Shown here in pieces: positions 1 to 64,000 of a stretch of 64,000 nt of DNA. The notes beneath the pieces were generated by a model. That model ran no database searches, was not told the origin of the DNA, and saw only the letters and a program-made list of their open reading frames with translations. This DNA comes from Prochlorococcus marinus subsp. marinus str. CCMP1375 (GTDB lineage Bacteria > Cyanobacteriota > Cyanobacteriia > PCC-6307 > Cyanobiaceae). Every line of letters begins with the position of its first letter. The stretch's first letter is position 1. The translations under genes and the position numbers were made by a program. The DNA is taken from positions 1,054,001-1,118,000 of the forward strand of contig NC_005042.1 in NCBI RefSeq assembly GCF_000007925.1, in the 5' to 3' direction.

Positions 1-304
1 TCCAAGCATTCACCCTGGTCAAATTATTGGATTAAGATTGATCTGTAAACCAGAGGAAGCTCATAAAACAGGTCTATGCGTAATACTTGCATCGGAGTCT
101 GGAGAATGCATGCGACTTGAAGCTGGTGGGATGGCGAGCATGGAATTACTAGAAGAAGTGGTCCCAACACAAAACAACCAAGTTGAAACTGATGTAGCAC
201 TTCTACTTGAAAGCAGCAGAGGTTCAACAAGTCCTTTACTTAGCAATGCGGCTCCCATAGCAGGGGAATTATTAAGTCTAATTGAATCTAAAAACAACTT
301 TTAA
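1..304 (+). CDS. opcA: OpcA, glucose-6-phosphate dehydrogenase assembly protein (C-terminal part, 5' cut by window)
   Basis: The reading frame is open from base 2 to a TAA at 302-304, so only about the last 100 residues are present. In cyanobacteria OpcA activates and helps assemble glucose-6-phosphate dehydrogenase (Zwf) in the oxidative pentose phosphate pathway. The identification rests on the C-terminal pattern (RLEAGGMASMELLEEVVP, then a TSPLLSNA segment) as I remember it from the family, and on the following cobB gene, since zwf-opcA-cobB is the usual picocyanobacterial order. zwf itself would lie upstream of the window. No catalytic residue can be checked in this fragment. Confidence 0.72.
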   Translation, partial: PSIHPGQIIGLRLICKPEEAHKTGLCVILASESGECMRLEAGGMASMELLEEVVPTQNNQVETDVALLLESSRGSTSPLLSNAAPIAGELLSLIESKNNF

Positions 305-323
305 TGAAATTTTTAAAGTCCAT

Positions 324-1733
324 ATGGCATTTGTAATCGCTGCCCCCGCAAGCAGCAATGGCAAAACACTTTTAAGTATTCTTATTGCTTCTTGGGCTCG
401 AAGAAATGGGGAAAGTACTCAAACATTCAAAATTGGTCCTGATTATCTTGACCCACAATTACTTAGCGCCGTAACTGAAAGACCTTGTAGAAATTTAGAT
501 ACAATTCTATGTGGTAAAAATTGGGTAGTAAATAGTTTTAATCTGTATGGAAGTGCTGCGGAATATGCCTTTATAGAAGGCGTAATGGGTTTGTTTGACG
601 GAATTGGCTCATCAGACAAAGGAAGCACTGCTGATATTGCTCGTCTTTTAAACCTCCCCCTTTTATTGGTTGTTGATGCTCGCGGTCAAGCAGGTTCAAT
701 TGCTGCATTAGTAAAAGGCTTTAAAGATTTTGATCACACATTGAATATTGCAGGAGTCGTTCTTAATAAGGTAAACAGTTCGCGTCATAAAGTCTTATTA
801 ACTGAGGCACTTACAAAGATCAATGTAAAAGTTTTGGGATGCCTTCCCAAAGATGACTATCTCTCAATACCAAGCAGATCTCTTGGTCTACAACCAGCAC
901 ATGAAATAAGCAACATTGAAAAATTAATAAATACTTGGGCAAGTATTGCTGAGAAAAATCTTGATTTCTGCTCTTTAAGACCACTGCTTAAAGCACCTAG
1001 TCAATCAAACAGTCTTAGCAATATCTTATTCAAAAATAATCTAAAAAACCCACGCCTAAAAAGAACTACAATTGCGATTGCAGAAGATAAAGCTTTTCAT
1101 TTTAGATATCCTGAAACCAAGGAGTGTCTAGAAGAACTTGGAATTAATCTAATAAAATGGCAAATAACACAAGACAGTCCTATACCAAAACAAGCAAAAG
1201 GCTTGATAATCCCCGGGGGATTTCCAGAGCAATTTGCAGAGGAAATTAGTCAGTGCAAAAGAAGCTTGAATTCAATAAAAGAATTCCTAAACAACTATCC
1301 TATCTATGCTGAATGTGGAGGTATGTTAATACTTGGGAAATCCTTAAGTGATACTAATGAAAAAAAATTTCCGATGGCAGGAATACTACCTTTCAATGCA
1401 AAGGAAGGGAAGCTAAAAGTAGGCTATCGAAAGTTAACAGCTATATCAAATAGTCTTATATCTAATAAAGGAGATCTTATTAATGGGCATGAATTCCATA
1501 GATGGAAACTTGATATTAACGGATCTAATGATCTAGATATCACAAAAAAAGAGCCTATGATTCAAAGCTCAATGAATTTATACTCACCTTGGGAAATAAG
1601 GGGGTGGGGAATAGATACTAGACAAGAAGGTTGGAGTAATAAGAATTTTCATGCAAGTTGGATTCATCTTCACTGGGCAAGTTCACCAAGCATCTTGCAA
1701 AATTGGAGTAGTATTGTTCATAAACACATTTAA
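324..1733 (+). CDS. cobB: Cobyrinate a,c-diamide synthase
   Basis: This enzyme amidates the a and c side chains of cobyrinate with glutamine and ATP during cobalamin synthesis. The N-terminal half begins with an ATP-binding loop of the CobB/CbiA type (APASSNGKT, residues about 7-15). The C-terminal half is a class I glutamine amidotransferase domain with nucleophile Cys331 in YAECGGML and its His in HLHW near residues 448-450. An in-frame ATG at 282 would add 14 residues but would overlap the end of opcA, so the ATG at 324 is preferred because the conserved core starts directly there. The length of 469 residues is normal for the family. It lies 19 bp after opcA and is probably co-transcribed with it. 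The minus-strand helicase ends 10 bp downstream. Confidence 0.92.
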   Translation: MAFVIAAPASSNGKTLLSILIASWARRNGESTQTFKIGPDYLDPQLLSAVTERPCRNLDTILCGKNWVVNSFNLYGSAAEYAFIEGVMGLFDGIGSSDKGSTADIARLLNLPLLLVVDARGQAGSIAALVKGFKDFDHTLNIAGVVLNKVNSSRHKVLLTEALTKINVKVLGCLPKDDYLSIPSRSLGLQPAHEISNIEKLINTWASIAEKNLDFCSLRPLLKAPSQSNSLSNILFKNNLKNPRLKRTTIAIAEDKAFHFRYPETKECLEELGINLIKWQITQDSPIPKQAKGLIIPGGFPEQFAEEISQCKRSLNSIKEFLNNYPIYAECGGMLILGKSLSDTNEKKFPMAGILPFNAKEGKLKVGYRKLTAISNSLISNKGDLINGHEFHRWKLDINGSNDLDITKKEPMIQSSMNLYSPWEIRGWGIDTRQEGWSNKNFHASWIHLHWASSPSILQNWSSIVHKHI

Positions 1734-1743
1734 ATTAATACAT

Positions 1744-3183
1744 TTAATCAATGCACCACGGACTATTTAAAGAATTAATTGAATTATCACCTGCAAGCCA
1801 AACTTTTTCACTCGCTCTTGATACTGCCACATAAACCAACTGTTTCCTTAGTGATAGATCACTAGCAAAAAAAACATCTGCTGCTATAAATACTTCTTGG
1901 AAGGTACTCCCTTGACTACGATGAACTGTTAACACTGATGCCGGACCAACTGAAGCAAATGAATCTCTAACATAAAAAAACTTCTTCCAAAAAGCTCGTG
2001 CTTCTCTTTTAGGCAACTTTTTCGCCAAATTACACAAATCCTGCATTAACTCTTCTAAAATAAGTCTTGAATTAGTTCCTAATTCAGGCATAAGACGAAT
2101 TAAATATTTATTATTTCCTGCTGAAACTTTTGCTACAAGAGTATTTATTTGAGGTAAGTCCAAATCATATTTTTCCTCAAATTCTAAATCCAAGTCAAAC
2201 AAATCAAAGACTTGATTTTTAACATCCTCAACAACAATCTCTGCATTAGATCCTAATAGGATGCCTGGTTCTTCTTCTGCATTATCACTCTCCAGAGATG
2301 CTGTAGTCATTACAGCTCTTCTACTAATAAGAACTTCTCCTGGCAAAACAGACATTTCATCAGCCAGCTGGCCGTGAACAGCACGCCTTGCATGAGGAAC
2401 CAACCTTTCTAAATATCTGTTCGTATAACAAAGAATCCTTATAGAGTCAGGATCATTTTTTTCTGCTGCTTCCCTAAGAGAAGATTTAGCTTTCTCTAAC
2501 CAGCTTTTTTGATCCAATGATCCAATCAACCCTGTTTTGGTTCTAACTATTGGGAAGCATGGGGGCATAGAACAAGTGAAACCCTCTTCCCTAATAAGAC
2601 TTGCCAACTTAAGTACTGGGCCTTGGTGTCTTATTACTTCAGTTAGATGAGCTCTTTTGACTCTTTGCAATGAAAAGACAGGACTAGCCTCCTCTCCTAC
2701 TGGAGGCAATTGAGCAGGATCACCTACAAAAACAAGACGTGTTTCATGTGAATGTGCACAAGTAATGACTATCTCAAGGAGATTGCTATCAACCATGGAA
2801 GCCTCATCTACAAGAACTAATCCAAGCTGATCTAAAGATTTTGCAGTTTGAGAAGTTTGTTCACAAACTTCGAGATTCCCTCTTCTTTTTAATTTTAAAC
2901 GTAGAAGTCTATGAATAGTAGATGGATACCAAGTGGGTCTTAACCCTTCTTTCTCTATAGCATTTCTTAGAACGCCTACTGCCTTATGAGTAGGAGCTGC
3001 TACTGTCCAACAAATATTTCTATCTTCAACAAGTTGTAAAAACTTTGTCCCTAAGTAGGTTTTTCCACTTCCTGCATACCCACTAAGAAGGAAAGGTTTA
3101 TCAATATTTTTTTCATCAAGCCAGAAAGAAAAATCCTTAAGAGCTTCTTTCTGATCAACACTTAAAGATCTATTTTTAATCAC
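1744..3183 (-). CDS. RecD-like superfamily 1 DNA helicase / AAA ATPase
   Basis: This is an ATP-dependent DNA helicase of the RecD/UvrD-like group. It shows a Walker A motif (GYAGSGKTYLG, near residue 38), a Walker B motif (LVLVDEASMVD), and the C-terminal helicase motifs LTVHRSQGSTF and VYVAVSRASEKVWLAG. At 479 residues it is shorter than E. coli RecD (about 600) and has no visible extra domain. No recB or recC gene is nearby, so a free-standing RecD2-like or Dda-like role in recombination or fork processing is plausible but inferred. The start overlaps the stop of the upstream DUF212 gene by 4 bp, placing it at the end of a crtE-DUF212-helicase transcription unit. Confidence 0.85.
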   Translation of the reverse strand: MIKNRSLSVDQKEALKDFSFWLDEKNIDKPFLLSGYAGSGKTYLGTKFLQLVEDRNICWTVAAPTHKAVGVLRNAIEKEGLRPTWYPSTIHRLLRLKLKRRGNLEVCEQTSQTAKSLDQLGLVLVDEASMVDSNLLEIVITCAHSHETRLVFVGDPAQLPPVGEEASPVFSLQRVKRAHLTEVIRHQGPVLKLASLIREEGFTCSMPPCFPIVRTKTGLIGSLDQKSWLEKAKSSLREAAEKNDPDSIRILCYTNRYLERLVPHARRAVHGQLADEMSVLPGEVLISRRAVMTTASLESDNAEEEPGILLGSNAEIVVEDVKNQVFDLFDLDLEFEEKYDLDLPQINTLVAKVSAGNNKYLIRLMPELGTNSRLILEELMQDLCNLAKKLPKREARAFWKKFFYVRDSFASVGPASVLTVHRSQGSTFQEVFIAADVFFASDLSLRKQLVYVAVSRASEKVWLAGDNSINSLNSPWCID

Positions 3184-3695
3184 ACTGTCATTAGACCAAT
3201 ACTGTGAAGAAAATCAAGTGGCGAACCAATTAAAATAATCCCAGGCAATGCAACTGAAGGTCCAAAAAGACTTCCAATAAATACTTCTAAACGAGAATGT
3301 CCCAAAGCTTCTTTTAAAGGAGTCTCTGGAGGTGATGGCCAATTATTTGTTGGAAGTTCATTAACTCTAGTAGCTATTAAGCCCGCAGACCTCCTGATCC
3401 CACTTGCATCATACATAACTATAAAAGCTACAGTTATTGCTAAAGCAAAGGCGGGGTGATCAAAACCCTGCTCAAGTCCAATACCAGAAGCTGTACCCAT
3501 TACTAAAGCAGAATGACTAGAAGGCATCCCCCCTGTTTCAAGAAGAACCGAAGGGCGCCATTTTTGATAAAAGATTAATTCGACAAATAATTTTGAAAAT
3601 TGTGCTAATCCGCAAGCAATTAAAGCCCAAGCCAACACTGCGTTGTCAAGAAATTCTAAAAATGGGGGATATATAAGCAGCTGTGAAAAATTCAT
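3180..3695 (-). CDS. DUF212 / divergent PAP2-family membrane protein
   Basis: A 171-residue integral membrane protein of the DUF212 family, which is related to PAP2 acid phosphatases and vanadium haloperoxidases. The hallmark stretch [13 protein letters not shown] is present around residue 56, followed by a hydrophobic region and [11 protein letters not shown]. The family's substrate is not established; a role on isoprenoid or lipid phosphates is suggested only by its position. It overlaps crtE upstream by 4 bp and the helicase downstream by 4 bp, so the three genes are probably translated from one message. Confidence 0.85.
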
Positions 3696-4594
3696 CTATC
3701 TCTATTAATAATGTAATCCGCTAAAGATAAAAGCGGGGCAGCCTTATCACTCCAAGGATGTATAACGTCTTTGGATTTTCTAATTAGTTCCTTAGCTTTT
3801 TTGCGTGATTCATCCAAGCCAAGCAGCTTTGGATAAGTAGATTTATCAGCCAATAGATCCTTACCAGCTGTTTTCCCTAAGACTTCACTACTCGCTGTAA
3901 CATCAAGGATATCATCTACTATCTGAAAGGCTAAGCCTATTCCTTTGGCATAAGTACTAAGAGCTATAAGCAAGTCTTCATCTGCTCCTCCAATTAGAGC
4001 TCCACATACAACGGATGCTTTAAGTAGGGCTCCTGTTTTATGAATATGAATGAATTCCAGAGTATCAAGATCGACTGCCTTCCCTTCACTTTCAAGATCT
4101 TCGACTTGTCCTCCGACTAAACCTGGAGCACCTGCTACCAAAGAGAGTTCGCCTACTACTTTTAGTAAACGATCCTTCGGCACATTTGGACTTCGAAGCG
4201 CAACCATTTCAAAAGCTCTTGTTAAAAGTGCGTCCCCAGCAAGGATTGCTATAGCTTCTCCATATACTTTGTGATTAGTAGGACGACCTCTACGCAAATC
4301 ATCATTATCCATAGATGGCAAGTCATCATGAATTAATGACATTGTATGAATCATCTCAATTGCTACTGCTGTTGAGATTGCATTCTCAGAATCAGAACCT
4401 GTTAATTCGCAGGCTGCTAAACAAAGAATTGGTCTTAGTCTTTTGCCACCAGCAAGAAGGGAATATCGCATTGCTTCTCTAAGTTGATTAGGTCGTTCTG
4501 GACCTAAGGAAGCATCTAATGCAGACTCAATTCTTGTTCTAGCCTTAGCCAGATAAGCGGTAAAGTCAAAAGGAAACATGACTGCTTCCGCCAT
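3692..4594 (-). CDS. crtE: Geranylgeranyl diphosphate synthase (short-chain polyprenyl synthase)
   Basis: Condenses isopentenyl diphosphate with allylic diphosphates to give the C20 precursor of carotenoids, the chlorophyll phytyl tail and quinones. The first aspartate-rich motif is [10 protein letters not shown] (Asp90, Asp91, Asp96), with the extra spacing typical of bacterial enzymes, and the second is [15 protein letters not shown] lies near residues 49-55. The length of 300 residues is standard. A second ATG six codons inside is possible. The gene lies 42 bp downstream of folD on the same strand and overlaps the DUF212 gene, and a lycopene cyclase lies 7 kb away. Product chain length (C15 versus C20) is inferred from cyanobacterial orthologues. 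Confidence 0.88.
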
Positions 4595-4636
4595 GAAGAT
4601 AAAGTAAGTAGTTACAATTCTCGCAGGATTAATGCT

Positions 4637-5545
4637 CTATGGGAGCAAATCACTAAGAGTGGATGACAATCCGCAATGGTATTGCCATCTGTTAACAGTA
4701 TTTACCATTAACATTGCAACTGTCATTGGCCCAACACCTCCAGGCACAGGAGTAATAGCTTTAATTTTTGAATAAATTTCCTCAGCCCTTACATCTCCAC
4801 AAAGTTTATAGTTTGATCCCGTTAATTTTAAAGGTTCCATGGGAATCCTATGTATACCAACATCGACAACTACTGCATTAGAACGAACATGTTCCAAACC
4901 AATTAATTGGGGTATACCTGCTGCCACTATTAATACTTCAGCTTGATTAGTTATCTCAGGCAAATTAATTGTTTTGGAGTGGGCAACAGTTACTGTTGCG
5001 TTTGCTGCTTGAAGCATTAAGGCCATTGGCTTACCTACTAGAATGCTTCTTCCAATAACTACAACTTTTTTACCAACTAAAGATATGTTGTTACGACGAA
5101 GTAGCACCATAATTCCTGCTGGGGTGCACGAACGAGGCCCTTTTTCACCTTTAAGTAACCTCCCTAAATTCAAAGTATGTAATCCATCAACATCCTTCTC
5201 AGGATCTATAGCTTTCAACAGAGGCTCTGCATCAAGTCCTTTTGGCAAAGGTAATTGTAATAAAATCCCATCAACCTTTTGATCATTATTCAAAGCTTTT
5301 ATCACTTCAAGAATTTCTTGCTCTGAAGTATTAGTGCCTAGATGATATAGAAAACTATCCAACCCAATTCGATTACAAGCCTTTTCTTTATTGGATACAT
5401 ATATACCACTTGCAGGATCATCACCGACTCTAATAACAGCTAGTCCTGGAGGCCTCCCCACCTCTGGACTAAATTCTGTAATATCTTCATGGAGTCTAAG
5501 CTCCAACTCTTTTGCAAGTTTCTTCCCATCAAGAATATTTGTCAT
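4637..5545 (-). CDS. folD: Methylenetetrahydrofolate dehydrogenase / cyclohydrolase
   Basis: Bifunctional cytosolic enzyme that interconverts 5,10-methylene-THF and 10-formyl-THF for purine, fMet and one-carbon supply. Diagnostic blocks are [14 protein letters not shown], the active-site region [13 protein letters not shown], the NAD(P)-binding [14 protein letters not shown], and [12 protein letters not shown] near the C-terminus. The length of 302 residues is slightly above E. coli FolD (288). It leads a minus-strand cluster with crtE. Its start is 52 bp from the divergent 7TM-HD gene, so both promoters must lie in that short spacer. Confidence 0.97.
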
Positions 5546-5597
5546 AAGAACAAATTAAGTTGAATAAAGCAGGCTGCCAATAGCCAGCTAGCGTTAT

Positions 5598-7718
5598 GTG
5601 GGGCTTCTAAATCCTTTGCCGAAAATTCCCAGCTTAAAAAGCATTTGGAGAAACTGGCTAATTAGCCAGTCCCCAAGACGAACTCTTGTTCAATGGTCTA
5701 TTGCTGACCGAACAGCGTTATTAATGGTTTGTCTTCTAATAGCAATAATTTCTAGTTACAAATTATTAGCTGTTCCTGACTTAAAGCCAAGCGATTTGGC
5801 AACTTTTGATGCAATTGCACCTGATAACGCTCAAGTAATTGATAGTGCGGCATTACAACAAAAGAGATCTGATCTAATTCCTCGGACATCAGTACAAGTT
5901 ATTGATACAAAAGCATCTCAGAAGCTTAAAGAAACACTAATTGATCAACTATACGAATTAGAGCAAGTAGCTAGAAGCAATGATTCGGACAGATTAGGGC
6001 CTGTAAATTTAACAAAAAGAGAGCGACAATGGATTACAAGTCAATCGGTACAAAATCGCAGCAAATGGAGAGAAGAAATAATAAATGCTTCTGAAAAAAT
6101 GCTTAGTCAAGGACTTATAAAAACCTTGGCCCATGATCAATTAGAAAAATCATCCTCTCGACAATTATCTTCTCTTGCAGGAGAGAATCCAGCAAAAACC
6201 CTTGGAAGTAAATTAATTACAAATGCTTTTCATGGCAAGAGTAATCTTCGCCATGATCCTAGTCGCAGTCAAAAACTTCTTGAGGAACTAATTACAAAAC
6301 AAGGAATACCAAAAATCGAAGTTAAAAAAGGTGACTTAATAACTCGAAAGGGGGAAGTTATTACACAAAAAAGGTATGACGTACTCGACTATTTCGGCCT
6401 CATTAGTAGAAGTCCAAGACCATTGGAATGGTTCTGGAGTTTTACTGAAGCCATGACCAGTTGCTTTGTATTATTAATGCTCATGCGAAGGGAAAAACCT
6501 TCTCTGAAATCAAAGCATGCACTATTAGCATTATCTCTTTTACTAATTGCACAAATAGCTAAAGATTGGTTTGGAGCAGCAATTAGTCCTTTACAAATCC
6601 TTGTTCCTCCCACTCTTTTACTTTCACAAGGAATCGGGACAATATCAGCTTTAGGTTGGTTATCAATTGGAAGCCTTTTATGGCCAGTCCCTGTAAGTGG
6701 AATTGGGGAAGGAAGATTATTAATTGCTACTTTGACGGCCTCGTTAATTGCCTTTCAAGGAGGACGGATGCGTAATAGGGCTCAAATACTTCAAATAGCA
6801 GTTTTAATTCCTTCGAGCGCTCTTCTTTTAGAATGGATTTTATTAAAAACTGGCATTACTCCGTTAAATAGTTCTTGGGGAAAACTTGCACCAAATTCAG
6901 AGACTTTAATAACTGAAGCATTGGTTCTAGGCGTAATGTTAATGATAACTATTTTACTTTTACCAATTCTTGAAAATGCATTTGGATTATTAACGAGAGC
7001 CAGGCTAATGGAACTTGCAGATCAAGAAAGACCATTGCTTAGAAGATTATCAAGAGAAGCCCCAGGAACATTCGAACATACATTAATGATATGTAGCTTG
7101 GCTGAAGAGGGTGCTAGGAGTATTGGAGCCGATGTAGACCTTATTAGAACAGGAGGCTTATATCACGACATAGGAAAATTACATGCCCCTGAATGGTTTA
7201 TTGAAAACCAAGAGGATGGAAACAACCCACATGACGAACTTGACGACCCATATTCTAGTGCAGATATATTGCAAGCTCATGTTGATGAAGGGCTAAAACT
7301 AGCAAAAAGGCACCGTCTCCCAAGTCCTATTGCAGATTTCATACCTGAACATCAAGGAACACTGAAAATGGGGTTTTTTCTTCACAAAGCAAGGGAAATT
7401 GATCCTACAGTTTCAGAAAACTATTTTCGATATCAAGGCCCAATTCCTAGATCACAGGAAACCGCTATATTAATGCTTGCTGATGGATGCGAAGCATCAC
7501 TAAGAACATTAGATTTAAAAGCAACTGAGCAAGAAGCATCATTGAACATTAGAAGAATTATTGAATCGCGTAAAGATGATGGCCAACTTTTAGATAGCAG
7601 CCTTTCAAGAGCAGAGATTGAATTAATTATCAATGCATTCATTAATGTTTGGAAAAGGATGAGACATAGAAGAATTAAATATCCTGTTCATACAAAAAAA
7701 ACAATTATGCAATCGTAA
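5598..7718 (+). CDS. 7TM-HD family membrane phosphohydrolase (PgpH-like)
   Basis: A membrane protein with a cytosolic HD domain. In Listeria the related PgpH degrades cyclic di-AMP; that activity is an inference here. The layout is an N-terminal helix (about residues 37-57), an extracellular region to about residue 270 matching 7TMR-HDED, a block of hydrophobic helices (about 280-460), and the HD domain with TFEHTLMICSLAEE and TGGLYHDIGKLHAPEWF. A further metal-site segment, FIPEHQGT, follows. The start is GTG at 5598, because the ATG two bases earlier runs into a stop after four codons. The length of 706 residues is normal. Confidence 0.87.
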   Translation: MGLLNPLPKIPSLKSIWRNWLISQSPRRTLVQWSIADRTALLMVCLLIAIISSYKLLAVPDLKPSDLATFDAIAPDNAQVIDSAALQQKRSDLIPRTSVQVIDTKASQKLKETLIDQLYELEQVARSNDSDRLGPVNLTKRERQWITSQSVQNRSKWREEIINASEKMLSQGLIKTLAHDQLEKSSSRQLSSLAGENPAKTLGSKLITNAFHGKSNLRHDPSRSQKLLEELITKQGIPKIEVKKGDLITRKGEVITQKRYDVLDYFGLISRSPRPLEWFWSFTEAMTSCFVLLMLMRREKPSLKSKHALLALSLLLIAQIAKDWFGAAISPLQILVPPTLLLSQGIGTISALGWLSIGSLLWPVPVSGIGEGRLLIATLTASLIAFQGGRMRNRAQILQIAVLIPSSALLLEWILLKTGITPLNSSWGKLAPNSETLITEALVLGVMLMITILLLPILENAFGLLTRARLMELADQERPLLRRLSREAPGTFEHTLMICSLAEEGARSIGADVDLIRTGGLYHDIGKLHAPEWFIENQEDGNNPHDELDDPYSSADILQAHVDEGLKLAKRHRLPSPIADFIPEHQGTLKMGFFLHKAREIDPTVSENYFRYQGPIPRSQETAILMLADGCEASLRTLDLKATEQEASLNIRRIIESRKDDGQLLDSSLSRAEIELIINAFINVWKRMRHRRIKYPVHTKKTIMQS

Positions 7719-7780
7719 TTTAAAAGTCAAAGAATATTTAGATGAATTTCTGCATAACGCTTAATTAAACTTATAAAAAT

Positions 7781-8173
7781 TCAAAGCCTTCTATTTTTTC
7801 GATGAATAGGCATACACCAATAAATTAATGCAAATAAATTAAGCAATGCTATTAAAAGCGATATCCCACTTAAGCCTCTTAAGTCATCTTCTAGTAGTAA
7901 ACGTACAATTCCATAAGGCAAAGAAGCTGATATTACCATTGATATAGAAATGATTGACATTATTACTCCCCACTTTCTTTCAGCCAATAATCCTGCAGAA
8001 GCAACAATACCAACTATTGCTGAAGGCCAAGCAAGACTAATAGCTATAGTTAAATTTGCTATGTGCAAAGGAGGGCCTGAGCTGACTACATAAGCAATGA
8101 AAGGTAGAGCCATTACATTTGCTAAAAGCCCTGTCCAAGAAAGAATCCAGTACCCTGATAACCCTTTTCTCAT
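7781..8173 (-). CDS. Small multi-pass membrane protein, function unknown
   Basis: A 130-residue protein with about four predicted membrane helices (roughly residues 10-30, 38-63, 68-90 and 100-120) and a basic tail (HRKNRRL). I do not recognise a named family. The sequence looks like an ordinary gene: it has a clean ATG start, composition similar to its neighbours, and no overlap. It converges on the 7TM-HD gene and leaves about 60 bp between them without a clear hairpin. Confidence 0.6.
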   Translation of the reverse strand: MRKGLSGYWILSWTGLLANVMALPFIAYVVSSGPPLHIANLTIAISLAWPSAIVGIVASAGLLAERKWGVIMSIISISMVISASLPYGIVRLLLEDDLRGLSGISLLIALLNLFALIYWCMPIHRKNRRL

Positions 8174-8276
8174 AAAATTAATAATTTTCTAAATCAAATT
8201 AACTATAAAAACTAACCAAGGTTTTATCTAAATTAGTGATTAGTGTTAATCAAATCTAATACTAATATCTTCTTAA

Positions 8277-8486
8277 TTATGAATAATGAATTGTTCGCCA
8301 TGAGCCATTAGATGTCTTCACTTCAACTCCAATAGCATCAATACTAGAACGATCTAGACAGTGCTTAGAAGTCCATTGCTTTGCTGCCCCAATTGCTGCA
8401 TCAACAGACTCATATGGAGTGTCTAAAACTGGGTGAGGATGTCCATCCATACCTACCAAACGATAAATAGCTCTTTCAATAGACAT
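8277..8486 (-). CDS. Small conserved hypothetical protein
   Basis: About 69 residues from the ATG at 8486, beginning MSIERAIYRLVGMDGHPHPV. An in-frame GTG at 8513 would add nine residues. The ATG is preferred because the residues after it (ERAIYRLVG-DGHPHPVLDTPY) match a pattern I recall at the N-terminus of marine picocyanobacterial homologues. No membrane segment or catalytic motif is evident. It lies downstream of leuA on the same strand with about 90 bp between them. The function is unknown. Confidence 0.6.
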   Translation of the reverse strand: MSIERAIYRLVGMDGHPHPVLDTPYESVDAAIGAAKQWTSKHCLDRSSIDAIGVEVKTSNGSWRTIHYS

Positions 8487-8575
8487 AAGTATGTTCGCTT
8501 GACCAACTGTCACCTGATAAGTCTATACCTTATTTGGGTAAAAGCTCAATGCATTGAGTTCAAAATTAATTTACC

Positions 8576-10186
8576 TCACAAATTTGCTTTCACTACATCG
8601 TGCTGTGGATGTAGTGATGATTTTTTCAAGGAATAGACAAGTCTATTAAGGGCATTGATATAAGCCTGAGCAGCAGCCACAACTACATCCGTATCAGCTG
8701 AATGTCCAGAAAAAATCTTTCCATCACGTCTAAGCCTAATTGTTACTTCACCAAGGGCATCTATCCCCTCTGTAACTGATTTAACTGAAAACTCAATCAA
8801 ATCGTTTTTTTCATTGGTCAAAGACCTTAGAGCTTTGCAGACTGCATCAACAGGGCCAGTACCTAATGCCACCGCTGTGTTTTCTATCCCATCTTGATCA
8901 GCAATAGTTACAGTTGCAGTTGGTCTTAAGGCAGTACCACAACTTACTTGAACCAAGTGAAGCTTAAAACGCGCTTCAGGCTGCATAACTTGTTCACTAA
9001 CTATTGCCTCAAGATCTCTATCTGAAATCTCTCTTTTTCGATCTGCTAGATCCTTGAATCTTGCAAAAGCATCATTCAAGTCTTCTCTAGTCAAGTCATA
9101 ACCTAGCTCTTCAAGCCTAGCTCTAACAGCACTCCTGCCACTCAATTTTCCTAATGAAATTCTATTTTCAGCAAGTCCCACAGTCTTAGCATCAACAATT
9201 TCATAAGTTAGTGGGTTTTTCAAAACTCCATCTTGATGAATTCCAGACTCATGAGCAAAAGCGTTTGCACCTACTATTGCTTTATTAGGCTGAACAACCA
9301 TTCCAGTGAGATTTGAAACCAACCTAGATGTCTTTGTTATTTCTTCAGTTCGAATAGCGGTTAATGGAGTTGGACTTTCTGAATCCTTACCAAAAAAAGG
9401 ATTGAAATATCTTCTTCGCACATGCAAAGCCATCACCAACTCCTCTAAAGCAGCATTACCTGCTCTTTCGCCAATACCATTAATAGTGCATTCAAGCTGC
9501 CTTGCTCCGTTCTTTACTGCTTCAAGGAAATTTGCAACAGCGAGGCCTAAATCGTTATGACCATGCACTGATAAAATTGATTCATCGATATTAGATACAT
9601 TTTTGTTTATTCCTATAATTAAATCTCCAAATTCCGCTGGAGTTATATAACCAACTGTATCAGGAATATTTATTGTCCCAGCACCTGCTGCAATAGCACT
9701 TTCTATTACTTCGTACATAAAATCAGGGTCACTTCTTGCTGCATCTTCACAAGAGAATTCAACATCAGAAGCAAGTGATCTTGCATAGCCAACCATCTCT
9801 GGAACAATTTTGAGAACATCTGCACGTGACTTCCTAAGCTTATGTTTTAAATGAATATCACTAGTTGCAATAAAGGTATGAATCCTTTTGCGAGGAGCAG
9901 GTGCTATTGCTTCAGCACATGCCTTAATATCTGCCTTAGATGCCCTTGCTAATCCACAAATAATCGGACCCTCTTCTCCTCCTACTTGATCAGCAATCCT
10001 TTGAACAGCTTTAAAATCCCCTTGACTAGCATAAGGGAATCCAGCTTCAATTATATCTACACCTAATCTTGCAAGCTGTTGAGCAATCGCAAGCTTCTCT
10101 TCCAAGTTAAGGCTTGCACCAGGAGACTGCTCGCCATCCCTTAGTGTCGTATCAAAAATAAGAACTCGGCCTGGATCTTTGGCCAT
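8576..10186 (-). CDS. leuA: 2-isopropylmalate synthase
   Basis: Catalyses the first committed step of leucine synthesis, joining acetyl-CoA to 2-oxoisovalerate. The catalytic TIM barrel opens with [18 protein letters not shown] and carries the metal-binding [14 protein letters not shown]. The middle linker [10 protein letters not shown] and a C-terminal regulatory domain (about residues 400-520) that binds leucine in the family are both present. At 536 residues it is a typical LeuA1 form, so feedback inhibition by leucine is likely. Its start lies 84 bp from the divergent GH57 gene. Confidence 0.96.
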
Positions 10187-10270
10187 AAACTTTCCTATTT
10201 AATTAATTAATGTTTTTATTCTAACTATATTTCTATAACATCCTAAATTCAATGAACCTGTTTTTAGAAC

Positions 10271-11836
10271 TTGGCAAAAGGCAAACTAGCCATAGTCCTC
10301 CACGCTCACCTGCCATACGTCAGGTCGAAGGTACCCGGCTCTTTAGAAGAAGACTGGTATTTTCAGGCACTTATGGAGTGTTATTTACCTCTATTAAAAA
10401 TTCTTGAAGACTCTGCCAAGGCGAAAGATTTAAATCCAAAGCTGACTATTTCACTTTCTCCAACACTTCTTTCTCTTCTCAATGATGAAGAATTAAAGAC
10501 AAGATTCCCAAAATGGTTAAAAGTTAGATTGAATTTGCTAACGAGTGTAGAAAGATCACAAAAAGAAGCAGCAGATTTCTTAGCCAAGAATATAAATATT
10601 CAATTAGATAATTGGTCAAACTGTGAAGGGGATCTAATAAAAAGATTTTCAAATTTAGAAGACTTACAAGTATTGGATATTCTTACTTGTGCGGCAACAC
10701 ATGGATACCTTCCCCTGCTTAGAGAAAATATAGAATGTGTTAACGCTCAATTATCAACAGCTGTAAGAGAACATTTTCGTTTCTTTGGGAAAACACCACA
10801 AGGAATTTGGCTTCCTGAATGCGCTTATTACGAAGGTTTAGATAGTTTAATGAGTCAAAATGGTCTTCGTTATTCAATATTAGATGGTCATGGTATTTTG
10901 CATGCAAAACCTAGGCCAAGATATGGAATATATGCACCTATTTGTACAAAAAATGGTGTTGCATTTTTTGGTCGAGATAGTGATTCAACACTTCCAGTTT
11001 GGTCTTCCAGGCAAGGCTATCCTGGAAACGGAGAATATAGAGAATTTCATCGAGATCTAGGTTGGGATCTTCCTTTAGAGATACTAAATAAAAATGGAAT
11101 TAAGGAACCTCGGCCACTTTGCTTAAAGCTTAATAAAGTAACTAGTCAACAAACATCACTTAATAAAAAAGATTTTTACAAACCAGAAGTTGCAGCAAAT
11201 ACAGTTAGAAAACATGCTCTTGATTATCTTTTAGGAAGGAAGCTACAGCTTCAAAAGCTTTACCAAGCTATTGATCAATCCCCAGTACTAATTGCACCTT
11301 TTGATGCTGAACTTTTTGGACATTGGTGGTTTGAAGGGCCTTCCTTCTTGTACGAAATATTCAAACAAGCCAATGAACAAGAAATTGAATTTACAAGATT
11401 AAATGACGTTCTTAGAGAAACTCCGAGCATACAATTATGCGAGCCATGTCCATCAAGCTGGGGACAAGGAGGCTTTCACAAGTATTGGCTTAATGCAAGC
11501 AACTCATGGTTGATCTCAGAATGGAGTAAAGCAGGGCGAGCAATGATTGAAATATGTAATGTTGGCGTAGAAAAAAAATCAGACCTCAGAGTAATTCAGC
11601 AAGCTGCAAGAGAATTACTTCTCTCACAATCTTCAGACTGGAGCTTTATCCTTAGAGCAGGAACAACTACAGAATTAGCCAAAGAAAGAATAAATAGACA
11701 TTTAAAAAGATTTTGGTCTTTAATTGAGAGTTTAGAAAATAAGGAAACCTTTTCAGAATCAACATTAATTGATTTTGAAGAAGAAGATTCTATTTTCCCT
11801 TTAATACAGGCGAATGACTGGAAAACATTAAGTTAA
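10271..11836 (+). CDS. GH57 family 1,4-alpha-glucan branching enzyme-like protein
   Basis: A glycoside hydrolase family 57 protein, probably making alpha-1,6 branches in glycogen. The N-terminal LAIVLHAHLPYVR motif is diagnostic. The catalytic Glu region is GIWLPECAYYEGL (about residue 180) and the catalytic Asp region is APFDAELFGHWWFEGP (about residue 340). A C-terminal helical domain (about 400-500) is as expected for the DUF1957-containing subgroup. The start is TTG at 10271, directly before the conserved AKGKLAIVLHAHLP. The enzyme class (branching versus amylase) is inferred from family subgroup and length (521). It ends 5 bp from the convergent lycopene cyclase. Confidence 0.85.
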   Translation: MAKGKLAIVLHAHLPYVRSKVPGSLEEDWYFQALMECYLPLLKILEDSAKAKDLNPKLTISLSPTLLSLLNDEELKTRFPKWLKVRLNLLTSVERSQKEAADFLAKNINIQLDNWSNCEGDLIKRFSNLEDLQVLDILTCAATHGYLPLLRENIECVNAQLSTAVREHFRFFGKTPQGIWLPECAYYEGLDSLMSQNGLRYSILDGHGILHAKPRPRYGIYAPICTKNGVAFFGRDSDSTLPVWSSRQGYPGNGEYREFHRDLGWDLPLEILNKNGIKEPRPLCLKLNKVTSQQTSLNKKDFYKPEVAANTVRKHALDYLLGRKLQLQKLYQAIDQSPVLIAPFDAELFGHWWFEGPSFLYEIFKQANEQEIEFTRLNDVLRETPSIQLCEPCPSSWGQGGFHKYWLNASNSWLISEWSKAGRAMIEICNVGVEKKSDLRVIQQAARELLLSQSSDWSFILRAGTTTELAKERINRHLKRFWSLIESLENKETFSESTLIDFEEEDSIFPLIQANDWKTLS

Positions 11837-11841
11837 TGCCT

Positions 11842-13071
11842 TCAAGTAATAACAACTCCTATCATTCCTAGCTTTACTTTTAATGGTGAAATAGTAAAAA
11901 GCTTTAACATAACTAAAATCAACTCAGGCAAAGGGAGTGTATTTGCCAAAAACCTAGACCAATCTTTTTTAGGGAGTCTGAAGAAAGTAGAAAAGAAACT
12001 CCTTAAGAGAGCTTCATCAAAACTCATTAATCTCTTTAATCCAAACTGATATAAGCGATGTCTCTGAATCAATTCTTTAGTCCATAAAACATTCCAGCCT
12101 TTTTTTGATAATGCTTCTGAATTTAAAGGAGGTTCAATTGACAATGATTCAGATAATTCTTTAGCAAGATCCGGAGCTCTTCTTAAAAGGGCTCCAACCA
12201 TATACCCAGATGCAGGGTGGACCATGCTCGCAGAACCCCCAAAAGCCAGTAAAGACTGATTCCTATCAGGTAAAGGAAGGTTCATTGGAAACAAGCAATA
12301 TTCTTCATGAACAACTTTTGTAATTTGTATATCACGATGAGCAAGCCTTGCCAGCATTCTCTTTTTTAAAGTGCTCCATGAAACTGGAGGAGAGTAAGCC
12401 AGTGAAGTTTCTTCCACAAAATATAAATCTTCTCCAAAATCCATTGCATATAAAAAAGAAGGGGGATCTTTTAATTCTTTTTCTGTCAAATGATCAGATC
12501 TAAAATCCATGAGAACAAATTGATCTTTATCAACAGGAGGAGAATTAAATTTCCCTACAACCCCATAAGCAGACTGCTTGGCAACAGGACCTTGATTAGG
12601 CCTCTTAACAAAAGGACTTCTATGCCCACTCGCATCTATTACAATTCTTGCCCTATAGGTATTACCTGAAGAACAAATGACTTCAGTAATTTGATCTACA
12701 AAACGAATATCTTCTGCAGTTTCAATAGCCCAATCAAGTCCTGCACACTTTTCTAAGAGTGCATTTTGAAAAGATGCTTGATCAAAAAGACCATAATCAT
12801 ATTCATGTAAAACTGGATTTGGCTCATTTTTGTCAACATCTTTCCCAAAATAACTAACTGTATTTTGCCAGCGATGTCCTAATAAAGAAGCCATACCTAA
12901 AGACTCAAGTTCTTCAGCCCAAATCCCGTAAGTATTAGGCCAAGGTTTTTTAGGAGGATGAGAAGCTAGAGCACTTATATGCAAACCTTGTTGAATTAAC
13001 TCAGAGGCAATACAAAGAGCCGCAGGCCCTGCTCCCATAACTAATACATCTGAACAATTTTTCAATTTCAA
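11842..13071 (-). CDS. crtL: Lycopene cyclase (CrtL type, probably beta)
   Basis: Cyclises the ends of lycopene to carotenes in the membrane. The N-terminus has a dinucleotide-binding fold ([17 protein letters not shown]). Family blocks follow: [32 protein letters not shown], a DASGH site near residue 150, FVLMDFR, and [17 protein letters not shown]. Prochlorococcus carries both beta and epsilon cyclases. I favour beta because I recall the beta gene lying near gyrA, but the two cannot be separated with certainty by eye. Its start overlaps the stop of gyrA by 4 bp, so it should be co-transcribed with gyrase. Confidence 0.85.
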
Positions 13072-15686
13072 TCTTTGGGTGGTGTGTCGGCTCCGGAATC
13101 AGAATTGGAGCTCAAAGAATCACTATTGACTTCTTCATCAGCTAACTGAGGAGGAACTAAAACAATCTCAGATAAATGATCGCCTGAATCAAGACGCTGC
13201 AACCTAACACCAGTTGCGGCTCTTGATTGCTGAGAAATCTTGTCCGCACTTGTTCGAACAATTACTCCCTTTTCACTAACTAATAACACTTCCTCTCCTT
13301 TATCAAGAACCTTTAACCCAACCAATTCATCAGTATCACTCCTGAATTTCATTGCTCTTAGGCCCATGCCAGATCTTTTCTGCAATCTAAATTGAGTAAC
13401 AGGTACTCTTTTCCCTAATCCATCAGCAGATGCAACTAGTATCCATGGTCCTTCATATTGCCCATTTGAATTAATTGCTTCATCGTCATTAGTACTAGCA
13501 ATACGATCAGCAAGTTCCTTAGAAAGAACATCCATGCTAACCAATGAATCACCATCTCTCAAATTCATTGACCTAACTCCTCTTGCTGTTCTTCCTAAAG
13601 GTCTTAATTCATTATCATTTAAACGAAAATGAATTGTCATCCCTGCCTTTGATCCAATAAGGACACTATCTGCTGAAGAGGCTAATCTTACCCAGCGCAA
13701 TGCGTCACCATCTTCAAGATTTATAGAAATAAGTCCATTAGCTCTGATTTTGCTAAATGCAGAAACAGGAGTTCGTTTAATAAATCCTCCAATAGTTAAC
13801 ATCAACAAATAATTATCGTCATCAAATGAAGAGACTGAAATCAATGATGTAATTGATTCTTCACGAGGTATTGGTAAAAGTTGAACAACTGGTGTCCCTT
13901 TTGCCGCTCTACTGCATTGAGGGACGCGATATGCAGGAACACTATATGAAACTCCTCTAACACTAAAAAGAAGCAAATTATCATGATCATTGCAACTAAT
14001 AAAGAGTTTTACCTCTTCTTCACCTTGACTTCTTGTCCCAGACTTTCCTCTAGTTCCACGACTTGTAGCTTCAAATTCGTTGACAGGCATTCTTTTTAAA
14101 TAACCAGTTTCTGTTAACAGAACAACTGATCTCTCATTAGCAATTAAATCTATATCTTCAAGACCACTTCCTAAATCTAAAATCTCTGTTCTTCTAACCT
14201 GAGGAAATTTTTCTTTTATACTAATTAACTCTGTTTTAATGATTTCATAAACTCTACTTTTATTAGAAAGAATATCTTTAAAATCACTTATTTTAACTAA
14301 TAGGTCTTCATGCTCAAGTCTTATTTTATCTGATTCTAAGGCTGTTAGCCTTCTTAATTGCATCTGAAGTATAGCATCTGCCTGAACATCAGTTAGTCCA
14401 TGGATTTCCTGCAATTGTTTCTTTGCAACAGAAGTATCTGAAGCAGATCTAATTAAAGCAATTATTTCATCAAGTTGATCTAAAGCAAGAAGGAGACCTA
14501 ATAATAAATGATTGCGTTCTTCTGCCTTACGAAGTAAATACTTTGTTCTTTTTTCTATTGTTATTACTCGAAAATCTAGAAAAACATTTAGCATCCTCAA
14601 TAATGAGAGTGTAATAGGCTCGCCATCAACTAATGCAAGCATATTTGCACTAAAATTTGATTGTAAAGGCGTTAATTTAAAAAGGTTATTTAATACAACC
14701 TGAGGATAAGAGTCCCTTCTTAATTCAACTACTATTCTCATTCCATCGCGATCACTCTCATCCCTTATATCCGATATACCCTCAAGTTTCTTATCATTAA
14801 CCATATAAGCAATGCGTTCAATCAATGCAGCCTTATTTGTCTGATAAGGCAACTGCGTAATAATAATTGCATCTCTATCAGGCCTCCCAGGTATTTCAAG
14901 AGTTTCTATTTCTGCAACACCTCTCATAGTTACAGAACCTCTTCCTGATAAATATGTTTCTCTGATACCACTCCTTCCTAAGATTTGACCTCCTGTGGGG
15001 AAATCTGGGCCTGGAATAATTTTCATTATCTCCTGATCATTTAAATCGGGGTTAGCAATTAAGGCCATCAAGCCATCAATCAATTCGCCCAAATTATGTG
15101 GTGGGATATTCGTAGCCATTCCAACTGCAATGCCTGAAGATCCATTTAGAAGAAGTTGAGGAATCCTTGCTGGTAATACAGTCGGCTCTTGTTGAGATCC
15201 ATCAAAGTTATCGATAAAGTCAACTGTCTCAGATTCAATATCTTCAAGCAAGCTATCTTGAGTCAATGAGCGCAACCTGGATTCTGTATATCTCATTGCA
15301 GCGGGAGGATCATTATCAATAGAACCAAAATTCCCATGCCCATCAATTAAAGGCATTTGCATAGAAAAGTCTTGGGCCATTCGCACTAAAGCGTCATAAA
15401 CAGCTGTATCTCCATGAGGATGGTATTTTCCTAGAACCTCTCCAACAACTCGAGCACACTTTCTATAAGGCCTATCGCTAGTCAGGCCAAGTTCATACAT
15501 TGCATAAAGAATCCTTCTATGAACTGGCTTCAAACCATCTCTAGCGTCGGGCAAAGCTCTACCAACGATTACACTCATCGCGTATTCCAAATAAGATCGC
15601 GACATCTCGTTGCGCAAATCTGTCTGAATGATCCGATCTTCTAACTCATCTGGAACTCCACCAGTGGGTTCCGTTGGATCAGCCAT
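13068..15686 (-). CDS. gyrA: DNA gyrase subunit A
   Basis: The DNA-cutting subunit of gyrase. The N-terminal breakage-reunion domain contains Tyr133 in [12 protein letters not shown], the residue that bonds to DNA, plus the region around [18 protein letters not shown] that is the usual quinolone-interaction site. The C-terminal half carries the beta-pinwheel repeats, including the GyrA-box-like SRGTRGKSG. The tail is acidic and Ser-rich. The chosen ATG at 15686 gives MADPTEP; an upstream in-frame codon would add only three residues. The length is 872 residues. It is followed with a 4 bp overlap by the lycopene cyclase, an unusual pairing of topology and pigment genes. Confidence 0.97.
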
Positions 15687-16537
15687 GCAAAACACTCTTT
15701 CTTATTAGTTCTATTTTATCTCGAAATAAGCTCAATTGTTGGTACAAAATACTAAATTCATTTGTACAATTTGATTTGCCCACTCTTCCTTTTGGGCTAA
15801 GGGTTAAGGCTATAGAATTTAAAACAGAAATTCAAGCACTCTATTAAAAGCATAAGATTATAAATTAGCTAAGGCATAGAGTCATATAAACTAATACTAT
15901 GAGCAGATTTGTCTTCTATAATAAGAACCAAATATAGTACTAGGCAATTAAAATAATTAAGATTTCGCTATGCTTTAGAGCTAAATTAAATATGTTCAAT
16001 AATTAAAATATAATTAAATTTCCTATAAAACTAATTCATTTAGACATAACTATTAGGTCTTACTATCTCTTTATTACTAGGCCAATAAAAAAATCATTCG
16101 AAATTAAAGTAAAGAATAAGTATAATTAATTACTCTTAATTTTAACCAATTAAACCAAATTATATTAAGGGAATAAAAAAAAAGAAATGCTAGAGAATTA
16201 TTAGAATAAATTATTTAAAATATAATTTTGAAAAGATATAGATTTCAATTATTCTTAAAATGCTTACTTAGGTCTATTCAAACTTGTTTAATAAAAAATT
16301 CTATTTTACAGCCAAAACTTGCTTGAATCCTAGTAAAAAAGTCATAGAAACTAAATGCGTTATTTTTGGTGGTTTCATGACCCAACTAATTTGAATCAAG
16401 CAAAAAAGATGCTGATTAAGAAACTTTTCATTCACTAAACAACCCTATAAGGATAATCTCCAGGAACAATCTGCGACTAGCATCAACCTCATATCAAGAT
16501 TTGATTGCTAGTTTAAGAAAATTTATTTTGACCTAAT
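15687..16537. other. Long AT-rich intergenic spacer between gyrA and guaB3
   Basis: About 850 bp between divergent gyrA and guaB3 without a credible reading frame on either strand. The stretch is dominated by A and T, with many short stops in all frames. I see no tRNA arms, no strong hairpin with a T-run and no intact protein remnant. It must hold the promoters of both flanking genes, but that accounts for only a small part of it. A non-coding RNA or a decayed gene is possible and is not supported by anything specific I can see. Confidence 0.6.
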
Positions 16538-17701
16538 GTGAATATCCAGCTTGGCCACTCGAAATTTGTCCGTCGTGCATATGGCATAGACGAAATAGCC
16601 CTTGTCCCTGGAGGGAAAACAGTAGACCCTGAAAACACAGATACAACCCTTCTGATTGGCGGAAAAAGTCTAGAAATACCAATTATTGCCAGTGCCATGG
16701 ATGGAGTAGTTGATGTCAATATGGCAGTTGCTCTTTCAAAACTTGGCTCATTAGGAGTATTAAATCTTGAAGGAGTTCAAACTAGATATGAAAAACCAAA
16801 CGATGTCTTAAAACGCATTTCATCTGTAGGTAAAGAAGAATTTGTTCCTTTAATGCAAGAAATATACAAACAGCCAATAAAAGAGAATTTAATTAATCAA
16901 AGAATACAAGAAATTAAAGATCAAGGAGGTCTTGCCGCTGTAAGCGGAACACCTTTAGCAGCTATTAAATTCAAAGACACGATAACCAAAGCAAAACCTG
17001 ATTTGTTTTTTCTTCAAGCAACCGTTGTTTCAACAGAACATATTGGAGGAGGAAAACAAGAAAAATTAGAGATATCAAACCTTTGTCAAACGCTTGGCAT
17101 ACCTGTGATTGTAGGAAATTGTGTCACTTATGAAGTAGCACTTAATCTTATGAGAGCTGGGGTTTCAGGAATTCTTGTTGGCATAGGGCCTGGAGCTGCT
17201 TGTACTTCAAGAGGAGTTCTTGGCGTTGGAGTTCCCCAAGCCACAGCCATATCAGACTGTTCAGCAGCAAGAGATGATTATAAAAAAGAAACTGGTAACC
17301 ATGTTCCTGTAATTGCTGATGGCGGGATAATTACTGGAGGAGATGTCTGTAAATGCATCGCATGTGGAGCAGATGGGGTAATGATCGGCTCACCTATAGC
17401 CAGAGCTTCTGAGGCTCCTGGGAATGGATACCATTGGGGCATGGCAACTCCTAGTCCTGTTCTTCCTAGAGGAACAAGAATAAAAGTTGGCTCGACAGGC
17501 AACTTGATGCAAATACTTCGAGGCCCAGCCAAAACAGATGACGGGACTCATAACCTGCTCGGCGCGTTAAAAACCTCAATGGGTACTCTTGGGGCTCAGA
17601 CAATAAAAGAAATGCAGGAAGTTGAAATAGTTATTGCACCATCACTTCTATCAGAAGGGAAGGTATATCAAAAAGCACAACAGCTTGGAATGGGCAAGTA
17701 A
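16538..17701 (+). CDS. GuaB3 family IMP dehydrogenase-related protein
   Basis: A 387-residue TIM-barrel enzyme of the IMP dehydrogenase / GMP reductase superfamily, subgroup GuaB3. The catalytic-Cys loop is visible as [15 protein letters not shown], with the phosphate-binding [13 protein letters not shown] and [10 protein letters not shown] downstream. No CBS-domain pair is inserted, and it is about 100 residues shorter than classical GuaB. The start is GTG at 16538, giving [16 protein letters not shown], the usual N-terminus of this group. It precedes trxA with a 174 bp spacer, a gene order retained widely in cyanobacteria. Whether it makes XMP or acts in the GMP-to-IMP direction cannot be told from sequence alone. 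Confidence 0.9.
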
Positions 17702-17875
17702 AGTCTTGGGTTCTAAGTACAAACCCACTGAGGCCAAATTATTTTTCTTCTCTTAAAAATTTAGATTGCTGCAGAAATATGCGAACTTTGAAGTTAAAAC
17801 AACTACAACTCATGGCAAGAATGATTTTTTTCGCCAAAATAAATAAGAGCTGTTTTACTTTCTCAGATTTAGTTT

Positions 17876-18199
17876 ATGTCTAGCGCTGCTGCTGTTACTG
17901 ATTCTTCTTTTGAGCAGGAAGTGCTCCAGAGTGACTTGCCTGTACTCGTTGACTTCTGGGCTCCTTGGTGTGGCCCCTGCAGAATGGTTTCTCCAATAGT
18001 TGATGAAATCTCCAAAGATTTTGAGGGGAAAATAAAAGTTTGCAAACTAAATACTGATGAGAATCCCAATGTTGCAAGTCAATATGGCATTCGAAGCATC
18101 CCTACATTAATGATCTTTAAAGGAGGTCAGAAAGTAGATACCGTAGTAGGTGCCGTTCCCAAAGCAACCCTCTCAGGCACTATTTCGAAACATCTCTGA
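17876..18199 (+). CDS. trxA: Thioredoxin
   Basis: Small cytosolic dithiol reductase. The active site WCGPC is at residues 31-35 (Cys32 and Cys35), preceded by VLVDFWAP and followed by the cis-proline segment [12 protein letters not shown]. The length of 107 residues is typical of m-type thioredoxin, which in phototrophs reduces Calvin-cycle and other enzymes with electrons from ferredoxin or NADPH. hisH follows 30 bp later on the same strand. Confidence 0.96.
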
Positions 18200-18229
18200 T
18201 TGCCATTAGCTCCTAGCTTAAATCCTTAA

Positions 18230-18871
18230 GTGATACTAAATATTGGTCTAATTGATTACGGAATGGGTAATCTCCATTCCGTAGAACAATCTTTCAAACG
18301 GCTAAATCAATCGCTAAAAATCATAAGTGGGCCGAATGATCTATCTAATTGCGATGCTTTAATCCTTCCTGGGGTTGGTTCATTTGATCCTGCAATGAAA
18401 AATCTCCAACAAACAAATCTTATCCCAGAGTTAAAAAAATGGGTTCTTAATAATAAGCCACTATTAGGAATATGCTTAGGTCTTCAATTGTTATTTGAAT
18501 CTAGTGATGAGGGAAAATCTAAAGGACTAGGCTTACTAAAAGGAACAATAAAACATTTGCCTAAAAGTGAAAAACAATTAATACCGCACATGGGATGGGC
18601 AGAACTTAATCAAGATAAAGAATGTCCGTTATTTAAAAGTAACAGCTCACCGCAATGGATGTATTTTGTTCATTCATATTCAGCAATACCATCAGATAAG
18701 AATGATATAGCTTCATCAGTAAATTTTGGAGATGAGAAAATTACAGCGGTGGTTTGGAAAAAAAAGTTAGCAGCATGTCAATTTCATCCCGAGAAATCAG
18801 GGCGGTCTGGAGAGCTATTATTATCAAATTGGCTTGCATGGCTAAAAAAAGAAACTAAAGATTTATATTGA
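18230..18871 (+). CDS. hisH: Imidazole glycerol phosphate synthase, glutaminase subunit
   Basis: Supplies ammonia to HisF for ring closure in histidine synthesis. A class I glutamine amidotransferase: IDYGMGNLHSVEQ at the N-terminus, LPGVGSFDPAM forming the oxyanion site, the nucleophile Cys in LLGICLGLQLLF (about residue 83), and His/Glu in CQFHPEKSG near residue 187. The start is GTG at 18230. The stop overlaps the TTG start of rsmD by 4 bp. hisF is not in the window. Confidence 0.95.
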   Translation: MILNIGLIDYGMGNLHSVEQSFKRLNQSLKIISGPNDLSNCDALILPGVGSFDPAMKNLQQTNLIPELKKWVLNNKPLLGICLGLQLLFESSDEGKSKGLGLLKGTIKHLPKSEKQLIPHMGWAELNQDKECPLFKSNSSPQWMYFVHSYSAIPSDKNDIASSVNFGDEKITAVVWKKKLAACQFHPEKSGRSGELLLSNWLAWLKKETKDLY

Positions 18872-19470
18872 AAAGTCAGCTTCGTTTAATAGGTGGCAGA
18901 AAACTTAAAAGTCCCATTGGTGATTTAGTTAGGCCTACTACAGCTCGAGTTAGGGAAGCCCTAATGAATATCCTTAAAGAAGATATTGAGAACTCCAACT
19001 GGCTAGATCTTTATAGTGGTAGTGGTGCAATTGGGTGTGAAGCAATTCAACGAGGAGCAAATACTGTTGTTGCAATAGAACAAAATAAAAAAATATATCA
19101 ACTATGTGAAAATAATCTTTCAGTTGTTTCCAAAGCCAATAAAAAAGAAGTATCTGTTCAAGTGATAAATTCCGACGTTAATAAATTTCTCAAAAGTGGT
19201 TTTAAAAACTACATTCAAAAATCACCTAAGAAATTACATTCAAAAGATTTTTATTTTGATTATATTTATATAGATCCCCCTTACAAAAAAGATCCTTATT
19301 ATTATATTTTAGAAAATCTTCTTTTAGGTAATTGGGTTGTCAGTAAATGCCTAGCAATCTGTGAGTTTTCTTTAGAAAAGGGCATAGATGTCCCGCCCAG
19401 ATGGATTACTAAAGATCAGAAAAGCTATGGGAGCACTGGATTACTTTTTCTCACTCCCAATCTGGGATAG
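18868..19470 (+). CDS. rsmD: 16S rRNA (guanine(966)-N2)-methyltransferase RsmD
   Basis: Methylates G966 of 16S rRNA with S-adenosylmethionine. N-terminal [12 protein letters not shown] and [16 protein letters not shown] are typical; the SAM site is [20 protein letters not shown], and the base-flipping motif is [11 protein letters not shown]. The length of 200 residues fits. The start is TTG, overlapping hisH by 4 bp. The last 20 bp overlap the end of petG on the opposite strand, so the two genes share 3' coding sequence. Confidence 0.9.
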
Positions 19471-19570
19471 CACTCCCACGCCTATATTGGTTCCAAGCAG
19501 CCACGAATAATCCCAAAAGTGTTATTGGGACTAAACCTAAGACAATTCCACAGAGTAGTGGTTCAATCAT
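19451..19570 (-). CDS. petG: Cytochrome b6f complex subunit PetG (V)
   Basis: Read directly from the minus strand: a 39-residue protein beginning [18 protein letters not shown] and ending RGSAIPDWE. This is the complete PetG, a single-helix subunit needed for assembly and stability of the cytochrome b6f complex in the thylakoid. The helix spans about residues 5-27 and is followed by the NQYRRG segment. It starts 32 bp from the divergent start of the CytM-like cytochrome gene, and its 3' end overlaps rsmD by 20 bp. Confidence 0.97.
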
Positions 19571-19602
19571 TTGCTAGCAAAAAATGAGAGTATTAAGGAC
19601 AA

Positions 19603-20019
19603 TTGTTTCATGTTAACGATCTTTTCGTGAAAAGCACTTCATCAATTGGTGCAGAAGAAAAAGAAACCTTGCTTCACGGGCTTAGGAATCTTTTGATAAT
19701 CAGTGCGATTGCATGCCTATTGATAGTGTTTTTCATTTTAAATAATAAACCTCCAGATCCTTATGTAGAAAAGAGCTTAAATCTAAATGGAGCAATAGAG
19801 GATGGTAATCAATTGTTTCGAATGAATTGTGTTGGATGTCATGGGATATCTGCTCAAGGACTTGTAGGACCAGAGCTGAACAAAGTTACTGAAGAACTAA
19901 ATGACAAGCAAATAATCAATCAGGTCATTAATGGTCTTACCCCTCCTATGCCTAGTTTTGAAATGGATCCACAATCAATGGCAGATCTACTTGCTTATCT
20001 TCACTCGTTAAACAATTGA
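19603..20019 (+). CDS. Membrane-anchored c-type cytochrome (CytM-like)
   Basis: A 138-residue protein with one N-terminal helix (about residues 28-46) and a single haem c domain: the CVGCH attachment motif has Cys76, Cys79 and His80, and the likely axial Met is Met116 in TPPMPSFE. This architecture and the short domain resemble cyanobacterial cytochrome cM, which takes part in electron flow between photosynthetic and respiratory chains. The start is uncertain: TTG at 19603 is used, and a GTG three codons in would also work. The SpoU gene overlaps its stop by 4 bp. The neighbour petG, on the other strand, is part of the same electron-transfer chain. Confidence 0.82.
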   Translation: MFHVNDLFVKSTSSIGAEEKETLLHGLRNLLIISAIACLLIVFFILNNKPPDPYVEKSLNLNGAIEDGNQLFRMNCVGCHGISAQGLVGPELNKVTEELNDKQIINQVINGLTPPMPSFEMDPQSMADLLAYLHSLNN

Positions 20020-20756
20020 CTTTTAATTTAATTACTCGGCCTCTAAAAATAATACTTGTAGAGCCCTTAGGAGAAATTAATCTTGGCAGCATAGCTAGAC
20101 TTTGTGAAAACTTTGGAGTTGATGAGCTTCGATTGGTATCACCACGGTGCGATCCAATGAATATTGAGACTCAAAAGATGGCAGTTCATGGCAAAAGGTT
20201 CCTTAAAAATGCCTGCATTTATTCAAATCTCTTAGATGCAGTAAATGACTGTGTTCGTGTTGTTGCTACATGTGGTCGAATAGATCATGGGGATATTCCT
20301 CTACACACCTCTAAAAATGCATTGCAATGGCTTTTAGAAACAAATCCCAAAGATCCTATTGCAATAATTTTTGGAAGAGAAGACAGAGGCCTTAGCAATT
20401 CAGAGCTTCAAATAGCACAAAAAATAATTACTCTTAAAACTTCTGAAAAATATCCTTCATTAAATCTCTCACATGCAGTTGCAATCGTTCTACATGAATT
20501 CAAATATTATAATGAGACTAGTAATCATAAAAAGAACTTTATAACTTATAAAACTGCTTCAGCGAAAGAATTAAATGACTGTCTTGATGATGTCAAAAAA
20601 CTTTTACTGGAAATAGGTTTTTTATATGATCACACTGCAAACGCAAGAATGTCTAAAATTAAAGGATTGCTTCAAAGAGCAGAAGCTCGTTCAAAAGATG
20701 TATCTTTAATAAGAGGAATACTAAGACAAATAAGATGGTTTTCAAAGAAAAAATAA
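20016..20756 (+). CDS. SpoU/TrmJ-type tRNA/rRNA 2'-O-methyltransferase
   Basis: A SPOUT-fold RNA methyltransferase. The three family motifs are visible: LGEINLGSIARLCENFG near residue 18, IIFGREDRGLSNSE near residue 116, and PSLNLSHAVAIVLHE near residue 150. The C-terminal region (after about 170) fits the helical extension seen in TrmJ. Its RNA target is not determined by sequence; TrmJ in E. coli modifies position 32 of tRNAs. The start is TTG, overlapping the cytochrome gene by 4 bp. Confidence 0.87.
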   Translation: MTFNLITRPLKIILVEPLGEINLGSIARLCENFGVDELRLVSPRCDPMNIETQKMAVHGKRFLKNACIYSNLLDAVNDCVRVVATCGRIDHGDIPLHTSKNALQWLLETNPKDPIAIIFGREDRGLSNSELQIAQKIITLKTSEKYPSLNLSHAVAIVLHEFKYYNETSNHKKNFITYKTASAKELNDCLDDVKKLLLEIGFLYDHTANARMSKIKGLLQRAEARSKDVSLIRGILRQIRWFSKKK

Positions 20757-20780
20757 TCATAATCAACATAAATGAATTGA

Positions 20781-21827
20781 ATGATTAAAATGAGAACTAA
20801 TCAAAAGCACAGAAAAGTTTACCGTTCTAATGACATAATTAGACAAATAATTAATCTTGCCCTAATTGGAATAGGTTTTGGTGTATTACTAGGATCATTA
20901 TTGAAAATTATACCTAATAATAAAATTTCAACCAAAACGTTTGCTAAACAAAATAACGAGAAGGAGATAACATTAGATTCAGAATTTTCCCACGAGATTC
21001 ATACAAGAATAAGTACTCTTGAAAGTAAATGGAAGGAGATAGATACAAAGAATAATGCGTTAAAAGCTAGTGGATATGTTCTTTTAGAAGATGGAAGGTA
21101 CGCTGAGTTGAATTCGAATCAAATCGCTCCTGCTGCAAGCACAATTAAGATTCCTATTTTACTAATTTGCCTTAAAATGGTTGGGTCTGGTGAACTTAAG
21201 TGGAATGAAAAAGTGACTTTAACAAAAGATGATGTAGCAGAGGGTTCTGGATGGATAAGATATCAGCCATTGGGGAAAGAGTTCTTTATTCACGAGATAG
21301 CAACTGAAATGATAAGAGTTAGCGATAACACAGCAACTAATCTTTTAATACGAAAGATAGGGGGTATAAACACCATTAATCAAAGATTTAATATGATTGG
21401 TTTAAAAGCAACCAAAATAAACAGCTTATTACCAGATCTGCAAGGCACTAATACTACAACAACAAAAGAACTAGTAAAGATACTTGAATTAGCTCTTAAA
21501 AAGAATTTCTTAAGTATTGAAGCCAGAGATCTTTTTAGAGATGTTTTGAGCACCTCTGTTTCAAATAAATTAATACCAGATGGGGTCCTCGAAGGACTAG
21601 GCAAAGAGAACGGCAATAGTGATTACAAGCTTCTTATTGAAGGTCTACGAGTATTTAACAAAACAGGTGATATAGGCACTGCATATGGAGATGCAGCATT
21701 AATACAAATGCCTAACAATACAAATGTTTTTGCAAGTTTCATTGTCCAAGGTCCTTTTAATGATCAACGTTCTCCGGAACTCATAAGAAAATTAACTGCA
21801 TCAATGATTAGGGTAATAAAAGATTGA
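20781..21827 (+). CDS. Class A beta-lactamase-like serine hydrolase
   Basis: A 348-residue envelope protein with an N-terminal helix (about residues 21-44) acting as anchor or uncleaved signal. The serine active-site set of the class A beta-lactamase / PBP fold is complete: Ser120-x-x-Lys123 in AASTIKIP, the SDN triad at 181-183, and a KTG in FNKTGDIG. The Glu of the usual omega loop is not certain by eye. Chromosomal cyanobacterial members are probably cell-wall enzymes or weak penicillinases rather than acquired resistance, and nothing here suggests mobility. It follows the methyltransferase by 24 bp. Confidence 0.82.
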   Translation: MIKMRTNQKHRKVYRSNDIIRQIINLALIGIGFGVLLGSLLKIIPNNKISTKTFAKQNNEKEITLDSEFSHEIHTRISTLESKWKEIDTKNNALKASGYVLLEDGRYAELNSNQIAPAASTIKIPILLICLKMVGSGELKWNEKVTLTKDDVAEGSGWIRYQPLGKEFFIHEIATEMIRVSDNTATNLLIRKIGGINTINQRFNMIGLKATKINSLLPDLQGTNTTTTKELVKILELALKKNFLSIEARDLFRDVLSTSVSNKLIPDGVLEGLGKENGNSDYKLLIEGLRVFNKTGDIGTAYGDAALIQMPNNTNVFASFIVQGPFNDQRSPELIRKLTASMIRVIKD

Positions 21828-21941
21828 ACAGCTTTGAAACGCCTATTTCTCAACATTGCTATATCAACCTTTTTAATAAAAAAATAAGCTCTTGGTATCC
21901 CCCTTATGAAACAATCCACATAGAAGACAAGCAATTACAAA

Positions 21942-23030
21942 GTGAGTTCACCTAGGAAGCGCAGAGTATTCCCCTTTGCAGCAGTAATTGGTCAATCAGA
22001 GATGAAGCTTGCTCTTCTTCTCAATGTAATTGACCCTCGCATTGGAGGAGTAATGATTATGGGAGACAGAGGTACTGGCAAATCAACAACAATTAGAGCA
22101 TTAGCAGACCTTCTCCCCGCAATCAAAGTTGTCGAAGGAGATCCTTATAACAGCTCACCAGATGACCCTGACCTTCAAAGCTCAGATGTTCGTGAACAAA
22201 TAGATCAAGGTACCACTCCTAGTACAGAAAACAAGCAAGTACCCATGGTGGACCTCCCATTAGGAGCAACTGAAGATCGTTTATGTGGAACAATTGATAT
22301 AGAGAAAGCATTAAGTGAAGGTGTCAGAGCTTTTGAACCAGGTCTTCTAGCTAAAGCAAACCGAGGTCTTCTTTATGTAGATGAAGTAAACCTCTTAGAC
22401 GATCATCTTGTTGATGTTCTTCTAGACTCGGCTGCTTCTGGTTGGAATACTGTTGAAAGAGAGGGCATTTCAATAAGACACCCTGCAAGATTTGTTCTAA
22501 TAGGTTCAGGTAATCCTGAAGAGGGTGAATTAAGACCTCAACTTCTTGATCGTTTTGGAATGAGTGTTGAAGTTCGTACCGTTCGCGAGCCAGAACTAAG
22601 AGTAAAAGTAGTTGATCAAAGAACTTCCTTTGATAATGATCCTGAGAATTTCGTTTCTTCAATACAGTCATCTCAAGATGAGCTTCAAGCAAAAGTTGTG
22701 GCAGCACAAGAACTACTGCAAAGCGTCAATATTGATGATGACCTACGCCTTAAAATCTCAGCAATTTGCGGCGAGCTTGACGTTGATGGCTTGAGAGGAG
22801 ATATTGTCACAAACAGGTCGGCAAGGGCTTTAGCGGCTTTCGAGGCCCGCTCAGAGGTGACTGAGGAGGATATCGCAAGAGTAATATCATGTTCTCTAAG
22901 ACATAGGCTGCGAAAAGATCCATTAGAACAAATTGATTCAGGTGATCGAGTAATAAAAGCGTTTTGCAAAATATTTGAAAGAAGTGATCAAGCTAATCTT
23001 GCAGACTTTGAATTAGCAGCCATTGAGTAA
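21942..23030 (+). CDS. chlI: Magnesium chelatase ATPase subunit I
   Basis: AAA+ subunit that, with ChlD and ChlH, inserts Mg2+ into protoporphyrin IX, the first committed step of chlorophyll synthesis. Walker A is GDRGTGKST at residues 41-49 and Walker B is [11 protein letters not shown] near 142-152; the sensor and arginine-finger region follow ([20 protein letters not shown]). The length of 362 residues is full. The start is GTG at 21942. Its stop overlaps the start of ruvC by 8 bp. Supply of Mg-porphyrin fits the Pcb antenna genes further along the window. Confidence 0.97.
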
Positions 23031-23502
23031 CAATTTGGTAATTCTTGGCATTGATCCTGGCCTAGCAAGAGTTGGGTATGGCCTGATAGAAGTAAATAAT
23101 CAACGCCAAGTAAAAATGCTTGATTGTGGAATCATAAAAACAAATAAAAATCAATATGAAGGAGAAAGAATGGTTGAAATAGCAAAAGATCTCCGAGTTT
23201 TAATCCGTAAATGGAAACCAGGTCTTGCTGCTGTAGAAAAATTTTTCTTTTACAAATCAAGTACTACCATTAGTGTTGTGCAAGCTAGAGGAGTGCTAAT
23301 AATGACGCTTGCTCGCTTCAAAGTACCTATTGTTGAGTTTCCACCAATGCAAATAAAGTTAGCCGTAGCAGGTTCAGGTCATGCAAAAAAAGACGAGGTA
23401 CTTGAAGCTGTAATGAGAGAATTACGACTCAAAGTTCCTCCTCGTCCAGACGATGCAGCAGATGCACTGGCAATAGCACTTACAGGATTATTTCAACAAT
23501 AG
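23023..23502 (+). CDS. ruvC: Holliday junction resolvase RuvC
   Basis: Endonuclease that resolves four-way DNA junctions with RuvAB. Catalytic acidic residues are visible: Asp11 in [13 protein letters not shown], Glu in [13 protein letters not shown], and Asp residues in [15 protein letters not shown] near the C-terminus. It has 159 residues. The start is TTG, 8 bp inside the end of chlI, so expression is probably tied to chlI by translational coupling. Confidence 0.95.
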
Positions 23503-23540
23503 GATCTGATTTTCCTAAAAACATTAAAGTAATTTATTAA

Positions 23541-24107
23541 ATGGAAAAATCTAATGACAAAAATGCATTAAGAATAAAGTTTAAAAATATAAGGAAAGCA
23601 ACCATTTACAAACAGCAAAAACTGATATTTGAGCAAGCAAAGAAATTAATTAAAAGCTTTACTGAAAATCAAGTTAAAGAATCTTTAATTGGCATTTACT
23701 GGCCATTAGAAGATGAAGTTGACCTTAGATCTTTAAGAAGATTAAAAGGAATATCAATAGCTTTACCTGCATGCATGAAAAAAGGCGAGATAACTTATCA
23801 CCGATGGACAGAGAATCCTTTAAGTAAAGATGAATATGGTATCCCTGCTCCATTAAGCCAACCGCCTCTAAGCCCAAGCAAACTTAAACTGTTATTGGTT
23901 CCTGCATTAGCTGTAGATAATAATGGAATACGACTAGGATATGGTGAAGGCTGTTTTGATCGTCTTAGGCTCAAAGCTATTTGGCAGAAAATACCTGCCT
24001 TCGTTGTATTACCAAAAGCTTGTATAGCCCAATCTTTGTTACCAAAGGATGAATGGGATATTCCCTTTAATGGATGGATCAATGAGAAAGAATCTTTCCA
24101 TATATAA
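23541..24107 (+). CDS. 5-formyltetrahydrofolate cyclo-ligase family protein
   Basis: Converts 5-formyl-THF to 5,10-methenyl-THF using ATP. The C-terminal ATP-binding motif is recognisable as NNGIRLGYGEGCFDRL, where the family usually reads GYGGGYYDR, so two of the small or aromatic positions have changed. N-terminal Arg/Lys-rich KFKNIRKAT and IGIYWPLEDEVDLR also fit. At 188 residues it is full length. It acts in the same folate pool as folD at 4637. Confidence 0.85.
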   Translation: MEKSNDKNALRIKFKNIRKATIYKQQKLIFEQAKKLIKSFTENQVKESLIGIYWPLEDEVDLRSLRRLKGISIALPACMKKGEITYHRWTENPLSKDEYGIPAPLSQPPLSPSKLKLLLVPALAVDNNGIRLGYGEGCFDRLRLKAIWQKIPAFVVLPKACIAQSLLPKDEWDIPFNGWINEKESFHI

Positions 24108-24127
24108 ATCTAGCAAAGCTGGATATT

Positions 24128-24601
24128 ATGTTATTAAAAAATCCAGGTCCAGACTTTATGGGTGAACAAACTAATGAGCCTCAATGTAAAGACTTCGGTA
24201 GTCATGCGCTAAACGAAATTGTTGCGAAATTAAAATCAAGTTCTGAGCCTCGTAAACGTTATGAATACTTGCTTTTCTTAGCCAAAAAGCTACCTGTCTT
24301 ATCAATAAATTCCCTTAACAATTCCATGCAAGTAAAAGGTTGTATTTCAAAGGTATATGTCATTGGTGAACTTAAGGGTGGGAAATTATTCTGGCAAGGG
24401 TATTCAGATGCATTAATAACAAAAGGTATGCTCTCACTTCTAATTAAAGGCCTTAACAATTTAACGCCTAAAGAAGTTCTGAAAATAGATCCATCTTTTA
24501 TAACTGAAACAGGCCTAAGTAGCAGTCTTACCCCTTCTAGGGTTAATGGGTTTATGAACATATTTCTCAAAATGAAAGCTCAAGCTGGAACATTTTTATA
24601 G
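24128..24601 (+). CDS. sufE: SufE family cysteine-desulfurase sulfur acceptor
   Basis: Accepts persulfide sulfur from SufS and passes it on for Fe-S cluster assembly. The functional Cys is in MQVKGCISKVYVIGE, about residue 68. The downstream FWQGYSDALITKGMLSLLI block is characteristic. It has 157 residues from the ATG at 24128; a second in-frame ATG ten codons later (MGEQ) could be the true start. sufBCDS are not in this window. Confidence 0.88.
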   Translation: MLLKNPGPDFMGEQTNEPQCKDFGSHALNEIVAKLKSSSEPRKRYEYLLFLAKKLPVLSINSLNNSMQVKGCISKVYVIGELKGGKLFWQGYSDALITKGMLSLLIKGLNNLTPKEVLKIDPSFITETGLSSSLTPSRVNGFMNIFLKMKAQAGTFL

Positions 24602-24641
24602 ATAGCTTTCATTAACAAAACAAAATACATACAATAAATTC

Positions 24642-25961
24642 ATGAATAATAAAATTGGAATAGGCCTACTTGGTCTTGGAACAGTAGGTACAGGAGTAGC
24701 AAACATTGTTAAATCTCCAGACGGAAGGCATCCTTTAGTTTCCAAAATTGAGCTAACTCGTATAGCTGTTAGAGACATTGAAAGGTCTAGAGATATCGAA
24801 TTAGATCAATCAATACTTACAGATGACCCATTCGAAGTAGTAAAAGACCCAAATGTCCAGATTGTTGTTGAAGCCATAGGCGGTATTGAACCCGCTAAAA
24901 GTCTTATTCTTCTTGCTATATCATTAGGGAAATCAGTTGTTACAGCAAACAAAGCTGTTATTGCTAGACACGGAAAGGAAATTTCAGAGGCAGCAAATAA
25001 TGCTGGTGTTTATGTACTTATAGAAGCAGCTGTAGGTGGAGGCATTCCCATAATTGAACCTTTAAAGCAATCTCTTGGAGGAAATCGCATTAGAAAAATA
25101 ACTGGAATTATTAATGGAACAACTAACTATATTCTTAGTCAAATGGCTAAAGAAGATGCCAACTATCAAGATGTTTTAAAAGAAGCTCAAAATCTTGGAT
25201 ATGCTGAGGCCAACCCAACTGCCGATGTTGATGGTCATGATGCTGCAGATAAAATCTCAATCCTCAGTGGTCTTGCCTTTGGTGGATCTATCGATAGAGA
25301 AGGAATATCTACCAAAGGAATAAGCACTCTTGAAAGCATTGAAATAAACTATGCACGTCAACTTGGTTATGAAATTAAACTACTTGCAATAGCAGAAAAT
25401 CTATCTATCAATGCTACTACAGCAATTAAATCTATCCCTTTAGGTCTGCGTGTTGAGCCTACTTTTGTTCCTAAAGAACATCCTCTATCGGTTGTAAATG
25501 GTGTAAACAATGCCATTCTCATAGAAGGAGATCCAATAGGAGAAGTAATGTTTTATGGGCCAGGAGCTGGGGCCGGAGCGACTGCATCAGCAGTAGTAGC
25601 TGACATACTGAACATAGGAGGAATAATGTTAATGCAAAAAGAAGATAAGACACTCGATCCTCTTTTATCTTCTAATAGCTGGCGAGATTGCTTTCTAGCT
25701 AATGCTCGCGAAATTGAACACAAAAATTATGTCCGATTAATTACAGTTGATACTCCAGGAGTTATAGGCAAAATTGGAAATGTTTTTGGAAAGAATAATG
25801 TTTCGATTCAATCAATAGTTCAATTTGATTCAAGCCATGCAGGAGCAGAAATTATTGTAATCACTCATAAAGTCAGTAAAGGACAAATAGAAGACTCCTT
25901 GTCCGAGATAGAACACTTAGAGGAGGTCATTCAAATAGCTGCTCATTTGAGTTGTCTTTGA
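24642..25961 (+). CDS. hom: Homoserine dehydrogenase
   Basis: Reduces aspartate semialdehyde to homoserine for threonine and methionine synthesis. The NAD(P)-binding start is IGLLGLGTVGTGVANI, the catalytic region includes GTTNYILSQM and LGYAEANPTADVDGHDAADK, and a C-terminal ACT domain (RLITVDTPGVIGKIGNVF onward) is present, which usually gives threonine feedback. The length is 439 residues. A short perfect stem (GTTGAG/CTCAAC at 26011-26027) lies downstream without a T-run. Confidence 0.96.
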   Translation: MNNKIGIGLLGLGTVGTGVANIVKSPDGRHPLVSKIELTRIAVRDIERSRDIELDQSILTDDPFEVVKDPNVQIVVEAIGGIEPAKSLILLAISLGKSVVTANKAVIARHGKEISEAANNAGVYVLIEAAVGGGIPIIEPLKQSLGGNRIRKITGIINGTTNYILSQMAKEDANYQDVLKEAQNLGYAEANPTADVDGHDAADKISILSGLAFGGSIDREGISTKGISTLESIEINYARQLGYEIKLLAIAENLSINATTAIKSIPLGLRVEPTFVPKEHPLSVVNGVNNAILIEGDPIGEVMFYGPGAGAGATASAVVADILNIGGIMLMQKEDKTLDPLLSSNSWRDCFLANAREIEHKNYVRLITVDTPGVIGKIGNVFGKNNVSIQSIVQFDSSHAGAEIIVITHKVSKGQIEDSLSEIEHLEEVIQIAAHLSCL

Positions 25962-26081
25962 ACAAAGTTAAACATGGCAAAAAATCGAAAAAATTGTTAA
26001 CTATATAAAAGTTGAGATTTTCTCAACCAATCACTCACTGGTCCACATTTGTTCGGACAAAATTAATCAAAGAACATAAGG

Positions 26082-26282
26082 ATGCAGTCTTACAAAGCTG
26101 ATTCAATGCCCACAGAAAACCTTAATCAAGGTGACTGCGTTCAGCTGTTAGACGAAGAAAACCTTTTTCAAATAATAGGTATTGATACTGAGCATGAGAA
26201 ATGTTGGGTAAGACAGTGGCCATTATTACCTAAAGGTTCTCCTGTATTCGAAATATCAATCCAACAAATTGCATCCCCATGA
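26082..26282 (+). CDS. Small conserved hypothetical protein
   Basis: A 66-residue soluble protein. The core GDCVQLLDEENLFQIIGID followed by CWVRQWPLLPKGSPVFEIS reads like a small beta-barrel (SH3-like) domain, but this is only a guess from the residue pattern. The start could instead be the ATG at 26106. No operon partner is clear: hom ends 120 bp upstream and the ABC binding protein begins about 30-48 bp downstream on the same strand. Confidence 0.6.
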   Translation: MQSYKADSMPTENLNQGDCVQLLDEENLFQIIGIDTEHEKCWVRQWPLLPKGSPVFEISIQQIASP

Positions 26283-26329
26283 AAGAAATTTAAGAATATT
26301 GTTAGTTAAAAGTGAAAGAGAATGATTTC

Positions 26330-27931
26330 ATGAAATTTCTAAGCAAACCCAAATTTAAAAAAAATTTAACTCTAACAATTAATTTCGTAGCTATTTTATT
26401 AGTTGTCAGCCAAGTATCATGCAAATCGGATAGGAATTCTAAAAATATAGTTCTTGCTAGTAATGGGAAGATAGAGTCTCTAGATCCAGCACAGGCAAAC
26501 AAACTAATTGCCATTCAATTAATAAGTAACTTAGGTGATACCCTCTACAGAATTAATTCTAAAGGGTCTCTAATACCTAGGCTGGCAATGGATATGCCTA
26601 GAGTTAGTAATGATGGGTTAACTATTTCTATACCTCTTAGAGAAGATGTTCTTTTTCATGATGGAACGATTTTTGATGCAAAGGCAATGGCTTTTAGTAT
26701 TAGGCGTTTTATAAAAATAGGAACCCTTAATTATATAATAGATAATCGGATTAAGTCTATAGAGACACCTGAGAAATTTCTTCTTAAAATTAACCTTTCA
26801 AGACCTTCAAGTTCAATTAAAGGATTACTCACATCTATCAATCTTACACCAATATCTCCAAGCTCATACTCTCAACATCAGAACAAGTTTTTAAACAATA
26901 ATTTCATAGGAACTGGTCCATACAAATTAAATAGCTATTCTCCCGAAAGGCTAAGTCTTGTTCCTTTTGAAGACTATTGGGGGGAACCCCCTAGTAATTC
27001 GGGCATAAGTTATATAAATTTCAATACCTCAACAGCTCTTTTTAGTTCCATAAAAACAGGTCAAGTCGATATACTTTTATCGCATTCATTAGAAGATGGT
27101 CATAGACTCGCACTACATAAATTATCCAAGAAAGGTTTGCTTCTTGAAGAAGAAGGGCCTCCGATGCAAATTGGTTATATTGTTTTTCGTTCAAACTCAA
27201 AACTTTTAGAAAGAAAAGAGATTAGACAAGCCCTTTTATATACGATTGATAGAAGTTTGATCTCTAGACAAGTAAGCTATGGGTTAAGAGAACCTTTGAA
27301 ATCTTTAATTCCCCCTATATTAAATAAAGAAGGCAATTCTATATGGCCAAGTTATAATATTGGATTAGCATCAAAATTGTTTAGAAACTCTGGCTTATGT
27401 GATAACAATAAACTTGTTCTTCCACTAACTTTTAGATCTAATGTTCCTGCAGATAAACTCTTAGCGCTTACTTGGCAAGAACAAATCAAAAGAGATCTAT
27501 CAAACTGCTTGGAATTATCATTAAATGGTGTTGAATCAACAACTGTATACAAACAACTAGCTGAAGCAGTTTTTGATGCTGTAATACTTGATTGGACAGG
27601 AGGATATCCTGATCCATATGCATATTTATCACCTTTACTTGATTGCAAAAAAATAAATAGAGATTTATGTGAAGAAGGAGAAGCAGTATTTGGAGGAACT
27701 TTCTGGGCTAATAGTGAATTACAAAAATCCCTAGAAAAAAGTGAGACTTTATTTGGAGACAATAGGCTTAATGAGTTAAAAAAAGTTGAAAACCTTGCAA
27801 AAGATGGTGCTGCTCTTTTACCAGTTTGGATTGTTAAACCAAGAGCATGGAGCAAAACAAACTTAAGTCAACCTAAATTTGATGGAAGTGGGAAATTGCT
27901 TTTAGGTGAAATAATTAAAACAAATGAATAG
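26330..27931 (+). CDS. ABC transporter substrate-binding lipoprotein, peptide/nickel/opine (DppA/OppA) type
   Basis: Periplasmic solute-binding protein of family SBP_bac_5. From the ATG at 26330 it has a basic N-terminus, a hydrophobic stretch and a lipobox ending in Cys (LLVVSQVSC), so it should be lipid-anchored. Domain landmarks are IESLDPAQANKLIAIQLISN, LREDVLFHDGTIFDAKAMAFS and FIGTGPYKLNSY. A GTG at 26312 would add six residues. Its last 8 bp overlap the permease gene. The substrate (oligopeptide, dipeptide or other) cannot be told. Confidence 0.88.
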   Translation: MKFLSKPKFKKNLTLTINFVAILLVVSQVSCKSDRNSKNIVLASNGKIESLDPAQANKLIAIQLISNLGDTLYRINSKGSLIPRLAMDMPRVSNDGLTISIPLREDVLFHDGTIFDAKAMAFSIRRFIKIGTLNYIIDNRIKSIETPEKFLLKINLSRPSSSIKGLLTSINLTPISPSSYSQHQNKFLNNNFIGTGPYKLNSYSPERLSLVPFEDYWGEPPSNSGISYINFNTSTALFSSIKTGQVDILLSHSLEDGHRLALHKLSKKGLLLEEEGPPMQIGYIVFRSNSKLLERKEIRQALLYTIDRSLISRQVSYGLREPLKSLIPPILNKEGNSIWPSYNIGLASKLFRNSGLCDNNKLVLPLTFRSNVPADKLLALTWQEQIKRDLSNCLELSLNGVESTTVYKQLAEAVFDAVILDWTGGYPDPYAYLSPLLDCKKINRDLCEEGEAVFGGTFWANSELQKSLEKSETLFGDNRLNELKKVENLAKDGAALLPVWIVKPRAWSKTNLSQPKFDGSGKLLLGEIIKTNE

Positions 27932-28943
27932 AGCCAGATCACTTCTTAAATACTCGTTAACTAGGCTGGCTTTAGCTCCTGTTATGTTATGGCTTATTTC
28001 TAGCTTAGTTTTCTTATTACTAAGAGTTGCACCTGGCGACCCAGTAGATGCAATATTAGGCAATCGTGCAGATTATGCAGCACGAGAAGCAATGAGAGCA
28101 AAATTAGGTTTAGATATCCCTCTAATAAATCAATATTTTAAATATCTAAATGGTCTTATCCATGGAGATTTAGGACAATCTTTAAACAACCAAGAATCTG
28201 TAAGGGAAACAATTGCAAATACCTTGCCTGCGAGTATTGAATTAGGAATTATTGCATTATTAATAGCATCAATTATTGGCCTTATAGTTGGATTTACAGG
28301 AATCGCTAAGCCTGAAGGTAAAACAGATCTTGCAGGACGCTTATTTGGGATTGGCACTTATGCCTTACCTCCATTCTGGGCAGCAATGCTCATCCAAATG
28401 CTTTTTGCTGTCGTTCTTGGATGGCTTCCTGTTGGAGGGCGATTCCCGCCAAGCCTTTCACCTCCTCAAGGGAGTGGCTTTTTAATTTTAGACAGTATTA
28501 GAAAGGGCGACTTGGATGCTCTTGGAGGAGCAATTAGGCATCTTGTACTTCCTGCCAGCACACTAGGGATTTTACTAAGTGGGATCTTCAGTAGATCTTT
28601 AAGAATTAATCTAGAGAAAGTACTTAGTACAAATTATATTCAAGCTGCTAGTAGTCGGGGCATAAAAAAATCTCAAATTATTTTTTCTCATGCTTTGCCT
28701 AATGCATTGCTACCGGTTCTTACAATAGCTGGTCTTACGATATCCTCCTTAATTGGTGGTGCACTTCTAATAGAAGTTACATTTTCATGGCCAGGGATAG
28801 CATTAGGACTAAAAGAGGCTATAAGTCAGCGAGACTACAATATGGTTCAAGGTATTGTTGTCATTATTTCAACTATAGTTGTTATGGTTAGTCTAACTAT
28901 AGACTTATTAATTGCCTTTATAGATCCTAGAGTTAAATATTAG
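27924..28943 (+). CDS. ABC transporter permease, DppB/OppB type
   Basis: A 339-residue inner-membrane permease with about six helices. The N-terminal block (LLKYSLTRLALAPVMLWLIS, LLRVAPGDPVDAILG) is the OppB-type signature and the EAA-like loop is AASSRGIKKSQIIFSHALPNA. It overlaps the binding-protein gene by 8 bp. A complete system normally also needs a DppC permease and two ATPases; none follows here, because the next gene is convergent and unrelated. The stops of the two convergent genes overlap by 4 bp. Confidence 0.9.
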   Translation: MNRARSLLKYSLTRLALAPVMLWLISSLVFLLLRVAPGDPVDAILGNRADYAAREAMRAKLGLDIPLINQYFKYLNGLIHGDLGQSLNNQESVRETIANTLPASIELGIIALLIASIIGLIVGFTGIAKPEGKTDLAGRLFGIGTYALPPFWAAMLIQMLFAVVLGWLPVGGRFPPSLSPPQGSGFLILDSIRKGDLDALGGAIRHLVLPASTLGILLSGIFSRSLRINLEKVLSTNYIQAASSRGIKKSQIIFSHALPNALLPVLTIAGLTISSLIGGALLIEVTFSWPGIALGLKEAISQRDYNMVQGIVVIISTIVVMVSLTIDLLIAFIDPRVKY

Positions 28944-30571
28944 TTGGCTATAATTTTTTTAATAGAAATACGATCTATAATATGAAATTTTAAATTTGTT
29001 GATAAATTATTTGTTTTCACAGTTAAAGGTTTTTCTTTTTCAAGGTTATCAAGGAATCTAATAATTTCTGTTGCTAATATACTTCTAACAGAGGAAGGAT
29101 GTGAGCCAACCAAAGCATCACTAATCTGATATATGTCACTATTAATGGTTTGATCTTCTTGCTCATCTACTTCAATAGGGGAAAAATGACTTGCTCCTTC
29201 AACAATTAATGCTCTACTAAACTTATTTGGCTTAGTAGAAAGAAGAAGGCCCAATTGTTCTGAAATAGCAGGAGTTATCAGATCAAAAGTACCTCCTGTT
29301 AGAAAGACAGGTACATTTGTTTCTGCGCTTAAAGATTCAGGCCATAGCAATTTACCAAAACTATTTATACCTACAATTGCGGACAAATAAGATATTCCTT
29401 TAGTTTTCTCTAAAGGAATATCTACTATTTGGCATTGAAGGAGCCTAGAAAGATTTGTTATTGATAAATCATATAAAGCTTGATTACAACGACCTTCCAA
29501 ACCTTTCTGAGGTAAAGCTCCAGAGGCAAAAAATGCGGTCAACGCCCCTAAAGAATGACCCATCAGAACAAGTCGCTTCCCTTTTAAATCAATAGTTCCT
29601 TCTTTCTTGGCTTTCAAAACAGCTTGTAAATCAGCTAAGCGGTAAAGAAAGACTTCTGCACCTCCAGGGAAGGGGTCCGTTCCTTCCACAAGTGAATGCA
29701 TCGCTTTTGTATTGCTGCCAGGGTGATCAAGAATAACCACTTCCCATCCCTGATGACTCAAGCTTCTTGCAAGCCATCGGAAATGATCTTGGTCTCCTCC
29801 TAGCCCAGGCATAAACGCAATCCAATTCTCCCTAGAAATTTTTCTTTTTAAAGGCTTCCAAACCTGCACTTTCAACTGTTCAGATCGATGCGATGCATTT
29901 ATGGCTACGAATTCATTTAATGACTCCTTCAATCCTCTATCAGTATTTTGAAGAGGAGTTAAAAGGCTTACCTTTGGAGATAGATCTCTCAAGTCGGTTA
30001 AAAGTTTTTGTTGAAGTTTTAACTCATTACGCCAGTTGTCTAAGACCTTAAACCATCCATCTAAATCAAGATGAATTACTTCTGCCGGTAAAGCTTTTAA
30101 TAGATCTAATAAAGAAACAGTTTCTTGCTCTTCCAAAAGGATCTCAAGTGTATTAAAAACTTTTATTCCAGTTTTATCTTGATCAAGAACAACCAAATCA
30201 CTAATTTGATCTAGTAACTTTCGCCCTACCCAACTTCTCAAAAGCTGTCTAGCCATACTTTTATCTTTTACAAGAGGTGTTTCAAGAAATTCTGATAAAG
30301 CTTCTCTACTTTTAAAGCCAAGCATATTAAGCCAAAAAGAAAGCTCTGACTTGTTGGTTGGATCTATTAATTTGTCAGAGTTTTTTTTATTGAGATCACT
30401 ATTCCAAAGATTTAATTCATCTATTGGGATAGGTATAGTCATATCATCAAAATGAAAATCAACTCTTTCTGCAGCATGAAGCCAATTACCTGTGCAATTT
30501 CCTGCTGTCAGAATTGCAAGCAAACAACTAGCTATTATTCTTCTTGCTGAGAGAATTGAATACAACGACAA
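28940..30571 (-). CDS. DUF1400-containing alpha/beta hydrolase, secreted
   Basis: A 543-residue protein with a hydrophobic signal (about residues 9-32), a helical N-terminal DUF1400-like region to about residue 200, and an alpha/beta hydrolase domain with the nucleophile elbow LVLMGHSLGALTAFF and a catalytic His probably in EGASHFSPIE. An oxyanion loop FMPGLGGDQDHFRWLA is present. DUF1400 fused to a hydrolase is typical of cyanobacteria; the substrate is unknown. The start (TTG at 30571, or TTG at 30565) lies inside the 5' end of the divergent MFS gene if that also starts at its first TTG. Confidence 0.8.
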   Translation of the reverse strand: MSLYSILSARRIIASCLLAILTAGNCTGNWLHAAERVDFHFDDMTIPIPIDELNLWNSDLNKKNSDKLIDPTNKSELSFWLNMLGFKSREALSEFLETPLVKDKSMARQLLRSWVGRKLLDQISDLVVLDQDKTGIKVFNTLEILLEEQETVSLLDLLKALPAEVIHLDLDGWFKVLDNWRNELKLQQKLLTDLRDLSPKVSLLTPLQNTDRGLKESLNEFVAINASHRSEQLKVQVWKPLKRKISRENWIAFMPGLGGDQDHFRWLARSLSHQGWEVVILDHPGSNTKAMHSLVEGTDPFPGGAEVFLYRLADLQAVLKAKKEGTIDLKGKRLVLMGHSLGALTAFFASGALPQKGLEGRCNQALYDLSITNLSRLLQCQIVDIPLEKTKGISYLSAIVGINSFGKLLWPESLSAETNVPVFLTGGTFDLITPAISEQLGLLLSTKPNKFSRALIVEGASHFSPIEVDEQEDQTINSDIYQISDALVGSHPSSVRSILATEIIRFLDNLEKEKPLTVKTNNLSTNLKFHIIDRISIKKIIAN

Positions 30572-31818
30572 ATATCAAGAAGTGGTGGAACCAGTTTCCC
30601 GCAAAATTGCGCAGAATCACAATATGTCGATTTCTAGCATCAATAGGTGCTGGTGGAGTGTTGTATTTAACACCATTAGTTTTCAATAGTCTTTCTTTCA
30701 GTGGCACTCAAATAGGGCTAGGTTTTTGCGCTGCTGCTATTGCCGGAACAATTTCTAGGCTATTTACAGGTATATGGCTCGACAAAGGAATTAGTTTCTC
30801 AACCCCTCTAAGAGTTGCAGCCTTATTTGCTGTGACTGCTGACCTAGTTCTTTTTGGAGCATATACAACCACAAGATATTTGTTAGGAGAAGTGTTTTTA
30901 GGATGCGCTGCTGGTTTTTACTGGCCATCAGTAGAACTAGCTGTGCCTATATGTTGCGAAAATATCAGCTCAAGTAAAGGTTTTGCTTTGGCTCGAAGCG
31001 CCGATGCACTAGGAGTAAGTATAGGAGCATTAATAGGTTCATTATCATCAACTATTGGCCATATACGCTTTGTATATGTAATAGAAATATTGTGTATGTG
31101 TTTACTTATAGCCCTTATAAGTAATAAGAAATTCTATAACTTTGCTAAAAACAATAGTATGGTTAAAAACAAGGCGACCAAAATATCACTTGTACCAAGA
31201 ATTGACAAGATCTATTCATTGATAAAAACACTATATCCTATAATTATAATTAGCATTCTTGGCACAGGTGTGCTTTGTTTAATGCAAATTGGATTACAAC
31301 TTGATCTAGCAAAAGGTGGTATATACAGACCTGCGATAGAAGATAGTTCTATAAGTTGGATTGTAGCCTATAAGCTCATCTTACTTTTAGTGATTCAATG
31401 GCCTATTGGTAGATGGTTATCAGAAAGAAATGTAAAGCTTGGCTTAAAACTATGTCTAATTAACTTCTCAATTGGTTCATTAATACTATGTATATCAAGC
31501 TTTTATATTAATGGTTTGTTTCTATTTTCTACAGGTTTGATAGCTATTTCTATAGGTATTGCAATGTTCCTGCCTACTGCAACTGAAACAATAGTCCAAG
31601 TATCTCCACTAGAGCAACGCGGAATCTCTATGGCTATTTACTCTCAATGTTTTGGCATTAGCTTCCTAATTTTTCCAATAATTGCAGGCAAAATAATCGA
31701 TAATCAAGGAACAGGAATGCTGCTTTGGTTATTAATAAGTATTTGCTCACTTTTAGTATATCCATTAACAAATAGAATAAATCCGATTAATAAAGTTAAA
31801 GTTAAAATTAATAATTAA
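30544..31818 (+). CDS. Major facilitator superfamily transporter
   Basis: A 424-residue protein with about twelve hydrophobic helices. The loop between helices 2 and 3 reads AGTISRLFTGIWLDKGISFS, matching the MFS G-x-x-x-D-R/K-x-G pattern in part. The substrate is unknown. The start is uncertain: TTG at 30544 and TTG at 30556 both give short hydrophilic leaders, and the first overlaps the divergent hydrolase by 28 bp. Charge distribution and length are ordinary for the family. Confidence 0.82.
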   Translation: MLRELNTTTNIKKWWNQFPAKLRRITICRFLASIGAGGVLYLTPLVFNSLSFSGTQIGLGFCAAAIAGTISRLFTGIWLDKGISFSTPLRVAALFAVTADLVLFGAYTTTRYLLGEVFLGCAAGFYWPSVELAVPICCENISSSKGFALARSADALGVSIGALIGSLSSTIGHIRFVYVIEILCMCLLIALISNKKFYNFAKNNSMVKNKATKISLVPRIDKIYSLIKTLYPIIIISILGTGVLCLMQIGLQLDLAKGGIYRPAIEDSSISWIVAYKLILLLVIQWPIGRWLSERNVKLGLKLCLINFSIGSLILCISSFYINGLFLFSTGLIAISIGIAMFLPTATETIVQVSPLEQRGISMAIYSQCFGISFLIFPIIAGKIIDNQGTGMLLWLLISICSLLVYPLTNRINPINKVKVKINN

Positions 31819-31823
31819 ATAAT

Positions 31824-32183
31824 TTAATTTATTTCTTCATTTTTTAATTGTATTATTCTACGTTCACGAAGGAAAAGGAATAGCGGTGCTGAAAAAGCTA
31901 TTGCAATAGTAAATGTCCCTACGACAACTACCCAAAAATGACGAATACCCAACCTTCGAGACTCGACGAACATCCAGACAAATACAGCTGTTGCTAATAT
32001 AAATAGATCGAAAGACAGAGATCGAGAGGCCGGATTGCTATTAGCCAAAGCTATAAAATTAAGCAGATCAAAACCAGGCCCATAATCTTTAATGAATTGG
32101 ATATTTGCAAGAGTTGGCATGACAGCCCCAAAAACGGAGAGAAGCAAATACACAACAGATATCAAATTAATGTTGGGTTTCAT
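31824..32183 (-). CDS. DUF2834 family membrane protein
   Basis: A 119-residue protein with three hydrophobic helices (about residues 7-25, 58-74 and 83-105). The arrangement NINLISVVYLLLSVFGAVMP, then FDLFILATAVFVWMFVE, then a Arg-rich RRLGIRHFW turn, agrees with DUF2834. The function is unknown. It converges on the MFS gene with only 5 bp between stops. Confidence 0.72.
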   Translation of the reverse strand: MKPNINLISVVYLLLSVFGAVMPTLANIQFIKDYGPGFDLLNFIALANSNPASRSLSFDLFILATAVFVWMFVESRRLGIRHFWVVVVGTFTIAIAFSAPLFLFLRERRIIQLKNEEIN

Positions 32184-32517
32184 TGTTTTTAAATAGCATT
32201 AATTAATAGTAGATGATCAGAATAAACCTTACACCTTATTCTCAAGGCAAGAGAGTAACCGTCTGAATAATCTAAAAGTGCGTGGCTATATATTATATTT
32301 AAATGAAGACAAATGATTCCTTTTATTGATATATTTAGAATTAAGTTTAATACTTTTAAGAGGATAACAAATTATACTTATCTCTAAATTCTAGAATCTC
32401 AAGTTGAGTATAAGCAATGCCTCTTGAAGTATTGCTTTTAATAAATAAGATTGCTTTATATATTGCAAAGATAAATAATTTAGTCGAGTATAAGCAAGAA
32501 GAATTAAGCAGAATAAT
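32184..32517. promoter_or_regulatory. Spacer upstream of the PfkB gene with a repeated 12-mer
   Basis: The 334 bp between divergent DUF2834 and pfkB-like genes has no credible coding frame. It contains the 12-mer GAGTATAAGCAA twice in the same direction (32406-32417 and 32486-32497), the second ending about 20 bp before the kinase start. Two equal copies 80 bp apart (near a whole number of helical turns) could be an operator pair. This is an observation only. Confidence 0.35.
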
Positions 32518-33342
32518 ATGAGTGGAAACAAAGAGCTCAAGCTTGCTGTAGTAGGTCATATCGAATGGGTGTCCTTCCTTTCCGTTGACAAAATGCCTAG
32601 ACAGGGCTTGATAAATAGAAGTAATAATTTTAAAGAGGAGCCTGCTGGGGGCGGAGCAGTCGCAGCAGTACAAATGTCAAAACTAACTGATGTGCCTGTT
32701 CACTTCTTCACTTCTCTTGGTAATGATTATATAGGTGAAAAAAGTTTTGAGCGGCTTTCTTCATTTGGCATCACTATGCATACAGCTTGGCGAAATAAAC
32801 CCACTAGAAGAGCTCTAAGTTTTATCGACAACAATGGGGATAGAGCGATTACAGTCATAGGTGAAAGGCTGCAGCCTCAAGGAATGGATGATTTACCCTG
32901 GTCCATATTAAAAGAATTTGATGGAGTTTTTATTACTGCTGCTGACAGTAAAGCTATTCAATTTTGCAGAGAAGCAAAGATTCTTTGCGCTACTCCCCGA
33001 GTAAAGTTTAAACATTTAAACGATGCAAATATACAATTAGACGCCTTAGTGGGAAGCAACCTTGACCCTGACGAAAAAGTCCACAAAAACAGCTTATTAA
33101 TCAAACCAAAGGTCACTGTCCTAACAGAAGGTGAATCAGGAGGAATAGTCAATCCTGGTGGAAGATATAAAGCTGTTGAACTTAGGAGTAAAGCAATAGA
33201 CAGTTATGGATGCGGAGATAGTTTTGCTGCTGGCCTAACATATGGAATGGCAGCAAACATGGATATTCAAAAAGCAATTAACTTAGGCGCAAAATGCGGT
33301 GCTGCATGCGCAACTCAATTTGGTCCTTATAATAGTAGATAG
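32518..33342 (+). CDS. PfkB family carbohydrate/nucleoside kinase
   Basis: A ribokinase-fold kinase of 274 residues. The N-terminal sugar-binding glycine motif is EPAGGGAVAAVQMSKL, and the C-terminal ATP/catalytic signature is DSYGCGDSFAAGLTYGM with the likely base Asp. PfkB members phosphorylate sugars, nucleosides or vitamins; the substrate here is unknown. It is somewhat shorter than ribokinase (about 300). A small one-helix protein follows 17 bp later on the same strand. Confidence 0.88.
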   Translation: MSGNKELKLAVVGHIEWVSFLSVDKMPRQGLINRSNNFKEEPAGGGAVAAVQMSKLTDVPVHFFTSLGNDYIGEKSFERLSSFGITMHTAWRNKPTRRALSFIDNNGDRAITVIGERLQPQGMDDLPWSILKEFDGVFITAADSKAIQFCREAKILCATPRVKFKHLNDANIQLDALVGSNLDPDEKVHKNSLLIKPKVTVLTEGESGGIVNPGGRYKAVELRSKAIDSYGCGDSFAAGLTYGMAANMDIQKAINLGAKCGAACATQFGPYNSR

Positions 33343-33359
33343 AAGAATCTATTTAGAAC

Positions 33360-33563
33360 ATGGATAGTACAAATAAAATAAGCAATAAATCTAATGAGAA
33401 AGATCTAGTTTCATTATTTATCTCTATATTATTAACAATGATAATTATTTTTATTGAATCAATCTATATTTTAATAAGAGCAATTGACAAAGGAATTTTA
33501 AAAAAAGAAGTTCTTTCTAGAAAAAGTAATCTAGGCTTTGATATTGATATTATAATAAAGTAA
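33360..33563 (+). CDS. Small one-helix membrane protein, unknown
   Basis: A 67-residue reading frame with one strong hydrophobic stretch (about residues 17-43, rich in Ile/Leu) flanked by basic residues. It begins 17 bp after the PfkB gene and may be co-transcribed with it. I recognise no homologue. Low-complexity Ile/Lys composition in AT-rich DNA means it could be a chance frame. Confidence 0.35.
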   Translation: MDSTNKISNKSNEKDLVSLFISILLTMIIIFIESIYILIRAIDKGILKKEVLSRKSNLGFDIDIIIK

Positions 33564-33741
33564 TATCAAATCTATTATTGGATTATTACTTGTATAAGAA
33601 AATCAGATGTTGATAAAAATTAAATAAGTAGCTTTTAGCAAATTAATATCTAATCAAGCAAAATTTATAAAGATAAAAATATTTACTAGTTTTTCTTTGT
33701 TTGCATCCTAAAGGATTTTGATTAAAGGTAAAGCATCAGGC

Positions 33742-33999
33742 TTAAGCTGCTTTGTAATGTTCACGAAAGTCCCTATTAGCCCAATGTAAAAAGTCGTCCT
33801 CTAATCTATTTGAAGAATAAAGTCTTTGCTTAATCTTATTAGATTCTTTAAAGCTATCCAAGGAAGTAATATCTGTTCGATTATCTAGAGATTCCTTATG
33901 CTTAAAAGAAAGCTCTGTCAACATAGCTCTATGTTTTTTAGCCAGTTTTTCTATTGAAAAGCCTTTTGGGGCTGATCTCTTTGGCCAATAATCACTCAT
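33742..33999 (-). CDS. Small hypothetical protein
   Basis: From the ATG at 33999 the product is about 85 residues, beginning MSDYWPKRSAPKGFSIEKL. It is hydrophilic, with no membrane segment. Charged helical stretches (AKKHRAMLTELSFKHKESL) suggest a coiled or helical fold. An upstream in-frame ATG would add nine hydrophobic residues and looks less likely. The function is unknown. Confidence 0.5.
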   Translation of the reverse strand: MSDYWPKRSAPKGFSIEKLAKKHRAMLTELSFKHKESLDNRTDITSLDSFKESNKIKQRLYSSNRLEDDFLHWANRDFREHYKAA

Positions 34000-34117
34000 C
34001 AACCTATTTACTAATAAACCAAGCAAAGCATATATTTATATATAAGCAATAGAGGAACGCAATTTCATGCTTAAATCAAACATGAGGTGATCAATCATCT
34101 ATAAAATGGGGCTTGAT

Positions 34118-34312
34118 CTAATTTGATAGATGCGCAAGCAGCTTCTCTTCACAACGAATTAAATCTATGCAATTTGGATGATCATGGATATATTTATTAA
34201 ATTCCATAGCAAGCATTCTTGCTTCAAAGGAATCACTTGCATAAAAGCAATTTTCTTGCCTCCCATTATCGAAGGATCGATAACGAACGGTATAAGGTTT
34301 CAAGGGAATCAT
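34118..34312 (-). CDS. Small hypothetical protein
   Basis: A 64-residue soluble protein beginning MIPLKPYTVRYRSFDNGRQE. The pattern of an N-terminal beta-hairpin followed by a helix carrying FEARMLAMEFNKYI, and two cysteines, resembles short picocyanobacterial proteins of unknown role. It stands alone between two other minus-strand small genes. Confidence 0.55.
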   Translation of the reverse strand: MIPLKPYTVRYRSFDNGRQENCFYASDSFEARMLAMEFNKYIHDHPNCIDLIRCEEKLLAHLSN

Positions 34313-34436
34313 TGACTCCTTAAATTAGGATGTCAATTTAACTATCACTCTTTGAGAAGGGTAATTACCAGCTATGTCTTCCAATGAATATATTCATCAG
34401 AGGGTGCGTCAACACCAAGAAAATAATTCGTAAGAA

Positions 34437-34988
34437 TTAGCTCCCAGGCATAGGAGGCTTGTATCCAACTCCTCGCTCTGAACACTCAAGGCTTTCCCTA
34501 GTAGATATACCAGTTTGAGGATTTGTTCCTTCTGCAATTTCGCACAAGTTCCGTTGATCATCACTATCAAGAACAGCGTAGCTAAAGTCAGCTCCTTCAA
34601 TTTGAGCTCCAGCAAAACTGCTCCCCGAAGCAATCATATTTACAAGTACCGCATTCCTTAAATCCGTTTTTTGAAAATTAACTCGATCAGAAAGAGTATC
34701 TGTAAGATTAATACCGTTTAGATTTGATCCTTTCAAATCAGCTAAAGTCACTACAGTCCCATGTAAGTCCACATCACTTAAATTCGAATCCCTTGCAGTT
34801 GCTCCAGCAATAGAAGACTTGGACAAGTCCTGTCCATGAAGGTCTATACCTGTGATCTGTGAGCGAACATAGTTAGGGACTTCATCCCCTACATTTAAAA
34901 CAGCTTCTACTGATGATGCAGGTGAAAAAATGAAGGTCAATACTATAAAAATTCCAAATATTCTTCTAGCAAGATGAATTGATGACAT
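34437..34988 (-). CDS. Pentapeptide-repeat protein with signal peptide, probably lumenal
   Basis: A 183-residue protein with a signal sequence (about residues 6-29, ending SSVEA) and a right-handed beta-helix of A(D/N)LXX repeats (about residues 55-145; for example DSNLSDVDLHG and ADLKGSNLNGINL). The C-terminal part has two cysteines (CEIAEGT and LECSERG). Similar exported pentapeptide proteins occur in the thylakoid lumen of cyanobacteria and plants; the role is unknown and location is inferred from the signal. Confidence 0.75.
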   Translation of the reverse strand: MSSIHLARRIFGIFIVLTFIFSPASSVEAVLNVGDEVPNYVRSQITGIDLHGQDLSKSSIAGATARDSNLSDVDLHGTVVTLADLKGSNLNGINLTDTLSDRVNFQKTDLRNAVLVNMIASGSSFAGAQIEGADFSYAVLDSDDQRNLCEIAEGTNPQTGISTRESLECSERGVGYKPPMPGS

Positions 34989-35112
34989 TGGTTTTAGTCA
35001 CAACTAGATTGTTCTTTGATTATCATGCTTAATTGAAGTATCAATAACATAATAGATGTAACCATTAACTATTTAAAAAATTACAGGCAGGTATATTTGA
35101 TTGACTCAAGCT

Positions 35113-35295
35113 TCAAAGAGGACTTCCTGAGAAATATTGATGAACAGCCGTATTAGTCCAATAGATTCCGATGCAAGACATAAGGACTAAATTTAGAACT
35201 ACTAAAGCACTACCAATAACAAAAGAATGCTGAAATCCACTGGTTTCGAACTCATCAGATTGATTAGGAATTATCGAATCAAGCTGCTTATTCAT
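35113..35295 (-). CDS. Small one-helix membrane protein, unknown
   Basis: A 60-residue protein: hydrophilic N-terminus (about 22 residues), one membrane helix (about 24-46, FVIGSALVVLNLVLMSCIGI) and a short aromatic tail. It has the size and layout of a photosystem accessory subunit, but I recognise no family. The pentapeptide-repeat gene starts 125 bp upstream of its 5' end on the far side, so it is probably a separate unit. Confidence 0.5.
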   Translation of the reverse strand: MNKQLDSIIPNQSDEFETSGFQHSFVIGSALVVLNLVLMSCIGIYWTNTAVHQYFSGSPL

Positions 35296-35610
35296 CTTTC
35301 CATAATTGTAAAAATATCAAAATGGAATATAACCAATTAAACCAAGCGGTGCGTTCATTTTCGATACTAATTAAGGGAAAAGCCTATTTCAATAGAATTG
35401 CTTAACGATTGGCTCTTAACCTATCTAGCCTTGAAATCTCTTAATTGTATTTAATTATGGATAATCATTTTGAACCTATTTGTTAGATCTCTAGGAAATA
35501 CTATTGTCTCCCAAGGAAGAAAAAGTAGTTGCTCCAGAATTCGATATTGTTAGAATTAGGATCTTGCAAACCACCCATCGAGTATTAGCATTTTAAATTC
35601 ATAAAGATCT
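35296..35610. other. Spacer between divergent small genes
   Basis: About 315 bp without a convincing gene. A 30-codon TTG-initiated frame at 35505-35597 exists but is too short to support. The region should contain promoters for the divergent genes at 35295 and 35611. No hairpin terminator was found. Confidence 0.5.
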
Positions 35611-35814
35611 ATGTCCACAAGTAAAAGAGAAGAAATCAGCTCACATCTGCGTTATATACGCCAAGAGCTAAGAGACCTAGACCAAATTCTTACTCAAGAT
35701 GGCTTGCTACCAGAAATAACTGAGTTAAAAGAGGTTTATAACTCATTAGATGCTTTGCATCAACTTCTTACAGGAAAAATAAAGAAAAAACCTAAACCCG
35801 AATTTGATGATTAA
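35611..35814 (+). CDS. Small hypothetical protein, helical
   Basis: A 67-residue, strongly charged protein beginning MSTSKREEISSHLRYIRQEL. Heptad-like leucines over residues 10-55 (LRYIRQELRDLDQIL, LKEVYNSLDALHQLL) suggest a coiled coil. The tail is basic then acidic (KIKKKPKPEFDD). The function is unknown; the coding look is good, with no low-complexity bias. Confidence 0.6.
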   Translation: MSTSKREEISSHLRYIRQELRDLDQILTQDGLLPEITELKEVYNSLDALHQLLTGKIKKKPKPEFDD

Positions 35815-35870
35815 TTTTCCTGCAATTTATAAATAAGCCTTCTATCTAAACATATATAGCTTTTAAAGGT

Positions 35871-36392
35871 TTATAAACCAGGCATTTCACCTTTAAGCTG
35901 TGTAGCCCATTGGGATATTCTTGCATCTGTCATATCTGATTCACTATCCTCATCTAAAGGAAGTCCACAAAATGTAGAGCCTACAACACTTTTTGATTCA
36001 TCAAAAGTGTAATCATTAGTGCTTACATAACCAACCATTGTCGCTCCTGCTTGTTGAAAGTATCTGTGCAATTCTTCCATAGCATCGCAATAGTTTTCTG
36101 TATAAGTTGATGAATCTCCTAAGCCAAATATTGCAACTTTTTTGCCAGTTAAATTTAGCTCCCCTATCTCATCAAGGATAGTGTCCCAAGCTGTGCCAGA
36201 CCTTTCTGAATCTGCGCCAGTATTCCAGGTAGGAATGCCACATATAATGCCATCATGATTAGAAAGCTCACTGAGGTCATCAACATCGGACATATCTTTA
36301 GGTGACTCAGCACCATCCAATAATCCATGAATTCTTTCTGCTATGTCCTCAGTTTTCCCTGTAGTTGTTGCGAAATAAATCCCTACTGTCAT
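35871..36392 (-). CDS. isiB: Flavodoxin
   Basis: FMN electron carrier that replaces ferredoxin under iron limitation. The phosphate-binding loop is ATTTGKTEDIA (residues 8-18), the isoalloxazine loops include GIPTWNTGADSERSGTAWD and GLGDSSTYTENYCDAM, and the long-chain insertion is present, giving 173 residues. It lies about 1 kb from the first pcb gene on the same strand, reminiscent of the isiAB pairing of flavodoxin with an iron-stress chlorophyll antenna in other cyanobacteria. Confidence 0.95.
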   Translation of the reverse strand: MTVGIYFATTTGKTEDIAERIHGLLDGAESPKDMSDVDDLSELSNHDGIICGIPTWNTGADSERSGTAWDTILDEIGELNLTGKKVAIFGLGDSSTYTENYCDAMEELHRYFQQAGATMVGYVSTNDYTFDESKSVVGSTFCGLPLDEDSESDMTDARISQWATQLKGEMPGL

Positions 36393-36496
36393 TGTAATTT
36401 GTAAATCAAATATGTCCTAGACGATCCTGAAAAAGAATGAAGTAAAGAAATCACTTTCTGAAGTTTAATCTTATACCTATCAAAGTAACCATCGAT

Positions 36497-36850
36497 TCAC
36501 CCCGGATAGATGAATTCAGAGAGTCCACTATGCAAGCCGTAAGTAATAAGTATAAAAGACATCACGCCAAGACTTAGCAACATAGAGGTATAAAGTCTAT
36601 TGACACTGTAATTAGCTTCTACAGGTGTAAAATCAGCTATCACTAATGATTTTCTAGAATACTTAGATCTGTCAATTAAACCAGATGGCTTTATTGAAGA
36701 TGAATTGTACGTTGCAGAATAGCTTTGTACTTTACTGTCTTCGTTGAAAAATCTAGGGAACATATAAGTGTGCCACAATGCTATTACACAAACCCAGAAG
36801 ATAAGGCTTAGGCCAGAAATACCAAATAAAAAATACTTAAAAAATTCCAT
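36497..36850 (-). CDS. Two-helix membrane protein, unknown
   Basis: A 117-residue protein with membrane helices at about residues 4-28 (LFGISGLSLIFWVCVIALW) and 88-107 (MLLSLGVMSFILITYGL), separated by a polar loop of about 55 residues with many Ser and Tyr. No family recognised. It starts 24 bp downstream of the 47-residue gene at 36875 on the same strand, so the two may form a unit between isiB and pcb. Confidence 0.5.
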   Translation of the reverse strand: MEFFKYFLFGISGLSLIFWVCVIALWHTYMFPRFFNEDSKVQSYSATYNSSSIKPSGLIDRSKYSRKSLVIADFTPVEANYSVNRLYTSMLLSLGVMSFILITYGLHSGLSEFIYPG

Positions 36851-36874
36851 GAAAAAATTAATTAAATGTTTGAA

Positions 36875-37018
36875 CTAACTCAAAGGACTATTTCCTGAAG
36901 ATGGATTCCCCTCTATAAATTTTCCTCTTATATACATAAATATGCAAAGAGTTCCAATAATAATTGGTGGATGAAGAGAAATCATATTACTGACAGCTTG
37001 TATTTCCTCAGATGTCAT
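36875..37018 (-). CDS. Very small one-helix membrane protein, unknown
   Basis: Read directly from the minus strand: 47 residues beginning MTSEEIQAVSNMISLHPPII, with a helix at about residues 13-31 and a polar Gly/Ser tail. Its stop is 24 bp upstream of the start of the two-helix gene. No homologue is recognised. Support comes from the orderly layout (acidic start, one helix, positive RGK after it) and the tight spacing to the next gene. Confidence 0.4.
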   Translation of the reverse strand: MTSEEIQAVSNMISLHPPIIIGTLCIFMYIRGKFIEGNPSSGNSPLS

Positions 37019-37191
37019 AGATTCTATTCATTTGATTTGTATAAGTTAAACCTTTATTCCATCAAGGTATGTGACATAGGTAAACGAGTAAAGAATTTTA
37101 TTTTACTTTTTAAGAGATCATTTATTGAAGATCATTGTAAAGAATAGTTTTTCTAGGACATATTTAAAAATGCTTTTACAAGAAATAAAAA

Positions 37192-37230
37192 CAATAAAAA
37201 AGCCTTGTCTATTGACAAGGCTTTTTTATT
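37192..37230 (-). terminator. Intrinsic terminator downstream of pcb copy 1
   Basis: Perfect 9 bp stem AGCCTTGTC / GACAAGGCT (37201-37209 and 37214-37222) with a 4-nt TATT loop, flanked by A-run and T-run so that it works on both strands. It lies about 50 bp past the stop of the minus-strand pcb gene. Confidence 0.9.
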
Positions 37231-37281
37231 GAAAAGGTTGCTTTAACCCAATTCAAGTCAAACAGCTAAAGAGAAATTAGA

Positions 37282-38367
37282 TTAGGACTTAATTGTAAAA
37301 GTTGCCTTCTGCTCATTACCTATAGAAGCGGTTACATTCTTGAAATTAAACCCTAAAGCTCTCAAAGCATGCCAGAAATGTCCTTGAAGGAAGAAAAATC
37401 CAAGATAGTAATGAACATTAGTTAGAGCAGCACGAGCAGAATGCCCCCAAAATGCTGTCGCATCAGAAAGGTCTCCTGTATCAACCCAATAAGGTGAAAT
37501 AGCGAATTTAAATTGCAAAGGCTCTCCATACCATGCTTCTGGATAAACAGTGGTATTAGAAGCACACCAGAAGGCTGCAACTATCGCCATCCAACCTATG
37601 CCTGCAAGAGACCAGGAAAGTACAGCTTCTGCTGAAAGTAATTCTGAACCTTTGAATTTGCTCCACTCACCAAGCTTCTTATCTTCCCAAGGGGTTGATC
37701 CAGCAACAATGTGAAAAGCTCCTCCAGTTATTTCTGCAAAAGCTAAGAAAGCATGACCACCCATGACATCCTCAAGGCTATCGATGGTAATGAAATCAAA
37801 CTGCCTTTGCCAAATCATAGAAAGATCAAGATTGTAATTGACCTGACGAATAGCTCCTAAAGCTGGATCATAAATTCCATGAATCCTTGCCCATTCAACG
37901 AACCAAGCACAAGCAACACCCATGAAAATCAAGTGATGACCAAGAATGAAAGTCTGATTATCAGGATTATTCCACTCAAGCTTGAATTTCTTAGCTTGTA
38001 AAACCTCACTATCTTCTACATTCTCATCAAAAAGAATTCCGTGAAGAAGACCTCCTCCTCCATAAACCATTGAGAGAATAAGGTGCACAATTGCAATAGT
38101 TGCTACACCAACACCTGTCCAAGCACCAGCTTCATCAAAGCCAATACCAATTGAGGCAAGGTGAGCCAAGAATAAAGAGCTTTGGTGCCCCATAGGTATT
38201 TCTGGGTTGTACCTAGCCAACTCCCAAAGAGTGCTACCACCAGCCGCAAAGCAAATCAATCCTGTATGGCCTACATGAGAGGCGATAAATCGGCCAGAGC
38301 GGTTGGTAACCACAGAATTACCAGCCCACCATCCATAGGTAACTTCTGGATTTCCATAGGTCTGCAT
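37282..38367 (-). CDS. Chlorophyll a/b-binding light-harvesting protein Pcb (copy 1)
   Basis: Six-helix thylakoid antenna of the PsbC/IsiA superfamily that binds divinyl chlorophylls a and b in Prochlorococcus. The start MQTYGNPEVTYGWWAGNS is shared by all three copies here, which fixes the ATG at 38367; a frame ten codons longer is upstream leader. Conserved chlorophyll-ligand His blocks include HVGHTGL, GHQSSLFLAHLAS, FILGHHLIFMG, GGHAFLAF and FLQGHFWHALRA. Length is 361 residues. Compared with copies 2 and 3 it has about seven extra residues in the lumenal region after GGAFHI (around TPWEDKKLGEW). It could serve photosystem I or II; that cannot be assigned by eye. Confidence 0.95.
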   Translation of the reverse strand: MQTYGNPEVTYGWWAGNSVVTNRSGRFIASHVGHTGLICFAAGGSTLWELARYNPEIPMGHQSSLFLAHLASIGIGFDEAGAWTGVGVATIAIVHLILSMVYGGGGLLHGILFDENVEDSEVLQAKKFKLEWNNPDNQTFILGHHLIFMGVACAWFVEWARIHGIYDPALGAIRQVNYNLDLSMIWQRQFDFITIDSLEDVMGGHAFLAFAEITGGAFHIVAGSTPWEDKKLGEWSKFKGSELLSAEAVLSWSLAGIGWMAIVAAFWCASNTTVYPEAWYGEPLQFKFAISPYWVDTGDLSDATAFWGHSARAALTNVHYYLGFFFLQGHFWHALRALGFNFKNVTASIGNEQKATFTIKS

Positions 38368-38431
38368 AATTTTTAAGCAATACAGGCAAATATGCAATGC
38401 AGATTACACTGTGCTCAATAGATATGCGCAG

Positions 38432-38453
38432 AATAGTTAAAGGTCTTTATTTA
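38432..38453 (-). promoter_or_regulatory. pcb upstream box, copy 1
   Basis: The plus-strand sequence AATAGTTAAAGGTCTTTAT occurs 65 bp before the ATG of pcb copy 1 and recurs, with at most one change, at the same distance before the other two pcb genes. Position and conservation point to a core promoter or shared regulator site. The transcription start is not known from sequence. Confidence 0.65.
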
Positions 38454-38964
38454 GTTTGTGAGAATTTGTGAGAAATATCTTTTAATCTGTAAAAAAAAAC
38501 TGACCTCCTAAGGCTATTTCTCTAAAAATTTTCAATTCTTAATTGCCGAGCAAGAAATTCAAAATGACTGCAGCGCAATGATTTATACAATTAAAGCAAA
38601 AAGTTTTTCTTTAGGGAGCGAGCATCGCACCGTTTAATTATGAAGTCAAAATAAAAAAGTAAAATAAATAAAAAAATCATTAAGAAGTCAAGCAAAGCTG
38701 ACTTGACCAGAAAAATGAGGGAATAAAACTTCACCCTAAGAACTTCTAAAGCTCTTATTTTAAAAATCTCTTGTTGTGGAAAGCGCAAGCATTCAAACTA
38801 ATCAAGGTCAAAAGCACAACATCATATTGAACTGAATGCTAATTAATTAACCAAGAGTTCCTTTTTTATTTTTTCTAGATTTCTTTAATTAAATGTCAAA
38901 AAAACTTTTTCTTGCAAATAGCCTTAAAGTCTAGGTTATAACTTACCTAACTTTTATTGACTTG
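38454..38964. other. Spacer between pcb copy 1 and the divergent small gene
   Basis: About 510 bp. A 65-codon minus-strand frame at 38591-38788 is rich in Phe, Ile, Leu and Lys and looks like a chance frame. I see no tRNA and no clear terminator hairpin. It should carry the promoter of the plus-strand gene at 38965; TATAACTT at 38937-38944 is a possible -10. Confidence 0.5.
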
Positions 38965-39177
38965 ATGATTGATTTCTCGCATTTGCTGGATTTCGCAACG
39001 CAACTACCTCACCCATCAGATATAGGTTTAGTAAAGCCATCAGGTGGGTTCCAACTTCTGCCAGTTGTATTTGGAATACTTGCAATTATTCAAGTGTCTC
39101 AATTCCATTGGTATGCAAGAGACTGTAACGATCCTGAAAAGTTTGAAGGAACGGAAAGGCAAAAATTATCACGTTAA
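38965..39177 (+). CDS. Pcb-linked small membrane protein, copy A (70 aa)
   Basis: Begins MIDFSHLLDFATQLPHPSDI at the ATG at 38965. It has a polar N-terminal segment with the signature HLLDFATQLPHPSDIG-KPSGGF, one hydrophobic helix (about residues 31-48), then an aromatic/charged tail (FHWYARDCNDPEK). It is clearly homologous to the proteins at 41275 and 41606 and more distantly to that at 40552. It is divergent from pcb copy 1 and ends with its own strong terminator. The family is unknown to me. The repeated pairing with pcb genes suggests, but does not prove, a role with the antenna. Confidence 0.82.
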   Translation: MIDFSHLLDFATQLPHPSDIGLVKPSGGFQLLPVVFGILAIIQVSQFHWYARDCNDPEKFEGTERQKLSR

Positions 39178-39230
39178 CAATCCGACAAAGCTTTTAAAGA
39201 TAAATTAATTTTTTTGATCGTTCCAAAAAA

Positions 39231-39262
39231 GAAGCAGAGATAAAAATCTCTGCTTCTTTTTT
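39231..39262 (+). terminator. Intrinsic terminator after small protein copy A
   Basis: Perfect 11 bp stem GAAGCAGAGAT / ATCTCTGCTTC (39231-39241 and 39246-39256), AAAA loop, followed by TTTTTT. It lies 54 bp after the stop of the gene at 38965. Confidence 0.92.
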
Positions 39263-39291
39263 ATTTTGCTTAAAAATCAAAAATATCAAAT

Positions 39292-39322
39292 AAAAAAACC
39301 CCTATAAAAACAGGGGTTTTTT
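39292..39322 (-). terminator. Intrinsic terminator after pcb copy 2
   Basis: Stem CCCCT / AGGGG extended by A-run/T-run pairing, loop of 8 nt; on the minus strand the hairpin ends in a run of T. It is 33 bp past the stop of pcb copy 2 and back-to-back with the plus-strand terminator at 39231. Confidence 0.85.
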
Positions 39323-39354
39323 AACCTAATTAAAAATAAAGAAAGGCTTTAAAT

Positions 39355-40404
39355 TCAAAGAGTCCTTGGAATACCAAATGGACCAGTTTTATCAAGCAGG
39401 CGCTTGAAATCAAAGCCCATAGCGCGCAATGCATGCCATAGATGGCCTTGAATAAAGAAGAATCCAAGGTAGTAATGAACATTTACCAAAGCCGCTCTAG
39501 TTGTATGGCCTAAGAAAGCTGTACCACCAGGCACAGTATCTATCCAATAAGGAGAAACACCAAACTTAATTTGAAGTACTTCTCCATACCAAGCCTCAGG
39601 ATAAACAGTTGTATTTGTTGCAGCCCAAAAAGCAGCAACACATGCCATCCATCCAATACCAGCTAATGACCAAGAAAGAATTGCTTCCGCTGAAAGTAAT
39701 TCTTTGCCCTTGAATTTTGTATAAGTTCCAATTTGCTTAGTTGCGATATGGAAAGCGCCTCCTCCAAGCTGGAAGAAAGCTAGGAAGGCATGCCCTCCCA
39801 TTACGTCTTCAAGACTGTCAATGGCAAGGAAATCAAATTGATGATTCCAAATCTGAGTGAGGTCAAGATTGTAATTAACTTGACGTATTGCTTCAATGGC
39901 AGGGTCGTAAATTCCATGAATCCTTGCCCATTCAACAAACCATATATTGGCAACACCAAAAAACAACAAATGGTGACCAAGAATAAAGGTTTGATTGTCT
40001 GGGTTGTCCCATTCCAATTTGAACTTTCTAGCTTGTGGTACTTGTGAATCCTGCATATCTCCAGTGAAATATACGGAATGCAAAAGTCCTCCTCCTCCAT
40101 AAACCATAGAGAGGATTAAATGAAGTATCGCGATATTGGCTACACCAACACCAGTCCAGACTCCAGCATCATCAAAGCCAATGCCGACAGATGCCAAGTG
40201 AGCGAGGAAAAGAGAGCTCTGATGACCCATAGGCAATGAAGGGTCAAATCCTGCTAATTCAACAAGCGTGGCTGCACCGCACCCAAAGGCAATAAGTCCT
40301 GTATGAGCTGCATGAGCTGCAATAAATTTGCCTGAGCGGTTGGTGACTCCAGAATTACCAGCCCACCACCCGTAGGTGACGTTTGGGTTTCCGTAGGTCT
40401 GCAT
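39355..40404 (-). CDS. Chlorophyll a/b-binding light-harvesting protein Pcb (copy 2)
   Basis: A 349-residue Pcb antenna protein starting MQTYGNPNVTYGWWAGNS, with the same His-rich helix blocks as copy 1 (HAAHTGL, GHQSSLFLAHLAS, FILGHHLLFFG, GGHAFLAFFQ, FIQGHLWHALRA). The lumenal loop is the short form (GGAFHIATKQIGTYTKFKG). The tail ends KTGPFGIPRTL. Its 5' leader is nearly identical to that of copy 3 over about 30 bp before the ATG, although the coding sequences differ, which suggests a shared or converted promoter segment. It is flanked by its own terminator and upstream box. Confidence 0.95.
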   Translation of the reverse strand: MQTYGNPNVTYGWWAGNSGVTNRSGKFIAAHAAHTGLIAFGCGAATLVELAGFDPSLPMGHQSSLFLAHLASVGIGFDDAGVWTGVGVANIAILHLILSMVYGGGGLLHSVYFTGDMQDSQVPQARKFKLEWDNPDNQTFILGHHLLFFGVANIWFVEWARIHGIYDPAIEAIRQVNYNLDLTQIWNHQFDFLAIDSLEDVMGGHAFLAFFQLGGGAFHIATKQIGTYTKFKGKELLSAEAILSWSLAGIGWMACVAAFWAATNTTVYPEAWYGEVLQIKFGVSPYWIDTVPGGTAFLGHTTRAALVNVHYYLGFFFIQGHLWHALRAMGFDFKRLLDKTGPFGIPRTL

Positions 40405-40472
40405 AATTTTTTTTGAGCGAAAAAGGCGCTATTCCCCATGAACACTACATGGTGCTTCCTTAAAATGTACGA

Positions 40473-40491
40473 AATAGTTAAAGGTCTTTAT
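40473..40491 (-). promoter_or_regulatory. pcb upstream box, copy 2
   Basis: Exact 19 bp AATAGTTAAAGGTCTTTAT, 69 bp before the ATG of pcb copy 2. The same box precedes copies 1 and 3. It lies about 60 bp before the plus-strand small gene start at 40552, so it could influence both directions. Confidence 0.65.
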
Positions 40492-40551
40492 CTAAGAGAA
40501 ATAAAAAAACATTTTTCAACATGCAACGAGATGAGATTTTCTGTACTCTTT

Positions 40552-40743
40552 ATGTATATCTATAAGGAAATTTCCCAACAAAACCTCGATTCAATAATTT
40601 CTCTGCTTCACTCATCAGATTTATTAGCAACTATTACTGTTGTTGGTTTCAATACTCTTGCAGCAATTTTTGGAGTGATCACTTTTATTCAAGTGACTCA
40701 TTTTGTTTACTATGGATTCGATGCAAATGATCCATCCAACTAA
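40552..40743 (+). CDS. Pcb-linked small membrane protein, copy B (63 aa, divergent)
   Basis: From the ATG at 40552 the product is 63 residues. The second half (SSDLLATITVVGFNTLAAIF, then GVITFIQVTHFVYYGFDAND) aligns with copy A over the helix and the ND-P tail, while the N-terminal HLLDFATQLPHPSD signature is worn to LDSIISLLHSSD. An ATG at 40531 is also possible. Frames opening further upstream would run through the pcb promoter box and are unlikely. It diverges from pcb copy 2 and has its own terminator, as copy A does. Confidence 0.7.
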   Translation: MYIYKEISQQNLDSIISLLHSSDLLATITVVGFNTLAAIFGVITFIQVTHFVYYGFDANDPSN

Positions 40744-40781
40744 CTGATCTTGGCACTAATTCAAAATTGGTTTTTCAACAC

Positions 40782-40814
40782 AAAAAAGCTCCTCCTAAAA
40801 ACGGGGGCTTTTTT
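40782..40814 (+). terminator. Intrinsic terminator after small protein copy B
   Basis: A-run then GCTCC pairing with GGGGC and a T-run (stem about 11 bp including one T-G pair), loop near CCTAAAAACG. It is 38 bp after the stop of the gene at 40552. Confidence 0.85.
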
Positions 40815-41274
40815 AAAGTCAAATAGTGCTGCTTAATTTAAGAAATCCATTAAGAAAGCCTCTAAAAGTCAAGTTTTTAATCAAGAAAAATTCAATAAAG
40901 TTTTTTCCCATTAAAACAACCAGATATTTGAAAGGCAAAACAGTCAAATTTGATCTCAAAAAATTTTTGATTATCTCGGAGATTTTTTGCGTTTTAGAAC
41001 CATTAAGCCTAATGACTACCAACTGGGCAACTATTAGCAAAGTCTTAGTTCCCGTTAAGAGAAATAATTATTTTGGGACTGTGGTGGTGATGGCCCAAAA
41101 TAATTTCCGCAACAAATTCATTTATTTGACCTTGGTATATAAATATTTTTATTTGTTTGTCAATGTAAGTAGAGTTTTAGCCTCTTTTGGAAAGCTGATG
41201 TAAAATCCTCTGAGCGCGGGTTTGGCAAAGTGGCCACCTGGGTTATCTATAAACAAATTTGCAAACCATCTCAA
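40815..41274. other. Spacer before small protein copy C
   Basis: About 460 bp. Frames of 125 codons (plus) and 73 codons (minus) exist here but are rich in Lys, Phe and Asn, lack plausible starts and overlap each other, so I do not call them. A locally GC-richer patch (41213-41245, gagcgcgggtttggcaaagt onward) stands out against the AT-rich background. No tRNA fold could be made from it. Confidence 0.45.
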
Positions 41275-41472
41275 ATGATTATTGATCCAACTCATTTACT
41301 TGATTTCGCCACCCAATTACCTCATCCATCTGACATTGGAATCATTAAACCTACCGGAGGTTTCAATTTAGGAGCTGCTCTTTGTGGTTTAGGTGCATTC
41401 TTCGGTGCTTCTCAATTCTTCTATTACTCAGATGATTCTAAGAGAATTGATCCTTGGGCAAAAAGAGATTGA
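41275..41472 (+). CDS. Pcb-linked small membrane protein, copy C (65 aa)
   Basis: Starts at the ATG at 41275 with MIIDPTHLLDFATQLPHPSD. The shared signature runs to IIKPTGGFNLGAAL, then a Gly/Ala/Phe-rich helix (about residues 31-50, LGAFFGASQFFYY) and the tail SDDSKRIDPWAKRD. A longer in-frame start at 41230 would add 15 residues with no counterpart in copies A and D. Copy D downstream is almost the same protein but differs at many third codon positions, evidence that both are translated and under purifying selection. Confidence 0.82.
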   Translation: MIIDPTHLLDFATQLPHPSDIGIIKPTGGFNLGAALCGLGAFFGASQFFYYSDDSKRIDPWAKRD

Positions 41473-41507
41473 TCAATAGGTTCTAGGAAATAAAAACCGA
41501 AAATCTC

Positions 41508-41567
41508 ATTGCAAAGCACCTTCTATTTAAATATCAATTAAATTAAATAGAAGGTGCTTTGCAATGC
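41508..41567. repeat. Perfect 24 bp inverted repeat between copies C and D
   Basis: Left arm 41508-41531 (begins CATTGCAAAGCACCTTCTAT) and right arm 41544-41567 are exact reverse complements, separated by 12 nt. As RNA this would form a very long hairpin. It lacks the T-run of an ordinary terminator and is much longer than the other hairpins in the region. It could block read-through, be a processing site, protect an mRNA end or be a small RNA. Confidence 0.85.
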
Positions 41568-41605
41568 TTCCCATATATCTTTATAGAAAATTGCATTATT
41601 CCTAA

Positions 41606-41773
41606 ATGATCGATCCATCTCATTTACTTGATTTCGCTACTCAACTCCCTCATCCTTCAGATATTGGAATCATCAAACCATCTGGCGGATTTAACTTAGG
41701 AGCAGCTTTAGCTGGTCTGGGTGCTTTTTTTGGAGCCTCCCAATTCTTTTACTACGCCCAACAAAAAGATTGA
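41606..41773 (+). CDS. Pcb-linked small membrane protein, copy D (55 aa)
   Basis: Read directly from the DNA: ATG at 41606, TGA at 41771-41773. The protein starts MIDPSHLLDFATQLPHPSDI, contains KPSGGFNLGAALAGLGAFFG and ends FFYYAQQKD. Over about 50 residues it differs from copy C at only three positions plus the tail. It has the same one-helix plan. It ends in a strong bidirectional terminator shared with convergent pcb copy 3. Confidence 0.85.
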   Translation: MIDPSHLLDFATQLPHPSDIGIIKPSGGFNLGAALAGLGAFFGASQFFYYAQQKD

Positions 41774-41838
41774 AAGTCTTGGAAACTTCTCTTAAATCAA
41801 TCTCTAAATCATCTATTTAATAGAAAAGAGAACCTCAT

Positions 41839-41873
41839 AAAAAAAGCCTCGCTAAATAGCGAGGCTTTTTTTT
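41839..41873 (+). terminator. Bidirectional terminator between copy D and pcb copy 3
   Basis: Perfect 9 bp stem AGCCTCGCT / AGCGAGGCT (41845-41853, 41858-41866), loop AAAT, with A-run on the left and T-run on the right. Placed between the converging stops of the gene at 41606 and pcb copy 3, it can serve both. Confidence 0.92.
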
Positions 41874-41892
41874 ATGGGGTAAAACCTAATCC

Positions 41893-42951
41893 TTAAGAAG
41901 AAGTAGATTCAGTTAAACCTCCTATTGCCTTAGCAATTCTTCTAAAATCAAAGCCTAAAGCACGCAAAGCATGCCATAAATGCCCTTGAAGACAGAAAAA
42001 TGCAAAGTAATACTGCACATTCACTAAGGCTGCCCTTGATGTATGTCCAAAGAAATACTTGCAATCTGAAGTATCTCCAGTATCAGCCCAGTAGGGAGAG
42101 ATGCCAAATTTGAATTCCAATGGCTCCCCATACCACTCTGTTGGATAAACAGTAGTATTAGAAGCTGCCCAGAATGCTGCGACTACACCCATAAGGAATA
42201 GACCAGCTAACGACCAAGAAAGAACTGCCTCTGCAGATAGCAATCCATCCCCTTTGAATTTGGTGTATTCACCAATTTGTCGTGTTGCTATATGGAAAGC
42301 ACCGCCACTTATTTGTAAGAAGGCCAAAAATGCGTGACCACTCATTACATCTTCTAGACTATCAATCTTGATGAAATCAAATTGATGCCCCCATACCATT
42401 CCAAAATCTCCATATCCAGGGAAAATTGTACGAACCTCCCCTAAAGCTGGATCATAAATTCCATGGACTCTTGCCCATTCAACGAACCAAATATTGGCTA
42501 CCCCTAAGAAGATCAAATGATGACCAAGGATAAAAGTCAGATTATTTGGGTTGTCCCATTCCAACTTAAATTTATCTACTCGGCCAATTGGACCTTCGTT
42601 TAGATCTGGGTCGAAGAAAAGTGAGTGTGCTAATCCTGCTCCGCCATAAACCATTGAAAAGATTAGGTGGAAAATTGCAATAGTTGCAACACCTGCTCCT
42701 GTCCAAACACCAGCTTCATCAAAGCCAATTCCAAGAGAGGCTAAATGAGAGAGGTATATAGAGCTTTGATGCCCCATTGGTACTGAGGAATCAAAACGTG
42801 AAAGTTCCCATAGACAACTTGCACCAGTTGCGAAGCAAATAATTCCTGTATGACCAACATGAGAGCCAATAAATCGGCCTGCTCGGTTGGTAACTACAGA
42901 ATTACCAACCCACCACCCATAGGTGACATCTGGGTTTCCGTAGGTCTGCAT
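41893..42951 (-). CDS. Chlorophyll a/b-binding light-harvesting protein Pcb (copy 3)
   Basis: A 352-residue Pcb antenna starting MQTYGNPDVTYGWWVGNS. Chlorophyll-ligand blocks match the other copies (HVGHTGI, GHQSSIYLSHLAS, FILGHHLIFLG, SGHAFLAFLQ, CLQGHLWHALRA). Distinct features are the DPDLNEGPIGRVDKF loop, the EVRTIFPGYGDFGMVWGH segment where copies 1 and 2 have a NYNLDL-type loop, and the tail IGGLTESTSS. It is the most divergent of the three by eye. Its leader is nearly the same as that of copy 2. Confidence 0.95.
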   Translation of the reverse strand: MQTYGNPDVTYGWWVGNSVVTNRAGRFIGSHVGHTGIICFATGASCLWELSRFDSSVPMGHQSSIYLSHLASLGIGFDEAGVWTGAGVATIAIFHLIFSMVYGGAGLAHSLFFDPDLNEGPIGRVDKFKLEWDNPNNLTFILGHHLIFLGVANIWFVEWARVHGIYDPALGEVRTIFPGYGDFGMVWGHQFDFIKIDSLEDVMSGHAFLAFLQISGGAFHIATRQIGEYTKFKGDGLLSAEAVLSWSLAGLFLMGVVAAFWAASNTTVYPTEWYGEPLEFKFGISPYWADTGDTSDCKYFFGHTSRAALVNVQYYFAFFCLQGHLWHALRALGFDFRRIAKAIGGLTESTSS

Positions 42952-43019
42952 AATTTTTTTTGAGCGAGAAAGGCGCTATACCTGATGAAGGATACATGCT
43001 GTGCAATAGATATCGTCGG

Positions 43020-43040
43020 AATAGTTAGAGGTCTTTATTT
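43020..43040 (-). promoter_or_regulatory. pcb upstream box, copy 3
   Basis: AATAGTTAGAGGTCTTTAT (one A-to-G change from the other two copies), 69 bp before the ATG of pcb copy 3. The adjoining stretch GTGCAATAGATAT also resembles the one before copy 1. Confidence 0.65.
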
Positions 43041-43057
43041 TTAGCAAGAAGTTTTTT

Positions 43058-43228
43058 TTATTTTTCTGAACAAGAACGATTTTGAGAATCTTTTCGGGAA
43101 ATAACTTGTTCTTTTCGGGTTAGAGAATGGATGAACTCTGACAAATCAGCCTCAGAACAGTTAGTGATTTTCATTATTTCCTGACAGAATTTTTTTAATT
43201 GTTCCGTTTGAGAAAGCTCTTCAGACAT
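43058..43228 (-). CDS. Small hydrophilic protein upstream of pcb copy 3
   Basis: Read from the minus strand: 56 residues starting MSEELSQTEQLKKFCQEIMK and ending QNRSCSEK. It is charged, helical-looking and carries three Cys. Its stop lies 18 bp before the pcb copy 3 box on the same strand. I recognise no family. It could be a real small gene or a chance frame; the balanced amino-acid composition favours a real one. Confidence 0.4.
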   Translation of the reverse strand: MSEELSQTEQLKKFCQEIMKITNCSEADLSEFIHSLTRKEQVISRKDSQNRSCSEK

Positions 43229-43400
43229 GGGGTTTTAAATAAAGCGAAACGGAAAGAACTAAAAAATAAGATCGCACTAGCCAAATAATTATAAATTTCT
43301 TTAATGCCAAAAAGATAGGTCCGAAAAATCAAAAAAAAACCTTTCAAAAGCACAAAAGGAATCGAATCTCAATCAAATCAAATAGCAACTTTCATTAAAT

Positions 43401-43440
43401 GCTTTACAAAGCTTTACAAAATATGTAATAATGCTTTACA
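43401..43440 (+). promoter_or_regulatory. Triple GCTTTACA repeat upstream of hli
   Basis: GCTTTACA occurs at 43401-43408, 43411-43418 and 43433-43440, spaced 10 and 22 bp, close to one and two helical turns, ending 17 bp before the first hli ATG. This looks like a tandem operator or overlapping -35 elements controlling the two hli genes. Confidence 0.45.
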
Positions 43441-43457
43441 TAACTTCACTACTTCTC

Positions 43458-43565
43458 ATGACTCCTGAAGCAGAAAAATTTAACGGTTGGGCCGCAATGC
43501 TTGGCTTCGTTGCAGCTTTTGGTGCTTACGCAACCACAGGGCAAATCATTCCAGGAATTTTCTAA
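43458..43565 (+). CDS. High-light-inducible protein (Hli/Scp), 35 aa
   Basis: Begins MTPEAEKFNGWAAMLGFVAA and ends TGQIIPGIF. This is the minimal one-helix Hlip: the chlorophyll-binding helix carries the E-x-x-N-G motif with Trp where Arg is usual. Hlips bind chlorophyll and carotenoid and protect photosystems or nascent chlorophyll. It is 14 bp upstream of the second hli. Confidence 0.95.
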   Translation: MTPEAEKFNGWAAMLGFVAAFGAYATTGQIIPGIF

Positions 43566-43579
43566 CCACTAAATACCCC

Positions 43580-43789
43580 ATGACATCATCCGCACAAGCT
43601 CAAATAACAACAGAATCTGGCAATCGTCAGAACATGTTTCCAGTAGAAGCTCAACCTCAGCTAGTTGAAAATTATTCTGGATATATAGAAGATGCAGAAA
43701 AAGCTAATGGCCGTTGGGCAATGATCGGCTTTATAGCGTTACTAGGTGCTTACCTAACATCAGGTCAAATAATACCTGGAATCTTTTAA
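43580..43789 (+). CDS. High-light-inducible protein (Hli/Scp), 69 aa
   Basis: A longer Hlip with an extended polar N-terminus (about 38 residues) and the helix EKANGRWAMIGFIALLGAYL ending TSGQIIPGIF, nearly the same C-terminus as the preceding 35-residue Hlip. The pair is probably one transcript and expressed under light or nutrient stress. Confidence 0.95.
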   Translation: MTSSAQAQITTESGNRQNMFPVEAQPQLVENYSGYIEDAEKANGRWAMIGFIALLGAYLTSGQIIPGIF

Positions 43790-43898
43790 ATTAAGATCAA
43801 AAATATTAATAGCAGTAGATTTAGGCTCTTAATTCTCATACTGCTTTAATAGGAATGGTTACTGCTAGTATTTGGCTACACTTTTTCCTTAGAATTGC

Positions 43899-43945
43899 AA
43901 ATACATTTCGATCTATTTAATCTATAAATTGATTGAAATGTATTT
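43899..43945. repeat. Imperfect 15 bp inverted repeat downstream of hli
   Basis: AAATACATTTCGATC (43899-43913) and GATTGAAATGTATTT (43931-43945) are reverse complements with one mismatch, loop 17 nt. It is about 110 bp after the hli stop. A weak terminator or processing hairpin is possible; there is no clear T-run. Confidence 0.45.
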
Positions 43946-44073
43946 CTATAAAATCATAATTTAAAATATATATTAGAAAACAATTGATTGCTAATATAAA
44001 AAATTAGAATAATTTTATTGTCTGCTAAGCAAATCTGCATAAAGTAAATTATAAATAAATTTAAGTTAGAAAA

Positions 44074-44397
44074 TTGTTAGCCCCTACAAAAAGCCAAATC
44101 ATAGCTGCCTCATCAGCATGGATATCTGCCTTGTTAAACTTGTTACCTGGTTTAGGGACTGGATATCTATACCAACGAAGATGGAGAGCCTATTGGATCA
44201 CAACCATAATTTCTGCTTCCTGGGTATATCTTGATTTTTCTAGACAGATATCAATAGATCCCTCAGACCCAGCTTCTATTCAAGCTAATAATGGAGGCGT
44301 ATTAGGCTTGCTGATCATTTCTATAGTCACAGCTATTGAAGCTGCAATAACAGTAAAAAGAGAAAGAGACAGGTGCATTGCAGACCATGGGGATTGA
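44074..44397 (+). CDS. Membrane protein of unknown function
   Basis: A 107-residue protein with about three hydrophobic segments (residues 8-30, 38-52 and 73-92) and a basic/acidic tail. The LLNLLPGLGTGYLYQRRWRAY motif (Gly-rich, then Tyr/Arg-rich) resembles the start of TM2-like small membrane proteins. The start is TTG at 44074. No partner is evident. Confidence 0.6.
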   Translation: MLAPTKSQIIAASSAWISALLNLLPGLGTGYLYQRRWRAYWITTIISASWVYLDFSRQISIDPSDPASIQANNGGVLGLLIISIVTAIEAAITVKRERDRCIADHGD

Positions 44398-44566
44398 AAG
44401 ACTTCGACTTGCTCGGAATAAAACAATTTAAAATCTTTTGCTCTACATTGCTTTAATGCCTTTGATTAAAAGAAAAATCCTCCTTTGAAAAATTTGTCAG
44501 CCAATATACCTTTGTAATATCTTTCTTTAATTTTTTTTTAAATCACCCATTATCGACTAAGGTCTG

Positions 44567-44725
44567 TTGAAATTTCAAAAAATCTTGAACGGATACCAAG
44601 AGCTAATCATATCTTTTTACTTATCAGTACTTGTTTTTGCTGTGATATTTTTTGAGGACAGTGGCGATGATGATGATGAAGGCGGTGGATTAATGCAACC
44701 TGTTTACCAAGGATCTAGAAGCTAA
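44567..44725 (+). CDS. Small membrane protein with acidic DSGDDDDEGGG segment
   Basis: Read directly from the DNA: 52 residues from a TTG at 44567, with one helix (about 12-29, LIISFYLSVLVFAVIFF) followed by EDSGDDDDEGGGLMQPVYQG. The acidic Gly-rich stretch before MQPVYQG reminds me of short proteins conserved in cyanobacteria, although I cannot name the family. Confidence that it is translated comes from that distinctive non-random tail. Confidence 0.6.
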   Translation: MKFQKILNGYQELIISFYLSVLVFAVIFFEDSGDDDDEGGGLMQPVYQGSRS

Positions 44726-44836
44726 CAAACTAAATTCATAAACTTTGGCAGCTCCTTAGATAAACCTGTCCTTGAATATTAAATTTAGGGGCTTTGGCCA
44801 ACAAAAGGTTAGAATATAAAGAGAATCTTAAGAGCA

Positions 44837-45067
44837 ATGCAATATTTATCTGGTCACCCGGACATGAGCATTAGAGTTATTGACTCTTATTTATCTGAAA
44901 GGCTTAAGTCTCTTCAAGGAAAGGACAGGAGAGCTCTGATTATGGAATTTAAAGAATGGTTGATAGAAGAGAATTCAGATGGAGTGGATATCTGGACTAT
45001 TCCAGATTTGACTGACGAGGGCTTATGTGACTTCTTTAAGAGGGCTATTTCAAAAAATAGTTTTTAA
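44837..45067 (+). CDS. Small hypothetical protein, paralogue of the gene at 57490
   Basis: A 76-residue soluble protein. The middle reads LQGKDRRALIMEFKEWLIEE, which aligns with LKGKDQYALINEFAEWIVDL in the protein at 57490; both then have a short acidic region and PD-T/M-E endings. So they form a small family in this genome. The function is unknown. Confidence 0.65.
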   Translation: MQYLSGHPDMSIRVIDSYLSERLKSLQGKDRRALIMEFKEWLIEENSDGVDIWTIPDLTDEGLCDFFKRAISKNSF

Positions 45068-45131
45068 TTAAAAGGTAAACAAGAATATTCAGCGAATGAG
45101 GTAGGCGGCGTCCTTTTTAATTGAAAGCAAT

Positions 45132-45347
45132 TTATTCTTCAATATCTTCATTGTCATTTAAATCAACAGCAGTTGCTAATGCCTTAACAAAATCTGAGAA
45201 GTTACATTTTTCTGTTCCATCAGCTCTTTCAATTCCATAACCAGCTGCCATGCAAAGTGCATCTCCATTACCATCGAAATCATTACGATGATCAGCTAAA
45301 TAAGATGCCAGCTCTTCTCCAGTTAGTTTTTCAACCTTCTTTGCCAT
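45132..45347 (-). CDS. Small acidic hypothetical protein
   Basis: A 71-residue protein beginning MAKKVEKLTGEELASYLADH and ending in an acidic tail (NDNEDIEE). It contains HRNDFDGNGDALCMAAGYGI, with a DFDGNGD motif reminiscent of a single EF-hand-like loop; calcium binding is only a possibility. The role is unknown. Confidence 0.6.
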   Translation of the reverse strand: MAKKVEKLTGEELASYLADHRNDFDGNGDALCMAAGYGIERADGTEKCNFSDFVKALATAVDLNDNEDIEE

Positions 45348-45483
45348 TTTTCAAGATCTTTCTATTTTTATAAAATGGCAAATATAAAAATGAATTTGGC
45401 CTGAAAGTTATAAATTTTAAAAATTGCCTACTTAGCTTAATTCCTTGGGTATGAATTCATTTAGAAATTATTCCTTAAAACTA

Positions 45484-45750
45484 TTATTCAGGAATTGATT
45501 TGCTCATTGAGACCAAAGTCTTGTGAGCATCTGAACTATCTATAAGAGTATGGTCAAATGGAATCTGTAAGTCGTTCCCGTCTACCTTTAATTTCATCCA
45601 TAATGAAGTTATTTCTAGCATTTCTACAGTTGATACAGAATTAATTCCACCATAATGAATCGCATATTTGGCAAGTGTATCCTTATGATCACTATTCATA
45701 TGGTTACAAATCCTGGCACTGACTTCAGTTGTCATAGGATCATTAGTCAT
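45484..45750 (-). CDS. DUF2470 domain protein
   Basis: An 88-residue stand-alone DUF2470 domain: ICNHMNSDHKDTLAKYAIHY at the N-terminus and LQIPFDHTLIDSSDAHKTLV near the end match the domain found at the C-terminus of HugZ-like haem-binding and FMN-binding proteins. The conserved HMNSDH could bind haem or metal. No split-barrel domain is attached. Confidence 0.8.
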   Translation of the reverse strand: MTNDPMTTEVSARICNHMNSDHKDTLAKYAIHYGGINSVSTVEMLEITSLWMKLKVDGNDLQIPFDHTLIDSSDAHKTLVSMSKSIPE

Positions 45751-45792
45751 AAGAAATACTCTAAAATCTATAATAATAATATTGGTAATTCA

Positions 45793-46455
45793 CTAAATTT
45801 CTTGCAAGTCCAAGAAAGAATACTTTTCTTTAGTATAAGGAGAAGAATTAAATTCCTCCTTTTCAATTTCCCTACTATTTAAAACCCAAATACTAGAGTT
45901 CTTTAAAGGTTTAAATTCATCTCTAAATAAAGATTTACCAGAAGTAGGCATACCAGAAGTAGGATCATAATATTGACTACTATAATTTCTACTTAGATAT
46001 CCATTCCCAGTATCAACAGTTTCTATAGTATAAATTTCAACTATAACTCCATGTATATGCCTAAAAACCATAGTTACAACATTGTTTTTAATTCTATATT
46101 TATCCCCTACATTTTTACCTCCAACCAATACCTCTAGCCCATATTGATTAATATCACCAGCAGTAAAAGTATTCTCACCGTGAACTTTTTCAAATCCACG
46201 TCTAACTCTATGAATTGCCACTTCCCACAATTGTGATGAAATTGCTTTAAGTACTTCCTGATCAGCTATGCCGGTAACATTCGATTTTAGATCCTTCCCT
46301 AATAAAAATGACCCTTCAACTACTTTAATTCCATTATCCCATATACAGGAACCTTTATAACCTTTAAATTCATCGCCCCAGGTATAACGATTTTCATAAG
46401 CATTTTTGAACAAGATTCTGCAATCATTTCCTTCTATTTCTTTTGACTGGTTCAT
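45793..46455 (-). CDS. DUF3386 family protein
   Basis: A 220-residue soluble protein. The opening LFKNAYENRYTWGDEFKGYK followed by GSCIWDNGI fits DUF3386, a family found in cyanobacteria and plants with no known function. The remainder reads like an antiparallel beta barrel (VTMVFRHIHGVIVEIYTIE). It lies 42 bp upstream of the DUF2470 gene on the same strand, so the two may be co-transcribed. Confidence 0.75.
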   Translation of the reverse strand: MNQSKEIEGNDCRILFKNAYENRYTWGDEFKGYKGSCIWDNGIKVVEGSFLLGKDLKSNVTGIADQEVLKAISSQLWEVAIHRVRRGFEKVHGENTFTAGDINQYGLEVLVGGKNVGDKYRIKNNVVTMVFRHIHGVIVEIYTIETVDTGNGYLSRNYSSQYYDPTSGMPTSGKSLFRDEFKPLKNSSIWVLNSREIEKEEFNSSPYTKEKYSFLDLQEI

Positions 46456-46637
46456 TTTTCTAATTTTTAAATCATTAATAAAATGAATCCTAGTCGTTAA
46501 AGATAGAAAAAAGCAATCATAATGTGGAAGTATGATTGAAGATTATTAATAAAAAAAGAAATTTCTCTTTAAACCAAGACCTGCTATAGGTATTAGTTTG
46601 ATCTTAAGTTAATATCATATTAATTCAAGCAAGAACT

Positions 46638-46841
46638 TTGGCCATCGAACCAGAAGTTATTCCAAGCAATAGCAAAGAAGGTGAAACCGCTTCAGTCATA
46701 TACCCCAATTGGTTAACAATTTTACTTCTAATATTTTTCTTCTTTATAATTTATATCTCTATAAAGACAATTTTTACACTTACTTTAATTGCAATAGGGT
46801 TGATTTTTATTTTAAATCAAGCAAGGAAATTAATTTCTTAA
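46638..46841 (+). CDS. Small membrane protein, unknown
   Basis: A 67-residue protein from TTG at 46638 with a polar N-terminus (about 24 residues) and two closely spaced hydrophobic stretches (26-43 and 46-59, YPNWLTILLLIFFFFIIY and after) and an Arg/Lys end. No family recognised. It converges on the Nif11-like gene with 12 bp between stops. Confidence 0.5.
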   Translation: MAIEPEVIPSNSKEGETASVIYPNWLTILLLIFFFFIIYISIKTIFTLTLIAIGLIFILNQARKLIS

Positions 46842-46853
46842 TATCTAGTAAAT

Positions 46854-47069
46854 TTAATTATATTCTCCTGGAACATCATTTTTTTTAACAGTAACTTTTC
46901 CTACTTTGCCTCCTGAGAATCTAAGAAGCTCATCGCCTGAGAACTCATATCCAAGTTTTAAAGCTATTTGAGCTACATCATCTGCAGTTGAACATGACAA
47001 AACATTAGCTTTAAGAGAAGGCTCATCCTGCATTTTCTGTAAGAAAGCCTTGAGTTGATCAAGTGCCAT
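46854..47069 (-). CDS. Nif11-like protein
   Basis: A 71-residue protein whose first 50 residues match the Nif11 domain (LDQLKAFLQKMQDEPSLKAN, then LGYEFSGDEL). In picocyanobacteria this domain also serves as the leader of prochlorosin lanthipeptides. Here there is no Gly-Gly/Gly-Ala cleavage site followed by a Cys/Ser/Thr-rich core; the tail is GGKVGKVTVKKNDVPGEYN. It is therefore more likely a free-standing Nif11 protein than a peptide precursor. No LanM gene is in the window. Confidence 0.85.
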   Translation of the reverse strand: MALDQLKAFLQKMQDEPSLKANVLSCSTADDVAQIALKLGYEFSGDELLRFSGGKVGKVTVKKNDVPGEYN

Positions 47070-47410
47070 AAACTAAGCTTAAAAGCTAATAATTAATTTA
47101 CCAATCTAGCAAATAGAAGCAAAATACTAAGAAATTTTTCACACTACTATTAATTTTTTCAAATTATTAATAAGTAAAGCCTAACAATAGTAAATTGATA
47201 ATATTTTGCAATTTTTAGTTAGCCTTTAGGCAAATAGTTTTAAATAAAATAGAATAAAAAGCATCAATATTTAGATGTGAATTAGAAATTCATAACTATG
47301 CTAAATGGTTTAAAATTATTAAGATGAAATTATATTAATAAATAAGGTTGCTTGAATTTATAGGTTTTTAGAAGTCGTGAGAAAATAAATTAGTAATAAG
47401 CCAAACAACA
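47070..47410. other. AT-rich spacer upstream of purT
   Basis: About 340 bp between the divergent Nif11-like gene and purT. It is very AT-rich with stops in every frame; no RNA gene, repeat or terminator was recognised. It presumably carries both promoters. Confidence 0.5.
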
Positions 47411-48592
47411 ATGACTATCTTCCCAAAAACTTTAATGCTTCTAGGTAGTGGAGAACTTGGGAAAGAAGTTGCAATAGCGGGGAAAAGACTTGGGTGCAAG
47501 GTAATTGCTTGTGACAGATACGAAGAAGCTCCTGCTATGCAAGTTGCTGACTTAGCAATAGTTTTAGATATGAATAATCACAATAGTCTTCAAAAAACAA
47601 TTAGAGATTATAAGCCGGATGTTGTTATTCCAGAGATTGAGGCACTGGCTGTAGAAGCTTTAAAAGATATAGAAAAAGAAGGCATCAATGTAATTCCTAA
47701 TGCAAGAGCTACTGCAATAACAATGAATAGAGATCAAATAAGAAATCTTGCAGCAGAGAAATTAGCAATCAAAACAGCAAACTATGGTTATGCCTCAAAT
47801 ATAGAAGAATTAAAAGAAGTCTCTAAAAAGGTTGGTTTCCCTTTATTAGTAAAACCTGTAATGAGTTCATCTGGTAAAGGACAAAGTCTTATAAAAGATA
47901 AAAATGATCTAGAAAAAGCTTGGGATCTTGCTATTAAGGAAGCTCGCGGAGATTCAAAGCAAGTAATAATAGAAGAATATATAAATTTTGATCTAGAAAT
48001 TACACTCCTAACAATAAAGCAAAGTAATCATCAAACAATATTCTGTCCCCCGATTGGGCATGAACAAAAAGGTGGCGATTATCAATGCAGTTGGCAACCT
48101 CAAAAACTAAGCTTTGATCAATTAAAAGAAGCGAAGTCTATTGCAAAAAAAGTTACTAATGAACTTGGAGGGATTGGTTTATTTGGCGTAGAGTTTTTTA
48201 TTAGAGGTGAAGAAGTCATATTTTCGGAATTATCCCCAAGGCCTCATGACACAGGCCTTGTAACACTTATCAGTCAAAATTTAAATGAGTTTGAATTACA
48301 CCTTAGAGCAATCTTAGGACTCCCAATCCCAAGTATCGAATGTGTTTCTCCATCTGCTTCAAGAGTAATTTTATCTCAAGAAAGTTTTGCAAAAGTTGCT
48401 TATAAAGGAATTGAAAAAGCTTTAGAAATTCAAAATAGTAAAATTATGATCTTTGGGAAACCAAACACAAAAAAAGGTCGAAGAATGGGTGTTTCACTAG
48501 CTCAAGGGAAAACCCTTGAAGAGGCAAGGTTTAAAGCAGACAAGTCAGCAAAATGTATTCAAATTTTTGAAGCAAAAGAAGCTCAAAGCTAA
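47411..48592 (+). CDS. purT: Formate-dependent phosphoribosylglycinamide formyltransferase
   Basis: ATP-grasp enzyme that makes formyl-GAR in purine synthesis from formate and ATP, independent of formyl-THF. The N-terminal pre-ATP domain opens with TLMLLGSGELGKEVAIAGKR, the ATP-grasp centre has FPLLVKPVMSSSGKGQSLI, and the catalytic end has FSELSPRPHDTGLVTL. The length of 393 residues is full. Its presence implies a formate source and complements folD at 4637. Confidence 0.96.
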   Translation: MTIFPKTLMLLGSGELGKEVAIAGKRLGCKVIACDRYEEAPAMQVADLAIVLDMNNHNSLQKTIRDYKPDVVIPEIEALAVEALKDIEKEGINVIPNARATAITMNRDQIRNLAAEKLAIKTANYGYASNIEELKEVSKKVGFPLLVKPVMSSSGKGQSLIKDKNDLEKAWDLAIKEARGDSKQVIIEEYINFDLEITLLTIKQSNHQTIFCPPIGHEQKGGDYQCSWQPQKLSFDQLKEAKSIAKKVTNELGGIGLFGVEFFIRGEEVIFSELSPRPHDTGLVTLISQNLNEFELHLRAILGLPIPSIECVSPSASRVILSQESFAKVAYKGIEKALEIQNSKIMIFGKPNTKKGRRMGVSLAQGKTLEEARFKADKSAKCIQIFEAKEAQS

Positions 48593-48727
48593 ATATGGTT
48601 CCAAAAGCTACTGAAATACCCAAGCAATAAGGCGATTTGACTAGCCAGAAAAGATCTCTTAATAATTACTAAAGGACTTAAAAAGCAAATAGTCATTGTG
48701 TTGATGTTAACTTCTCTGCAGTTATGA

Positions 48728-49039
48728 ATGAATATCATGTTGAATGGTCTAAATCTCTGCACTTTGCTAGAGAAATACTGCTATTCAAAAAAAATATCAG
48801 ATAAAGAGGTTGAATTTCTTGAGAGGTGTTGGCTTGATTCCCTAAATAGCCTTCACTACAATAGATATCCAGGAATTGCTCCTGCAATTGTATGCGATGA
48901 AGCAGGTGTCGCTAGAGGTAGTTATTGGATAAGCTGCAATGCTGCTATTTTAGATAAGCTAAAACCACTTGGGACAACAAGAAGCAGAAGTGCTCGTATA
49001 TTTGATGTTCTTTTTCAATCTGGACTAATTGCAGCTTAA
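48728..49039 (+). CDS. Small hypothetical protein
   Basis: A 103-residue soluble protein with several Cys. The second half (YPGIAPAIVCDEAGVARGSYWISC and LKPLGTTRSRSARIFDVL) looks ordered, but I recognise no family. The start (ATG at 48728 or the next ATG three codons on) is uncertain. It is 135 bp after purT. Confidence 0.5.
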   Translation: MNIMLNGLNLCTLLEKYCYSKKISDKEVEFLERCWLDSLNSLHYNRYPGIAPAIVCDEAGVARGSYWISCNAAILDKLKPLGTTRSRSARIFDVLFQSGLIAA

Positions 49040-49246
49040 AAGATAGGCAACGCCTATACAATAATTCTATATAAATATTTGAAACAAGTTTATTTGTATC
49101 TAACATTTAAGTAACCATCTAAGGAATAAAGAGAAAGTATTTACTAGGATTAATGTTCACAGTTCTTTCAGACTTTGGTTATAATTAATATTGCGCAAAG
49201 CCTGAAAGGCTAAAATCACTTACCATGTTTATAGGAGCAGGCTTCA

Positions 49247-49366
49247 ATGGCAAATGAAGAGTCAGGAGGAATGGTTCCAGGATTATTTGCTATTGGCATA
49301 TCAGTTGTATTTGCAGCAGCCATAGGTTTTATTATTCTACATTTCCTTCCAAGTACACCTTTCTAA
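49247..49366 (+). CDS. Very small one-helix membrane protein, 39 aa
   Basis: Read directly: begins MANEESGGMVPGLFAIGISV, ends HFLPSTPF. A polar Gly-rich N-terminus is followed by a single helix (about 12-33). A clear ribosome-binding site (AGGAG, 49233-49237) lies 9 bp before the ATG, unusual in this window and good support for translation. Size and plan match small photosystem, b6f or NDH subunits, but the sequence does not match one I know. A weak terminator follows. Confidence 0.7.
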   Translation: MANEESGGMVPGLFAIGISVVFAAAIGFIILHFLPSTPF

Positions 49367-49384
49367 TTATATTTTTGTGAAGTA

Positions 49385-49409
49385 AATCTATTAAATATAG
49401 ATTCTTTTT
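49385..49409 (+). terminator. AT-rich intrinsic terminator candidate after the 39-aa gene
   Basis: Stem AATCTAT / ATAGATT (49385-49391, 49397-49403) with loop TAAAT and then CTTTTTATT. It is weak because it is all A-T except one pair, but it is well placed 18 bp after the stop. Confidence 0.4.
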
Positions 49410-50157
49410 ATTGATTAATATAATCATTCAATTGATAAATCTCTCCTACTTTAGGGTTAATAAATTCAGCTTTATCCTTAATAAAATTAGAAGCCTCTTC
49501 ATTACAGCCATCAATAGAAATCAAATAATTCAATAAACCAGTAAAACTTGCATCACCACCTGTAGTGCTTGCAAATACTTTCTTAGGTTGAAACTTTTTA
49601 ATAAGTTTTGGCAATACATACTTACCTTTAATAAAAGCTCCTGCCAAAGGCAGCTTAAGATTTATAACCGGCGTGAAAACTGCGTCAAGTCTACGAGGTT
49701 TGATCTTTTCATCAAGAAACCCATGGGGCTCAATATAAAATGAAAAGTTTTTGGAAGAGACAATGTAACCATTCTCAAGTCCTGGAACAGCAGCGCCTTC
49801 TGTAGCTTCAATAAAAGTTTGATCTAGGTTCTTTGATTGTCCTGGCTTAAGACTTGTCTTATTCGAAAACCCTAGTTTTTCTAAAACCCTTCCAGCACTG
49901 TAAGAACATATCGAAGGAATGGAGCGATCAAGAAGTTTTAATGAAGCAGGATGAGCATGATCTGGCAACCCTTGAGTCAAAAGCAAAAGGTCTATTGTTT
50001 TAGGGACAGTTATTTTGGTATTCAATCTGCCATTTATAAGCCATGGTCCAGGCGCAAAGAAAAGGTCCCCTGTGAGCCATGGATCAATCAAGATTCTCAA
50101 TCCATCTAGATTAATGAACCAACTGCTAGAACCAAAATACGTAGCTTCGAATATCAT
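49408..50157 (-). CDS. Metallo-beta-lactamase-fold hydrolase with altered metal motif
   Basis: A 249-residue protein of the MBL fold (YFGSSSWFINLDGLRILIDP at the start, as in UlaG-like lactonases). The usual HxHxDH metal motif reads TQGLPDHAH, so the first two His are Gln and Leu while the Asp-His pair is kept. It may bind one metal only or have a changed chemistry. The variant may be normal for a plant/cyanobacterial subgroup. The substrate is unknown. Confidence 0.78.
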   Translation of the reverse strand: MIFEATYFGSSSWFINLDGLRILIDPWLTGDLFFAPGPWLINGRLNTKITVPKTIDLLLLTQGLPDHAHPASLKLLDRSIPSICSYSAGRVLEKLGFSNKTSLKPGQSKNLDQTFIEATEGAAVPGLENGYIVSSKNFSFYIEPHGFLDEKIKPRRLDAVFTPVINLKLPLAGAFIKGKYVLPKLIKKFQPKKVFASTTGGDASFTGLLNYLISIDGCNEEASNFIKDKAEFINPKVGEIYQLNDYINQ

Positions 50158-50449
50158 TACCTTAATTAATGCAATTACTAGACTTTAATTCAAGCATATT
50201 GAAAATTTAAGAGAGCAGCTCTCTTAGAATTAGATATTTCCAAATCTGTCTAAAGTAACAGCTCTTGGTTAAAAGGAAATCTGTTTTATTTTGGTATAAA
50301 TTAAGTCTTCACAAAATTACTCCTTAGAATAGATAATAAAAAAGCTTCTTAGGGAGTTTTTTTTAAGGGGCTAATAAATTTTTCTGCCTCTTAGGCAGCT
50401 AAACACTTTTCTCTGCAATTTTACCCTCACTGCAAACCCAAAATCAATT

Positions 50450-50635
50450 ATGTCTACAGAATCAGGGAGTCTCGAATGTAGAAGACTTATTGAGGCTAAA
50501 GAAAATCTTATCAAAGCAATGCAAACTCTTGATAGTCTAAAAGATGTAGAGCATATAAATATTAAATTAAAAGATATTTATAAAGAAATAGAAGAGATGC
50601 ATGAAGAGAGAAGAAGACTGGAATTTAAAATATAA
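50450..50635 (+). CDS. Small helical hypothetical protein
   Basis: A 61-residue, highly charged protein beginning MSTESGSLECRRLIEAKENL with helical heptads through EEMHEERRRLEFKI. No membrane segment. A hairpin CTGCCT/AGGCAG (50383-50397) lies about 50 bp upstream. The function is unknown. Confidence 0.5.
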   Translation: MSTESGSLECRRLIEAKENLIKAMQTLDSLKDVEHINIKLKDIYKEIEEMHEERRRLEFKI

Positions 50636-50659
50636 ACACCTTGGCATAAACTTATATTC

Positions 50660-50839
50660 TTATTTTCTTTTATTTTTTCTTCTCAATTCATCATTTTCCA
50701 ATGTAGTTTTTATCAAGTCATTATATCCACCTGTGGCAGAACCAATAGCAAACATTATGATAAATCCAAGACCAGAAAAAATGATAACTATTTTTTCTAC
50801 CACTCCTAATCCCATTATCACTGAAAATGTATGAATCAT
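50660..50839 (-). CDS. Small one-helix membrane protein, 59 aa
   Basis: Read from the minus strand: starts MIHTFSVIMGLGVVEKIVII, has one or two hydrophobic stretches (about 5-35, Gly-rich), then a charged tail ending ENDELRRKNKRK. A competing plus-strand frame covers the same DNA but has a poorer composition. No family recognised. Topology by positive-inside would put the basic tail in the cytosol. Confidence 0.5.
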   Translation of the reverse strand: MIHTFSVIMGLGVVEKIVIIFSGLGFIIMFAIGSATGGYNDLIKTTLENDELRRKNKRK

Positions 50840-50943
50840 GGTTTTATCAAATAATATAATTTCTTAATTTAGCATTAGATCTTTTACATAATTAAAAAAA
50901 ATATATTCATTTAATTATGCAAACGATCTGATTCTATAGCTTG

Positions 50944-51120
50944 CTACAAATCAGATTCCTGCGATAAATAAAAATCTGCGACATTTCTAAGCATCTCTAT
51001 AACCACTTGATTTGAACATTTTGTTTTTTCCTGCAATCTCATGCAAGCTTCTTTTACATTAACAAAGGCATCTTCACAAATCTGATTCAACTCACTTTCA
51101 CTATAATTAGATTCAGGCAT
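50944..51120 (-). CDS. Small hypothetical protein, 58 aa
   Basis: Read from the minus strand: begins MPESNYSESELNQICEDAFV and ends DFYLSQESDL. It is hydrophilic and helical, with three Cys. Composition is balanced rather than AT-driven, which supports translation. It lies 54 bp downstream of the 158-residue gene at 51175 on the same strand. Confidence 0.5.
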   Translation of the reverse strand: MPESNYSESELNQICEDAFVNVKEACMRLQEKTKCSNQVVIEMLRNVADFYLSQESDL

Positions 51121-51174
51121 AGGATGATTTGGTAGTAACTGTACTTTAAGTATAGTATATTCTTATTTATTTAT

Positions 51175-51651
51175 TCAAAGCCAAGTAATTTTATGATCAT
51201 CTTTTGAATCCTGACGAGCTAATATAATCATTGGAATTGTATTGATAGAGCTATTAATCTTCAATCTATATTCTCTAATTAACCCTAAATATTTAGTATA
51301 GGTCCACCCATTGTTGCCTACATCATTGACATGCCAACAAAGCCTTAGTGCTCTATGAAAATCTTCCATCCCAAATTCATTCCAACATTCCTGGACAGCT
51401 AACAGCTGATCTTTCCCTTCACTAAGAAGCTTTCTATAATAAATCATCTCAGGAGCCTCATTTGAAGCATCTGGGGGCAACATTAAAGGCAAATCAATCA
51501 ATCTAACTTGGTCAAGTCTTAACCAACATCTATCAAAAACAAGGACAGGTAGGTCAAGCGTCCATGACTTCCCTCTAATAGAGTTTAAAAGTAATTGTGT
51601 TCTATACCGCTGTTGAAGAGAAAGATTAAAATAGGTTTTTGTTTTTTCCAT
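51175..51651 (-). CDS. Hypothetical protein, 158 aa
   Basis: A soluble protein beginning MEKTKTYFNLSLQQRYRTQL. It has an even mix of residues, with Trp and Cys in RALRLCWHVNDVGNNGWTYT. It is well supported as a gene by length and composition. No domain recognised. The two small genes downstream (50944, 50660) share its strand and might be in the same unit. Confidence 0.62.
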   Translation of the reverse strand: MEKTKTYFNLSLQQRYRTQLLLNSIRGKSWTLDLPVLVFDRCWLRLDQVRLIDLPLMLPPDASNEAPEMIYYRKLLSEGKDQLLAVQECWNEFGMEDFHRALRLCWHVNDVGNNGWTYTKYLGLIREYRLKINSSINTIPMIILARQDSKDDHKITWL

Positions 51652-51915
51652 CCTTTTATTTTAAAGTCAATCAATATTCCTTATATTATTATATACATTA
51701 ATCAAGGACAATTTGATCCTGAAAAAGGATTTTTAATCTGAAGTAATGGCTCTTTTAGATAAATAATGTTCTTGTTATCACTTATTTAAGTCTAAAAATA
51801 TTCTTTGAAATCAAAACATAAATAAATAAAACCTTACGAAAAAACACTAATTCAAATACAAAAGGTCATTTGAGCAAGGAAGAATTCATGATACAAAAAG
51901 CTTTAGATTGGTACC

Positions 51916-52875
51916 TTGATAAAAATTGGGTTTGGAACATGGGCTTGGGGGAATAAATTTCTTTGGGGGTATTTACCTGAAAAAGATGATGAGCTTCTTG
52001 AAAAAACCTTTAAAATCGCCATTAATAATGGCTTAAACCTAATCGATACAGCTGATTCTTATGGCACAGGCTCATTGAATGGACGAAGCGAAAAACTACT
52101 TGGGAAATATCTTTCTGATCTATCCCCAACAAGGCGAAAGTCCATTGTTATTGCTACAAAGTTAGCACCATACCCTTGGAGATTAGGGAAAGAAGCTCTG
52201 ACTAAAGCTTTTCATGCAAGTAAAAATAGGCTTAAAGGGAAGCTCGATAGAATTCAACTTCATTGGAGCACTTCTAGATATGCTCCATGGCAAGAAGTTC
52301 AATTAATAGATTGTCTTGGAAGTATTTATGAACAAGGTCTTATTTCAGAGATAGGAGTTTCAAACATGGGACCTTTGCGACTGAGGTGGATATATGATCG
52401 ACTAAAAAAACGTGGCATACCTCTTAAAAGTCTACAAATACAATTTTCTCTTTTGTCTCCACAACAAAAGAGAAATTATCAAATTAAAGAAGTTTGCAAA
52501 GAGTTAAATATTCAACTTTTAGCTTACAGCCCTTTAGCTCTAGGTGTTCTAAGCATAAGTCCCTCAGAGAAGAAAGTCCCTGAAACTTTTTTACGGCAAA
52601 GAATTTTCAATAGATTAATCCCATCAAGTATTGATTTAAGAAAGGGGCTGCATAAAATTGCAAATGATAGAGGAGTTTCACAAACACAAGTTGCATTGAA
52701 CTGGTGCCGTTCTCATGGCAGCATACCTATACCTGGCATTAGAACGCCTAATCAAGCACTAGATATTAGCGAAGCTTGCAAATGGGAACTTAATAAAAAA
52801 GAAAAACTTCTTCTTGATGAACTTAGTATCGAATCCAAGCAAAGAATGCCTGCCAACCCATTCCAGAGTAATTAA
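51916..52875 (+). CDS. Aldo/keto reductase
   Basis: NADPH-dependent oxidoreductase of the AKR TIM-barrel superfamily, 319 residues. The catalytic tetrad is visible: Asp and Tyr in NLIDTADSYGTG, Lys in SIVIATKLAPYPW, and His in LDRIQLHWSTSRY. The NADP-binding C-terminus has IPIPGIRTPNQALD. The start is TTG at 51916; the ATG at 51888 is in another frame. The substrate is unknown; similar proteins in plants and cyanobacteria are called pyridoxal reductase-like. Confidence 0.88.
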   Translation: MIKIGFGTWAWGNKFLWGYLPEKDDELLEKTFKIAINNGLNLIDTADSYGTGSLNGRSEKLLGKYLSDLSPTRRKSIVIATKLAPYPWRLGKEALTKAFHASKNRLKGKLDRIQLHWSTSRYAPWQEVQLIDCLGSIYEQGLISEIGVSNMGPLRLRWIYDRLKKRGIPLKSLQIQFSLLSPQQKRNYQIKEVCKELNIQLLAYSPLALGVLSISPSEKKVPETFLRQRIFNRLIPSSIDLRKGLHKIANDRGVSQTQVALNWCRSHGSIPIPGIRTPNQALDISEACKWELNKKEKLLLDELSIESKQRMPANPFQSN

Positions 52876-52879
52876 TTTT

Positions 52880-53155
52880 TTATCTCCATTCTGTTTTTAT
52901 TTTATTCTTTCCATAAGCTAATTTAAGTGTCAATATTGATACATTAAAAATCAAGGTAATTACATTTGCAACTACAACTGGAAGAGCATTAGAACCCAAT
53001 CCATAAATAATCCAAAAAATCAATCCAGTTATAAACAAAACAAGCATTAAAACAGATACATCCTCAGCAGACTTTGTCCTAAAGGTTTTGATCACTTGCG
53101 GAAGAAAAGCAATTGTTGTAAGGAAGGCAGCAAAGAAACCGTAAAAGTCAGTCAA
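52880..53155 (-). CDS. SemiSWEET sugar transporter
   Basis: A 91-residue three-helix protein with the PQ-loop motif FLPQVIKTFRTKSAEDVS and the second conserved block FITGLIFWIIYGLGSNALPV. It acts as a dimer to move sugars across membranes in characterised homologues. It converges on the aldo/keto reductase gene with 4 bp between stops. Whether it exports or takes up sugar is unknown. Confidence 0.9.
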   Translation of the reverse strand: MTDFYGFFAAFLTTIAFLPQVIKTFRTKSAEDVSVLMLVLFITGLIFWIIYGLGSNALPVVVANVITLIFNVSILTLKLAYGKNKIKTEWR

Positions 53156-53343
53156 AGGATCGTTCTTTAAAGTATCTATTATTATCTATTACCATTAAAA
53201 ATGACATTCAGATCAACCTAGATATATGTGTTCAAGAAGAAAAACCTCATAAGTAAGCCACTTAAGCATTTAGCTCCAAAACTAAGCTTATAGCTATAAA
53301 TGTGCAAATATCACTGCCCAAGTTTATACCACCTAAGAATGCA

Positions 53344-53517
53344 TCAGGCCTTTTCTTGCTTTATTTCATAGTATGGGCGATCGTCATAATCAGCATCAGA
53401 ACAACATATATCAGCATAAATTTCATCAAGCAAATCATAAGCATCATCATACTTATCAAATTCTTGGCAAGTAATATGATCTTCAATCCCGTCTTGTCGT
53501 TTAATGCGAAATTTCAT
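53344..53517 (-). CDS. Small conserved hypothetical protein, 57 aa
   Basis: Read from the minus strand: begins MKFRIKRQDGIEDHITCQEF and contains YADICCSDADYDDRPYYEI. The dense CC-DADYDDRPYYE block resembles short picocyanobacterial proteins I recall. A plus-strand 82-codon frame on the same DNA is a shadow: it is Ile-rich and has no ordered pattern. The function is unknown. Confidence 0.72.
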   Translation of the reverse strand: MKFRIKRQDGIEDHITCQEFDKYDDAYDLLDEIYADICCSDADYDDRPYYEIKQEKA

Positions 53518-53660
53518 GCTTCCAGTACAAACATAGTTAAAGCATTTTAAGCTAAAAACTATATTATTTATTTATTAACATCTGATTTTATAAGTCTAAA
53601 CCACACTTCTACAATTTAAGTACTATACTCTGAGAAAATTAAGACCAAGAGGAAACTCCA

Positions 53661-53978
53661 TTGTTTAGAAAAGAAGAAAAACAAGCTCTTACTAGATTGG
53701 CTTTGCTTTCAGTTGGTTGGGGCTTAGGCTTGGACAGGTTTTATGATGGGAGAATCAAGGATGGCTTTCTTTCTATCATTGGATGGGGACTAATTTTTGC
53801 TGGACTATTTTATTTTTCCCCTTGTCATGGAATTGACTACACAGATGGCGCCAAGACTTACTCTGAAATGTCACCAAATCCTTTAGCTATTTTCCCTATC
53901 GGATTAGGAACATATGGTGCTGTTTTAATTATCCGAAAAGCATTTAAGCTTTTGCGTTCTTTTGAAACATCAGAATAA
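53661..53978 (+). CDS. TM2-like small membrane protein
   Basis: A 105-residue protein with two or three helices. WGLGLDRFYDGRIKDGFLSI, followed by IGWGLIFAGLFYF, resembles the TM2 domain pattern (Gly-x-x-x-x-x-D-R-F-Y-x-G-x-x-x-x-G). Between helices there is a polar loop with a Cys (SPCHGIDYTDGAKTYSEM). The start is TTG at 53661, with AGAGGA 8 bp upstream as a ribosome-binding site. The function is unknown. Confidence 0.62.
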   Translation: MFRKEEKQALTRLALLSVGWGLGLDRFYDGRIKDGFLSIIGWGLIFAGLFYFSPCHGIDYTDGAKTYSEMSPNPLAIFPIGLGTYGAVLIIRKAFKLLRSFETSE

Positions 53979-54135
53979 GGATTGGAAATTCCAAGAAATT
54001 AATTTCACAGGCGTTTAAATAATAATTGTTGATATTTTTATATAGAATTTATTAATGATGAAGTTTTTAAATCACTTAACTATTAGCATTGACTTACTTT
54101 TATTGTTTAGATGCTAATCAAGGCAGGAGTTATTT

Positions 54136-56067
54136 TTGACTTTAATTAGTCTAATAAATGCATCCAAGGATTTCGGAGTTCGTACTCTTTTTGAAAATCT
54201 AAATTTACATATAAATAATAAGGAAAGACTTGGCCTAATTGGCCCCAATGGAGCAGGCAAATCAACCCTTCTTAAAATAATTGCAGGGCTCGAACCTCTT
54301 ATGTCTGGAGAAAGGAAATGTTCTTCTTTGACCAAAGTGGCTTTGGTCGGGCAAGAGATTCACTTAAATAAACACAAATCTGTTTTACAAGAGGTTCTCA
54401 AAGGATGTGGCGAGAAAAGGGAGCTATTAATTCAATTCAATGAAGTAACTAAACAACTTGCAAGTTCTCCACACGACCAAATTCTTCTAAATAAGCTTGG
54501 CAGGGTCTCTGAGCGTATGGACGTATCAAAGGCATGGAATCTAGAGCAACAATGCCAAGAAGTGCTAAGAAGACTTGGCATTAGAGATGTTCATAAGTCT
54601 ATTAACGAACTCTCTGGTGGATATCGGAAAAGAGTAGGCTTAGCCTCAGCATTAGTTTCAAACCCTGATGTATTGCTTCTTGACGAACCAACGAACCACT
54701 TGGACGCATCAGCAGTTGAGTGGTTACAAGATTGGCTTCAAAATTATAAAGGGGCTCTAGTTCTTGTAACTCATGACAGATACGTCCTTGATAAGGTAAC
54801 TTCACAATTGATTGAGATTGAAAGAGGAAAGAGCTATAAATACATTGGAAACTACAGTAAATATTTAAACCAAAAGGTTCAACAAAAAGAATTAGAAGAG
54901 TCTTCGAACAAGAAATTTCAAAGCATATTAAAGAAAGAGTTGAAATGGTTAAAGCAAGGTCCTAAGGCAAGAAGCACTAAGCAGAAAGCAAGGCTTCAAA
55001 GAATTGCTGACATGCAATCTAATCAATTTACTGAGACTCAGACAAGTCTAAAGATGAATTCTTTATCACGAAGAATTGGCAAAAAAACAATAAACGCAGA
55101 AAAGCTTTCCATAACAATTAATGGGGCGATTCTCCTCGAAGATTTTAGTTATAGTTTTAGTTCAGAAGATCGCGTGGGCATCATTGGAGCAAATGGCAGT
55201 GGAAAGTCAACATTCCTAGATCTACTAGCAGGGAAAAGAGAGCCATGTAATGGAACAATTGAAGTAGGGGAGACAATTCAAATTGGCTACTTAGATCAAC
55301 ACACTAATGAGTTGACTGCAGGGAAAGGCTTAGAAAGAAAAGTTATAGAATTTGTTGAAGAAGCAGCTCAAAGAATTGATATAGGAGGGAAACAATATAC
55401 TGCTTCTCAATTGCTGGAACAATTCCTCTTTTCCCCTTCAGAACAACACAGTCCTATAGCGAAACTTTCGGGGGGGGAGAAAAGAAGATTAACCCTCTGT
55501 AAGATGCTTATTAAGGCACCTAATCTATTGCTTTTAGATGAACCAACAAATGATTTAGATATTAAGACACTTGCAGTTCTTGAAGATTTCATAGAAGATT
55601 TCAAAGGATGTGTTGTTGTCGTATCGCATGATAGATATTTCCTAGATCGAACAGTAGATAGAATTTTTAATTTTGAGAATAACCAATTAAACAGGTATGA
55701 AGGTAATTACAGTTCATTTCTTGAGCAAAGAAAAATAGCAAAAGGCAATCTAGAAGAACCTTATAAAGATAAAAGAATTGCGACAAAAACAAAGCACTCA
55801 GAAAAGTCAAATCAACTCTTAAAAGAAAAAAAGTTTAGCGTTGGGAAGCAAAAGAGATGCCTCAGTTTCAAAGAAAAAGAAGAGCTAAAAGAATTAGAAA
55901 GGGAATTACCTTTATTAGAAAAAGAAAAATCGTTGTTAGAAAAATGTATTCAAGAAAATCTCAATGGATCTAACATTGCAATTCAAAGCCAAAAACTTGC
56001 CGATATAATAGAAACTATTCAAAATTCAGAAGAGAGGTGGTTATATCTTAGTGATATCGACATTTGA
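54136..56067 (+). CDS. ABC-F family ATPase (Uup/EttA-like)
   Basis: A 643-residue soluble protein with two ABC ATPase domains and no membrane segment. Walker A1 is GPNGAGKST at residues 36-44 and Walker A2 is GANGSGKST; signatures are LSGGYRKR and LSGGEKRR; Walker B motifs are LLLDEPTNHLD and LLLDEPTNDLD. The inter-domain linker (about 240-300) is Lys-rich and the C-terminal tail (about 560-643) is a coiled coil as in Uup. ABC-F proteins act on the ribosome or DNA. The start is TTG with GGAG about 8 bp upstream. Confidence 0.92.
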   Translation: MTLISLINASKDFGVRTLFENLNLHINNKERLGLIGPNGAGKSTLLKIIAGLEPLMSGERKCSSLTKVALVGQEIHLNKHKSVLQEVLKGCGEKRELLIQFNEVTKQLASSPHDQILLNKLGRVSERMDVSKAWNLEQQCQEVLRRLGIRDVHKSINELSGGYRKRVGLASALVSNPDVLLLDEPTNHLDASAVEWLQDWLQNYKGALVLVTHDRYVLDKVTSQLIEIERGKSYKYIGNYSKYLNQKVQQKELEESSNKKFQSILKKELKWLKQGPKARSTKQKARLQRIADMQSNQFTETQTSLKMNSLSRRIGKKTINAEKLSITINGAILLEDFSYSFSSEDRVGIIGANGSGKSTFLDLLAGKREPCNGTIEVGETIQIGYLDQHTNELTAGKGLERKVIEFVEEAAQRIDIGGKQYTASQLLEQFLFSPSEQHSPIAKLSGGEKRRLTLCKMLIKAPNLLLLDEPTNDLDIKTLAVLEDFIEDFKGCVVVVSHDRYFLDRTVDRIFNFENNQLNRYEGNYSSFLEQRKIAKGNLEEPYKDKRIATKTKHSEKSNQLLKEKKFSVGKQKRCLSFKEKEELKELERELPLLEKEKSLLEKCIQENLNGSNIAIQSQKLADIIETIQNSEERWLYLSDIDI

Positions 56068-56205
56068 TCATTATATAAACAAACTTATGGTTAGAACTCA
56101 TAGCAGGGTTCAAATATGCTCACTAATCTTTTGTTTGATTTATCAATAGATGAATTGTATCTGCTAATTTTTTTTGCATACTCAATCCATAATTACCAAT
56201 CAAAA

Positions 56206-56502
56206 TCACCTGCGATTTCTACCTCCTCCGTAATCTGAGCGTCTACCATCCCTTGAATCTCTTCTAGGTTCAGCTTTGTTTACACGAATATTGCGCCCCA
56301 TCCATTCAACATCTTGAAGATCATCGATTGCTTTTTGCTCATCAGCTTCATTAACCATTTCAACAAAAGCGAATCCACGCTTTCTTCCAGTTTCACGATC
56401 AAGAGGGATCTTGCAATCTTTCACTTCTCCATAACTAGTGAAAACACCAATGATGTCTTCTTGTTCAGCATCAAAGGAAAGATTACCAATGAAAATTGTC
56501 AT
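56206..56502 (-). CDS. RRM-type RNA-binding protein
   Basis: A 98-residue single-RRM protein of the cyanobacterial Rbp class. RNP2 is IFIGNLSFD and RNP1 is KRGFAFVEM; the short tail is Arg/Gly-rich (RRDSRDGRRSDYGGGRNRR). The ATG at 56502 (MTIFIGNLS) is chosen over an upstream frame of 21 residues because RRM proteins of this class start right at the first beta strand. It is likely to act in mRNA binding under cold or stress. Confidence 0.92.
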   Translation of the reverse strand: MTIFIGNLSFDAEQEDIIGVFTSYGEVKDCKIPLDRETGRKRGFAFVEMVNEADEQKAIDDLQDVEWMGRNIRVNKAEPRRDSRDGRRSDYGGGRNRR

Positions 56503-56733
56503 ACAAAAAAAGGACCTAGGGAGGCAAAAAAACGAATGGTCCTCAAGGAAATTCTTTATTGCCAAAGCTCATAAGCTTAAGCCAATCTAGATAGCCATTT
56601 GGAGCAGACACTAATAGTTTATTTCAAGACAGCCTTCAATCAAGTGACTTATAAAGAATTTAATGAAAATAATTCCCTAAAACATCTATTAACCCAAAGA
56701 AGATCCTATGGTTGGTTGAACTAAATTCATCAA

Positions 56734-57165
56734 ATGGCGAATCCAGTTGAATTCGGCTCTTTTTATAAACTTCTTAGATCAGTAAGAGATGGGAGCGACG
56801 AAAAAAGCAAAGAATTAGAGTGGATGCTTGCTGAATATGAGCATGCAAAAGATGCTACAAGTGCATACGATGAACTAGGACAAATTTTTTGCCACCATGG
56901 AGTGATGGAATTGTACGATTATACAGGGACAGACAATATAAAATATATTAACACCCTAGATAAATCAGTATGGAATTACTTAGAAGTAAGAATGAACATA
57001 GGACTTGAAGACTATATGGTTAAATCTATGCTAACCCATGCAAAAGATCACCAACTAGCCAAAAAAGTTTCTGAAAAATGGAAATCTAACCTCAACGAGA
57101 TTGAATCTAATATAAAAGATCTTGCTAAATATGTAACGGACGGAATAGTTGAATTAATTATTTAA
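56734..57165 (+). CDS. Hypothetical protein, 143 aa
   Basis: A helical, charged protein beginning MANPVEFGSFYKLLRSVRDG, without membrane segments. WMLAEYEHAKDATSAYDELG suggests helical repeats. Good residue balance and a clear ATG support the gene, but no domain is recognised. Confidence 0.6.
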   Translation: MANPVEFGSFYKLLRSVRDGSDEKSKELEWMLAEYEHAKDATSAYDELGQIFCHHGVMELYDYTGTDNIKYINTLDKSVWNYLEVRMNIGLEDYMVKSMLTHAKDHQLAKKVSEKWKSNLNEIESNIKDLAKYVTDGIVELII

Positions 57166-57489
57166 ATACTGCGCGTTTCACTTTTCTATATATGTCATTA
57201 AATAACTTTAGCCGTACAGTTGCTATTGCTTAAGTGTTGAAAGGTTTTCTAAATTGTTAGTTTATGACTTAAGGTCAATAGCTTGTAGAAACTTGTACTC
57301 AAAAAAGCCCCCATAGCATAATTCATAGGCTATTCTTTCCAAATGGCCTATTTTAATAGGCATTTCATAACTATCTCCTCAAAAGAAGGGTCAATTATTT
57401 GAATTGGCTCAAAAACAACCTGCCTCATCAAGTTTAAGGAGTAGCGTTTGATACTTATATTAGGTATCTTGAAGTAGTTCAATAAAAAC
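57166..57489. other. Spacer before the small gene at 57490
   Basis: About 320 bp without a credible frame. It contains runs such as AAAAAAGCCCCCATAGC (57301-57317) but no paired stem that would make a terminator. No RNA gene recognised. Confidence 0.45.
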
Positions 57490-57699
57490 ATGCAAGAAGT
57501 TAATTCAGCCATTGAATCACTATCCCTTGCAGTGATTCATGTTTTAGACAGATCAAAGCATCTAAAAGGTAAAGACCAATATGCTCTAATCAATGAATTT
57601 GCCGAATGGATTGTAGATCTACCTAGCTATGAAGATGTTGTAGCGTTCCCAGATATGACTATAGAAGACCCTGACAATCCTATTATCGAGAATATATAA
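57490..57699 (+). CDS. Small hypothetical protein, paralogue of the gene at 44837
   Basis: A 69-residue protein: MQEVNSAIESLSLAVIHVLD, then LKGKDQYALINEFAEWIVDL, then an acidic tail. The middle block aligns with LQGKDRRALIMEFKEWLIEE in the protein at 44837, with the same order of parts. It lies 47 bp before the 2OG oxygenase-like gene on the same strand. The function is unknown. Confidence 0.65.
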   Translation: MQEVNSAIESLSLAVIHVLDRSKHLKGKDQYALINEFAEWIVDLPSYEDVVAFPDMTIEDPDNPIIENI

Positions 57700-57746
57700 G
57701 AAAAGAAAACTCAAATGAACTCAGCAATAGGTCTTAAAATGTGCAT

Positions 57747-58379
57747 ATGGAATTAATTGCCCGTTATCATAATAAAGGGTTTGAATCTGTTGCTGATGGT
57801 GTTATAGCATTCTTTAATAGACGTCCAGACTTACACCGGAAAGGCATCTCTTTTGATAGCAAAGAATATTCTTCTGCAACAGAATCTAAGGTTTCAACTG
57901 ATATAAGTCTTGTAGCTATTGACCAGTCAGACCCAGAAGCATATGCATTATCTGAAGTGATAATGCGTGGTGTCGATGCTGCTCTAAATCGCTATCTAAT
58001 TGAACGGCCTCTCTTTAAAACTTGTTGTCCAGAACAATCTCTTTTCGTTAACCCAATCTTCAACTTACAAAGATATGCGCCAAATGAAGGCTTCAAGCAA
58101 TGGCATTGTGATTGGGCTACTAATGAAGAGATTACAAAACCTATATATCGAGTACTTGCATGGATACTTTATTGCAATGATGTTGATTCAGGAGGAACCG
58201 AATTTCATTGGCAAGAACATCATGAATCGGCTAAACGAGGCAAACTTATAATTTTCCCAGCAGGCTTATCTCATATTCATAGAGGACGCATAACAAAAAC
58301 CGCAACCAAAACAATTGCAACAGGATGGATTAATGCAGGCAATAAAAAAACATTCATTTCCAGATTAGCGCAGAGCTAA
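57747..58379 (+). CDS. 2-oxoglutarate/Fe(II)-dependent oxygenase-like protein
   Basis: About 210 residues from the ATG at 57747 (a GTG two codons earlier is also in frame). The Fe(II) facial triad is plausible: His and Asp in QWHCDW and a second His in SHIHRG, with the 2-oxoglutarate-binding Arg likely in RGRITKTATKTIA. The segment GGTEFHWQEHHESAKRGKLI, then IFPA, is typical of prolyl 4-hydroxylase-like folds. The substrate is unknown. Confidence 0.8.
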   Translation: MELIARYHNKGFESVADGVIAFFNRRPDLHRKGISFDSKEYSSATESKVSTDISLVAIDQSDPEAYALSEVIMRGVDAALNRYLIERPLFKTCCPEQSLFVNPIFNLQRYAPNEGFKQWHCDWATNEEITKPIYRVLAWILYCNDVDSGGTEFHWQEHHESAKRGKLIIFPAGLSHIHRGRITKTATKTIATGWINAGNKKTFISRLAQS

Positions 58380-58423
58380 AAAGCTCCTAATAAGAATTTA
58401 GCTAACAAGTCAATTTTAAATCA

Positions 58424-59344
58424 ATGGAAATTGTTTATCTCCTTTTTGAATTAATTCCCTGCCTTTCCATAGGGTATCTGATTGGACGATTCAATCAAAA
58501 CTTATCTTTAAAAATAGCAAAGCCTCTTACGACTTTTGGTATCCCAATAAGTTTGATGGGACTTCTTCTGAAATCTGGAATGAATTGGCAGTTAATAGAA
58601 GCTGCCGCTATTGCCCTTTTAACAATAGGAATATCCATTTTTATTATTAATATATCTCCATCACTTCAAAATCTTTTTTCAAATCAAACCTTTTTATTAG
58701 GTAGTCATTTTGGTAATACAGGCTATTTTGGGATTCCAATCTCATTAGCATTACTTCCTACAGAGGCTCTCAGCTTTAGTATTGGTTTTGATATTGGAGC
58801 CACTTTAATAATCTGGAGCTTAGGGCCATTGATAATGGCTCATACTGAAAATAGATCTAAGAAAATTTCTCAATGGAGAATTTTTCTTAGATCTATTTTA
58901 AATAGTCCTGCAAGCAAAGGTCTACTTGGGGCCCTAGTAGTTCAATGCACTCCATGGAATCAACAGATTACTTCTTTTCTTTGGATGCCTTCGAAAATTG
59001 TCATTTTTTTGGCTCTTATCATTGTTGGTATGCGAATTAGTTTTCTAAATATCTCTAAAAACAAATCTGCCCTTACTCAAATCATGCTTATCAAAAATGC
59101 TTTAACAATTAAATTACTTTTTCTTCCTAGCCTAATGCTGAGTATATGCACAATCCTTAAGGTCGGCACCACAATGAGAAATTCATTGGTTCTTCAAGCT
59201 GCCACTCCTACTGCAATCTCAATACTTCTAATCTCTGAAGCTAGTGCAAAAAATCAAAATTCAGCTCGATCATTAGTGGTATGGAGCACTTGTTTCTCTC
59301 TAATTTCAATACCTCTTTGGGCAATGGTTTTAAAAATTAGCTAG
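58424..59344 (+). CDS. AEC family transporter (auxin efflux carrier type)
   Basis: A 306-residue protein with about ten hydrophobic helices in two five-helix halves. Family blocks include PLTTFGIPISLMGLLLKSG and HFGNTGYFGIPISLALLP (the N-x-x-x-x-G-x-P motif of membrane carriers), and the C-terminal LVLQAATPTAISILLIS. The substrate is unknown; bacterial members transport organic acids. Confidence 0.85.
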   Translation: MEIVYLLFELIPCLSIGYLIGRFNQNLSLKIAKPLTTFGIPISLMGLLLKSGMNWQLIEAAAIALLTIGISIFIINISPSLQNLFSNQTFLLGSHFGNTGYFGIPISLALLPTEALSFSIGFDIGATLIIWSLGPLIMAHTENRSKKISQWRIFLRSILNSPASKGLLGALVVQCTPWNQQITSFLWMPSKIVIFLALIIVGMRISFLNISKNKSALTQIMLIKNALTIKLLFLPSLMLSICTILKVGTTMRNSLVLQAATPTAISILLISEASAKNQNSARSLVVWSTCFSLISIPLWAMVLKIS

Positions 59345-59528
59345 ATCAACAGGATTTTGTTCTAATTGACTTATTTTCAAGTGCTGCACTTAAAAAGTCT
59401 AGGTTAAAGACTAATTTGAGAGAAACCTTTAAGTTCTGAAAGCAAAGAATTTATCGCATTTAGTTTCATTTCTTGTCATTGTGTAAGAGATCTAACTCTT
59501 TTAGTTCAATAACAATTATCAAAAAAGC

Positions 59529-59774
59529 ATGTCAACTCAAGAACTACTAGAGGATTCACTCAAAGAACCTGCTATAGGGCAAACATCCAAATTCCAATGG
59601 CATGCTACACCTATTGGGATAGCTGCCTTATGTAAACAAGAAATTTCTGATTCTTCTAAAAACTCTTATGAAGATGCTCTTAAAGAAGGGCTAGAGGTTG
59701 GACTTGACCTAAGTAGAGAAGAAAGAGAATCTCATTATTCCAAAAAAGGATTGGTAATTCTTTTCTATTCATAG
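59529..59774 (+). CDS. Small hypothetical protein, 81 aa
   Basis: A soluble protein beginning MSTQELLEDSLKEPAIGQTS. Central helical acidic repeat-like segments (NSYEDALKEGLEVGLDLSRE) end in YSKKGLVILFYS. No domain recognised. It is preceded by an AT-rich promoter-like region. Confidence 0.5.
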   Translation: MSTQELLEDSLKEPAIGQTSKFQWHATPIGIAALCKQEISDSSKNSYEDALKEGLEVGLDLSREERESHYSKKGLVILFYS

Positions 59775-59962
59775 AGATTAATTAAAGGAAAAACGACTTA
59801 AGTTAATTGATAATTTTTACTTTGACTCAATACAAATCCTTTTTATTGTTTGTTAACGCAATTTGATTTCAAGAAAATAGTCTTTAAAATCATCTATTTT
59901 TGTTGTTTACCTTTTACAAAAGTTGATTTTCTTATCACCATAGGGAAAGTAGTTATTTGATA

Positions 59963-61270
59963 ATGAAGCTCTCAAGACAAGGTATTCAAAAGAGTTTAGG
60001 TCCTGGGATTGTTTTAGCTGGTGCATGTATTGGTGGGTCGCATTTAATGTCATCTACTACAGCTGGTGCAAAATTTGGATTTGCCTTAGTGGGCTTGATA
60101 TTACTTACCAATTTATTGAAATATCCTTTTTTATTGGTCGGCACTCGCTTTACTGCTGTTACGGGACTTTCATTATTAGAAGGCTTTAAAGCTCGAAACT
60201 CAATATATCTACCTCTTTATTTAGTAATTGGCCTAATAACAGGGACATTTACTATTGCCGCAGTTAGCTTTGTCACTGGTCTTCTACTCACAAATATTCC
60301 TTTTTTATCAACCATCCCACCTATGGATTTATCTATTGGAGTTTTAGTTGCAAGTGGCATAATCTTGCTGCTCGGACATTACAAAGCACTAGATAAAATC
60401 TCAAAAATCCTTGTGTTGATGCTAACTCTCTTAACAAGTTTTGCAGTTATATCTCTATTACAGCGTGGTTCTCTCGGGAATATCGACATTAATTTTATTG
60501 ACAGCAATCCAAGTCCTTGGACACTTTCAAATCTATCGTTTTTAATTCCATTAATGGGTTGGATGCCTGGTCCTGTTGAATTATGTGTTTGGCCTTCTCT
60601 CTGGATGTTCTCAAGATCAAGAGATACAAAATACACCGCAAATCTTCAAGAAGCTGAATTTGATTTTAATCTTGGATATTTAATTACTGTCATTACATCA
60701 CTTTTATTTGTCTCTCTTGGTGCATTCACCATGTATGGGAGTGGCGAGGTGATGCTTTCAGAAAGTGGGGTTTCTTTTGCCCAAAATCTTATTCGTCTAT
60801 ATACATCTTCAATGGGGGATTGGGCTAAGTGGGTCATTATCCCAGCATCTTTTGCCGCAATGTTCAGTACGACATTGACATGCTTAGATGCATATCCTCG
60901 AAGTATTTCAGCAGTTCAAGGACTTCTTCAAGGAAAAGATAGAGGAATAACCTCATCCTTGTCTGAAAGGAAGCGACTACAATTTTGGATTGTTATACAT
61001 ATTTTCACTTCTTTAACTGCGCTTCTAATCGCAAAATCAGGAGGCATAAGTGTTAAAGATTTTGTCTTTGGAGCTATGACAGGCAGCTTTTTAACCGCAC
61101 CTATATTTGCTTGGATGGCAATGGATACTCTTAATAGCTCATTAGTATCTAAAAAATATCGCTATAGTCCTTTAATGAATTTATTATGTTGGGTCGGCCT
61201 ATCTTTCCTTGGAGGGTTTAGTTTGCTTTTCATTGCAAACTCTTTTTTTGGCTTAGGAATTGTAAATTAA
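59963..61270 (+). CDS. Divergent Nramp-family transporter
   Basis: A 435-residue membrane protein with about eleven helices. The N-terminal GPGIVLAGACIGGSHLMSST, then TAGAKFG, aligns with the first helix of Nramp metal carriers, but the DPGN metal motif is replaced by IGGSH. Likewise the helix-6 region does not show the usual MPH. The substrate is therefore uncertain (perhaps Mg2+, another ion or an organic substrate). The ATG at 59963 is preferred to TTG two codons before. Confidence 0.82.
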   Translation: MKLSRQGIQKSLGPGIVLAGACIGGSHLMSSTTAGAKFGFALVGLILLTNLLKYPFLLVGTRFTAVTGLSLLEGFKARNSIYLPLYLVIGLITGTFTIAAVSFVTGLLLTNIPFLSTIPPMDLSIGVLVASGIILLLGHYKALDKISKILVLMLTLLTSFAVISLLQRGSLGNIDINFIDSNPSPWTLSNLSFLIPLMGWMPGPVELCVWPSLWMFSRSRDTKYTANLQEAEFDFNLGYLITVITSLLFVSLGAFTMYGSGEVMLSESGVSFAQNLIRLYTSSMGDWAKWVIIPASFAAMFSTTLTCLDAYPRSISAVQGLLQGKDRGITSSLSERKRLQFWIVIHIFTSLTALLIAKSGGISVKDFVFGAMTGSFLTAPIFAWMAMDTLNSSLVSKKYRYSPLMNLLCWVGLSFLGGFSLLFIANSFFGLGIVN

Positions 61271-61323
61271 TTAAAATCCCTAATTTAAAGACCTACACTC
61301 ATCATTAGGTATTAAGAGTCGAA

Positions 61324-61662
61324 TTATCCAAATACTCTTCCATCCCAACCCCAAGAATCTGGAGATACATCTTCAAATGCTATATAAATACGATTAGTAG
61401 GTATTGTCGTGTTCTTTGAAATAATTTCGCAAAAAGCCGCTGTCATTTTCGCAGGTGTGATTGCCCCAATCGATTTAATCTCAACATAACAACAGGGTGC
61501 ATTAGTGCCTGCGAATGTCATGGGTACATTTGTTTGCATCAAAGTCATTACATAACTTTCTGGTTTACCAGTTAAAGCAGACAATTCTTTTGAAAGTTCT
61601 TTCAGTAACGTTTGAGGCTTTTCAAATTGAGCTACTGAAGTCCGAACATTAATTAACGGCAT
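61324..61662 (-). CDS. MIF-like tautomerase
   Basis: A 112-residue homologue of macrophage migration inhibitory factor. The catalytic N-terminal Pro is present (Pro2 after Met in MPLINVRTSV), as are the YVMTLMQTNVPMTFAGTNAP segment and the C-terminal WGWDGRVF. A Prochlorococcus MIF homologue has been characterised as a tautomerase, as I recall. Its physiological role in cyanobacteria is unknown. Confidence 0.93.
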   Translation of the reverse strand: MPLINVRTSVAQFEKPQTLLKELSKELSALTGKPESYVMTLMQTNVPMTFAGTNAPCCYVEIKSIGAITPAKMTAAFCEIISKNTTIPTNRIYIAFEDVSPDSWGWDGRVFG

Positions 61663-61754
61663 TGAAATAATTCCGAAAAAATAGAAAATGAAACTTAACT
61701 ATCTTTCTAGCATTGATTTAGGATCTTTACCTTGACAATTCTTTAAGAATAGAA

Positions 61755-62147
61755 TTATTGGGTGCTTTGATAAGAATGCTTTCTCAATACTTCAATGTCA
61801 ATTATTTCTAGCGTGCTAATTTCAGTTGCCTCTAGCCTAACCCAAGGAGCCATCCCATCATCATAAGCTTGCTTCCATCTTAGAGCACATAAACACCAAT
61901 GATCGCCGTCTTTTAATCCTGGAAAATCAAACTGGGGAATTGGCGTAGATAAATCATTCCCTTGTGCTTTGCTATATCTCAAAAAAGCTTCACTCACTAC
62001 ACAACAAATAGAATGTTTACCAACATCGGAAGAATCTGTTTTACAACTACCGTCTCTATACCAACCAGTAATTGGATTGCAGCTACACTGTTGTAATGGT
62101 TCTCCAAGAACATTCTTAGATTTAATTGAATCTGAAATATTAACCAT
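61755..62147 (-). CDS. DUF2237 family protein
   Basis: A 130-residue Cys-rich protein. The signature NVLGEPLQQCSCNPITGWYR, then DGSC, followed by HSICCVVSEAFLRYSKAQGN, then DLSTP, and GLKDGDHWCLCALRWKQAYD, fits DUF2237, with the conserved Cys positions likely to bind metal. The function is unknown. About 90 bp separate it from the MIF gene on the same strand. Confidence 0.9.
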   Translation of the reverse strand: MVNISDSIKSKNVLGEPLQQCSCNPITGWYRDGSCKTDSSDVGKHSICCVVSEAFLRYSKAQGNDLSTPIPQFDFPGLKDGDHWCLCALRWKQAYDDGMAPWVRLEATEISTLEIIDIEVLRKHSYQSTQ

Positions 62148-62463
62148 AATTAATCAAATAAAGCTTCAAGTCCGCTTAACTGCCAAAGCATTATGCCTCT
62201 CGAACCTACAATAGAAAAGGAAAGGCAAGCCAAAGCAACGCATAAAAGACAATGTGGAAACCCCATTTAGGCTTTTAAGACTATTTAAGTCATAGCAGAA
62301 AACGTTAGATCAAGCAGAATATTCATTTCTCTTTCCATTATTTGTTTAAAACTATATGCAAGGTTATATAGGAAGGTAAAACCATGAAAAAAACAAGCAT
62401 AAAGGATGTTTCCTTGGATTCAGAATCAAGCAAATAAATATAGGAAGCTCTAATTCTTCTTAA
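62148..62463. other. Spacer with a 25-codon frame
   Basis: About 315 bp between two minus-strand genes. A plus-strand 25-codon frame at 62193-62270 (MPLEPTIEKERQAKATHKRQ and five more residues) has a strikingly protein-like composition, but it is too short to call and may be a remnant. Nothing else supported was seen. Confidence 0.4.
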
Positions 62464-62724
62464 TTAATTATTGAGTTCTTTTTCCGCGCACTCTATAGCG
62501 GAGTTTTGATCATTCTTACCTTCATCAACAATTGCTGTTAAAGCACAATTACAAAACGCTTCTATAGCTGTTTCAGGAACACCAATTACAGCAGGGTTTG
62601 ATTTTGAAGCAAGAATGCAATCTTTGAATTGATCTTGTGGGAAAGCATTCACTTTTGGAGAAAAAGAAACCATCATCAAAAAAGAAAACCATACCAAAGT
62701 GAAATTCAAGAATAATTGCGTCAT
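62464..62724 (-). CDS. Small secreted Cys-containing protein
   Basis: An 86-residue protein with a signal peptide (about residues 4-27, ending KVNAF) and four Cys in the mature part (FKDCILASKS, FCNCALTAI, IECAEKE), which could form two disulfides in the periplasm. No family recognised. Confidence 0.6.
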   Translation of the reverse strand: MTQLFLNFTLVWFSFLMMVSFSPKVNAFPQDQFKDCILASKSNPAVIGVPETAIEAFCNCALTAIVDEGKNDQNSAIECAEKELNN

Positions 62725-62903
62725 TAATTTAAAAGGCTGAGAGGTAGATAAATATCTTATAATTACTAATAAGGTTATTAATATGAAGAGACACCTTATT
62801 TAATTTAAATCTTTAAAAAATATTTTAGGAACCTAAGTGTTCTTAATAATAGCTTCTTAAAGAATGAGTAAGGTCAAGTCCTTACATTCAAACCATAAGT
62901 AAA

Positions 62904-64000
62904 TTATATTGTTGCCAATTGCTGTGCATGCTCATCCCAAAGAATATATTCAAAACAACCTGGAATATCACTGATTTTTAGATATTTTGCATTAACAAGT
63001 AGGTGTTTATTTCTAATATGACAAGCTCTCAAATTATAATTAGGTATACGGTCACATAAATGGTGCATGCTATGGAAGGAAATGTCAGCAAGGAACCAAT
63101 TCAATAGTCTAGGTATGTCTAAGTTGCTACTCCCATCAACTGCACCAAGTATGGCACTCCATTCATTACTGCCATTAGCGTAAGAACCTTCAAAATTGTG
63201 CTGAACGAAGAATATACAAATAAAAATAGCGGCTGAAGCCGTCATTATTATCGAATAGCAACTCCAAAAAAGACCAGCTCCTAGCCATCTACTCATAAGA
63301 ATCCAACTGATGATAACAATGACATTGTTAGCAATTAGATCTATCAACTCTCCAGAAGAATTTCCATATCCTGAGTAATTTGCTTGAAATCTTGTAGAGA
63401 AAGAAAAGAGATTTGCGAAATCTCTTTTTAGTAATTTATTACAAAGTTCAACCAATATAGACCAAATAAAATGAGCAATGGCATTTATCAATGTCAAACG
63501 AGGTTTGATTACAAGATAAAAGAAACCTCCAGGGAATAACATCAACCAATGACGACTAATTGAATAAAGAAACTGATTTATTTTTGATAGTGCTTGATAA
63601 TCCTCTAGAGTTATAACGTCAACAGGACCTCGATACACCTCCCAATTCCCATTGTGGCGATGATGGAAAGCATGGTCACGTGACCAAGGGTATTGAGGTA
63701 TTGCATTGAGAGTCCCAAGTAAAAATCCTGTTATACGATTTAACCTCCGAGAACGAAAAAGCGAACCGTGACCACAGTCATGCATCAAAGAAAATGCTCG
63801 TGATGACAACAAAGTTAAGATGGCAAGTACAGGAATCAATCCAAGTGCTCTAAAAGGAGTCTTAAAAGATGATTGATCAATCCAAGCTATTAAGATCCAG
63901 AGAAGGGCTACTGGAATAATTGTCGTTGATACTTGCCAAAATGCTCTCGCATTACTGCGCTTCAAATAAGGAGTAATAACAAAATCACTACGTTGAATTG
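62904..64000 (-). CDS. Membrane fatty acid desaturase (5' end beyond the window)
   Basis: Frame open to the window edge, so the N-terminus is missing; a TTG at 63965 is only an internal codon of a longer protein (residues before it read QRSDFVITPYLK). All three His boxes of membrane desaturases are visible: SLMHDCGHGS, DHAFHHRHNG and HSMHHL, with hydrophobic pairs between. The C-terminal CDRIPNYNLRACH fits acyl-lipid desaturases. It probably inserts a double bond in glycerolipid acyl chains; position specificity cannot be read by eye. Confidence 0.85.
   Translation of the reverse strand, partial: IQRSDFVITPYLKRSNARAFWQVSTTIIPVALLWILIAWIDQSSFKTPFRALGLIPVLAILTLLSSRAFSLMHDCGHGSLFRSRRLNRITGFLLGTLNAIPQYPWSRDHAFHHRHNGNWEVYRGPVDVITLEDYQALSKINQFLYSISRHWLMLFPGGFFYLVIKPRLTLINAIAHFIWSILVELCNKLLKRDFANLFSFSTRFQANYSGYGNSSGELIDLIANNVIVIISWILMSRWLGAGLFWSCYSIIMTASAAIFICIFFVQHNFEGSYANGSNEWSAILGAVDGSSNLDIPRLLNWFLADISFHSMHHLCDRIPNYNLRACHIRNKHLLVNAKYLKISDIPGCFEYILWDEHAQQLATI

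Follow-up and report, generated by a model that had tools for sequence, protein, structure and literature searches.

Conserved small genes for predicted membrane proteins lie among the pcb antenna genes of low-light Prochlorococcus

Results

Four small ORFs interleave with three pcb genes

We analysed a 64,000-nucleotide stretch of the genome of Prochlorococcus marinus subsp. marinus str. CCMP1375, the strain SS120 (NC_005042.1, positions 1,054,001 to 1,118,000; hereafter the window, whose numbering is used unless stated otherwise). Four related ORFs, here called A, B, C and D, lie on the plus strand between three minus-strand pcb genes. Including a copy outside the window, the genome, a single contig of 1,751,080 bp, carries five members of this family:

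37282..38367, minus strand: pcb antenna gene, putatively pcbD by gene order
38962..39177, plus strand: copy A, a paralogue of the C/D family; its orthologues start at ATG 38965
39355..40404, minus strand: pcb antenna gene, putatively pcbB by gene order
about 40531..40743, plus strand: copy B, a divergent member without the PHPSDIG segment; start uncertain
41218..41245, plus strand: 28-bp non-coding element (GGGTTTGGCAAAGTGGCCACCTGGGTTA) upstream of C, followed by a -10-like TATCTATAA; conserved across genera
41275..41472, plus strand: copy C, a predicted small membrane protein of 65 aa with the conserved tail SDDSKRIDPWAKRD
41507..41566, no strand assigned: inverted repeat between C and D, perfect over 24 bp and with a 12-nt loop
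41606..41773, plus strand: copy D, duplicated from C, 55 aa, lacking the long tail
41893..42951, minus strand: pcb antenna gene, putatively pcbH by gene order
genome 1,343,956-1,344,147: fifth copy, almost the same as A; it follows closely after an isolated pcb gene on the same strand

The names pcbD, pcbB and pcbH, as well as pcbE for the isolated gene, are provisional, being taken from the RefSeq numbering in PMC2644788 together with gene order. As copies A to D are opposite in strand to the neighbouring pcb genes of the window, they are not co-transcribed with them there. At the start of B, an ATA stands in place of a relative's ATG, and the upstream part of the frame contains stops in relatives; B may have been shortened in this clade or be decaying there.

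C and D are protein-coding genes under purifying selection

An earlier note on this DNA had described C and D as near-identical proteins encoded by DNA with scattered synonymous changes, and its coordinates, translations and quoted LPHP codons were all correct. The two products differ at three residues over 50 aligned codons (T/S, T/S and C/A), as the note had estimated, and C has one additional Ile at position 2 that was seen in this genome only. The 32 nucleotide differences are distributed over codon positions 1, 2 and 3 as 6, 1 and 25, bearing out the reported abundance of third-position changes (binomial p = 2.7e-7 for at least 25 of 32 by chance). Differences affected 26 of 35 synonymous sites versus 6 of 115 nonsynonymous sites (pS 0.74, pN 0.05; Fisher p = 4e-16). 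Nei-Gojobori estimates were a dS of about 3.5 and a dN of 0.054, giving a ratio of 0.015 that is only rough because dS is saturated. Comparison of A with its second copy gave a similar pattern, with 1 amino-acid and 17 base differences over 69 codons.

Two checks named in the earlier note, dN/dS across strains and a search for frameshifts, both agreed with its reading of purifying selection on a translated product. Pairwise NG86 estimates for strain pairs with usable dS gave a median dN/dS of 0.055 for C, 0.057 for D and 0.056 for A (maximum below 0.28), far from 1, and no frameshift was seen in the aligned copies of C or D. Selection both within the genome and across strains argues that these small frames are real genes, and we regard it as essentially certain that C and D are strongly conserved protein-coding genes.

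The C/D pair is an old duplication

In a tree of the family, all D copies formed one clade (support 100/98) nested inside a clade of C copies (97/88), and the pair therefore derives from an old duplication and not from recent copying, as had been argued from the window; both genes also keep their order between pcb genes in many genomes. Together, dS, dN/dS and the tree rule out recent copying or a pseudogene. D was found in 11 of the 14 genomes of the GTDB genus, adjoining C in the same pcb interval.

Across genera the tail of C, SDDSKRIDPWA, hardly changes. This is the ancestral state; D has lost it and ends in a few residues that vary (AQQKD, ANLKD, ANAKD or ANSKD). The proposal that the copies specialise at the end of the protein stands insofar as the tails differ as quoted and only one keeps the ancestral form, but the promoter region has diverged too.

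A conserved element upstream of C and an inverted repeat downstream

Six genomes from four genera each contain the 28-bp element upstream of C a single time, with 0-1 mismatches, and we could recognise it upstream of 40 of 50 C copies. It is not coding, because its frame relative to the ATG varies; this variable frame, in upstream DNA that is itself conserved, also ruled out an N-terminal extension of C from GTG 41230. A genome-wide regulon site was excluded by the single site per genome. Being near letter-perfect across four genera yet confined to one occurrence in each genome, the element resembles an operator or promoter element that serves a single gene. Several strains have degenerate versions of it upstream of D. 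Other subtypes of the family have different conserved upstream motifs, and one that was tested genome-wide occurred mostly upstream of family members.

The inverted repeat between C and D, which does not recur in full elsewhere in the genome, gave an RNA fold z-score of -6.3 and is probably a terminator or mRNA hairpin. In several relatives, hairpins that differ in sequence are predicted at this position. An Rfam search of the cluster returned no hits.

A wider family of small proteins with a shared N-terminal motif

What had been noted from the window did not extend to the wider family, to its association with pcb clusters or to the lineages that carry it. Proteins of the family are 55-106 aa long. 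In subtypes A, C, D and E, an N-terminal segment containing the near-invariant motif LPHPSDIG-KPSGGF, whose PHPSD has an invariant His, is followed by a hydrophobic helix; the tails tell the subtypes apart. The motif is absent from B and from hybrids, B-like/E forms that occur in further genera including the GTDB genus g56, which looks like LLI. An amphipathic N-terminal segment and one hydrophobic helix are predicted, and AF2 placed the helix at residues 32-52 with good local but low overall confidence (pLDDT 71, pTM 0.35; mean pLDDT of two family models 71 and 64, weak overall). We infer that C and D are membrane-located, as single-helix members of a lineage-specific, uncharacterised family.

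Subtype E, of about 106 aa with two helices, occurs in other low-light clades. In such two-helix relatives (L054:6001-6321, L051:6001-6321 and L109:4286-4603, among others), the second helix ends in AGPEKIFFPLGL. They often lie away from pcb genes, gave no family match and have a conserved upstream motif of their own (CAAGTTTGTAACGATCTC).

No credible match of C and D to known photosynthetic families

Sequence searches of Pfam, NCBIfam, PHROGs and the PDB, with single proteins and with profiles, gave no credible match to the family: none of 52 members matched Pfam, and no matching PDB chain was found. No phage-borne copy appeared in viral_contigs or phage records. We found no paper naming these loci in the searchable literature, which takes in few subscription papers on the SS120 pcb genes, and found no description of the family there or in databases.

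Three known families bear comparison. Pcb/IsiA proteins (CP43-like, PF00421) are the genomic neighbours, and the family occurs in the same low-light lineages with many pcb genes; but Pcbs are multi-helix pigment proteins of about 350 aa, whereas a single helix is predicted for C and D, which do not resemble Pcbs in sequence, and membership was rejected given the absent Pfam match and a size of merely 55-106 aa. Hlips (Hlip/CAB, PF00504) are likewise small one-helix proteins, and two hli-like genes lie about 0.5 kb past the third pcb gene of the window; the ExxNGRxAMxGF motif is, however, absent from our alignments, as is any Pfam match. Just upstream of these hli-like genes, at 43397-43450, are tandem TTTACA repeats reminiscent of HLR1, the site that RpaB binds in other cyanobacteria.

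PsbJ (PF01788) and other low-molecular-weight PSII subunits, which act at subunit interfaces, are also short with a single membrane helix. C and D might accordingly be lineage-specific small PSII or PSI core subunits of low-light Prochlorococcus, lying near pcb through similar regulation or shared duplications. Their size and one-helix form fit this, as does a very weak similarity to PsbJ over the helix. We nonetheless consider it fairly unlikely: hhalign gave PsbJ a probability of 43% with profile A2, over 23 columns of the helix alone, 3% with A4 and 15% with the whole family. PsbJ membership was rejected on this and on the lack of a Pfam match; the genome carries its own PsbJ, and the C/D family is restricted to few lineages.

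The family tracks expanded pcb gene sets

Of 300 genomes sampled from the GTDB family, 77 carried a member, or 78 when the E profile was used. Nearly all carriers have an expanded pcb set; sampled genomes in which pcb genes are few or absent yielded no member. We counted Pcb/CP43 hits in a set of near-complete genomes and obtained 6-9 in 18 of 19 carriers and at most three in 15 of 15 non-carriers (Fisher p = 9e-9, a value that ignores shared ancestry). The genome studied here has nine such hits, which we read as eight Pcb proteins and CP43. Class-level hits outside the GTDB family were at chance level (E 0.01-0.1), as were a few within it.

The data suggest that non-carriers include HL Prochlorococcus, LLIV and Synechococcus. 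HL-like and Synechococcus-like genomes share the same photosystem cores, and the absence of the family from them, together with its tracking of pcb copy number, counts against a core subunit. The distribution mirrors the published history of pcb copy number, in which copies were gained in the LLVII grade, kept in later LL clades and lost in HL (PMC11559063). Three genomes of g56 (G154, G200 and G265) lack copy C and have a two-helix relative only; G154 and G200 also have fewer pcb genes, with six and three Pcb/CP43 hits, respectively. The g56 pattern is consistent with deletion of the cluster.

Across the assessable loci of our contig collection, those within 1 kb of a pcb gene were 49/49 for C, 11/11 for D, 2/2 for X, 21/31 for A and 2/5 for E, counts that overstate independence because cells that are nearly identical supplied many of the C loci. 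Roughly one in three A copies and the majority of assessable E relatives thus lie away from pcb, which would suit a core subunit and would also suit a membrane-protein family unrelated to the antenna (e.g. stress or regulatory) that fell into the pcb cluster by chance and was duplicated along with it. We hold this last explanation to be very improbable, given that C and D invariably adjoin pcb genes in many genera and that a copy of A also follows a separate, non-clustered pcb gene.

A possible role in the low-light Pcb antenna

Both genomic linkage to pcb genes and co-occurrence with expanded pcb sets were found, as would be expected of an accessory subunit of the Pcb antenna. By association, C and D may well be such subunits in the low-light antenna, small and with a single helix, and probably serve as linkers or assembly helpers. 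This reading draws on purifying selection, adjacency to pcb, pcb number in carriers and the match to the history in PMC11559063; on the near-identical A copy after an isolated, same-strand pcb gene; and on the predicted amphipathic segment and single helix and the upstream element unique to C. Against it stand the A copies (about a third) and E-type relatives (3 of 5 assessable) that are not beside pcb, a co-distribution that is phylogenetically confounded, with few independent gains and losses, the opposite strand of the pcb genes in the window and the weak AF2 model.

In such a subunit, the conserved amphipathic N-terminal segment and the LPHPSDIG-KPSGGF motif would dock on a Pcb or on the rim of the reaction centre, and the helix would sit in the membrane between neighbouring Pcbs or where antenna and core meet, perhaps with a bound chlorophyll. 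The surface tail could set which Pcb or photosystem each paralogue serves. As D has lost the tail and its upstream element has degenerated, we would expect it to serve a different partner or condition.

The same synteny and distribution would also fit factors for assembly, insertion or chlorophyll delivery that act on Pcb transiently, like Hlips, and are not stoichiometric subunits; the invariant His of PHPSD could then bind pigment. Such a role seems unlikely to us in view of the absent Hlip/CAB motif and Pfam match, and several subtypes with conserved tails suggest dedicated partners, not one general factor.

Low-light Prochlorococcus dominates the deep lit ocean, a success credited to its multiplied Pcb antennae, and a conserved family of small proteins passed on together with those antennae would be a component so far missing from the picture of this machine. 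Extending the accessory-subunit reading, we tentatively raise the possibility that the low-light antenna contains more than Pcb proteins: subsets of the Pcbs would have dedicated single-helix subunits of their own, drawn from this paralogue-rich, previously undescribed family, which other low-light clades have in a two-helix version, and the tails would set the partner or photosystem and so diversify the antenna. The family could account for the sorting of as many as eight similar Pcbs among photosystems, and it offers specific proteins to seek in supercomplex structures and proteomes.

Four pcb genes of this genome (A, C, F and G by order) have no family copy nearby. They include those for PcbC and PcbG, which are reported to be linked to PSI (Bibby 2003), a weak hint that the family belongs to the PSII-side antenna. 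The pcbD and pcbE loci carry A and its twin, and PcbD and PcbE rose together in the SS120 proteome after azaserine (PMC5451487). The second and third pcb genes of the window share a conserved leader, with ATAGCGCCTTTYTCGCTCAAAAAAAATT before the ATG (40390-40460 and 42940-43010).
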